The translations under genes were made by a program, and so were the position numbers. A DNA stretch of 37,568 nucleotides, from positions 1 through 37,568 of the forward strand of contig CALHDG010000083.1 in the NCBI GenBank assembly GCA_938023075.1. Reading direction: 5' to 3'. Shown in pieces: positions 1 through 37,568 of this stretch. The stretch is from an uncultured Chitinophagales bacterium (GTDB lineage Bacteria; Bacteroidota; Bacteroidia; Chitinophagales; JAHDHT01). How positions within the stretch are numbered: position 1 is the stretch's first letter; each line of letters starts with the position of its first letter. Below the pieces are notes generated by a model. That model searched no databases. It was not told the DNA's origin and saw only the letters and a list, made by a program, of their open reading frames with translations.

Positions 1-17
1 TTTGGGAAAGATTTAGC

Positions 18-317
18 TTAAGGTAGAAGTTTTAGAATTTTGATTATGTCCTGTCTGCCAACAATGGTCATAATTTCAACTTTCTCATTATTTATTTTAT
101 AAAAAATACTGTCCACACCACAAACACATCTGCGGTAATCTTTTTTTATATGTTCGGCTGATTCAAATGCGAAAGGGTTTTGAGCAATGGTTTCAAAACA
201 ATCAAAAAAGGCGTTGAAATATTTATCAGCTTGGCGCATCCCAAATTGCTTTACACCGTATTGATGTATTCTTATCAGGTCTTCTTTCGCAGTATTGCTT
301 AACTTATAATTTGCCAT
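18..317 (-). CDS. ParE/RelE-family toxin
   Basis: A 99-residue protein resembling ParE-type toxins of type II toxin-antitoxin systems. The N-terminal segment (YKLSNTAKEDLIRIHQYG) matches the usual ParE start of strand then long helix, and the C-terminal part (SIFYKI..EKVEIMTIVGRQD) matches the family's end strands with the conserved arginine. The length is normal for the family. Family members poison DNA gyrase or, in RelE relatives, cut ribosome-bound mRNA; which applies here cannot be told. The start codon lies inside the last codons of the upstream antitoxin gene (14-bp overlap), the usual antitoxin-first translational coupling. The gene looks intact. Confidence 0.85.
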   Translation of the reverse strand: MANYKLSNTAKEDLIRIHQYGVKQFGMRQADKYFNAFFDCFETIAQNPFAFESAEHIKKDYRRCVCGVDSIFYKINNEKVEIMTIVGRQDIIKILKLLP

Positions 318-549
318 TAAGCATAGCCTTTGACTTTGCTAATATGGTTTCTTTAGTATCAGTCGTAAATCCACTTTTTTCAGCTTTCTCCAATTTTGCA
401 CTTATCCAATCAACTTGAATTTGTTGATTGCGGGCTTGCCGAATTAAATCATTAACCAATTCGCTTTTGCTGGAATATTCTTTGCTATTCACCTGGGCTT
501 TCAACCATTCATCATTTGGTTCTGTAAAAGAAATACTTTGTCTTGCCAT
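304..549 (-). CDS. ParD-like (ribbon-helix-helix) antitoxin
   Basis: An 81-residue partner of the downstream ParE-like toxin. The N-terminal half (SISFTEPNDEWLKAQV, then SKSELVNDLIRQAR) has the strand-helix-helix pattern of CopG/ParD antitoxins, which bind DNA as dimers and repress their own promoter. The charged C-terminal half would wrap the toxin. It is first in the two-gene unit and overlaps the toxin by 14 bp. Assignment rests on motif pattern and gene order; the DNA target is unknown. Confidence 0.85.
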   Translation of the reverse strand: MARQSISFTEPNDEWLKAQVNSKEYSSKSELVNDLIRQARNQQIQVDWISAKLEKAEKSGFTTDTKETILAKSKAMLNGKL

Positions 550-563
550 AATTTGTATTGGTG

Positions 564-595
564 TAAATATACATCAAAAATGCATCATTTACAAA
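564..595 (-). promoter_or_regulatory. candidate Bacteroidota promoter of the ParD/ParE unit
   Basis: On the minus strand a TTTG (592-595) is followed after 20 bp by TATATTTA (564-571), one base from the Bacteroidota -7 consensus TAnnTTTG. It lies about 15 bp upstream of the antitoxin start codon, so an antitoxin operator could overlap it. Confidence 0.45.
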
Positions 596-600
596 CGTGG

Positions 601-780
601 ACTTATTTGTAACAAGTAGCCAGCGAAGCCTCCAAAATAGCTTCGATTAGAGAGGAAATCCTTTGCCAATCCCAAAGGGTTGGGTGTTTGGAAAAGATTG
701 GAACGTAAAGCGGGACCGAAGTCTCCACGAGTTCAATTGTTTCGCTTCTAAAAAAGACCAACGTAAAATGTAAAAATGAA
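601..780. other. structured intergenic segment, function unknown
   Basis: This stretch separates the two toxin-antitoxin modules. It contains short self-complementary pieces: CGAAGC with GCTTCG around 626-651, and CCAATC with GATTGG around 668-711. It also contains an open frame on the minus strand that does not look like a real protein. The base composition is richer in G and C than the flanks. It has the look of a dispersed intergenic repeat, but no second copy is visible in this window. Confidence 0.3.
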
Positions 781-830
781 TACAGTATGATTTTTTTGAG
801 TAATTTTATAGTCTGTAAATTCAATTAAGT

Positions 831-1052
831 ATGGCAGCAGCAAAAAAATTAACAAATCTTCAACTTGAATTATTGAAACTGTTTAGTTACGAACTACAAG
901 ACAATCAGTTGATTGAAATAAGAGATTTATTGTCCAATTATTTTGCTAATAAAGCATCTGATGAAATGGACAAATTGTGGGAGGAAAATAATTGGAGTGA
1001 TAAAACGATGGAAGATTGGTCGAATGAACATATGAGAACTAAGTATGAGTAA
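831..1052 (+). CDS. antitoxin of a PIN-type toxin pair
   Basis: A 73-residue acidic protein with a predicted N-terminal helical region (LTNLQLELLKLFSYEL) and a Trp/Asp/Glu-rich C-terminus (KLWEENNWSDKTMEDW). Small proteins of this kind precede PIN-domain toxins in Bacteroidota. Its stop overlaps the start of the next gene by 8 bp, which supports pairing. It appears intact although its toxin partner is truncated. Alternative: a free-standing small hypothetical protein. Confidence 0.65.
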   Translation: MAAAKKLTNLQLELLKLFSYELQDNQLIEIRDLLSNYFANKASDEMDKLWEENNWSDKTMEDWSNEHMRTKYE

Positions 1053-1338
1053 ACTTAGGGTTGTTTTAGATACCAATGCGTTTTTAGTTTCAATTTCAAG
1101 AAAATCAAAATTCCGCCCCATATTTGATTGCCTTTTGTCTGGTAAAATTCAATTAGTTATCAGCAATGAAATTTTAATGGAATATGTTGAAATAATTGAG
1201 GAAAAAGCCAATGCAACGGTTGCCAATAATATTGCTGAATTACTAATAAACAGAAAGAATGTTGAAAAAATAGAGGTCAGTTATAAGTGGAATTGTCTGG
1301 ACTTTGATTTTTTTGATTTGGGGATTGCCTTGCCTTGA
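1045..1338 (+). pseudogene. truncated PIN-family toxin (COG1569-like)
   Basis: The first 84 or so residues are a typical PIN toxin: VVLDTNAFLVSISRKSKFRPIF carries the first catalytic aspartate in the LDTN motif, and the ISNEILMEYVEI segment carries the next acidic residues. From about base 1294, after the conserved YKWN, the frame runs into unrelated residues (CLDFDFFDLGIALP) and stops. Full-length relatives are about 130-140 residues and continue with an Asp-rich DxDDNKFxD segment that supplies the remaining metal ligands. That segment is missing, so the nuclease is probably inactive. The sequence after the break (TTGTCTGGACTTTGATTTTT) looks like Bacteroidota intergenic repeat DNA, which suggests disruption by insertion or recombination. 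Confidence 0.7.
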
Positions 1339-1447
1339 TTTCATTTGAGTTGAAACTAATGTAATTATACCGATAAAAATACAAACTTTTAAAAAAATGA
1401 TGAATGGATGAAGGAAGGCATAGTAACTATAATTATTCAATTTTATG

Positions 1448-1455
1448 TATCTTTG
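1448..1455 (+). promoter_or_regulatory. -7 element of the Uma2 gene
   Basis: TATCTTTG is an exact match to the Bacteroidota -7 consensus TAnnTTTG and lies 20 bp before the start codon of the Uma2-like gene. No clear -33 TTTG is seen at the usual distance. Confidence 0.5.
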
Positions 1456-1474
1456 AAACAGGTTCAGTTTAAGT

Positions 1475-2044
1475 ATGACAGCAACAAAACAAATACCAGA
1501 GCAACTAATCTACGAAATGGATAATGGGAAACCTATTTACTATTCGGGTTACAGTGATTATTTAAGCGGCTTAAAACCAGCAGAAGCATTAATGGGAAGT
1601 AGTATTTTACAATCGTTGATTATTGGTAAGTTAGTCCAATATTTGGGCAATCTTTTGCCCAATGATTATTTGGTACTTCCAAACGAATTGGGCGTACATT
1701 TTTCAAAAGGGAACTGGCGAAAAGCTGATATTGCCATAGTCGAAAAAACTAGGGTAAAGGTGATTAACGATAAATATATTCCCGTACCACCCAATGTAGT
1801 TTTTGAAATAGATACCAAAGCTGCCCTCGAAGATTATGAAAACCCACTTGACTATTACACGCTAAAAACCAAACGCTATGTAGATTTTGGGGTAGATAAA
1901 GTGATTTGGATTTATACGAAATCTCGCACTATTGAAGTTTCAACGAAGTTGCGAAAAGAAATTTTTACCTGGAAAGATGCAGTACTGTTTTTAAACGAAC
2001 ACACTTTTTGTTTGATGGATATTTTGGAGGGTTTGGTGGAGTGA
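1475..2044 (+). CDS. Uma2-family (DUF820) endonuclease-like protein
   Basis: A 189-residue protein of the Uma2/DUF820 family, which has a PD-(D/E)XK nuclease fold. The core motifs are visible: the helix preceding the core (SSILQSLIIGKLVQYLGN), the DIAIVE strand with Asp85 and Glu90, and PPNVVFEIDTK with Glu111 and Lys115 as likely catalytic residues. The final part (KVIWIYTKSRTIEV) is the usual C-terminal sheet. Length is normal. The cellular target of this abundant family is not established. It follows a toxin-antitoxin remnant and is transcribed from its own likely promoter. Confidence 0.85.
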   Translation: MTATKQIPEQLIYEMDNGKPIYYSGYSDYLSGLKPAEALMGSSILQSLIIGKLVQYLGNLLPNDYLVLPNELGVHFSKGNWRKADIAIVEKTRVKVINDKYIPVPPNVVFEIDTKAALEDYENPLDYYTLKTKRYVDFGVDKVIWIYTKSRTIEVSTKLRKEIFTWKDAVLFLNEHTFCLMDILEGLVE

Positions 2045-2094
2045 TTGGTTTTCACCCCACTGTCTGCCAATTCTATTTTTCTCATCGTCTTTTC

Positions 2095-3177
2095 TTATTC
2101 CAACTTAAAACGAATGGGTAATTTAAATGCAACTTTTACCGGCTTCCCATTTACTTTTCCTGGAGACCACTTAGGCATTTGTTTGGCTAAACGTAGTGCT
2201 TCTTCGGCAATGGTCGGGTCAATTCCTCTAACGATCTTTAAATCTTCAATACCGCCGTTTTCATCAATTGTAAAACTCAAAATAACCATACCTTGTACAT
2301 CGTGCTGTTTGGCTAATGGGGGATATTTAATATTACTTCCGAAAAACTTTAACAATTCCACATCACCTCCTGGAAACTTCGGCATAGTATGGGAATTAAC
2401 ACGCATATAATTCAATTCCTCTACGCTATCATACAAATGACATTCGGGGGTCATTAATTTCCCTTCCTCATAAATACCAACGCAAACTTCCTGTCCCATC
2501 GAATCAAACAGTTTAAACATGCCATTTAAGTAGTTGTTATACTTTATGGGATTAACGTTAGTATAAGTTGGATAACCTCTGGGAAAAGCATGGCTATGGC
2601 TATGTTCTGGTTGTTGATATGTTGCTGAATGAGTAGTTATTTTAGCTTTAATTGTTCCATTTTCATGGTAATACACTCTTGGTATAGTTTCAATATCATC
2701 CTTATACTCATATTCTACTTTTACAGCACCAGATTCATAGTAATCAACTCCTTTCCCATTTTTCATATTATTCAAAAAAGGGGTAATGCTTTTGATCTTT
2801 CCAGATTTGTAATAGTACGTTCTTTTGCCATTTAATTGATCGTTTTGATACATTTGCTCAAATTCGAGTTTACCATCATATAAATCAAATTGTTTAAATG
2901 AACCATTTTTCACCCTAAGGCTTTTATCTTGATAATTAGTTTCCTGAACCAGCACCTCACCATAAAAACTCCTAAAAACATACCCTTTCTCCAATTTTTT
3001 TGTTGTAAAAGAAGTGTAGGTTGTTGTAATCATTTTTTCATTTGCCGATAATTGAAAGAATTCAAATTTAGGTTGGTAATGCAGTGGCAGCAAAGCATAA
3101 GGATTTTTGAAATAAGTATTACAAGCACCTAGAATTAATAAAATAAGCAAATACAAAAGACATAGAGATTTTTTCAT
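2095..3177 (-). CDS. lipoprotein with MORN/YwqK-type repeats and TonB C-terminal domain
   Basis: A 360-residue exported protein. It begins with a lipoprotein signal (hydrophobic segment ending LILGAC, lipid-bearing Cys19). Residues about 90-190 hold MORN_2/YwqK-like repeats (for example GKRTYYYKSGKIKSI and GKGVDYYESGAVKVE). The last about 90 residues form a TonB C-terminal domain (IKYPPLAKQHDVQGMVILSF, then WSPGKVNGKPVKVAFKLPI). In Bacteroidota such domains often occur in envelope proteins without energising TonB-dependent receptors directly. No ExbB/ExbD or receptor gene is adjacent. The role is likely in the periplasm or at the inner face of the outer membrane; the exact function is unknown. 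Confidence 0.8.
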   Translation of the reverse strand: MKKSLCLLYLLILLILGACNTYFKNPYALLPLHYQPKFEFFQLSANEKMITTTYTSFTTKKLEKGYVFRSFYGEVLVQETNYQDKSLRVKNGSFKQFDLYDGKLEFEQMYQNDQLNGKRTYYYKSGKIKSITPFLNNMKNGKGVDYYESGAVKVEYEYKDDIETIPRVYYHENGTIKAKITTHSATYQQPEHSHSHAFPRGYPTYTNVNPIKYNNYLNGMFKLFDSMGQEVCVGIYEEGKLMTPECHLYDSVEELNYMRVNSHTMPKFPGGDVELLKFFGSNIKYPPLAKQHDVQGMVILSFTIDENGGIEDLKIVRGIDPTIAEEALRLAKQMPKWSPGKVNGKPVKVAFKLPIRFKLE

Positions 3178-3328
3178 CGTTCAAAATTATGTTTAATTTT
3201 AGCTACAGTATCGTTTTATATCTTTGTAAATGAAAAGATACATTCACTCCAAAAATACAAATTTTTAGGCTAATCAAGCACATTTCGACTATGAAATTTT
3301 AGCCTTTTAAGGCACACCGGCAGCCTCA

Positions 3329-3380
3329 AACTGCAGCGCAAATTGCGTGGCATTTTCAATCACCGCTCCTCTAAAGGAGC
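3329..3380. repeat. palindromic repeat fragment, copy 1 (related to 10331-10386)
   Basis: It begins with AACTGCAGCGCA and ends with the hairpin GCTCCT-CTAA-AGGAGC at 3365-3380. The same start and a very similar end (GCTCCTCTGGAGC) are found at 10331-10386. The two copies share the ends but have different middles. Confidence 0.55.
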
Positions 3381-3583
3381 AAGTCGTTTGAAGATAATTA
3401 TATATTTTCACAAATATAACAAAGCTACTATTTGTTTTAGTCGTGGAAAAAGATGGTTTTTTTGAAATGGTGCGTTCTATGGATACTTTGTTTTGTTAAT
3501 TTTATAAGGTTATCTTACCCAAACATAAAAACACCTAAACAAAATACTTTTCCGCCCTTAAACACAAATCCCAAAAATTCATT

Positions 3584-3591
3584 TATATTTG
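3584..3591 (+). promoter_or_regulatory. -7 element upstream of the 87-aa gene
   Basis: TATATTTG is an exact TAnnTTTG match, 41 bp before the start codon of the 87-aa gene. It probably drives the two-gene unit 3633-4805. A -33 element is not clear. Confidence 0.5.
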
Positions 3592-3632
3592 ATTAGTCAA
3601 TCCCGCTTTTTTAAAACTAAACCACGTAAACC

Positions 3633-3896
3633 ATGACACACAAACAACTGCAATCAGTAATGAAATTCCAACTCAAATATTTTAACAACAGCGAGGTAAA
3701 AATTACCGACGACACCATACACCGCGAAATTTTAAGCCGGCAAGACGGCTTCGGCTATGCAAATTCAAAATACATTTACCGGGCAGTCATCCGTTGGACG
3801 CTTATTCAAAACAAACAAGACGACAAAGCCTGGCCCAAACATTGGATTGATTTAAGCGTTAAAGAATTAGCACTTAAAATTTTAACCGCAGAATAA
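3633..3896 (+). CDS. hypothetical protein, 87 aa
   Basis: I do not recognise this protein. It is 87 residues, basic, with no signal peptide or membrane segment, so it is probably cytoplasmic. Tryptophan-containing segments (YRAVIRWTLIQNK, KAWPKHWIDLS) suggest a compact helical fold. It ends only 6 bp before the outer-membrane protein gene at 3903 and has a good -7 element upstream, so it is very likely a real gene and first in a two-gene unit. Confidence 0.7.
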   Translation: MTHKQLQSVMKFQLKYFNNSEVKITDDTIHREILSRQDGFGYANSKYIYRAVIRWTLIQNKQDDKAWPKHWIDLSVKELALKILTAE

Positions 3897-3902
3897 GTCA
3901 AA

Positions 3903-4805
3903 ATGAATCAAAAAAGGAACATCAATATATGTTGGATCGCATTATGTTTGATACTCAATTTTTCAGCAGTAGCGCAAGAGCAAGACGACACCCCTTTAGA
4001 CATTAGCATCAAAACCATTTTAACCGACTTTCAAAACGAAGCCATTAGTCTTGGCATTGATTATGCCCGCTCTTTAGACAGCCTATTTCAAACAAAAGAC
4101 ATTTTGCTGGCGCAAGACAAGTCGCTTTTTCAACTTACGCCAGGCATACATGTGCAAACCGGCACCGAAGATGCTTTTTCTTCTATTCAGCTAAAGCTAA
4201 GCGGTATTTTTATGACCTTTAAAACCACCTATGTCGGCAATCAGGTAACGCCCGATTTAAACAAAGGCTTTCAAACCTTTCCAATTAGTTTAGGTATTGA
4301 AACCAATAACCGGTTCAACACCTTAAACACCCTTGCCGAAGCCGGCTGGGTACCTTGGTTCAAAAAAAATCCCAATGGCAATATGCTCAATCCCTTCAGA
4401 ACAATTAGATTGGGCTTGTTTGTGCAAAGCGGCTATAAGTTCAATTTTGTAAAAGACTCCTTAGCCATCACTTGCCCTAAAGATACTTTAAACCTTTGCG
4501 ATGGAGAAGCCGATGAAAGCCACGAAGCGCCCAACAGTTTTTTGTTACGTGCTAAAGGCAGCCTTAAAATTGATACGCAAAATTTAATTACAGTAGGCAA
4601 CGTTGGCTTAGGCTTAAGCGGTGCAGCGCATGGTTGGTACGATATTAAAAACAACGCTTGGTACTATCGCGCCCAAGCTGCCTTGCGCATGTATTTCAGT
4701 CGCCAAAACAATAAATATTTCGACATTGCCTACCAAAAAGGGTCGGGTGCCCCCAACTTCAATGCCGGCAGTCAATTTGGGATGGGTTTAACCGTTGCAT
4801 TTTAA
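3903..4805 (+). CDS. predicted outer-membrane beta-barrel protein, 300 aa
   Basis: The protein has a signal peptide (hydrophobic ICWIALCLILNFSAVAQ, cleavage probably after AQ). It then has many alternating strands rich in Gly and aromatic residues (for example LGLFVQSGYKFNF, WYYRAQAALRMYF) and ends in Phe (GMGLTVAF), the usual C-terminal signal for outer-membrane insertion. The middle contains a Cys-flanked insert (TCPKDTLNLCDGEADE, about residues 196-213) that is likely a surface loop. It follows the 87-aa gene by 6 bp. No specific family is recognised; transport, adhesion or structural roles are all possible. Confidence 0.7.
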   Translation: MNQKRNINICWIALCLILNFSAVAQEQDDTPLDISIKTILTDFQNEAISLGIDYARSLDSLFQTKDILLAQDKSLFQLTPGIHVQTGTEDAFSSIQLKLSGIFMTFKTTYVGNQVTPDLNKGFQTFPISLGIETNNRFNTLNTLAEAGWVPWFKKNPNGNMLNPFRTIRLGLFVQSGYKFNFVKDSLAITCPKDTLNLCDGEADESHEAPNSFLLRAKGSLKIDTQNLITVGNVGLGLSGAAHGWYDIKNNAWYYRAQAALRMYFSRQNNKYFDIAYQKGSGAPNFNAGSQFGMGLTVAF

Positions 4806-4889
4806 ATATTCATTCATTTACATTTCGATAAAAATCAAAATTCTGCATTCGTTAATCGATATTCGTTATTCATCAAACTACACAGTATC

Positions 4890-5046
4890 ATACCAATTTA
4901 ACTGTAAAAAGTGACACAAAAATTTTGGAATTAATTTGGTGAGCTCCAAACGCAGTCATAGCCAGCGGCTAGGGCGAGTATTTTTAACGAAGAGATCGCC
5001 AATATTAAACCAAAATTTGTGTTACATTTTATGGTCAATTTGGTAT
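4890..5046. repeat. inverted-repeat (MITE-like) element, about 157 bp
   Basis: Arms of 39 bp (4890-4928) and 37 bp (5010-5046) are inverted copies with a few differences; both begin ATACCAA and end near TTTTGG. The heptamer TATCATA occurs at both boundaries (4886-4892 and 5044-5050), overlapping the arms, and might reflect a target-site duplication. The centre (about 4950-5000) is GC-richer than the flanks. There is no transposase inside, so any mobility would depend on a protein supplied elsewhere. Confidence 0.6.
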
Positions 5047-5127
5047 CATATATCGAAAACCGGTTTTTAAAATTCACATTCCTTTTTTACAATTTCATCC
5101 TTTGAAGCGAAACCAAACAACTCGTAC

Positions 5128-5213
5128 AAACGGCAGTCCCGCCATCCACTCAAATGCCGCACTCCGTTGGCGGCATAACCGCTACTGTCGGGGCTAGTTT
5201 GCCAACCTCGCTC
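5128..5213 (-). repeat. covarying structured repeat family, copy A
   Basis: Read on the minus strand, this 86-bp copy has the conserved parts GAGCGAG, outer stem CCCG/CGGG, inner stem ATGCCGC/GCGGCAT with a 9-nt loop, and 12-nt strands between the stems on each side. It starts 89 bp downstream of the stop codon of the small secreted protein gene (5302-5610), in the same orientation. The inner loop is 18-19 nt shorter than in the other two copies. Confidence 0.65.
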
Positions 5214-5249
5214 CCTCGTAGTTACATTTCATTACAATAGTTAATGCTT

Positions 5250-5300
5250 TTGAAATTTGGAATTTGAAATTCGGAGTTTGAAATTTGAAATTTGAAATTT
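5250..5300. repeat. short tandem repeat of TTTGAAAT type
   Basis: The stretch consists of imperfect copies of an 8-bp unit (GAAATTTG and variants). It is low-complexity DNA directly after the stop codon of the minus-strand gene 5302-5610. No function is suggested. Confidence 0.6.
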
Positions 5301-5301
5301 A

Positions 5302-5610
5302 TTAAGGCACTCCCAACTTCACCCTGCGCTTTATCAATTTACTCAATTGATGTTCAATTTCACAAAATACCGGTAACCGGTTTTGCGGTTTATAAGAATT
5401 AGGCATCGTTTTAAATAAAAGCAACGATGCCGGCTTTGTTGTAGAAAAAGAATCTATCGCAAAAAGATTTAACTTCGGTTTTAAAGGTTTATTAATGGCT
5501 ATGGACAACTTTTCAGACTGCTCCTCAATTGGCATGATATAACTGTGTTGTCCAAATAATGGAACCATCCAACAAACAAATAACAACATCAATCCTAATA
5601 TTTGAACCAT
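5302..5610 (-). CDS. small secreted hypothetical protein, 102 aa
   Basis: The protein has a signal peptide (LGLMLLFVCWMVPLFGQ, probable cleavage after GQ) followed by about 80 residues with no recognised domain. The mature part is basic and rich in Lys, Leu and Pro. The length, signal peptide and flanking repeats fit a real but lineage-restricted gene. It is separated from the upstream glucosaminidase gene by the inverted-repeat element at 5642-5772. Confidence 0.5.
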   Translation of the reverse strand: MVQILGLMLLFVCWMVPLFGQHSYIMPIEEQSEKLSIAINKPLKPKLNLFAIDSFSTTKPASLLLFKTMPNSYKPQNRLPVFCEIEHQLSKLIKRRVKLGVP

Positions 5611-5641
5611 ACAGCAATATAAGAAAATATCAAAAATAACC

Positions 5642-5772
5642 GTAGAGGTCGCAATTTTTGCGACCTAAAAAATTCAAAGAATTTTAAAAAAATTGTACCC
5701 AATATTTACAACCAAAAAACAATTCAAAAAATTTTTGCACCAAAGCAAGGTCGCAAAAATTGCGACCTCTAC
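5642..5772. repeat. nested palindromic element with perfect 25-bp terminal inverted repeats
   Basis: The sequences 5642-5666 and 5748-5772 are exact reverse complements over 25 bp. Each arm itself contains the hairpin GGTCGCAA-TTT-TTGCGACC. The 81-bp centre is A-rich on the plus strand. It lies between two minus-strand genes, 21 bp after the stop of the glucosaminidase gene, so in the transcript it could act as a hairpin terminator or 3' stabiliser. Confidence 0.75.
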
Positions 5773-5793
5773 CAAAAATACATAAGCAACAAA

Positions 5794-6993
5794 TCACCGG
5801 ATCTTCGGCGGCACGGTCCGTTTCTTTTTCAAATACACCAATTCATCAACACGCGGCTCTTGGGTTGGGTGTAATAAATTCAACTTTTGTAGCACACAAG
5901 TTTTAACACCATACTGTTGAGCAATGTGGTGTACCGTTTCACCTGCTTTTACCTGATGAATAGACGCTGCACCTTTATAAACCCGTTTTTTGTTTTGTAA
6001 AAAAATAGGTGTATGCGCTTCAAAAGTTGAAAACCCATCTAAGTCGTTAAATCGAAACAACTGTTTAAGTTTCACATTTTGAGCAGCGGCTACATCCGCA
6101 ACAGTTACCGGATAGTTATAAACAACAACCCGTAAATTGTTAATGTTAGCAAAACTAAAACTTTGCACAACAGCAGATTCAGCAGCAGGTTCAGCAGCAG
6201 ATTCAGCAGCAGATTCAGCAGCAGATTCAGCAGCAGATTCAGCAGCAGGTTCAGCAGCAGGTTCAGCAGCAGTACTGGGAGTTGAACTAGCAATCACCAC
6301 TTGTTCATTTTCATTAACCGGCACATCAAATTTTTTTGTTGGCTTAGGAGCTTTATTGGCAACCACCTTATTAGGCTCAACTTTTTTTTCGGTAACTGTA
6401 GCAGGCGGTTTGGCAACTGAAGTATAGCTCTCACCAAGCGATAACTGCCGGTTAGTTTCTACAATAGACCATAACTCTTGCCAGTTCGCTTTATCAAAAA
6501 TATGCAAGTAATACAACTCAATTTTTTGAATCAACAATTCGGCATATTTTGGGTTAGTAGCATAACCGCAACGCTTTAAGCCTTTTGCCCATTGTATATA
6601 ATCATCTTTAGCATAAGTAAACAAAACCGCATAGCGTTTCCGTCCGGTTAAAAAGTTAGAATGATCAATGTATGATTCGTAGACACTGTTGTATTTCCGA
6701 AAACATTCATTGGGAGCATCATCATCATGTCTAACACTGGGTCCTGTCCAATCGTGACATTTAATGCCAAAGTGGTTATTGCCCTCAGTAGCTAAACGGC
6801 TTGCTCCAATGCCCGATTCTAACAAACCTTGTGCTAAAGTAATGCTTGCCGGTATTCCCGTTCGGTTCATTTCTTCAATAGCAATATCCCGGTATAGATA
6901 AATATAGTTCCAAATTTTTTCATTTATTTGCGCAGTTGTGCAGTTGATAAAGCCAATAAACAAAAAAAGAGTAGTACATGTTTTCCAAATCAT
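5794..6993 (-). CDS. exported glucosaminidase with LysM-type domains
   Basis: A peptidoglycan hydrolase of the FlgJ/GH73 glucosaminidase family. I chose the ATG at 6993 rather than 7020 because it gives a clean signal peptide (MIWKTCTTLFLFIGFINC..AQ). The catalytic domain spans roughly the first 150 mature residues: ASITLAQGLLESGIGASRLA contains the likely catalytic Glu, and NNHFGIKCHDW and SYIDHSNFLTGRKRYAVLF are family motifs. A Lys/Pro/Ala-rich linker follows, including an (A-A-E-S/P)n tract from a 12-bp microsatellite (about 6170-6275). The C-terminus has one clear LysM (HQVKAGETVHHIAQQYGV) and a weaker one before it. It likely acts in septal or general cell-wall remodelling. Confidence 0.88.
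   Translation of the reverse strand: MIWKTCTTLFLFIGFINCTTAQINEKIWNYIYLYRDIAIEEMNRTGIPASITLAQGLLESGIGASRLATEGNNHFGIKCHDWTGPSVRHDDDAPNECFRKYNSVYESYIDHSNFLTGRKRYAVLFTYAKDDYIQWAKGLKRCGYATNPKYAELLIQKIELYYLHIFDKANWQELWSIVETNRQLSLGESYTSVAKPPATVTEKKVEPNKVVANKAPKPTKKFDVPVNENEQVVIASSTPSTAAEPAAEPAAESAAESAAESAAESAAEPAAESAVVQSFSFANINNLRVVVYNYPVTVADVAAAQNVKLKQLFRFNDLDGFSTFEAHTPIFLQNKKRVYKGAASIHQVKAGETVHHIAQQYGVKTCVLQKLNLLHPTQEPRVDELVYLKKKRTVPPKIR
6170..6275 (-). repeat. in-frame 12-bp microsatellite (AAES/AAEP coding)
   Basis: This is a run of near-identical 12-bp units (GATTCAGCAGCA or GGTTCAGCAGCA on the plus strand) inside the glucosaminidase gene. It encodes eight or so Ala-Ala-Glu-Ser/Pro units in the linker between catalytic and LysM domains. 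Unit gain or loss keeps the frame, so linker length could vary between strains. Confidence 0.85.
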
Positions 6994-7083
6994 GGCTACA
7001 AAGCTACAAGCAATAATCAAATTGCGTGAACAAATACATTATTTTTAACACAACTAATTAACAACAAAAACAACTAAGTGGCG

Positions 7084-7091
7084 TACATTTG
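7084..7091 (+). promoter_or_regulatory. -7 element of the six-unit T9SS protein gene
   Basis: TACATTTG followed by C is an exact match to the extended Bacteroidota -7 consensus TAnnTTTGC. It lies 22 bp before the chosen start codon. No convincing -33 element is visible. Confidence 0.55.
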
Positions 7092-7113
7092 CATCTATTA
7101 AATAGATAAAACC

Positions 7114-10100
7114 ATGTCGATTATGAAGTTAGTTCAATTATGCTGCTTAACCTTGCTGCTATTTATTACCTTATGGGCTAATGCCTATCAAGAGCCTTGC
7201 GAAGGAGCTATTCGCTATGCCGATTGGGAAAGTTTAACCGCTTCTGATGAGCCGGTTTTATATTGTTATGATGATTTTGAAAGATTACCAGGCACCTCAA
7301 TCGTTAATCCTATAGAAGGTATAATAATTCCATTTTTTATAAGTACCGATGCCGCTCTGGGAGATGATGATGCAACGTATACGGGGTCAACACTAACAAC
7401 AAGTGCCGGTACAATTTACGATTTTGTTGCCAGCGGAAGAACCAATAACGGCGAAGCAACCAAATATATTCATTTTTTAAACTTATCAGGCGATGATTTT
7501 GATGAAAGTGAGATTGTAGTATCCTTTGCAGATGCCAATGCTAACTGCCAGCATCAACTAACTATAAATGTTGTAGAACATTTGCCAGATGCCGCTGAAG
7601 AGAGCTGTCCAATCCAAAGTTCAGCCTGTGCCTATACCTTTAGAATAGAATATATAGATTGGTCGGTTTTTCTTTTTAAAAATACCCCAACCGCTTATTG
7701 TGCAGAAGAATTGACTAATCTATATCCAGAAGCCAACGGTACTTTTGATGGCGGTCAAACAGATTTAGCAAAGCCTGGTGTGTATATTCCCTTTTCGGTA
7801 AGAAGTAATGCACCAGAAAATTTTTATGAAAATTCAACCTTAAGCATTTCAAATGGAGCTATTTATCGTTCTTCAGAACCACCGCAATTAAATGAAGGAA
7901 GCGGGTCGCCCAGCATATTTTTTATGTATTTAACCGATGCTAATTTAGCAACGGATATGATTACGATATCGTTTGCCGATTCAACCAATACTTGTATGGC
8001 AGAAAAAACAATTAACATCAGCGAGGCTTTGGGAGAAGTGAATCCTTCTACTCAATGTGTTCCCCAAAATTGTGGAGATGCTATGTGTGATGGTATTGAA
8101 AGTTATGCCAATTGTCCAAACGATTGCGATTGTACCGGAAGCCTTCAATTTATTAATTGGCCCTCTTTTACTATGGCAGAAGTTCCGCAAATATATTGCG
8201 CCGAAGAATTAAGTATAGATTCTGTCGGCTTTTTTGGTGGCAATACCGATAGAATGAACCCAGGTTTTTATATTCCATTCATTATCAATACCGAAGCCTT
8301 ACCAAATGAAAGCAATGTTTTTGAAGAGTCTTCCTTAACTACTTCCGCCGGCTTAATTTATAATGCCACTAATCCACCTAGTTTAAATACCGATAGTTTG
8401 GCAAATGCCGGTGTTCACTTTTTATATCTTACCCAAAATCAATTAGAAGAGAATAGTATTCAATTGCGTTTTATTGATAGTTTTGAAAAATGCAGACATG
8501 CAGCTTCCATCAATGTAAACAGTCAACTACCTGAAACGGTGCCGCAATGCGATTGCGTCGGCAGCATTCGTTTTGTAGATTGGGAGGACAAATCAACCAT
8601 TGAGGCACCTAAAACCTATTGCGCAGAAGAACTGGGTGATTTTCCAAATTGGCAAACGAATTTAGATACACCAACCGTTTTTATACCTTTTGTAGTACAA
8701 ACAGGTGCCACTATTGGTATGGATAGTATCACTTATGAAGGCTCATCCTTAAGTGCTTCGGCAGGTACAATCTACAATTCTACTATTCCGCCAACACCAA
8801 GTACCGGTGAGGCACGGGTATTTATCCATTTGTTGTCCATTAGTGCTTTCGATTTAGAAAATGAAACCATTAGTATAAACTTTAGCGATAGCACCAACTC
8901 TTGCATACACGAAATGAGTATTGAGGTTGCCAATGATTTAGAAGACGTAGAAACAGAAAAATGCCTGGATGCGGAATGTGGTAATTCGGTTTGTGAAGCC
9001 ATAGAAAGCTATGTCGATTGTCCAGATGATTGCGAATGTCTGGGCATCATCCGGTTTTTAGAATTAGAAACTTGGCCCTCCTTAGTTTCATCGGATATAC
9101 CAAATGCCTATTGTGTTGAAGAGTTGGTGCCACCCGGGTCTAATGTCGAAACGGATGCCGAAAATCCGGGCGTTTATATTCCGTTCACTATACAATCGCA
9201 AGCTGAAATTGACAGCAATAATGTTTATATTAATAGTAAAATAAATACCAATGTAGGTTCTATTTATGATGTAGAAGTGCCTCCAATAGAAAATGACGAA
9301 ACAGCCAGTTTGGTACATTACTTATTTCTTTCAGTATCTGCTTTAGAAGAAGGTGGCAATGTTATTGATTTAACCTTTAGCAACGAAAATGCTACTTGTG
9401 TGCACGAAACGAGTATTAATCTTACAGAAGATTTGCCCAATTTAGATCCGGTAACGCAATGTTTAGAATTTGTTTGTGGAGATGAGGTTTGCGATGCTGC
9501 GGAAACCTACAGCGAATGCCCGGAAGATTGTCCATGTCTCGGAGCGATTGAGTATATAGATTGGTCAACCTTAACCACTACACCGCAACCCTTGTCGTAT
9601 TGTTATGAAGCTATTGCCGAAGGGATGAACCCTATTGATGCCAACAATCCGGGTATTTTTATTCCGTTTAGAATTAAAACCAATGCTGCTTTAGGAGAAG
9701 ACAGTGTATATACTAACTCCAATTTACAAGCAACTACCGGTGTTATTTACAACAATATAGAAGTGCCAGTAGAAAACGAGGGAACTGGAAGTATCTACGC
9801 ACACATCTTATATATATCAGCCGATGATTGGGAGCGCAACGATTCTACCACTATATCATTTAGTGATGAAAGTGGAGATTGCGTTCACGAAATTACACTT
9901 AATTTCAGCACTGATTTAATTGATAATCCAATTCCCGCTGATTGTTATATGGTTAGTATAGCAAATTATGAAAGTAAGCGTGATTGGTTAACAGTTTATC
10001 CTAATCCTGCCAATGAGTGGTTAACCGTTCAATTGGAACAAGCTTCTTTTGAGTTGGATAGAATTGAACTTTATAATATATTCGGACAAACCGTGCAAAC

Positions 10101-10233
10101 CATTAATCCCGTAAATTTACAATCATTTACTTCATATAAATTCAATATAGAAAGCCTCAGCAAAGGCACTTATTTTATAGCGGCTTATAATAAAAATGGG
10201 GAGGTGGTAGCTAAGCGTTTTGTTAAAGAATAA
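7114..10233 (+). CDS. large T9SS-secreted protein of six related units
   Basis: A 1039-residue secreted protein. A signal peptide (MKLVQLCCLTLLLFITLWANA; the ATG at 7123 is an alternative start) is followed by six diverged units beginning near residues 29, 172, 340, 480, 640 and 806. Each opens with a C-x-G-x-IxF-x-DW type segment, then YCAEEL, GxYIPF, SSLxxSxGxIY and a closing Cys-His strand. Some units are joined by Cys-rich linkers of pattern CGD-xxCDxxE-x4-CPxDC, about 20 residues, possibly Ca-binding or disulfide-knotted. The last about 75 residues are a T9SS type A sorting domain (VYPNPANEWLTV; GTYFIAAYNKNGE). I do not recognise the repeat unit. A surface-exposed adhesin or structural protein is the likely role. 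Confidence 0.8.
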   Translation: MSIMKLVQLCCLTLLLFITLWANAYQEPCEGAIRYADWESLTASDEPVLYCYDDFERLPGTSIVNPIEGIIIPFFISTDAALGDDDATYTGSTLTTSAGTIYDFVASGRTNNGEATKYIHFLNLSGDDFDESEIVVSFADANANCQHQLTINVVEHLPDAAEESCPIQSSACAYTFRIEYIDWSVFLFKNTPTAYCAEELTNLYPEANGTFDGGQTDLAKPGVYIPFSVRSNAPENFYENSTLSISNGAIYRSSEPPQLNEGSGSPSIFFMYLTDANLATDMITISFADSTNTCMAEKTINISEALGEVNPSTQCVPQNCGDAMCDGIESYANCPNDCDCTGSLQFINWPSFTMAEVPQIYCAEELSIDSVGFFGGNTDRMNPGFYIPFIINTEALPNESNVFEESSLTTSAGLIYNATNPPSLNTDSLANAGVHFLYLTQNQLEENSIQLRFIDSFEKCRHAASINVNSQLPETVPQCDCVGSIRFVDWEDKSTIEAPKTYCAEELGDFPNWQTNLDTPTVFIPFVVQTGATIGMDSITYEGSSLSASAGTIYNSTIPPTPSTGEARVFIHLLSISAFDLENETISINFSDSTNSCIHEMSIEVANDLEDVETEKCLDAECGNSVCEAIESYVDCPDDCECLGIIRFLELETWPSLVSSDIPNAYCVEELVPPGSNVETDAENPGVYIPFTIQSQAEIDSNNVYINSKINTNVGSIYDVEVPPIENDETASLVHYLFLSVSALEEGGNVIDLTFSNENATCVHETSINLTEDLPNLDPVTQCLEFVCGDEVCDAAETYSECPEDCPCLGAIEYIDWSTLTTTPQPLSYCYEAIAEGMNPIDANNPGIFIPFRIKTNAALGEDSVYTNSNLQATTGVIYNNIEVPVENEGTGSIYAHILYISADDWERNDSTTISFSDESGDCVHEITLNFSTDLIDNPIPADCYMVSIANYESKRDWLTVYPNPANEWLTVQLEQASFELDRIELYNIFGQTVQTINPVNLQSFTSYKFNIESLSKGTYFIAAYNKNGEVVAKRFVKE

Positions 10234-10280
10234 CAAATTAATAATAGGAATACGCGCTTCATGTGAAATTTATATTGTAC

Positions 10281-10435
10281 AAGTTCCAGAGGAACGGCAA
10301 CTTGGTAGCAAAAGTTAACAGAAAAGAGAGAACTGCAGCGCAGTGACACCTATCAGTTCGTAGTCAAAGTGTCGCTCCTCTGGAGCTTAATCTTTTTGTT
10401 ACGTATCTGCTACCAAAATTTTACTCCGCTGGAGT
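10281..10435. repeat. composite palindromic repeat, copy 2
   Basis: The left end (AAGTTCCAGAGGAACGGCA) is inverted at 10369-10388 (ends GCTCCTCTGGAGCTT). A second nested pair joins TTGGTAGCA (about 10303) to TGCTACCAA (about 10409), and the right end has an ACTCC-GCT-GGAGT hairpin. The internal part 10331-10386 resembles the fragment at 3329-3380. The pattern suggests a non-autonomous palindromic element. Confidence 0.6.
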
Positions 10436-10497
10436 TTGTTTTAATTGTTGAAAAAGATCCACTACAAATTTAATGGAGCTACTTCTATCAACAATTT

Positions 10498-10607
10498 AAC
10501 TATCTCGAACTTTTTTCTTATGAAAAGCCAACCTATCGAAGTGTTAGTAGAGAATATTCCGGTTGAACTTTATATTGATTTTATATGATTTCCATTAAGT
10601 GTTAGTA
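10498..10607. repeat. dispersed repeat family D, copy 1
   Basis: It shares an opening segment of about 50 bp with 21158-21291: AACTA-C-CGA-CTTTTT, then GAAAAGCC-ACCTA-CGAAGT, ending in a GTA. A second shared part contains TCCGG and TTTCCATTAA. The second copy carries extra bases in the middle. Confidence 0.5.
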
Positions 10608-10741
10608 GGAACCATTTTCTCCTCATTCCATAAAAAATTGGTAGGACTTTTTTTTGCAAGAATTAAATTGACCTTATCACTCCAGCACACGATATCATTA
10701 GTCTATATTTTTCGCGCTGTAACTACGTTTCAAGTAATAGA

Positions 10742-11395
10742 ATGATGCAGGATAAAAATCTTAAGACTTTTATAGTCATCTTCATCTTGAACACGTTTTC
10801 AGCTATAATATTAGCGCAAGATGAATACCCACCTAAAAAATATAGCATACAGCTCACTAACGGAATTGCAAAGACTTTTCATTATAACGACCCGGTAAGT
10901 ATATCGGCGTGTACTGAAGGATGTCCAGCAGATGAACAAAAAGCAAGTATCGGCACTATTATCGACTTACATGTTTATCGTACATTCAACTCAAAAAATA
11001 GCTTCAAATTAGGTATAGGTTTTTCAGAATAGGTTTTTTGGGAACGTGGACTGAGTTTCTTGCCTACTACAACGTATGTTATTGTTTTGGAAAAAAGATA
11101 TTTCAATTTTTCTGCTGGTTACAGACGTGTTTTTGGGCATCAAAAATTATTCTCGCCATTTATAGAAGCCACATTATATGGCGAAATATATACAAGTGAT
11201 AACTATATATTGAAAAGATTAGGGGCTGCAATTGCACCTCAAATTGGAACCATTGTTAATTTTTCCAACAAAGTATATGGTGTCATTCAAGTATTTTATA
11301 AATCTGGAGTTTTAAGGTACAATTCAAAAAGATTAAGAAAAGCATATATACCTTACGCTTATGGAATTCAAATTGGGGTTGGGTTTAATTTATAA
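10742..11395 (+). pseudogene. outer-membrane beta-barrel protein interrupted by in-frame TAG
   Basis: Two open stretches (10742-11032 and 11033-11395) lie in the same reading frame, separated only by a TAG at 11030-11032. Read through, they give one protein of about 217 residues: signal peptide (FIVIFILNTFSAIILAQ), a Cys-containing segment (ACTEGCPADEQ), and then beta-barrel strands (SFKLGIGFSE-stop-VFWERGLSF; YFNFSAGYRRVFG; YGIQIGVGFNL) with a strand-like C-terminus. The downstream part has no ATG near its beginning, only a TTG. It is most simply a nonsense mutation in a porin-like outer-membrane protein gene, or a sequencing error. A stop readthrough is less likely. Confidence 0.7.
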
Positions 11396-11462
11396 ATCTA
11401 TCTTTGTTTTAAAGTACTTTTTAAAACTGTTCCACCGGTAGCTATATATAAATTTTTGCGAA

Positions 11463-11478
11463 AAACAATTAATTGTTT
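11463..11478. promoter_or_regulatory. perfect 16-bp palindrome upstream of the asparaginase gene
   Basis: AAACAATTAATTGTTT is a perfect palindrome ending 14 bp before the start codon. It could be an operator for a dimeric regulator, but in AT-rich DNA a palindrome of this length may also occur by chance. Confidence 0.3.
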
Positions 11479-11492
11479 ACTTTTAGTAAGAA

Positions 11493-12473
11493 ATGAAAAT
11501 TAAAAGAAGACAATTCATCAAAAAAACAGCAGCACTTGCAAGCGTCTATCCCGTTTCTGCCATAGCGGATAGTTCTGTTATCTCACAAAAAAAATCCTAC
11601 AAAAAAAAGAGAGCAATAGTGATTAGTACCTGGCAACACGGTATTCCTGCAAATGAAACGGCATGGAAAATATTAAAAAATGGAGGCAAAGCCATTGATG
11701 CCGTAGAGCAAGGGGTACGCGTTGTAGAAAGCGACCCCAAATCGATGTCGGTAGGTTTAGGAGGCAGACCCGATAGAGATGGCAACGTTACTTTAGATGC
11801 ATGCATTATGAACGAACATGGCGATGCCGGTTCCGTTTGTTTTTTACAGCATATTGAAAACCCCATTTCCGTTGCCCGTAAAGTGATGGAAGAGACGCCT
11901 CACGTAATGCTTGCCGGCAAAGGAGCCCTTCAATTTGCTTTGGCAAATGGTTTTGAAAAGCAAAATTTGCTAACCGACCAAGCAAAAAAAGATTGGCAAA
12001 ACTGGTTGAAAGAAAATAGGTATACGGTACCCATAAATATTGAAAATCACGATACTATTGGCACTTTAGCTTTAGATCAACACGGCGATTTAAGTGGAGC
12101 TTGCACCACTAGCGGATTAGCTTATAAAATGCACGGCAGAGTTGGCGATTCTCCAATCATCGGTGCCGGACTATATGTAGATAATGAAGTAGGGGCAGCA
12201 ACCGCAACGGGTATGGGTGAGTTGGTGATGAAAACCTTAGGTTCTTTTTTAGTAGTAGAACTTATGCGACAAGGCGCAAGCGCGCAAGCAGCCTGCGAAG
12301 AAGCTGTAGGACGAATTGTAAAAAAATTAGCCTACAAAAATATGCAAGTAGGTTATTTGGCAATTGATAAAAAAGGAAATCACGGGGCTTACTGCATACA
12401 TCCCGGTTTTAACTATGCCTTAACACGTAAAGGTAAAACGAAGATGATTGACTGCGCATCTTTCAAAAAATAG
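11493..12473 (+). CDS. Tat-exported N4-(beta-N-acetylglucosaminyl)-L-asparaginase (glycosylasparaginase)
   Basis: A 326-residue Ntn-hydrolase that cleaves the GlcNAc-Asn bond of N-linked glycopeptides. It begins with a twin-arginine signal (KRRQFIKKTAALAS), so it is exported folded. The autoprocessing site is visible in NHDTIGTLALD, where Asp187-Thr188 is cut to give the beta-subunit with catalytic N-terminal Thr188. Family motifs GRVGDSPIIGAGLYVDN and ATATGMGE (oxyanion and substrate contacts) are present, as is GGKAIDAVEQGV near the start. The length is normal. It stands alone and converges with the phospholipase gene 17 bp away. A role in scavenging glycoproteins is inferred. Confidence 0.93.
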   Translation: MKIKRRQFIKKTAALASVYPVSAIADSSVISQKKSYKKKRAIVISTWQHGIPANETAWKILKNGGKAIDAVEQGVRVVESDPKSMSVGLGGRPDRDGNVTLDACIMNEHGDAGSVCFLQHIENPISVARKVMEETPHVMLAGKGALQFALANGFEKQNLLTDQAKKDWQNWLKENRYTVPINIENHDTIGTLALDQHGDLSGACTTSGLAYKMHGRVGDSPIIGAGLYVDNEVGAATATGMGELVMKTLGSFLVVELMRQGASAQAACEEAVGRIVKKLAYKNMQVGYLAIDKKGNHGAYCIHPGFNYALTRKGKTKMIDCASFKK

Positions 12474-12490
12474 GAATTATACCAATAAAC

Positions 12491-13393
12491 CTACCTCCAA
12501 ACAATTAAGGATAAACCTAAACCAACGGTGGTTTGAAAATGATTAAAATCGATCATACTTTCGCCATAACCGTGGTATACTTGAGCATGTAATTTTAGAT
12601 AGTTGTATATTTTTAACGCATAATCAATTTCAACACCACCACCTTGTAAATCTTTAAATTTTAAAGAATGTCTGGCAATAGTACTTATACTATGTCTGCC
12701 ATAGTTGTATGCAAGCATAATTTCTCCTCTTCCAACAAAATTTTCTATTCCAGGATTATCATCCACTTCCATAGGTTCTTGAATACGCCACCAAGGTCGT
12801 AAAACTATATTTAAGTTAGCGGTTTCTAATCCGGCTTCTAAAAATACTCTGTTCCAACTTCGCGAATGTGGGTTTGATCTTCCATTACTCTGATGATTAA
12901 TTCCAATGCCGGCGTATACACCCGCTAAACCAAAAATTTTATATCGGGTTGGAATAACGAACAAGGCTTCCGGCTCATAGTTGGTTTCTCTAAATGGTCT
13001 AGACAATTGCGCGTTATATACTTGCCACCTTGAAGTTTGCGTATAGCGTATCCAAAGGTCGCCGCCTAATTGCTCTCCTAAAACATTGTGTGCCACTTTA
13101 ATTTTGGTGCTAAATTGAAATTTTAGTTCCACATTATTTAAATCAGCCGGCATGGCAGGTGGTTTGGGTTGTGTTTCACTAAACGGATTTTGATTAATAT
13201 GATTAGTGTAATTTCCAAAAAGTACATATACCGGCTTGTAGGGGCTCAAACTAAAAAGCTTGGTGCTACATCGCAACGAATCACTCATTTCCATACGATT
13301 TGACAAACAATTTTCATCAGAAAATGATTGTGCAAAAACACATACATAGGTTGCTAATAACAACAAAAGGCAAAAGTTAACTTTAAGCATCAT
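12491..13393 (-). CDS. pldA: outer-membrane phospholipase A (PldA/OMPLA)
   Basis: A 300-residue outer-membrane phospholipase that hydrolyses acyl chains of phospholipids in the outer leaflet. It has a signal peptide (VNFCLLLLLATYVCVFAQ). The catalytic signature GINHQSNG gives His167 and Ser169; Asn181 in HSRSWNR is the third member of the His-Ser-Asn triad, all as in the family. The rest is a 12-strand-type barrel, ending LSLIVWR. The enzyme is usually dormant and activated by dimerisation when membrane asymmetry is lost. It converges with the glycosylasparaginase gene. Confidence 0.93.
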   Translation of the reverse strand: MMLKVNFCLLLLLATYVCVFAQSFSDENCLSNRMEMSDSLRCSTKLFSLSPYKPVYVLFGNYTNHINQNPFSETQPKPPAMPADLNNVELKFQFSTKIKVAHNVLGEQLGGDLWIRYTQTSRWQVYNAQLSRPFRETNYEPEALFVIPTRYKIFGLAGVYAGIGINHQSNGRSNPHSRSWNRVFLEAGLETANLNIVLRPWWRIQEPMEVDDNPGIENFVGRGEIMLAYNYGRHSISTIARHSLKFKDLQGGGVEIDYALKIYNYLKLHAQVYHGYGESMIDFNHFQTTVGLGLSLIVWR

Positions 13394-13821
13394 AATTTTT
13401 TTGAACTATCTCTAACAACAAAATAAAGTACAAGCAATTCAATTTGTTTTTGTAGACGGTAAAAATTAAATTTGCCACATATAATTCAAACAAATAACTA
13501 TAGCGAACAACTTGTAAAGTATAAAAAGAACAATTGCATAAAAATTAATAATGTTTGACAAACAATTTTACAGAATACGCATAATACGAAAAACTCATTT
13601 ATTCAGTCCATAAACGCAACCATTTAAAATTAAAATACGTCTTTAGTTCGATATTGCACAGTCACAACACATAATTTAATTCATTTGTTATTAATGGAGC
13701 CTTATTAAATTTCAATCCTACAGGACTGTAAATCCACACATATAGTATATTATTTAATTATTTTTATCATATGGGGCGTTTGCCCTATTAAAACTTTTTT
13801 GAATCAACAACTTAATTTTTT
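13394..13821. other. AT-rich upstream region of the giant adhesin gene
   Basis: This is a 428-bp gap between divergent genes. The only structure I see is a short hairpin at 13771-13788 near the adhesin start. No gene and no clear TAnnTTTG element close to either start codon are visible. Confidence 0.5.
13771..13788 (+). promoter_or_regulatory. leader hairpin before the adhesin gene
   Basis: ATGGGGC-GTTT-GCCCTAT can form a 7-bp stem (one G-T pair) with a 4-nt loop. It ends 33 bp before the start codon and is followed by an A/T tract including six T. It is the only GC-rich patch in a very AT-rich leader. It could be an attenuator, an mRNA-stability hairpin or a terminator of upstream transcription. 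Confidence 0.35.
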
Positions 13822-16800
13822 ATGAAGACAAAATTACTACGTCAAAATTTAACTAAAACAAAGCAACAACTAATGGGCGCAATCAGTCTGTTTTGTTTGC
13901 TTTCAACTTTATGTATGGGACAAGCAAGCATTAACTGTCCTGATGCGATTTTAGATTTTTCGCAAAGTGGTTACCATTGGGCGGCAAATCAAACTAATGG
14001 CGATTTTACCGTTGAAGATCAACAATTTCATGTAAGCATTGAAGATCAAGATGGAATTCTACAAGATGTACAGGAAGCGGGAGCCGGTTTACTGATCGGT
14101 ACAGACCCGAACACAGTAGATGATTATGTTTCTGTAATTTACCAATTATCTCAATCTACTAGTAATGTTCAATTTACGATTAGAGATTTAGACTACAAGA
14201 ACTATGGTTATCATAGTTCAAATCAACAAGAAGCTGTTTGTGTGTATGGCTATTGCCGAGGTGAAATTGTATATCCTCATATTACCAGCTTGGATGGTCG
14301 CGTGCATATTTCAGAAAATTGTGCCGAAGCAACACAAAACTCTAACAAAGGGCATGAGGAAAGCATCCAAATTACTTTTACCGAATGTATTGATAAAATT
14401 GAAATTCAATATGGTACAGGCAATAACTCACCAGTACATAACCCAACCTATGGTAAAATTTATATCGGTGAAGTTGGTGGTATTTTAGCATCTACCTGCA
14501 ACAATAATTGCACAAGTTGTGAAGATCCTTGTGTAGATGCAGCTTTAGATTTTTCTGAGCATGGCTATGATTGGCATGCCAACAGTACTTCTGCAGTGTA
14601 CACTGTAGAAGATCAAACCATTCAAATTTCGGTGGAAGACCCAGATGGCATTTTAGAAGATACCAGTGAAGAGGGTGCTTCAATACAAATAGGTATAGAC
14701 CCACATACCGTTGATGATGTAGTAAACATCAGATATGAATTAAGCGAAACCAGTGACTTGGTTGAATTTATTATCAGAGATTTAGACTACAAGCATTATG
14801 GTGCGCATCGTTCAAACCAACAAGAACAAGTATGTGTTTTTGGATATAGAAATGGGGAGGAAGTTCTACCAATAATTTCATTGATAGAAGGTAGTGTGAA
14901 AATTGAAGATAATTGTGCTATTGCCATGGATGATTCCAGAAATGGGAAAGACGAAAGCATTAAAATTCGCTTTGATGAGTGCATAGACGAGGTGTTAATT
15001 ATTTATGGTAACGGACCAGATACACCGGTTTCTAATCCAACCTATTCTAAAATTTATATTGGAGACGAGTTTGGTTTTTTTGCCGGATACTGCGAAGACA
15101 CTTGTATTGATTGCCAGTTAGTAGTATATGCCGGTGAAGATCAATCTATCTGCTCTAATGGAGCTATCGAACTTTCCGCCTCTGCTGTTGGATTTTCATC
15201 ATGTGGAGGTCAACCGGCTGAGGTAACTTATTTGTGGTCTACAAGAGAAACAACTCCAATTATTTCTGTTCAAGAATCCGGAACCTATACTGTTACCGTT
15301 ACAGATTGCAATGGTTGCCAAGCCAGCAATGAAGTAAACATAAGCATTACACCAGACCCAGATGCCAATGCAGGCGATGATGTATTAATTTGCGAAGGAG
15401 AAACCGTAGCATTAACAGCAACAGGTGGTTTAGAATATACTTGGAGTAATGGTGAAACTGGGGCAACTATTAACGTTAGCCCAAACACCACAACAAATTA
15501 TACCGTTACCGTTAGTAATGGCAATGGTTGTGAAGCAAGTGATGAAGTAACCGTTACAGTTGCCGAAAACCCAATTACTAATGCTGGAGATGATGTGGCA
15601 ATTTGTGCCGGCGGAACAATTGATTTAACTGCCACCGGTGGCGGCAGCTATGTATGGGATAACGGGGCGACGGAAGCCGTAATTAATGTTCAACCTATAG
15701 AAACCACTACTTACTCAGTTATGGTTACCAGCAATGATGGGTGTTTAGGTACCGATGAAGTGACGGTTACCGTTAATCCTAACCCGGAAGTTACGGTAGA
15801 GAGCCTTGCCATATGCGAAGGTCAAGAAGCTACTTTATCTGCAAATAGCATAGCTGTTGGAGCGGTAGATTTTGTTTGGAACAACGGAGAAACCACACCA
15901 GACATTAGTGGTAGACCAGCAATAACAACCGAATATTCAGTAACGATTACAGATGCAAATGGTTGTACAGGAAATGCTTCAGCAACCGTTACCGTTAATC
16001 CAAATCCGGTGGTAACCGTTGAAAACGTAGTAATCTGTGAAGGTCAAACAGCAAATTTATCTGCAACGGGTTTTGCTATTGGAGCAGCAGATTTTTCTTG
16101 GGATAATGGAGAATCCTCACAAGATATTGCAGTAAATCCATCTGAAACAACAGATTATATGGTAACCATTACAGATACGAATGCTTGCAATGGATCTGCC
16201 ACTGCCACCGTTACGGTCAATCCAAATCCTGCAATAACTGTAAATGATGCTGTTATTTGTTTAGGGGATGATGCAAGCTTAATTGCCGAAGGTGGAGAAA
16301 CATATAGTTGGGATGCTGGTTTTGACGGACCGGAGATTACAATCTCACCAGAAACCAGCACACCCTACATAGTAACCGGTACAGATGCCAATGGTTGCAG
16401 CAGTACTGCAGTAGCGAATGTTACAGTTAATACCAATCCACTTGCTTCTGTTGATGATGCCGTTATTTGTGAGGGAGCATCTGTAACCTTAAATGCATTT
16501 GGCGGTACAACCTATGCATGGGCAAGTGGAGAAACTACTGCTAATATAATGGTAAGCCCAGGTTTAACAACTGATTATACCGTTACCGTTACCGATAATA
16601 ATGGTTGTACGGATACGGCTATTGCTACCGTTACGGTCAATCCAAATCCTGCAATAACTGTAAATGATGCTGTTATTTGTGTTGGAGATGATGCAACCTT
16701 AACCGCCGAAGGTGGAGTAACGTATAGTTGGGAACCTGTGTTTAGTGGACAAGTAATCACTGTATCTCCTAATATGAGTGCCACTTATATGGTTACTGGT

Positions 16801-19617
16801 ACAGATGCAAATGGTTGTAATAATACAGCCACTTCAACAGTTACCGTAAATCAAAATCCAACCGCAGCTGTAAATGATGCAGTTGTTTGTGATGGAGCAT
16901 CTGCTACCTTAACTGCATCGGGTGGTACTTCTTATTCATGGGATAATGGAGAAACTACAGAAAGTATTATGCTTGCTCCAAGTTCTAACGAAAGCTATAC
17001 CGTTACTGTTACCGATGACAATGGTTGTACCGATATGGCAACTGCTTCGGTAACGGTCAATCCAAATCCAACAGCAGCAGTAAATGATGCAGTTGTTTGT
17101 GATGGCGCATCTGCTACCTTAACTGCATCGGGTGGTACTTCATATTCATGGGATAATGGAGAAACTTCTGAATCGATTACTTTAGATCCGGCTGTAGCAG
17201 GTAGTTATACCGTTACGGTTACCGATGACAATGGTTGTACTGATATGGCAACTGCTTCGGTAACGGTCAATCCAAATCCAACAGCAGTAGTAAATGATGC
17301 AGTTGTTTGTGATGGAGCATCTGCTACCTTAACTGCATCAGGTGGTACTTCATATTCATGGGATAATGGAGAAACAACGGAAGCAATTACTTTAGATACA
17401 GCAGTTACGGGCACTTATACCGTTACGGTTACTGATGACAATGGTTGTACTGATATGGCAACTGCTTCGGTTACGGTCAATCCAAATCCAACCGCAGCTG
17501 TAAATGATGCAGTTGTTTGTGATGGAGCATCTGCTATCTTAACTGCATCAGGCGGTACTTCTTATTCATGGGATAATGGAGAAACAACGGAAGCAATTAC
17601 TTTAGATACAGCAGTTACGGGCACTTATACCGTTACGGTTACCGATGACAATGGTTGTACCGATATGGCAACTGCTTCGGTTACGGTCAATCCAAATCCA
17701 ACAGCGGCAGTAAATGATGCAGTTGTTTGTGATGGGGCACCTGCTACCTTAACTGCATCAGGCGGTACTTCTTATTTATGGGATAATGGAGAAACAACGG
17801 AAAGTATAATGCTTGCTCCAAGTTCTAATGAAAGCTATACCGTTACGGTTACTGATGATAATGGTTGTACCGATATGGCAACTGCTACGGTTACCGTAAA
17901 TCTAAATCCTGCGGCTTCTGTAAATGATGCGGTTGTTTGTTCAGGAGAATCGGCGACCTTAACGGCATCAGGTGGTACATCTTATGTATGGGAAAGTGGC
18001 GAAACGACAGCGTCAATCACTTTAGATCCGGCTGTAGCAGGTAGTTATACTGTTACGGTTACCGACGACAACGGTTGTTCGGATATGACCACGGCTACCA
18101 TCACGGTCAATCCAAATCCAACGGCTATAGTTAATGATGTGATAGTTTGTGAAGGTGAACCAGCGACCTTAACGGCTTCTGGTGGTACCTTGTATGCTTG
18201 GGAAGGTGGCGAAACGACGGAATCGCTTACTATAGATCCGGCTGTTTCGGGAACTTATTTAGTAACGGTTACCGATGATAATGGCTGCTCTGATATGGCA
18301 ACTGCTTCTATTTCTGTCAATCCAAATCCAACTGCAGGGGTTAATAGTGCAACGATATGTGAGGGTGAGGCGGCAACTTTAACAGCAACCGGAGGTACTT
18401 CATTTGAATGGGGTAATGGAGCAATGACTGCTACCATTGACGTAGCACCATCGGGTACTTTAGATTTTATAGTAACGGTTACCGATGATAATGGTTGTTC
18501 AGATTCAGCGACAACTACCGTTACGGTAAATCCAAGTCCGGCTGCGGCTATAGGAGATGTGACTGTCTGTGAAGGCGAAGCAGCAACTTTAACCGCTACA
18601 GGCGGAACTTCTTACCTTTGGGAAACCGGAGAAACCACAGAGACACTTACTTTTGATCCTGCAGTTGCCGGTACATATACAGTTACGGTTACTAATGATG
18701 ATAACTGTTCTGCCGAAGCTCAAGGTAATGTAATTGTTAATGCACCCCCAAGTGTAAGTATTTCATCTGATCAAACTGACATTTGTGAAGGTGTAAGTGT
18801 TACTTTAACCGCAAGCGGTGCCGACAGCTATTTATGGGATAACGGAGAAACCACTGCATCTATTACCACTACACCAGATTTGACTAGCACGTATAGTGTT
18901 ACCGGAACGAATTTAGGCTGTTCTGCATCAACAGATATAACTATTAACGTTACTAATATTAACTTAGGCAAATTAGCTATTGATTCTATATTTTGCAGGT
19001 TGCCAACTTCAAGCGAAAGTATAAAAGCCACGATTGCTGAAGAAAGTGAATTTGAAGAAGGCTTTGCAAAGTATTATGTGCTAGCTTATGGGCCCGATGA
19101 TGAGATTGTTGATTATCAGCTTTCCGAAGTGGTTAATCCACTGCCAAAATTTCAGGTTTCTACTGTTCCGGAAGGAATGTATTCTATTCACACTTTTATA
19201 GCGGACACCACAATTTTTGATGTGAAGACTTATTTAGATGATGCGGTTTTAAATAGGAGAACAATTGATGAGACCTATAGTTTAACTATTGAAGGTGGAG
19301 GCGATTTATGTGCAAAAATTGATAGAGAAGGTGCACAAACCGAACTTAAATTTTGCAGATTAGGGTCGCCAATGGAATTGGCTTTCGAGATTTTCCCTAA
19401 CCCTGCTAAAGAAATATTATACTTTAAAAATATTTCTTTAGAAAACTTAGTTTCGGTTGAATTGAGCAATGTAGAAGGAAAAATATTGCATCGATTTAAT
19501 TTGGATGAAGGTAAACAGTTACTCAGTCTTACAGTAGACGATTATCCTACGGGTGTTTATTTATTAAAAGCTACCACAGCTTTAAAAGCGCATACTACCA
19601 AAATTGTTATTCAGTAA
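13822..19617 (+). CDS. giant T9SS adhesin with about 18 Ig/PKD-like repeats
   Basis: A 1931-residue surface protein. After a signal peptide (LMGAISLFCLLSTLCMGQ) come two copies of a domain of about 198 residues starting at Cys39 and Cys237, each with ALDFS/ILDFS-x-GY.W, VEDQ, RDLDYK and NPTYxKIYIG motifs; this domain is not recognised. From about residue 432 there are some 18 repeats of about 70 residues with pattern VCxGxxATLTASGGTSYxWDNGETT...YTVTVTDDNGC, an Ig/PKD-like beta-sandwich common in gliding and adhesion proteins. Units from 16231 to about 18750 keep exact 210-bp register. A unique segment of about 150 residues precedes a T9SS type A sorting domain (IFPNPAKEILYF; YPTGVYLLKAT). It likely mediates attachment. 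A terminator follows at 19651. Confidence 0.88.
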   Translation: MKTKLLRQNLTKTKQQLMGAISLFCLLSTLCMGQASINCPDAILDFSQSGYHWAANQTNGDFTVEDQQFHVSIEDQDGILQDVQEAGAGLLIGTDPNTVDDYVSVIYQLSQSTSNVQFTIRDLDYKNYGYHSSNQQEAVCVYGYCRGEIVYPHITSLDGRVHISENCAEATQNSNKGHEESIQITFTECIDKIEIQYGTGNNSPVHNPTYGKIYIGEVGGILASTCNNNCTSCEDPCVDAALDFSEHGYDWHANSTSAVYTVEDQTIQISVEDPDGILEDTSEEGASIQIGIDPHTVDDVVNIRYELSETSDLVEFIIRDLDYKHYGAHRSNQQEQVCVFGYRNGEEVLPIISLIEGSVKIEDNCAIAMDDSRNGKDESIKIRFDECIDEVLIIYGNGPDTPVSNPTYSKIYIGDEFGFFAGYCEDTCIDCQLVVYAGEDQSICSNGAIELSASAVGFSSCGGQPAEVTYLWSTRETTPIISVQESGTYTVTVTDCNGCQASNEVNISITPDPDANAGDDVLICEGETVALTATGGLEYTWSNGETGATINVSPNTTTNYTVTVSNGNGCEASDEVTVTVAENPITNAGDDVAICAGGTIDLTATGGGSYVWDNGATEAVINVQPIETTTYSVMVTSNDGCLGTDEVTVTVNPNPEVTVESLAICEGQEATLSANSIAVGAVDFVWNNGETTPDISGRPAITTEYSVTITDANGCTGNASATVTVNPNPVVTVENVVICEGQTANLSATGFAIGAADFSWDNGESSQDIAVNPSETTDYMVTITDTNACNGSATATVTVNPNPAITVNDAVICLGDDASLIAEGGETYSWDAGFDGPEITISPETSTPYIVTGTDANGCSSTAVANVTVNTNPLASVDDAVICEGASVTLNAFGGTTYAWASGETTANIMVSPGLTTDYTVTVTDNNGCTDTAIATVTVNPNPAITVNDAVICVGDDATLTAEGGVTYSWEPVFSGQVITVSPNMSATYMVTGTDANGCNNTATSTVTVNQNPTAAVNDAVVCDGASATLTASGGTSYSWDNGETTESIMLAPSSNESYTVTVTDDNGCTDMATASVTVNPNPTAAVNDAVVCDGASATLTASGGTSYSWDNGETSESITLDPAVAGSYTVTVTDDNGCTDMATASVTVNPNPTAVVNDAVVCDGASATLTASGGTSYSWDNGETTEAITLDTAVTGTYTVTVTDDNGCTDMATASVTVNPNPTAAVNDAVVCDGASAILTASGGTSYSWDNGETTEAITLDTAVTGTYTVTVTDDNGCTDMATASVTVNPNPTAAVNDAVVCDGAPATLTASGGTSYLWDNGETTESIMLAPSSNESYTVTVTDDNGCTDMATATVTVNLNPAASVNDAVVCSGESATLTASGGTSYVWESGETTASITLDPAVAGSYTVTVTDDNGCSDMTTATITVNPNPTAIVNDVIVCEGEPATLTASGGTLYAWEGGETTESLTIDPAVSGTYLVTVTDDNGCSDMATASISVNPNPTAGVNSATICEGEAATLTATGGTSFEWGNGAMTATIDVAPSGTLDFIVTVTDDNGCSDSATTTVTVNPSPAAAIGDVTVCEGEAATLTATGGTSYLWETGETTETLTFDPAVAGTYTVTVTNDDNCSAEAQGNVIVNAPPSVSISSDQTDICEGVSVTLTASGADSYLWDNGETTASITTTPDLTSTYSVTGTNLGCSASTDITINVTNINLGKLAIDSIFCRLPTSSESIKATIAEESEFEEGFAKYYVLAYGPDDEIVDYQLSEVVNPLPKFQVSTVPEGMYSIHTFIADTTIFDVKTYLDDAVLNRRTIDETYSLTIEGGGDLCAKIDREGAQTELKFCRLGSPMELAFEIFPNPAKEILYFKNISLENLVSVELSNVEGKILHRFNLDEGKQLLSLTVDDYPTGVYLLKATTALKAHTTKIVIQ
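16231..18750 (+). repeat. 12 in-register 210-bp tandem repeats in the adhesin gene
   Basis: Successive units start at 16231, 16441, 16651, 16861, 17071, 17281, 17491, 17701, 17911, 18121, 18331 and 18541. Each encodes 70 residues. Units beginning 16861-17701 are nearly identical; outer units are more diverged. Segment variants are shared between non-neighbouring units, which suggests recombination within the array. Confidence 0.9.
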
Positions 19618-19650
19618 CAGTTTGAATATTTAAATTTTAATAAGAAAATA

Positions 19651-19686
19651 AAAAAGCAGTTCCATTTTTGGGGCTGCTTTTTTTTT
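19651..19686 (+). terminator. rho-independent terminator of the adhesin gene
   Basis: The stem AAAAAGCAGTTCC (19651-19663) pairs with GGGGCTGCTTTTT (19670-19682) with two G-T pairs and a 6-nt loop, followed by a T run. It lies 34 bp after the adhesin stop codon. Confidence 0.85.
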
Positions 19687-19718
19687 GTGTACCAGAAAAC
19701 AGAACCCGACAATAACAT

Positions 19719-19823
19719 GAGCGAGTTTAGCAAACTAACCCTGATTGCAGCGGTTATGCCTTTTGTCGCGTTGGCTTTTGCAGCATTGGCAAGGCATTTG
19801 AGCGGAAAGCAGGCTGCGCGTTT
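19719..19823 (+). repeat. covarying structured repeat family, copy B
   Basis: This 105-bp copy contains GAGCGAG, outer stem CCTG/CAGG, inner stem ATGCCTT/AAGGCAT with a 28-nt loop, and the 12-nt strands between stems (conserved AGCGGTT and TTGAGCGGA). It is about 100 bp downstream of the adhesin stop codon, just after the terminator, in the same orientation. An open frame across it (19687-19881) is not considered a gene. Confidence 0.7.
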
Positions 19824-19968
19824 ATCATTGTTCCTATCGATTCGTTTCAAAAAAAATATAGTTACAAGAAAGCCCCGTTAAATCAGCTTCTGTCATTTTA
19901 TATAAGGGCAATTTATTTTGACGTGTTCATATTTAAGCACTTTCGCTTTAAAAAAAAATAAAATTTGA

Positions 19969-19976
19969 TATATTTG
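19969..19976 (+). promoter_or_regulatory. -7 element of the alkB gene
   Basis: TATATTTG is an exact TAnnTTTG match, 22 bp before the start codon of the alkane monooxygenase gene. The spacing resembles that of the element before 7114. Confidence 0.55.
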
Positions 19977-19998
19977 GAGAACAAAAATCAAGAAGATT

Positions 19999-21096
19999 AT
20001 GAATACGAATGTGTTAAAGTATGTATCTATTTTTATCGCTCCCCTAATTGGTATTGTTTCGTTAACGTATAATGGTTGGTTGGCTTGGGCATTGCCCCTT
20101 TATGCTTTTGGCTTTATTCCCTTAGCAGATTATTTTGCGCCGGCAAGTGAAAAGAACATGTCGGCTGCCGAAGAGGAAATTGCAAAAAATGACCCCATTT
20201 ACGATTGGTTGTTGTATTCAATTATTCCGGTACATTATGCTACATTGGTTTACTTTTTTTATGTGATGGGGCAGCCGGGTTTAAGTACGGCTGACATGAT
20301 TGCCAAAGTATTTACCATGGGTATTGGCTGTAGTATTTTTGGTATTAATGTTGCCCATGAGTTAGGTCACCGCGCAAAAAAAAGTGAAAAGATGATGTCG
20401 AAAATGTTGTTGTTAACTTCTATGTATATGCACTTTTTTATAGAGCACAATCGTGGGCATCATAAAAATGTTTCTACCGATGATGATCCGGCATCGAGCC
20501 GTTTAAACGAACCTTTGTATACTTTTTTGTTTCGCTCGGTTGTTTTTAGTTATGTCTCTGCATGGAATTTAGAAAACACGCGTTTGCGTAAAAAAGGCAT
20601 CGCGCTATTGTCTTTTAACAATGAAATGATTCGGTTTTCACTAATTCAAGTTGCTTTTGTTGCCTTAATTTTTGTGCTATGGGGAGCAACCATAACCATG
20701 TATTTTTTAATAGCGGCTACTATCGGGTTTTTATTATTAGAAGTAGTGAATTATATTGAACACTATGGTTTAAGAAGAAAAAAATTAGAGAATGGACGTT
20801 GGAGTAAAGTAACGCAGCACCATAGTTGGAATAGCAATTATGCGTTGGGCAGAATTATGTTATTTGAATTGACCCGTCATTCCGATCATCATTATAAAGC
20901 CAGCAGAAAATATCAGGTATTAAGACATTTTGATGATAGCCCACAAATGCCTTTTGGGTATCCGGCTATGATGTTGATATCGCTTGTACCGCCACTTTTC
21001 TTTAAAATTATGAACAAGCAAATTGAAGAGTATCAACTTAATTTGTTGCAAGAAGATGTTAAGCAACGTGTGCCTAAAGAAATTCAGCTAGCTTGA
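19999..21096 (+). CDS. alkB: alkane 1-monooxygenase (AlkB-type membrane di-iron hydroxylase)
   Basis: A 365-residue integral-membrane hydroxylase that oxidises the terminal carbon of medium-chain alkanes or similar chains, using O2 and electrons from rubredoxin. All histidine boxes are present: HELGHR (120-125), EHNRGHH (149-155) and LTRHSDHH (291-298). The AlkB-typical NYIEHYGL (251-258) and HHSWNS (274-279) motifs are also present. Several hydrophobic segments (about residues 8-45, 70-90, 105-120, 210-250, 322-337) fit six membrane spans. No rubredoxin or rubredoxin reductase is adjacent, and no fused rubredoxin domain is seen, so electron donors must be encoded elsewhere. The natural substrate is not determinable from sequence. 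Confidence 0.92.
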   Translation: MNTNVLKYVSIFIAPLIGIVSLTYNGWLAWALPLYAFGFIPLADYFAPASEKNMSAAEEEIAKNDPIYDWLLYSIIPVHYATLVYFFYVMGQPGLSTADMIAKVFTMGIGCSIFGINVAHELGHRAKKSEKMMSKMLLLTSMYMHFFIEHNRGHHKNVSTDDDPASSRLNEPLYTFLFRSVVFSYVSAWNLENTRLRKKGIALLSFNNEMIRFSLIQVAFVALIFVLWGATITMYFLIAATIGFLLLEVVNYIEHYGLRRKKLENGRWSKVTQHHSWNSNYALGRIMLFELTRHSDHHYKASRKYQVLRHFDDSPQMPFGYPAMMLISLVPPLFFKIMNKQIEEYQLNLLQEDVKQRVPKEIQLA

Positions 21097-21157
21097 AAAA
21101 TATGGTTCTACTGCGAATTTAATGAGATATATTGAACAGTCTTTTATAAGTATTTAA

Positions 21158-21291
21158 AACTACCCCGACCTTTTTATTTGAAAAAGCCCACCTACCGAAG
21201 TATCGGTACAGGCTCTTCAATATTTGAAGGGGAATTAGTCCGGCTAACATTGTATATTTGAATATCTACTGTTTCCATTAAAATGGTAGTA
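21158..21291. repeat. dispersed repeat family D, copy 2
   Basis: It shares its first about 50 bp and a later TCCGG...TTTCCATTAA part with 10498-10607 but carries extra sequence in the middle (about 21212-21236). It lies in the 239-bp gap between alkB and the SDR gene. Confidence 0.5.
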
Positions 21292-21335
21292 TTACCAAAA
21301 ATTTAAATATTCTGAACTAATAATTAATTGATTTT

Positions 21336-22094
21336 ATGAAAACTGTTTTAATAACCGGCGCAACTGCCGGCATTGGTAAAGCTACGGCACAGTTGTTTGC
21401 TCAAAAAGGCAATCGCATCATTATAACCGGGCGAAGAGAAGAACGCTTGTTTGAACTTCAAGATGCAATACATCAACAACATAAGGGTAGTTGTTATATT
21501 TCATCATTTGATGTGCGAGATAGAGATGCTGTTCAACACGCCCTAAAAATATTACCGGCAGATTGGCAAAATATTGACGTTCTAATTAACAATGCCGGTT
21601 TAGCAGTTGGCAAAGAATCTATTGAGGAAGGTTTATATAGTGATTGGGATGCGATGATAGACACCAATGTGAAAGGTTTGTTATACGTTACTGAAGCGGT
21701 TTTACCGTTGATGCCCAATGGAAGCCACGTAGTTAATGTAAGTTCCATCGCCGGTTTGCAAAGTTACCCGGGCGGCAATGTGTATTGCGCCAGTAAACAT
21801 GCCGTTGAAGGTTTAAGTAATGGTATGCGTATTGATTTGTTGAAACGCAACATTAAAGTAACCTCTATTTGTCCGGGTTTGGTGGAAACTGAATTTTCGG
21901 TAGTGCGTTTTAAAGGAGACCATGCGAAAGCTGATGCTACTTATGAAAACATAAATCCATTAACGGCGAAAGATGTTGCCGAAGCTATTGTTTGGTCGGT
22001 TGACAGACCGGCTAACGTGCATATTACGCAAGTTTTGATGATGGCACAACAACAAGCAGACGCTGTTTTTGTAAACCGGGAGTTGAAGGCATGA
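21336..22094 (+). CDS. short-chain dehydrogenase/reductase (YdfG-like)
   Basis: A 252-residue classical SDR with the NAD(P)-binding TGATAGIG (7-14), NNAG (85-88), and a catalytic set of Ser137 in NVSSIAG, Tyr150 and Lys154 (YCASK). The TGRREER segment after strand 2 suggests NADP preference. Overall it resembles YdfG-type 3-hydroxy acid dehydrogenases, including the ICPGLVETEFSVVRF segment and the ITQVLMM end, but substrate use cannot be proved. Its stop overlaps the next gene's start by 4 bp (ATGA), so the two are translationally coupled. A link to alkB (alcohol or aldehyde processing) is possible but only inferred from proximity. Confidence 0.88.
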   Translation: MKTVLITGATAGIGKATAQLFAQKGNRIIITGRREERLFELQDAIHQQHKGSCYISSFDVRDRDAVQHALKILPADWQNIDVLINNAGLAVGKESIEEGLYSDWDAMIDTNVKGLLYVTEAVLPLMPNGSHVVNVSSIAGLQSYPGGNVYCASKHAVEGLSNGMRIDLLKRNIKVTSICPGLVETEFSVVRFKGDHAKADATYENINPLTAKDVAEAIVWSVDRPANVHITQVLMMAQQQADAVFVNRELKA

Positions 22095-22543
22095 TCAGAT
22101 TGGAAAAAACCAATGCCACCAATGCCGATTTCATACAATTGGTTCAACAGTTAGATGCCTATTTAAAAACAACTGATGGAGATGATCATGCTTTTTACAA
22201 TCAGTTCAATAGCATCGAGGCACTTCAATATGTTTTGTTGGCTTATGAAGATGAACAAGCCGTAGCTTGCGGAGCCATCAAACCATTGGATGAAGAAACG
22301 ATGGAAGTAAAAAGAATGTATGTTCAACCAGCAGCACGACGAAAGGGCTTAGCGCGGCAAGTGCTTCAACAATTAGAAGCATGGGCTAAAGCCCTTGGTT
22401 ATACAAAATGCATATTAGAAACCGGCAAACGACAAGTTGAAGCGGTACAATTTTATAATAACGCCGGGTATTCGATTATACCAAATTATGGTCAATATAA
22501 AAATGTACCAAATAGTATTTGTTTTGAAAAATGGTTAAATTGA
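22091..22543 (+). CDS. GNAT-family N-acetyltransferase
   Basis: A 150-residue acetyl-CoA-dependent acyltransferase. The acetyl-CoA binding motif A is clear (VKRMYVQPAARRKGLARQVL, with the RRKGLA pyrophosphate loop), preceded by strands typical of GNAT enzymes (YEDEQAVACGAIKPL) and followed by ILETGKRQVEAVQFYNNAGY. The acceptor substrate is unknown. It is co-transcribed with the SDR gene through a 4-bp overlap. Confidence 0.88.
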   Translation: MIRLEKTNATNADFIQLVQQLDAYLKTTDGDDHAFYNQFNSIEALQYVLLAYEDEQAVACGAIKPLDEETMEVKRMYVQPAARRKGLARQVLQQLEAWAKALGYTKCILETGKRQVEAVQFYNNAGYSIIPNYGQYKNVPNSICFEKWLN

Positions 22544-22675
22544 TTGATTGTTGATTTTCTTGCTAAAACATGGATTGATAGTTATTCCAAAAAAAACATC
22601 AACAAAATGGCTTTCAATTAAAAAAAATAGCTGACCTTTATTTTTCAGGAAATTAACAATTTATCGTTACACGGC

Positions 22676-22966
22676 ATGCAAAACGAAAATCAATATAAGC
22701 TCGGTTCAGTTATCAAAAACATCTTAAAAGAAAAAAAAATAGCACCCAACTATTATGAAACGTTGATCAAACAACATTGGCAACAATGGTTAGGCAACAC
22801 CATTGCTAGTCGTACAAAAAAGATAAAAGTATACGGTAAAAAATTAGTGATTGACGTTCATTCTGCTCCATTGCGTCAAGAAATGAATTATGCTAAGCCA
22901 ACCATCATCAAGCTAATTAATAAAAATTTAGGCGAGCGTTATATTGAAGAAGTTGAAATTCGATAA
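22676..22966 (+). CDS. DUF721 (DciA-like) protein
   Basis: A 96-residue protein of the DUF721 family. It has the family pattern: an N-terminal helix (SVIKNILKEKK), the W-x-x-WLGNTIASRTKKI turn, strand KLVIDVHSAPLRQEM and the C-terminal strand IEEVEIR. Longer relatives in many bacteria (DciA) load the replicative helicase DnaB; the Bacteroidota short form carries mainly this domain. It is a single-gene unit, with no replication gene next to it in this window. Confidence 0.8.
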   Translation: MQNENQYKLGSVIKNILKEKKIAPNYYETLIKQHWQQWLGNTIASRTKKIKVYGKKLVIDVHSAPLRQEMNYAKPTIIKLINKNLGERYIEEVEIR

Positions 22967-23084
22967 GGTTGATTTATCCCTACTTCTTTAACTATAAGTC
23001 TGCACTTCAAACTATTGGTTTGCGCTTCAATGGTTCAATCAAAACACGTTAACTATCCAGTATTCCTAACACAAAACAGACAAG

Positions 23085-24140
23085 ATGAAAAAGATCATCA
23101 TACTCATTTTATGCATTGTTGTATTTTTTAATATACGATTAGTTGCCCAATGCCATATTAACGATTGGATGGCTTTAAAAGCATTGTATGAAAGTACCAA
23201 TGGTGATAGTTGGCATAATAATACCGGCTGGCAAATTGTTACCGGCAACGCGCCAACTGCCAATTGTAATTTAGCTAATTTATATGGGATTGATTTAAAT
23301 GAAGATGGGCGGGTACAAAGTTGTAATTTGGTTGCCAATCAACTTGTTGGCAGCTTACCCTCGCAATTGGGCAGTTTAAGCCAATTGAACACACTAAACT
23401 TGATATTCAATGAGCTGAATGGCAGCATCCCGCCCGAATTAGGCAACCTAAATAATTTAATCAATTTAGAATTACAAGTTAATGAGCTCAGTGGCAACAT
23501 TCCGATAGCATTGGGTAGTTTAAGTAATTTAGAGGGTTTAGATTTGGCTAACAACAATCTCACCGGCAGCATTCCGCCAGCATTTGGCAATTTAAGCAAC
23601 CTAACTTCTTTGGAGTTAGAATTCAATAATCTAACCGGTAGCATTCCGCCCGAAATAGGTAATTTATCTAACTTAAATCTGTTAGCCTTGTACTTCAATC
23701 AGCTTAGCGGTGGCATTCCTGCAGCATTAGGCAGTTTAAATAACTTATCGGATTTTATAATCAACAACAATAATTTGAGCGGTTGCTACCCCAATAATCT
23801 ACAAGCATTTTGCACACAACTTAATCCTGCCGCTGTTAATGCCCAAATAAGTCAAGGTAACAATTTCAGTGCTGCTTGGGAAGACTTTTGTAACACCGGC
23901 ACCGGAGGCTGTGGCAGCAGTTGTATCGCAAACCAAATTATTGACAATACCACGTCTTTTCAACATATATACGAAGCCCAAAATTCTATTGTAACCAATG
24001 GGGTGGTTGAAATCTCGAATAATCAACAAGTAGCGTATTATGCGCCCTACATTTCATTACATGTGGGCTTTGCTGTTCAACCGGGTGCAACTTTTACGAT
24101 AAGCAGTGTGGGTTGTAATAAATTGTGTGCTATGAATTAA
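23085..24140 (+). CDS. secreted leucine-rich-repeat protein
   Basis: A 351-residue secreted protein. It has a signal peptide (IIILILCIVVFFNIRLVAQ), then an LRR N-terminal cap (DWMALKALYESTNGDSWHNNTGW). About six 24-residue plant-type LRRs follow (consensus LGNLSNLxxLxLxxNxLxGSIPP) at residues about 90-245, encoded by a 72-bp periodic DNA. After a Cys-rich segment (NTGTGGCGSSC), a C-terminal module has the pattern VEISNNQQVAYYAPYISLHVGFAVQPGATF, close to the last module of the CotH protein at 33103. This fits the C-terminal module called 3-coathanger/GCX in Bacteroidota, here with the Cys a few residues from the end. A role in protein-protein or surface binding is inferred. Confidence 0.82.
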   Translation: MKKIIILILCIVVFFNIRLVAQCHINDWMALKALYESTNGDSWHNNTGWQIVTGNAPTANCNLANLYGIDLNEDGRVQSCNLVANQLVGSLPSQLGSLSQLNTLNLIFNELNGSIPPELGNLNNLINLELQVNELSGNIPIALGSLSNLEGLDLANNNLTGSIPPAFGNLSNLTSLELEFNNLTGSIPPEIGNLSNLNLLALYFNQLSGGIPAALGSLNNLSDFIINNNNLSGCYPNNLQAFCTQLNPAAVNAQISQGNNFSAAWEDFCNTGTGGCGSSCIANQIIDNTTSFQHIYEAQNSIVTNGVVEISNNQQVAYYAPYISLHVGFAVQPGATFTISSVGCNKLCAMN

Positions 24141-24158
24141 ACCGATATCTTTTTCATT

Positions 24159-24191
24159 AGACCTGACAGGTTTTTGAAACCTGTCAGGTCT
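24159..24191. terminator. perfect 15-bp hairpin after the LRR gene
   Basis: AGACCTGACAGGTTT (24159-24173) and AAACCTGTCAGGTCT (24177-24191) are exact reverse complements with a 3-nt loop. It lies 19 bp after the LRR gene's stop and has no T run, so it may be a repeated palindrome that also works as a terminator or 3' stabiliser. Confidence 0.6.
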
Positions 24192-24436
24192 TGAAAGCAT
24201 AAATTATTATTTTTATTTTATGAAGAAGCACATTACAAGTATTGAGTTTAAGGAAAGCACTTGAGTTTCATACAAAAAAAATTATCCGTTTGTCACAGCA
24301 TCAAAAGGCATAAACCATAAACGCCATTTAATAAATTAACTAATATGATTCAGTATCTGAGTAACGGAACATTTATCCGCGATCTCGCTTAAGGTTTCTA
24401 CGAGTTGGATGCAAGAGTTGGCGATTTTTAGGAGAG

Positions 24437-24471
24437 ATGCCGGATAATTTGCTCCGCAAGATTTCCGGCAT
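24437..24471. repeat. inverted repeat ATGCCGGA/TCCGGCAT
   Basis: ATGCCGGA at 24437-24444 is inverted at 24464-24471 with a 19-nt loop. It lies inside a GC-richer patch of the gap upstream of the TRAP gene's 3' end. Confidence 0.45.
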
Positions 24472-24539
24472 GACGTTCGTTACACATACTCTTCTATATT
24501 GTCATGCGCCTTGATAATCTTTTCTCAATTTGGTATCAG

Positions 24540-25658
24540 TTAAACTTGTAAGTCATTATAAAAAGCCTTCTCTGTTAAGTTTGTCCATTTAGAAACGCGC
24601 TTTACATAATTGCTAAAACTATCATATACTTTTTTCGCAAGAGGGTCAGCACCAACCAATTCTTGTAAAGCCTCATCGGTATAAGTTCTCAACTGGTTCA
24701 ATACGGCTTTTGGAAATTGTTTGAACTGCACCTTGCCTTCTTGTTCTAATTTATCTAAGTACAAACTATTTTGCATATCAAACTCAGCTAACATCCAAGC
24801 TTGGCAACGCAAACTGGCAGTGTATACAATTTCTTGTAAATCTTTCGGTAGAGCATCGTATGCCGCTTTGTTCGCAAAAAATTCTAATTGCGTACCTGGC
24901 TCATGCCAGCCCGGTGTATAATAGTATTTGGCAATTTTATGAAAACCCATTTTATAGTCGTGGTAAGGACCAATCCATTCACAAGCATCAATTACCCCGC
25001 GCTCTAAACTGGTATAAATTTCACCGCCTGGTAAAAGTACTGCCGCTCCACCTGCCTTTTCTAATACTTTACCGGCAATACCTGGTATGCGCATTTTTAA
25101 GCCTTTTAAATCAGCTACTGAATTAATTTCGCGGTTAAACCAGCCCCCCATCTGTACGCCGGTATTACCACCTAAAAAGGGTACTACATTAAATTTGGCA
25201 TATACTTCTTTCCATAAATCGTAGCCTCCTCCGGCAAGCATCCACGAGGTTAGTTGTTGGGCATTCATACCAAAAGGCACGGCGGCAAAAAATTGAGCAG
25301 CCGGCGATTTTCCAACCCAATAATACGCTGCGCCGCTACCCATTTCGGCAGTACCATCCGAAACGGTGCCAAAGGCTTCTAAAGGAGGCACTAACTCGCC
25401 ACCACCATATACTTTAATGTTTAACCGCCCGTTCGACATAGTTTTTACCCATTCGGCTAATAAATTGGCTGCCTCTCCTAAAACTGGAAAATTGGGCGGC
25501 CAGGTCGTGACCATTTTCCAATTATATTTTTTGCTGGTGTTGATGTTTGGTGCATTGGTACTTTGTGTGGCGTTACCATCGGCATTGCAACTGGAAAGCA
25601 ACGCACCAGCAGAGGTAGCCGCTAATAAACTTGACTTTAAAAAAGTTTTACGTTTCAT
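24540..25658 (-). CDS. TRAP transporter solute-binding lipoprotein (DctP/TakP-type)
   Basis: A 372-residue solute-binding protein of tripartite ATP-independent periplasmic (TRAP) transporters. It has a lipoprotein signal with Cys24 (ALLSSC). Family motifs include WKMVTTWPPNFPVLG near the start, MSNGRLNIKVYGGGELVPPLE, DLKGLKMRIPGIAGKVLEKAGG (with the conserved Arg that binds the carboxylate) and LERGVIDACEWIGPYHDY. The last of these is typical of the TakP-like subgroup that binds 2-oxo acids. No TRAP membrane genes (DctQ, DctM) lie in the window, so this is an orphan binding protein here. Substrate is inferred only from subgroup resemblance. Confidence 0.9.
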   Translation of the reverse strand: MKRKTFLKSSLLAATSAGALLSSCNADGNATQSTNAPNINTSKKYNWKMVTTWPPNFPVLGEAANLLAEWVKTMSNGRLNIKVYGGGELVPPLEAFGTVSDGTAEMGSGAAYYWVGKSPAAQFFAAVPFGMNAQQLTSWMLAGGGYDLWKEVYAKFNVVPFLGGNTGVQMGGWFNREINSVADLKGLKMRIPGIAGKVLEKAGGAAVLLPGGEIYTSLERGVIDACEWIGPYHDYKMGFHKIAKYYYTPGWHEPGTQLEFFANKAAYDALPKDLQEIVYTASLRCQAWMLAEFDMQNSLYLDKLEQEGKVQFKQFPKAVLNQLRTYTDEALQELVGADPLAKKVYDSFSNYVKRVSKWTNLTEKAFYNDLQV

Positions 25659-25714
25659 ATATATTTGGTTTTGTAAACTTGAAATAACTCAAAAATGCAT
25701 ACTTGACAATTCAT

Positions 25715-26215
25715 CTATACTTTTAAAAATTGACATAAAATACCACCCATTATGGCACAACTAATTACCCAGTAGCCAACATGAATGGCAATGTATTTAG
25801 CTCCCCTTCTTTCGAACATAGCACCTGATGCAATAAAGGGAAGGGAGAAAAATAAGCCGGCTAATATGCCATGGAATGCTCCATGTCCAAAACTACGATG
25901 GCGATCACCATAAGTAGCCATAAATTTATCAATGTATTGACCTAATTGAGTACTCGAATCACCATAATCTTGATGCATCATAAAAAAATTGTGGATAGCA
26001 TTTTGATGAATAGCGAATTGTGCCAAAGCCAAGCTGGCTAATATGGAAAACAAAAACAACAAGCCCATAATTACCGGCACATTGGCTCCCCTCGCGTGTT
26101 CTTCGGTTAATCCACTGGTTTTTAGCCAAGTGTTACCAAAAACTTTTGGGTTATACCAAATAGCACCTATTACAAGCGGCACCAATGCCGTTAATAGATA
26201 AACTACCATATTCAT
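25715..26215 (-). CDS. DUF1761 membrane protein
   Basis: A 166-residue integral-membrane protein of the DUF1761 family with four likely transmembrane helices (residues about 4-22, 48-68, 110-130, 142-163). The family signature GAIWYNPKVFGNTWLK near the N-terminus and SFGHGAFHGILAG in the third helix are visible. The function is unknown. It is transcribed toward the TRAP gene with a 56-bp gap but is probably a separate unit. Confidence 0.85.
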   Translation of the reverse strand: MNMVVYLLTALVPLVIGAIWYNPKVFGNTWLKTSGLTEEHARGANVPVIMGLLFLFSILASLALAQFAIHQNAIHNFFMMHQDYGDSSTQLGQYIDKFMATYGDRHRSFGHGAFHGILAGLFFSLPFIASGAMFERRGAKYIAIHVGYWVISCAIMGGILCQFLKV

Positions 26216-26279
26216 AATACTCTATTGTTTGTACTAATATACAAAAATTATTTACTTTACCGCGATAATTAAAAATACA

Positions 26280-27441
26280 ATGGGAGAAGAAACCTATCTA
26301 TACAACGGCAAAGACCAAAATCCTGTTGATTTTAACTGGGAATGGATTAGCGTAACGCACAATTCTCATTGGAATGCGGTGCAAGCCGCTAAAGATTCTA
26401 TTGCTCAACAAACCCTTAATCATCCCTTGTTATTATTTGTTGATTCGCATAACATTGCCCCTTTTGAAAACAACAACTTTAATGCTGTGGTTGATTTACC
26501 ACATCAAAGATTAAACCACCGCTTTATTGCGGAAAGTATGTTTTTGTATAGTGGACAAACTATTGGAGAAGTAGTGATTACCTTACCGAACTTTAACACT
26601 GCCGTTTCGCAAGATTACCTTATTGATAACTATAATCAACCGGACTTAAGTAGCCTTACCCCCTGAAACGACCTATACTTATATGCCCGACGGCTCTGCC
26701 TGGACCTTGAGCAAATACCGCAATTTCGGTTTTCATCAAGCCATGGCTTATAGTGATTATATACATGGCATTGCCAAAGCCAACGATATTTTAATTGATA
26801 ATAACAACCCTAATAACAGCTCTACCGGCACCTAGGGAAGCACTTCTGCCGATGACGTTTCTTTTATGAATGATTTGCAATTTGCCTCAGCCGGTAGCAA
26901 TGCTACTTTTACCTTTTCTGCAACTATACCCACAAACGGAGATTATGAAATATTTATCTTTTACAGTAGCTATGCCACTAATGCGCTTGTAACTATTTCA
27001 TCGTTTACTATAAATAATACGTATAGTGTAGATATGACTACACGAGGCAGCAAATGGGTTTCTTTAGATCAGTTTAATTTTACTGCAGGAGAAACTGTAC
27101 AAGTTACGATTAGCGCATTGGGAGCTAACGGTTATGTTATTGCGGATGGTATACGCTTTAGTAAAATTCCACAGGCTGATAATGTTTCATTTGCTGGTTT
27201 ACCGGGCAGTACATTTTCCAATTCACCTATTGCGCTTACCGGAAATCCTGCCGGCGGGTTTTTTAGTGGTAATGGTATAATTTTTAATGCCTTTAATCCG
27301 GCTATTGCTGGTTCGGGTTTTCACAACATCAATTATCATTATACCAATGTTAGTGGTTGCAAAACTGTTGTTAGTCAAACTATTTTGGTGGGCACCCTTA
27401 ACTATATAGTGAATTATGGTTTGGGTACTATTGCTCCTTAA
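26280..27441 (+). pseudogene. decayed golvesin/Xly-CBD-domain secreted protein gene
   Basis: Three blocks form one former gene. Block 1 (26280-26660) is an open frame ending SSLTP. A frame change at the run of five C at 26659-26663 opens frame 1 with PETTYTYMPDGSAWTLSKYR. Block 2 runs to a TAG at 26833-26835, at a place where relatives have Trp (GT-W-GST), so TGG to TAG is likely. Block 3 (to 27441) has the golvesin/Xly-CBD-like pattern (ATFTFSATIPTNGDYEIFIF; GSKWVSLDQFNF; GYVIADGIRF) and a PKD-like piece (ALTGNPAGGFFSGNG). There is no signal peptide at the start and no T9SS domain at the end, so both ends may be lost. The N-terminal domain is not recognised. Confidence 0.7.
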
Positions 27442-27491
27442 AGATAGCACAAACAACATAATTTTTGGAATGTTAATTAATGTAATGCCAT

Positions 27492-27592
27492 GAGCTTAGA
27501 AGCCTAACCCTGATAGGAGCGGTTATGCTGCCTGAAGCGTTGGCTTTGGAGCATAGCCGCAGCATTTGAGCGGATAGCAGGCTGCGCGTTTC
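27492..27592 (+). repeat. covarying structured repeat family, copy C
   Basis: This 101-bp copy contains GAGC, outer stem CCTG/CAGG, inner stem ATGCTGC/GCAGCAT with a 27-nt loop, and the 12-nt strands between stems. It begins 50 bp downstream of the decayed golvesin gene, in the same orientation. Confidence 0.7.
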
Positions 27593-27779
27593 TAAATACT
27601 CCTTTTGTTTCGTTTCTAATTAATATAAATATTATTAATATTTAAAATATACAAAGCTACTGCATCAGCCAATAATAAACGAACTGTTCTCATCGTATCT
27701 ATTTTAACTATCCCCAGTTTTTAAAGATACTTAGACAACAGCTCGTTTTAAACATTGATCGCTTATAAGGAATGCTACA

Positions 27780-27917
27780 AAAATAAATTTACCATCTGGA
27801 CTGATTCTTTTTCTCCTTGACTTCGTTGAAAAGCCTCGCCTTAGCTTAGGCTAAGCCTACGTTTTTCGCCTCGCCAAGAAAAAAAAATAATCTACCCCAA
27901 ATTGGCAAATTTATTTT
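27780..27917. repeat. 138-bp imperfect palindrome between convergent genes
   Basis: The two halves are inverted copies. The outer ends are AAAATAAATTT (27780-27790) and AAATTTATTTT (27907-27917). Inner parts pair GATT-TTTTT-CTTG...GAAAA...CTTAGC with its complement, and the centre is the double palindrome GCTTAGGCTAAGC/TAGGCTAAGCCTA (27844-27859). It ends 21 bp before the stop codon of the metalloprotease gene, so it could terminate transcription from both sides. Confidence 0.7.
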
Positions 27918-27938
27918 CTCCGCATTCCGAAAAACGAA

Positions 27939-30341
27939 TTATTCCTTAATAAACCGTTGGGTGAATCGCATCTCGTTTTTAACAATTTCAATAAAATACA
28001 TACCTGGCACCAAATTGCTTGAATTGATCAAATAGTTTTCAGGCAATCTTGTTGCCGCATGTATTGTTCTGCCGGTTATATCTTTAATGTGGTATACGGC
28101 ATTGGTCATATCAACTTGCTGCGGAATAATGAGCAGTTGGTTTTTTACGGGATTTGGTGCTACTACAAACTCCACCTCATTTGTACCATTGCTCTGTAGT
28201 TTACCTCCATCTCCACAATAGGTTCTAACCGTACTAATGGGTGTATATGCTGAAACTTCATCACCACAATTAGAGCGCATACGATATTGAAAAACAGCAC
28301 ATTCATCTAAGTTTAATGCAGTAAACCTGGTGTAATTACTGTTATACAAAGTCCAGGGACTGCTGTTTCCAATTCTATACTGTATTTCGTATGAGTTATT
28401 GTTTGGTGCAGCATTCCATTGTATTAATATGGAGCGATTATTCACCACGGAGGCAGATTCAATTTTTGGAGCTTCGCAAGAAGGATCATTATTAGTTACA
28501 TTGGTTTCTTCGTTTATGTCAACTTCCTCATTTACATCGGCATCTTGATTTATATTGGCATCTTCATTTATGTTGGTATCCTCATTTAAATTAGCCTCGC
28601 ATCCTTTGGTTTCAAAAGTGATTACGGCACGGGTAAATTGATTGATAACTTCATCACCACAAGCATCACTTACTTGTACCTCATAGTTGGCACAGGCTTC
28701 TAAGCGGTTGAGTAAGGCAAAACTTTTATTGGTGCTTACAAAACTCCATGGACTATTAGCAGCTTTACGATATCTTACAGAAACTAGGTCATTAATCTCA
28801 TCTTTCACAAAACTAATTATAGCTAGTGATTCAGAAACATAATTGACCCGGTCATTTTGTATAGATGAGCAACAAGAACCACTTTTAAAAATACTAACTG
28901 GTTGGTAGTTGGTGCAAGCATTTTGTTTGCTGCTTTCCGCTAGAATAACTGAACCTCCAGTTAAGTTAGCATCGTTTAAATTTAATTTGGTATTACTTCT
29001 TATAACAACCGGAAATAAAATATCTTCTTTGTTTAATACATGCCCTAATAAGTGAGCATGCCCCATTTCGTGCAATATGGTTGAGGCAAAATCTGACGTA
29101 TTATAAGCATCATTTTCAAGGTCAAAACTCCATCTTTTATTCCGGTTAATGATAATATCCAGGTCTCTTAAATAGGGGTCGTTTTTTGAGCCGCAAGTGC
29201 TAATTGCCAGCCTGGTAAAGCCCAATTGAGTAATGGAACACCCATCATCATAGCTTATTACATTCTTGCTGTCGTTCATATAACAAGTATTGTTAACGTA
29301 ACCGGCAATGTTAAATTTTATACCGGTTTTACAGTACCATAAGTCAAATGCCCTTTGAATAGCCGGTAAGGCACCATCTCTTCTTAAATCGTGAGAAACA
29401 TAAAATGGAATTTCACCATTATTGCTATGCGATATTAAATCAATGGATTGATTGTCTAACTTTTTTTGATTGTAGGTTACATTTACTTGTTGGGTTGAGA
29501 TAACTTCCGATCCATTACTGGTCATAATTTTTACTGAACCAGAGGCTACACCAGGAAAATTGGTTCGAATATCAAAGCCGGGTACCTTTATTTGAATAAC
29601 TTGATTGTTCCATCTTGTAATATAACTTTTCGGAATAGGAACATACACAGACCGACTGGCATAGTTGGGGTTGAGCATATAAATTTTAGCATTGCCGCTT
29701 AAGTTGCCAAAGCCTGTACCACGAATAGTTAGTAAAGCTTTTCCATCTGCAGGTAAACTTAAGGGACTGATGGTTGTAATAGTAGCTGTGTTTTTAAAAG
29801 CTAGCTCATGTTGCGTTTGTTGTTGATAGGCAAATCGTTTGCCAGTCTGCTTTTCTACCTCATCAAAAACAGCTTGTGCGCTAAAGTTTTTGTGTTGAAT
29901 GTTAACAGCATCAAGCTGGTTGTTGAGATTGATAAAATTAGATTGACTGTTTACTAAAGACAGATAGTTGTAACCGGTTTTGGATACAATTTCTGCGTTA
30001 AATTGTTTGGTGAAGAAAACACCATAGTCACCCACTTGAAAATTGGTTTGACCACTGTACATCATACAATCACCATCAACACAACCACCTTTTGTAAGCA
30101 GCGTAACGCTCAATTGGTCAGTTAAACCGGTACTTTGTTTTACCTTAATTTGGTGGGCAGTTAGTATGTCGTTACCGGCTGCATTCCAAAAGCTGTGTTG
30201 TTCTACAATGTTACCTTCAATAACATAATCAGCAAGTTCAATTAATTCTTCTAATGCAAGGGAATTTGGGTTGCATAGATTGGCTTTTAATAATATTGGG
30301 CATAAAATAGCAAGGCTTAGTTTTAAAAAAAACTTCATCAT
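27939..30341 (-). CDS. T9SS-secreted metzincin-like metalloprotease
   Basis: I chose the ATG at 30341, which gives a clean signal peptide (MMKFFLKLSLAILCPILLKA), over the upstream ATG at 30419; this yields 800 residues. Order: an N-terminal domain with Cys-rich GGCVDGDCMMYSGQ, an IPT/TIG-like domain (TTISPLSLPADGKALLTIRG), a metalloprotease domain with HEMGHAHLLGH (29040-29072), a fibronectin III-like domain before and after an acidic NINEDA-type repeat (28495-28605), and a T9SS type A sorting domain (VVAPNPVKNQLLI; GMYFIEIV). The zinc motif has Leu where metzincins usually have Gly. The TIG domain, FnIII domains and T9SS signal indicate a surface or secreted protease. Confidence 0.85.
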   Translation of the reverse strand: MMKFFLKLSLAILCPILLKANLCNPNSLALEELIELADYVIEGNIVEQHSFWNAAGNDILTAHQIKVKQSTGLTDQLSVTLLTKGGCVDGDCMMYSGQTNFQVGDYGVFFTKQFNAEIVSKTGYNYLSLVNSQSNFINLNNQLDAVNIQHKNFSAQAVFDEVEKQTGKRFAYQQQTQHELAFKNTATITTISPLSLPADGKALLTIRGTGFGNLSGNAKIYMLNPNYASRSVYVPIPKSYITRWNNQVIQIKVPGFDIRTNFPGVASGSVKIMTSNGSEVISTQQVNVTYNQKKLDNQSIDLISHSNNGEIPFYVSHDLRRDGALPAIQRAFDLWYCKTGIKFNIAGYVNNTCYMNDSKNVISYDDGCSITQLGFTRLAISTCGSKNDPYLRDLDIIINRNKRWSFDLENDAYNTSDFASTILHEMGHAHLLGHVLNKEDILFPVVIRSNTKLNLNDANLTGGSVILAESSKQNACTNYQPVSIFKSGSCCSSIQNDRVNYVSESLAIISFVKDEINDLVSVRYRKAANSPWSFVSTNKSFALLNRLEACANYEVQVSDACGDEVINQFTRAVITFETKGCEANLNEDTNINEDANINQDADVNEEVDINEETNVTNNDPSCEAPKIESASVVNNRSILIQWNAAPNNNSYEIQYRIGNSSPWTLYNSNYTRFTALNLDECAVFQYRMRSNCGDEVSAYTPISTVRTYCGDGGKLQSNGTNEVEFVVAPNPVKNQLLIIPQQVDMTNAVYHIKDITGRTIHAATRLPENYLINSSNLVPGMYFIEIVKNEMRFTQRFIKE
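28495..28605 (-). repeat. acidic tandem repeat in the metalloprotease (18-bp units)
   Basis: This is a short array of 18-bp units that encodes six-residue motifs such as NINEDA, NINQDA and DVNEEV. The Asp/Asn/Glu pattern resembles calcium-binding linker repeats, though no exact EF-hand or TSP3 consensus is present. It lies between two FnIII-like segments and probably forms a flexible or Ca-stiffened hinge. Confidence 0.7.
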
Positions 30342-30410
30342 GGTTAATTCTTTTTGGTTAATAAATATGTAAAATGGTGTTATGGGAAGAACACTAGCAG
30401 TTAATATAAA

Positions 30411-30636
30411 GAATTGCACAAAAATTTCATTTGGTTAATATATATTGAAAATTCTGAATATAGCATAATTTAAATAAGTTAATTTACTTACTTAAATGGC
30501 AATGCTTGTACCCTTTGGTTCAATTTACCAAATGAAATGGAGTGTACATTCTATACCTTAACTGATATAAAAAGACTTGTGACTAAATTGCTAAAATGGA
30601 TTTTTTGTAGATTAGTTTCGAAATGGCAAAGGGTAC
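30411..30636. repeat. overlapping inverted repeats between Omp85 and protease genes
   Basis: One inverted repeat joins 30411-30441 to 30521-30551 (core TTTCATTTGGT/ACCAAATGAAA, exact over 11 bp). A second joins GTACCCTTTG (30508-30517) to CAAAGGGTAC (30627-30636). The second's left arm lies just before the first's right arm, so the two hairpins would compete. The surrounding gap (30420-30805) has no gene. Confidence 0.45.
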
Positions 30637-30805
30637 TATTTAATCAAGCGCAAGGCAAATATAGTCTTTCATTCATTAAAATATAATTTAAATGAGAAAA
30701 AAAAATGTTAAATGAAAAGATTTTTTTAAAAAAAGACTAATTGCTGACATGATTGTGTTAAAATTTTACTCATACAACAAAATTACATTCGTATATAGAT
30801 AAAAG

Positions 30806-32239
30806 TTAATATTCGAAATTGAAATAAAATACCAGGTTATGCTCGCCCACTTTATTAAAACCATATTCTATGCTCAACACTAAATCATAAAAACTAGTGA
30901 TGTCTAAACCAGCACCAATGCCAGGCAAGGTGGTATTGCTTAAATTGTTGATTGAAGTGTTTAGGTTATTAGGCAAAGCCCAAACCTTACCTAGCTCCAA
31001 AAAAGATTTTGCGTATATATTTAGTGGTACACTTTGTATTTTTTTAATGAGTTTAACTGGGTTTTTAATGTTAAACTGAGCAACTTGATAGCGAAATGCA
31101 GTACGGCACATGGCATAATGTTGCCCATCTATTACATAATCTTCATACGTACGAATATTGTTATCACTAGCGCCTAAACCACTGGTTAAATAATAGGGTT
31201 GTAGTAATGGAAAACTCAACTGCCCTTTTACATTAAATAAAGCTGACATCCGGTTACTAAATAAGTGATAATATGTTGTGGTACTGTTTATTTTAAACCG
31301 ATTTACGGCATCTAACAAACCTAAGCCATTTTTTTCGACAGTAGTATTATGGTACCAACCTTTTTGTGGATAAAATTGAATATCTGTAAAATTATATTCT
31401 ATATCAGCTATTAATGATAGAAATTGAAGTTGGTTTTGCTTGTTCAAAAAAAAGGGTACTAGCTGGTTTAATTGTACAATGGTGTCGTTTATGGTGTTGG
31501 TTTCATATTTCAATTCTACCCTTTGGGTAATGCGGATATCTTTCCGGCGGCTAACTGCTAAACTGGCTTCAAAATGACTTTGTATAACTTCGGAGAGCAA
31601 CGGTGGTATGGTATCAGGGTAAAATACTTGTTGATTATTTTGCGTGCCAACCAGGGCAACTCTATTTCTATACAACTTTATTTTAGGTTCAATACCATAA
31701 ATTTTTTGACGATCAATATAAGGCAAGCGGTAAGCCATTTTTATAGTGTTCGTAAATCCAGAATTGAGGTTAATTTTTAATTCATCATTTCTACCCGATA
31801 TATTTTTTTGGTTAATTCTAATACCTGCGTCTAAATATTTTAGACTGAGATTTTTTTGTTTCCACCAATTGTTAAAAGTTATGCCCGAAATACTAACTTC
31901 AGGAGCTACAAATAAATAGTATCGTTCGGCAACAGTAATAATAATTGTAATGCTTGGTTTTTGCTTTTCAGTTAAAAGCTCGTTAATTTGGTAAGATAAA
32001 TTAACCATGCTGAATAAGCCCATGTTAAATAGGCGCAATTCATTTTGATCTAAGCGTTGTCTTAATTGGTTAGTGTCAATTTTTTCCCCAATAGTTAAGT
32101 TTGTTTCCCTTAATATAATGGCTGTTTTAGTTCTTTTATTTCCGGTAACTTCAATTGCGGTAATGTTGGCATAAGGGCTTTCGGCAAAAGTAGAAAGGCA
32201 ACTCATTAATAAACATACAATGATTGCAAAACGAGGCAT
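30806..32239 (-). CDS. Omp85/BamA-like outer-membrane protein with one POTRA domain
   Basis: A 477-residue protein. Signal peptide (FAIIVCLLMSCLSTFA), a single POTRA domain (residues about 25-105: NITAIEVTGNKRTKTAIILRE; LFNMGLFSMVNLSYQI), then a surface-antigen (D15) type beta-barrel ending in strand LVFYFNFEY. BamA has five POTRA domains; a single one is typical of shorter Omp85 relatives (TamA-like or Bacteroidota-specific), so a general BamA role is unlikely. No Bam, Skp or LPS-transport neighbours are present. It may insert or secrete specific outer-membrane proteins. Confidence 0.82.
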   Translation of the reverse strand: MPRFAIIVCLLMSCLSTFAESPYANITAIEVTGNKRTKTAIILRETNLTIGEKIDTNQLRQRLDQNELRLFNMGLFSMVNLSYQINELLTEKQKPSITIIITVAERYYLFVAPEVSISGITFNNWWKQKNLSLKYLDAGIRINQKNISGRNDELKINLNSGFTNTIKMAYRLPYIDRQKIYGIEPKIKLYRNRVALVGTQNNQQVFYPDTIPPLLSEVIQSHFEASLAVSRRKDIRITQRVELKYETNTINDTIVQLNQLVPFFLNKQNQLQFLSLIADIEYNFTDIQFYPQKGWYHNTTVEKNGLGLLDAVNRFKINSTTTYYHLFSNRMSALFNVKGQLSFPLLQPYYLTSGLGASDNNIRTYEDYVIDGQHYAMCRTAFRYQVAQFNIKNPVKLIKKIQSVPLNIYAKSFLELGKVWALPNNLNTSINNLSNTTLPGIGAGLDITSFYDLVLSIEYGFNKVGEHNLVFYFNFEY

Positions 32240-32539
32240 GGCTACAAATTAAAGGCAATTTTTAAACTATCAACTAATGCTACTAAAAATAAATCTATCA
32301 TGCTGTATTTGCTATTTTTTAATATACTTTACTAAATATTTTGAGAGTCAGAATATTTTCTTACTAAGAAAAAATTAACTCTAAATTGATGAATTTATTT
32401 GGTCGTCATCTAAAAAAAGCGTCATCAGAGAATAAAAAATCTACGATTATATGTTAAACTGAAAATTATTACATGAATTATTTGCAAGACAATAACTTTT
32501 TTGGTATTTTGAAACTTCGATAAACAAAACATTTAATGT
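32240..32539. other. intergenic region between divergent genes
   Basis: This 300-bp AT-rich gap separates the Omp85 gene and the small HTH gene. It must hold promoters in both directions, but no exact TAnnTTTG element is visible. A TATTTTG just upstream of the HTH gene is one base short of the consensus. Nothing else is recognisable. Confidence 0.5.
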
Positions 32540-32791
32540 ATGGTTATTTCTTTTGATGAATTAAGAAAAATTAAAGACAGTCTGCCTGATGGAAGTATGG
32601 GTAAAATTGCTGAATCGTTAGGTATAGATGAAGATACAGTTAGAAATTATTTTGGAGGGGCACACTATAAAGATGGCGAAGCTATTGACATACACTACGA
32701 AAAAACCGCTAATGGAGGTGTAGTGAAGTTGGAAAATACAGCCATTTACGATGCTGCTCAAAAAATTTTAGACAGTATCCCACAAAATTAA
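32540..32791 (+). CDS. small helix-turn-helix DNA-binding protein
   Basis: An 83-residue protein. The segment DELRKIKDSLPDGSMGKIAESLGIDEDTVRNYFGG looks like a helix-turn-helix, with SLGIDEDTVRNYF as the recognition part. It is followed by a short strand-rich tail (IDIHYEKTANGGVVKLENT). Similar small proteins occur across Bacteroidota. It is probably a nucleoid or transcription regulator; the target is unknown. A strong terminator follows at 32806. Confidence 0.7.
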   Translation: MVISFDELRKIKDSLPDGSMGKIAESLGIDEDTVRNYFGGAHYKDGEAIDIHYEKTANGGVVKLENTAIYDAAQKILDSIPQN

Positions 32792-32805
32792 GAGTAAATA
32801 AATTT

Positions 32806-32837
32806 AAAGCTGCTTTATGTTAAAGCAGCTTTTTTTA
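32806..32837 (+). terminator. rho-independent terminator of the HTH gene
   Basis: AAAGCTGCTTTA (32806-32817) pairs exactly with TAAAGCAGCTTT (32821-32832) with a 3-nt loop, followed by five T. It lies 15 bp after the stop codon. Confidence 0.9.
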
Positions 32838-33102
32838 TTGTTTTATATTGTTTGGCTAATCAAGCAACACAGGGCCAAAGTGCATTGGGTTGTTTAGCAG
32901 CTAGGTGTTGTTGTTTGAATCGAATAACTCGATATTCAACAATTGGTGTTCGATATTTGATGTTTTTTTGAAGGATTATCTTAATGAATACCAAATATCG
33001 ATTAACAAATAATGGAATGTTGAATGATTTTTTGACATTGTCAAATGCATAGTTATTTCGTGCACGTTCCTAAGTAGTTAGTATTTAATTTTGTCCATTC
33101 CT

Positions 33103-36100
33103 TTATTGGCAGCCCTCAATGTCAGCTTCAAATTCTGCACCTTGCATCACTTCAAAATCATTAATTAATTCGATATAGTTTCCCGCTCTAAAATCAACTT
33201 GCTCATTATTATTAACCATTCCGTTAGATTGTATAAATTCTTCCACCTGAAAAACTTCAGTATTTAATATCGGAAAATTTTGTTGAACCAGCGAAACAGG
33301 ACAACTGTTTTCAACTTTAATATTATTAACAATAGTTTGGCAATTATTGGCATCTAACACACTCACCCAATAGGTACCTGTAATTAATCCATTAATATCT
33401 TCTGTATTAGCCGCAGTAGACCAATAATAACTATATGGCGGCCTTCCTCCCGTTATCATTAAATCAATAGAGCCATCATTTGAATTGTTTGAGCTAGCAT
33501 TACTAATGTTAGAATTAACAGTTACCGCCGTTGCCGCATTCACCATATAGCTTTCTTGAGAAACACAACCTTGGCTATCTGTAATTTCTAATCGATAAGT
33601 ACCACCTGCCAAATTATTGATGGTTGTACTCGTTGACCCGGTTGACCATAAAATAGTATAAGGTGCTGTTCCATTTTGTATATTTGTAATTTTTAGCAAG
33701 CCATCATTATCGCCAAAACAACTTTCGTGTTCAAGACTAACATCAACATTCAAAGTATTACATATTAAAGATTGAATTACAATTGAATTACTTGACAAAC
33801 AACCTACGTTATCCAATACATCAACCGTATAAGAACCAGGTGCCAAATTTGTAATTGATGAGCTTGTTGCACCATTAGACCAGTTAAAAGTATAAGGCGA
33901 AGTTCCACCAGTTACATTTACAGTGGCTGTGCCATCACCAGCTTGATAATAAGCCTCATCGGTTTTGGCTGTAGCTACAGCTAATGTACTGCAATCTACT
34001 GCATTAATAACAATGTTTTCTGTAATACTGCAAGAATTCCCATCAACTATATTTAAGGTATAGTTACCAGGTGCCAAGTTACTGATTGATGCAGTGCTAG
34101 CATTATTAGACCAATTATAACTATAAGGTGCCGTTCCTCCACTTAAATTTACAGTAATAGCCCCATCGTTAATTTGAAAATAACTTTGGTTGATTGATGA
34201 AACGGTAGTTGACAATGTAGCCGGCTCCGTAACCGTGTAACTTTGGTTGTAAACACAGCCATAAGTATCCGTTAGTGTAAGATGATAAACTCCGGCACTC
34301 AAACTATTTATAGTATTACCCGTAGCTCCGTTCGACCAGCTATAACTATAAGGTGCATTACCTCCAGTAGCATTGCCAGAAATAAAACCATCATTAGAGT
34401 TATTACATGATAGATCAACAACAATTGGATTAAAAGCTAATGAGCCATCGCAAAATGCATTTTCAGCTTTTGGAGTTGCATAAATTATTTGTGATGACCA
34501 GTTTGTTGAATTGGCATTATCTGAGTTCGCTTTAATTAATGCCAATGAATACTTTCCATTATCCGGTATGGTATCCCAAGGTAAATTATCGTCATATCTT
34601 AGGGTATCGATAAGATTATCCATCGGATCGAGTAACCATATATTTTCTCCACTATTGTCTAATTTTCCAGCATAAGTTGCATCTGGAGCAAAACCATATT
34701 TTTGCTGAAACCAATAGGCATCTTCTGCAATTACTATAAAACCTGCAGGTGGTACAATTATATTTTCTTCAAACTTTATGGTAATGCCTTTATTAAACTT
34801 TACATCCTCTAAATACACATCTTGATTGCCGGTATTTTTTAATTCAACAAATTCAAAGTTTCTACCAGAAACGGTATCCATCGCATTAATAGCTGGATTG
34901 TAAAAAATACTATCATCTGGGTTATAGTGAATTTCATTAATAACTAAACCTGTGTAGTTTTGACCCACATAAAATTTACGAGGACACATGGCAGACCAAT
35001 TGCTGTTTTGCTTAACTCTGGCTTTCACAACATGAACTCCATTTGGCAAATTAATACTTCCACTGTATGTTTGAGCAGTTGAGGAAATAGCTCCATCACT
35101 GGCTCGTGGATCATTTCGATTAATAGTATAGTGTATTAAGCCTACTCCATTTGGGTTATTTAAAGAGATAGAAGCTCCGTTGGCTAACACCCCACCATAT
35201 TGATTAAAGCTAACTGCAGAAAGATTTGGGTATAAACCATCTACTTTATAGTTGTTAATAGTTTCAGCTGTTCTTTGAGGAAGATAGCTGTTCACAATTC
35301 TGTTTTTGGCATTCACCAAACCAGTATAAGCAGAACTATTTGCCCATCTGCCAGCTTCAGCAATCATGGCAATGTTCGAAGCATCATAGTTTTTCATGTA
35401 GGTTGAGCTTACTTGACTGGGTGTTAAAGCACCGTTATTAAAACAATGGCATTCCATATGATCGGCAGTTTGCATAACAAAATTGGCGTTGCTAAGCAAA
35501 GCGGTATAAATAGTATCGAATGGATAAGAGCCTGTGCTGTCATTTTTAAACCAATTTCTTTCCCAGTAATAGTCAAAGGCCGGTTCGGTATCCCAAATCC
35601 AAAACTTAAAACCATTATTGGTTAACCGGTTGTTGGTTGCAAAAGAGTTTTTGGCAGATGGATGATTATCTGAATGTGGAGCGTAGTTAGATACTAATAT
35701 GTAATCGATAAAGTTATCAATGTCAATATAATTTTGGATGGTTTGATAATTGCTGCTGTTGGCAAGATTGTTGGTCGCAGCAAAGTTCACTAAAGTATTC
35801 CAGTCGCCTTCGTTTCCATCTAAAGCTCTTTTTGTTTTAATCACATCATAATCTTCTTTTTTTCCGCCAAAATATTTTTCAGCCCAACCGTCTATTGGTC
35901 TTTCCGTAACATTATAAACTCCCCAGTAAATACCGTTAAAGTATACATGCATAAAATTGCCTGCTACACCCACCTTGTTGTCCGACATATTAATCTGTAA
36001 ATCACGAACAACCTGATCGGCTATATCATTGCTTTCGCCAGTATGTAAAGAGTTACCTTCATTATTGAGACAACCTGCATGACCAGCTCGTAAAGCCAAT

Positions 36101-36786
36101 TGATCAAATTCATTTACAACATTATCATCAAATAAGGGGAAAGATAATTTCTCATCCCCATAAATAGATTTAAAAGAAAGGCGAAAATTACGTTTGTGGC
36201 TATTGAAACTGGAGCCACCAAAACGTTCTATACCGCAATCTTCTTGTTTGTGTTTGCCAGTAGAAGGAATAATAAACTCAGCTGAAGCAGGCATTTCTAA
36301 GGTGTCATTATATACACCAGCAAAATCATTCAAATTTATAGCAATAGAGATGGTGCCGATTTGCAACAACGCATCATTTAACTGATTTGCATAAGTGCTG
36401 TTATTTACAATCGAACCGTCAAAAGCAAATCCAGTATCTGGGAAACCCGCTTTAGTATCAGGTTGAAAAGGTACCTCTTCATAAAATATATAACTATGTG
36501 TTCTTACATTAGATTGATCAATGTTATTGTAAGCAAAAACACGTAAAACCGTGGTGTTATTCATGTAAATACCGCCATTGTAAACATTGCCATTGTTAAC
36601 ATTCGGTATCGAACCATCGGTAGTATACCTTATGGTGGTGTTAGGCTGGTCTGCACTAATAAGTAAAGTAAAAGGAGCATTATATAAGCCTCTTTTTTTA
36701 CTAAAATCTAAATCAATCTTAGCAAAACTTGCTATACAACACAAATTTAATAGAATAATTGGAAAATAATTTATAACATTCTTCAT
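33103..36786 (-). CDS. CotH-kinase/lamin-tail protein with SprB-type repeats
   Basis: A 1227-residue secreted protein. After a signal peptide (FPIILLNLCCIASFA) comes a chitobiase-type C-terminal-like domain (residues about 28-105, YTTDGSIPNVNNG). A CotH-kinase domain follows (about 140-490: ERFGGSSFNSHKRNFRLSF; VYFNGIYWGVYNVTE; FKFWIWDTEPAFDYYW with the metal-binding Asp/Glu). Next are a second chitobiase-type segment, a lamin-tail domain (about 650-770, LVINEIHYNPDDS; FEFVELKNTG) and about five SprB-like repeats (GGTAPYSYNWSN; LAPGNYTL). It ends in the module VDFRAGNYIELINDFEVMQG with terminal GCQ, matching the GCX C-terminal pattern instead of a T9SS type A domain. CotH proteins phosphorylate spore-coat proteins in Bacillus; the target here is unknown. 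Confidence 0.88.
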   Translation of the reverse strand: MKNVINYFPIILLNLCCIASFAKIDLDFSKKRGLYNAPFTLLISADQPNTTIRYTTDGSIPNVNNGNVYNGGIYMNNTTVLRVFAYNNIDQSNVRTHSYIFYEEVPFQPDTKAGFPDTGFAFDGSIVNNSTYANQLNDALLQIGTISIAINLNDFAGVYNDTLEMPASAEFIIPSTGKHKQEDCGIERFGGSSFNSHKRNFRLSFKSIYGDEKLSFPLFDDNVVNEFDQLALRAGHAGCLNNEGNSLHTGESNDIADQVVRDLQINMSDNKVGVAGNFMHVYFNGIYWGVYNVTERPIDGWAEKYFGGKKEDYDVIKTKRALDGNEGDWNTLVNFAATNNLANSSNYQTIQNYIDIDNFIDYILVSNYAPHSDNHPSAKNSFATNNRLTNNGFKFWIWDTEPAFDYYWERNWFKNDSTGSYPFDTIYTALLSNANFVMQTADHMECHCFNNGALTPSQVSSTYMKNYDASNIAMIAEAGRWANSSAYTGLVNAKNRIVNSYLPQRTAETINNYKVDGLYPNLSAVSFNQYGGVLANGASISLNNPNGVGLIHYTINRNDPRASDGAISSTAQTYSGSINLPNGVHVVKARVKQNSNWSAMCPRKFYVGQNYTGLVINEIHYNPDDSIFYNPAINAMDTVSGRNFEFVELKNTGNQDVYLEDVKFNKGITIKFEENIIVPPAGFIVIAEDAYWFQQKYGFAPDATYAGKLDNSGENIWLLDPMDNLIDTLRYDDNLPWDTIPDNGKYSLALIKANSDNANSTNWSSQIIYATPKAENAFCDGSLAFNPIVVDLSCNNSNDGFISGNATGGNAPYSYSWSNGATGNTINSLSAGVYHLTLTDTYGCVYNQSYTVTEPATLSTTVSSINQSYFQINDGAITVNLSGGTAPYSYNWSNNASTASISNLAPGNYTLNIVDGNSCSITENIVINAVDCSTLAVATAKTDEAYYQAGDGTATVNVTGGTSPYTFNWSNGATSSSITNLAPGSYTVDVLDNVGCLSSNSIVIQSLICNTLNVDVSLEHESCFGDNDGLLKITNIQNGTAPYTILWSTGSTSTTINNLAGGTYRLEITDSQGCVSQESYMVNAATAVTVNSNISNASSNNSNDGSIDLMITGGRPPYSYYWSTAANTEDINGLITGTYWVSVLDANNCQTIVNNIKVENSCPVSLVQQNFPILNTEVFQVEEFIQSNGMVNNNEQVDFRAGNYIELINDFEVMQGAEFEADIEGCQ

Positions 36787-37146
36787 AGGTTACTTTTTTT
36801 CATTTGAAAGCATAAATAGTTTATCAAAATTAATGCCTGATTTTTACAGTAAAATAAAATAAGGTTGTATATTTTCAATTTAGGTAAGAAGTTTACGCAA
36901 ACTTTGGCTATATGCACACAGCTAATAGTAGCTCTTAAAGAATTCTGAATATTTCTTTAAAAAAATAGCCGGTTAGTAAAGTTCAATCAACTTTATTAGT
37001 AACTGTTACTTAACTAAGCAAAATTGAGAGCTTGCAGGTGTTTTTTGGTCTGCTATATATTTGTTCTTTATTTTGTTCGTTTAAAAAATGTGTATCTTTA
37101 TATCACGTATATCATGCTAAATTAGCATAAGCCTAAAAAATAGTAT
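36787..37146. other. divergent promoter region
   Basis: This 360-bp gap separates the CotH gene (minus) from the alpha-2-macroglobulin gene (plus). For the plus side, TTTG (37072-37075) and TATCTTTA (37093-37100) lie 17 bp apart. For the minus side a TAATTTTG lies at 36825-36832. Nothing else is recognised. Confidence 0.5.
37072..37100 (+). promoter_or_regulatory. candidate promoter of the alpha-2-macroglobulin gene
   Basis: TTTG at 37072-37075 and TATCTTTA at 37093-37100 are 17 bp apart, within the usual range for Bacteroidota -33/-7 pairs. The -7 differs from TAnnTTTG in one base. The start codon follows 46 bp later. Confidence 0.45.
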
Positions 37147-37568
37147 ATGAAATATAAATTAAAATGCAAGCACTTAACTCAACAAAAGTTTGTTGTGAAG
37201 TATAATCTAGCTCCACTCTCTATTATATTAATAGCCTTGGTAGCGTTGTTTGCTTGTTCTACTCCTGGAAAGACTCCTCAAATATCAAAAATACCCCAAA
37301 CACTCAACAATTCTAAACCTAATAATACTGTGGTGATTGACAACAACAAATACAAAAAACAATGGCAAAAGGTAGATTCGTTAGAGAAAAAACAACTCCC
37401 CAAATCTGCCGCCGAAATAGTAAACGAAATTTATGCCCAAGCGAAAGAAGATAACAATGCACCGCAACGGGTAAAGGCATTAATTCATCAATTAAAATAT
37501 ATAACAATATTAGAAGAAGTAGAGCAGCCCGTTTTAATGCAACGCTTAGAAGATGAAATTGCTGCCAA
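37147..37568 (+). CDS. alpha-2-macroglobulin family lipoprotein, 5' part
   Basis: The frame opens at the ATG of 37147 and runs off the window end after 140 codons with no stop. A lipoprotein signal (IILIALVALFACS, Cys after LFA) is followed by a segment typical of the N-terminus of large bacterial alpha-2-macroglobulins in Bacteroidota (WQKVDSLEKKQLPKSAAEIV; APQRVKALIHQLKYIT). Such lipoproteins of about 1800-2000 residues trap proteases in the periplasm or at the outer membrane, and the full gene must continue beyond the window. Identification rests on this short segment only, so it is fairly but not fully sure. Confidence 0.7.
   Translation, partial: MKYKLKCKHLTQQKFVVKYNLAPLSIILIALVALFACSTPGKTPQISKIPQTLNNSKPNNTVVIDNNKYKKQWQKVDSLEKKQLPKSAAEIVNEIYAQAKEDNNAPQRVKALIHQLKYITILEEVEQPVLMQRLEDEIAA

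Follow-up and report, generated by a model that had tools for sequence, protein, structure and literature searches.

Multiplication of a Flavo-1 subfamily in an uncultured Chitinophagales bacterium, with a conserved fold and a possible REP-like manner of spread

The window analyzed here is a stretch of 37,568 nucleotides from the genome of an uncultured Chitinophagales bacterium (G000; 6.12 Mb in 288 contigs), and it carries four copies of a folded repeat. Three of these (A, B, and C) were the subject of a preliminary description, and on re-examination they lie at the places given there, with the stems as described and a common fold bearing compensating changes; the fourth was absent from that description. 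The placing was correct, with two amendments: the strand of copy A is minus (that of B and C is plus), and the repeat is longer than had been stated. The copies are as follows, with the approximate ends of A, B, and C taken from a flank profile of 84 copies.

5104 to 5220, minus strand: copy A, full element, with a short apical loop; Rfam-aligned core 5131-5199; Flavo-1 match of 28.8 bits over model positions 1-76
19712 to 19848, plus strand: copy B, full element; core 19733-19820, with an A-run (19849-19856) directly after the element; Flavo-1 match of 31.6 bits over model positions 1-76
27481 to 27616, plus strand: copy C, full element; core 27502-27588; Flavo-1 match of 27.5 bits over model positions 1-76
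635 to 721, plus strand: fourth copy, a canonical Flavo-1 of the GGAAATCC type, at 50 bits (above the gathering score of 42 bits)

The preliminary description knew of no named RNA family with this shape and proposed a comparison with Rfam. That comparison returned Flavo-1 (RF01705; a model of 76 positions with a gathering cut-off of 42 bits), so that the shape is not a nameless one. At the gathering level Rfam reports one Flavo-1 in the window, at 635-721, and copies A, B, and C appear at relaxed thresholds as full-model matches of 27.5-31.6 bits, below the cut-off. Within this genome, however, at least 12 copies that carry exactly the same subfamily core (their places were matched by hand) do pass it, for example, C24:47976-48063 at 46.5 bits. 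The alignment covers all 76 positions in each of the four window copies and shows the same helices and internal loops. The window subfamily differs in its inner stem (GCGGTTATGC/GCATTTGAGYGG rather than the GGAAATCC/GATTGNARCG of Flavo-1), in the scores of A, B, and C below the gathering level, in its conserved outer arms, and in its lineage-specific amplification. Copies A, B, and C are almost certainly divergent members of Flavo-1 and belong to a subfamily multiplied in this lineage. The novelty is what the data say about Flavo-1, not a new shape. A weak isrG match at 6192-6272 on the minus strand arises from a codon repeat in a glucosaminidase/LysM gene and was taken as spurious.

When the best 150 of 1826 proposed candidates were scored, the window's genome gave at least 146 Flavo-1 matches, at least 72 of them over the cut-off. 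The strict core of the subfamily, GCGGTTATGC-N8..38-GCATTTGAGYGGA, has 253 exact matches in this genome (129 and 124 on the two strands), as against none for the reversed control pattern, and the repetition of the subfamily is far beyond chance. Among the 58 relatives searched, the nearest (same family, other genus) has a single copy of the subfamily core and the other 57 have none, although Flavo-1 itself occurs at E <= 0.001 in at least 28 of the 59 genomes (the window's own and the 58 relatives). Counts are also uneven within one genus, four species of which carry at least 6, 1, 33, and 49 copies under stricter filters and with a ceiling of 66 scored candidates (the last two genomes being 87% and 84% complete). 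It is this unevenness, together with the 253 cores here against 1 and 0 in the relatives, that indicates amplification.

In the flank profile of 84 copies, conservation extends from ~43 nt before the core to ~50 nt after it and ends at the 3' side in GTTTCGYTTC; an A-run usually comes next, although copies A and C have none; the flanks outside the element are unrelated among copies. The copies lie scattered through the genome, mostly between genes, and have a single conserved fold. A BLAST search with one Flavobacterium copy gave no match to a phage or plasmid, and 2.9 million viral contigs yielded five stretches for the canonical Flavo-1 pattern and none for the subfamily pattern.

The claim that the fold is under selection had been made from three copies, and we examined covariation in 81 copies from the window's genome (80 of them distinct), with shuffles and column sliding as controls. 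Standard pairs filled 98.3% of 1200 pair cells, compared with 88.2% after shuffling, and 12 of the 15 pairs showed double changes among the 80 distinct copies. Double-change cells numbered 141, whereas shuffles gave 34 and sliding the partner by 1 to 3 columns gave no more than 10, with kinship among the copies inflating the counts. The z-scores for single-sequence folding energy on the element strand (A, -0.61; B, 1.38; C, -1.43) do not themselves show a fold, and the case for it rests on covariation, not on predicted stability. Covariation of the outer arms in this genome's subfamily was considered and set aside as not convincing (best z of 3.5 over ~3160 column pairs).

To ask which strand folds, we counted G.T and A.C mismatched pairs, since an inverted repeat acting as a duplex or a cruciform should show the two equally, and an excess of G.T means that the fold of one strand is under selection, as RNA or as single-stranded DNA of that strand. 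The sample, drawn from GTDB, comprised at least 120 canonical stretches, of which 116 were usable and 115 distinct, and the count covered the 11 columns that are at least ~65% Watson-Crick and that the search pattern left free to vary (four further columns, o3-o6, which are 9 to 52% paired, were left out). Among the matches listed, these 115 elements gave 49 G.T against 5 A.C (p 4e-10), 34 against 5 without the column nearest the loop (p 2e-6), and 58 against 6 with the four pattern-fixed columns added. One strand's fold is thus selected in the canonical relatives. The intact rows of the window genome's own subfamily (75 rows; G.T 3, A.C 0) are too uniform to decide the strand alone. The strong covariation in this subfamily and the G.T excess in its canonical relatives together support the selected fold that the preliminary description had proposed.

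By our reading, many copies elsewhere form a three-way junction in which an outer helix (P1) encloses two hairpins, that of Flavo-1 itself (P2) and a small one (P3) recognized by eye only. Variants of P1 in the relatives include GCGTT/AACGC, GCGTG/CACGC, and GCATG/CATGC, and P1 starts with GC in 51 of the 115 distinct canonical elements among the matches listed. Where the 3' anchor could be placed in such GC-start elements, all three variable P1 pairs were Watson-Crick in 35 of 40, compared with a mean of 6.8 and a maximum of 15 in 1000 shuffles; the 11 GC-start elements with no placed anchor were left out, and several of these pair by eye. A filter against the other architecture removed one element only, and the 63 elements that lack the GC start are mostly of the TAGC type (type I). 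An extra closing helix, missing from the Rfam match, is present in at least 35 of the 115 sampled relatives.

With gene calls made under a simple ORF rule, 69 of 85 local copies in the window's genome had called genes on both sides (of the others, 10 lie in ORFs taken as mostly spurious and the rest at locus edges). By element strand, the contexts of the 69 were +E- 22, -E- 27, -E+ 11, and +E+ 9. Of the 36 co-directional contexts, 27 have the element antisense and 9 have it sense (p 0.004). In 49 of all 69 contexts the 3' side of the element points toward the end of a gene (p 0.0006), which implies that placement is not neutral. The GTDB sample gave -E+ 14, +E+ 23, -E- 31, and +E- 16 among the matches listed, with 21 at edges and 11 in ORFs; there, the 54 co-directional contexts among the matches listed showed no clear sense bias (31 antisense, 23 sense; p 0.34). 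The sense and antisense counts in the two sets argue that the repeat is not an mRNA element. An intrinsic terminator was also considered and rejected: in the 84 copies the 3' end is followed by A and the 5' end preceded by T-rich DNA, and there is no hairpin followed by a T-run. A terminator scan of the copy B region (19400-20100) found a single site, at 19650-19683, before copy B, and none inside the element.

These observations bear on the main alternative to the reading that we favor below, namely, that each copy is a functional RNA, an independent sRNA or a UTR element, whose fold acts in the RNA at its own locus. Such a role is implied by the Rfam type "Gene; sRNA" and by the 2010 description, in which Flavo-1 is a candidate RNA whose function is not known, entered in Table 1 as "y" for RNA and "n" for cis-regulatory (Weinberg 2010, PMC2864571, in the portion available). 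Covariation in 12 of 15 pairs, the one-strand asymmetry in canonical relatives, and conservation with compensation in place (see below) all agree with it, as does the report that several 5' transcribed regions of F. psychrophilum coincide with Flavo-1 (PMC9723704). The same 2021 transcriptome study weighs on the other side too, as its available portion has Flavo-1 matches lying sense or antisense to transcribed regions alike, with many outside such regions, and offers no real clue to function (PMC9723704). With no sense bias toward neighbors among the GTDB matches listed, an antisense excess in the window's genome, no terminator-like site inside the element in the stretch around copy B that was scanned, and hundreds of lineage-specific copies, we consider it unlikely that each copy is a functional RNA. 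Our literature search located no functional study of Flavo-1. The FopS sRNAs of Bacteroides resemble Flavo-1 in being a multicopy paralogous noncoding family of the Bacteroidota, but in the accessible description they number 14 copies and have a single-stranded seed, a terminator hairpin, and defined promoters (PMC11697453); a relation was rejected because the structure so described differs from that of Flavo-1.

Several comparisons bear on how the element moves and whether it is kept. One Flavobacterium copy has ~90-bp matches at many places in 18 genomes, mostly 86-96% identical among the matches listed, compared with 74-83% for long coding matches. At one orthologous gap the element is present in L232 and L146 and missing in L155, and at another it is present in L164 and missing in L145, so that gain or loss has occurred. 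Precise empty sites with target duplications were sought in Flavobacterium and none was resolved, the intergenic DNA being too diverged for exact junctions, and no target-site duplication of Flavo-1 was established in the sites compared. A test between G058 and G045 took 28 of 42 and 15 of 21 model matches, respectively (weaker ones were dropped); most had no homologous region or one side only, and the element was kept in all six sites at which both flanks could be compared. Pooled over 12 orthologous pairs, identity was 82% in the core against 49% in the left flank and 75% in the right flank, which by our reading is often coding, and in 2 of the 12 the core barely exceeded the left flank (83 versus 80% and 68 versus 59%). 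By hand reading, the differences within the L333/L309 pair include G.T steps and two base pairs compensated on both sides; three broken base pairs occur elsewhere in that set. Retention in place is shown at the compared sites; the core-to-flank difference, the compensated L333/L309 pair, and the loss of pairing in interrupted copies (below) argue for selection in place.

In four of eight compared orthologous pairs (L164:6577/L145:1527, L121/L253, L190/L203, and L232/L146), the apical hairpin is wholly exchanged and the element otherwise nearly identical, which points to gene conversion between copies. Were conversion to move both arms of a stem as a block, covariation could arise without selected folding, and the exchanged hairpins are what would be expected. 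This accounts best for the apical stem, but the outer, 2-bp, and P1 helices covary too, and block exchange would not yield the G.T/A.C asymmetry. Both observations weigh against gene conversion as a full account, which we regard as very improbable.

Orientation was examined as well. Neighboring copies in three Flavobacterium genomes are co-oriented in 75 of 118 pairs (p 0.004; among the matches listed out of 178), and on one contig, G062:C13, all 15 copies listed between 230 and 619 kb (L267-L270) are co-oriented, 13 of them clustered in ~92 kb; the region is gene-diverse. A genome-wide replication-strand rule was rejected, as without this contig the co-oriented neighbors listed number 61 of 104 (p 0.095). 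The co-oriented 390-kb stretch would suit an integron-like attC site, that is, an imperfect single-stranded DNA palindrome with a variable loop. The genes of this array are by our reading unlike cassettes, orientation elsewhere is mixed (the same 61 of 104), and a search of the window's genome for the integron integrase (TIGR02249) found none over the cut-off; we consider an attC identity extremely improbable.

Many copies are interrupted by a second element, X (~221-231 nt, with no gene noticed), which lies inside Flavo-1 at one fixed place, TAGCCCCGATT, then X, then GCAGCGG. Allowing up to three mismatches, 57 of the 70 X 5' ends in the window's genome directly follow a Flavo-1 left half, and at least 5 of the remaining 13 are tandem X copies with a spacing of 225-228 bp. 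Copies of X inside Flavo-1 include the following.

L022:9820 and L022:15307: X inside Flavo-1
L029:3377, L034:10816, and L035:10844: X inside Flavo-1
L038:7120, L053:14234, and L009:2078: X inside Flavo-1

The hosts differ in their flanks and stems, from which we infer independent, site-specific insertions of X. Under the same search rule, inner-helix cells were unpaired in 3 of 45 in X-interrupted copies versus 2 of 675 in intact ones (Fisher p 0.002), and three more X copies, found under another rule and outside this count, have one broken pair each; G.T and A.C numbered 4 and 8 in five interrupted rows. The poorer pairing fits selection on intact copies or a greater age of the interrupted ones. 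X is possibly a non-autonomous IS110-like element. IS110/IS621 elements insert into REP sites, and the likeness is that X and an IS110-family gene (PF02371, PF01548), the latter after the same Flavo-1 left half at L009, both adjoin Flavo-1 at one fixed position; X differs in being ~221-231 nt long with no gene noticed, and any likeness in mechanism is putative. At L022:9588-9801 there is a nested insertion within X, with two copies of ACACTTAG 213 bp apart that resemble an 8-bp target duplication, and Flavobacterium Flavo-1 elements carry a 27-nt TGCTTCGCCAGTTCGCTTCGCTCGTGT at about the site of X (L195:6980, L217:190 and 751, and L268:13475).

We also searched for a mobilizing gene. Among 463 ORFs lying no farther than 2 kb from one of 126 elements, no gene family recurred; the largest grouping, at five loci, is by our reading an ABC transporter. 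Scanning 37 Y1_Tnp loci against Rfam (9 in the window's genome and 28 in 8 of 10 relatives searched) placed Flavo-1 within ~1.5 kb of 3 of the 37, compared with ~3.1 expected from the density in G058, and on both sides of the Y1 gene in none, with the proviso that the Rfam model may miss divergent copies. Sequence reading added one case, L009, where a Y1 gene (1462-1908) has a Flavo-1 left half on one side, at 56, and an X-interrupted copy on the other, starting at ~1979. We ascribe this arrangement to separate IS insertions. The whole of L009:56-2330 is an insertion nest around Flavo-1, comprising the left half, the IS110-family gene, the Y1 transposase gene, and the X-interrupted Flavo-1 on the minus strand. 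At L010 a Y1 transposase gene (a 159-aa frame) lies within its own GCTCCGATGGAGC/TTTTCTACCAAGGTTTTGCTCCGATGGAGCAAGG repeat arrays and looks like a Bacteroidota REPtron.

REP/BIME sequences and RAYT REPtrons, in the accessible part of their description, are likewise small imperfect palindromes, mostly intergenic, present in hundreds of copies, lineage specific, and hit by other insertion elements (PMC3733652), and the repeats studied here share the REP-type trait of a high-copy, intergenic, lineage-specific palindrome. They differ from that description in having no GTAG tag at the conserved TAG (the base before it is never G in 84 copies), in having no consistent link to a Y1 transposase, in being larger, and in having conserved internal loops. 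A REP/RAYT link was rejected, because Flavo-1 occurs near Y1 loci at the level of its density and none of these is flanked on both sides by Rfam matches, L009 being the exception. The preliminary description had set its selected structure against a match to a transposon end, an attC site, or a REP family; no attC or RAYT-linked REP match emerged as far as tested, but the objection holds in part, the copies being matches to a catalogued RNA family.

A purely selfish REP or MITE, mobilized by a transposase, whether IS200-like (Y1/HUH) or of another kind, and folded for transposition only, would have no function in place. The pattern of amplification, the higher identity of the ~90-bp matches than of coding matches in the Flavobacterium genomes (among those listed), the unrelated flanks, and the Y1 gene between two Flavo-1 pieces at L009 would all follow from it. 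Conservation in place would not, 36 of the 37 Y1 loci have no Flavo-1 on both sides (subject to the same proviso on divergent copies), and the Y1 gene at L010 sits among repeats of its own; we judge a purely selfish element improbable.

The reading that we favor is that of a REP-like structural element, dispersed in the genome and recognized in the form of a folded single strand. We hold the case for and against it to be evenly balanced. Two points weakened our confidence in it: the copies of this genome do not alone give a strand asymmetry, and at one locus a Y1 gene is situated between two Flavo-1 pieces. On this reading, small non-autonomous repeats would be spread by a candidate copying enzyme, and either that enzyme or a host protein would recognize the folded single strand of the element, whether as RNA or as single-stranded DNA, with putative recognition through the conserved internal loops (GNA/GNA and GG..A) between variable helices. 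Intact copies would be under selection where they sit, and interrupted copies would decay. The mobilizing enzyme and the binding partner in this scheme are what we infer. A broader proposal, which we put forward tentatively and think possible but doubtful as a whole, is that Flavo-1 constitutes, rather than a family of sRNAs, a Bacteroidota/Spirochaete class of mobile elements that act as folded single strands, with a three-way junction in many members, which would be functional in place, spread through RNA or single-stranded DNA without a dedicated Y1 transposase, exchange its apical hairpin as a module, and serve as the main landing site of element X.

For the family, these results mean that some members of this subfamily, copies A, B, and C all included, escape detection at the Rfam cut-off, and that the covarying P1 helix of many Flavo-1 members falls outside the Rfam match. 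They also make the questions about Flavo-1 testable, namely, which strand is read, whether as RNA or as single-stranded DNA, which protein binds it, and which enzyme copies it.
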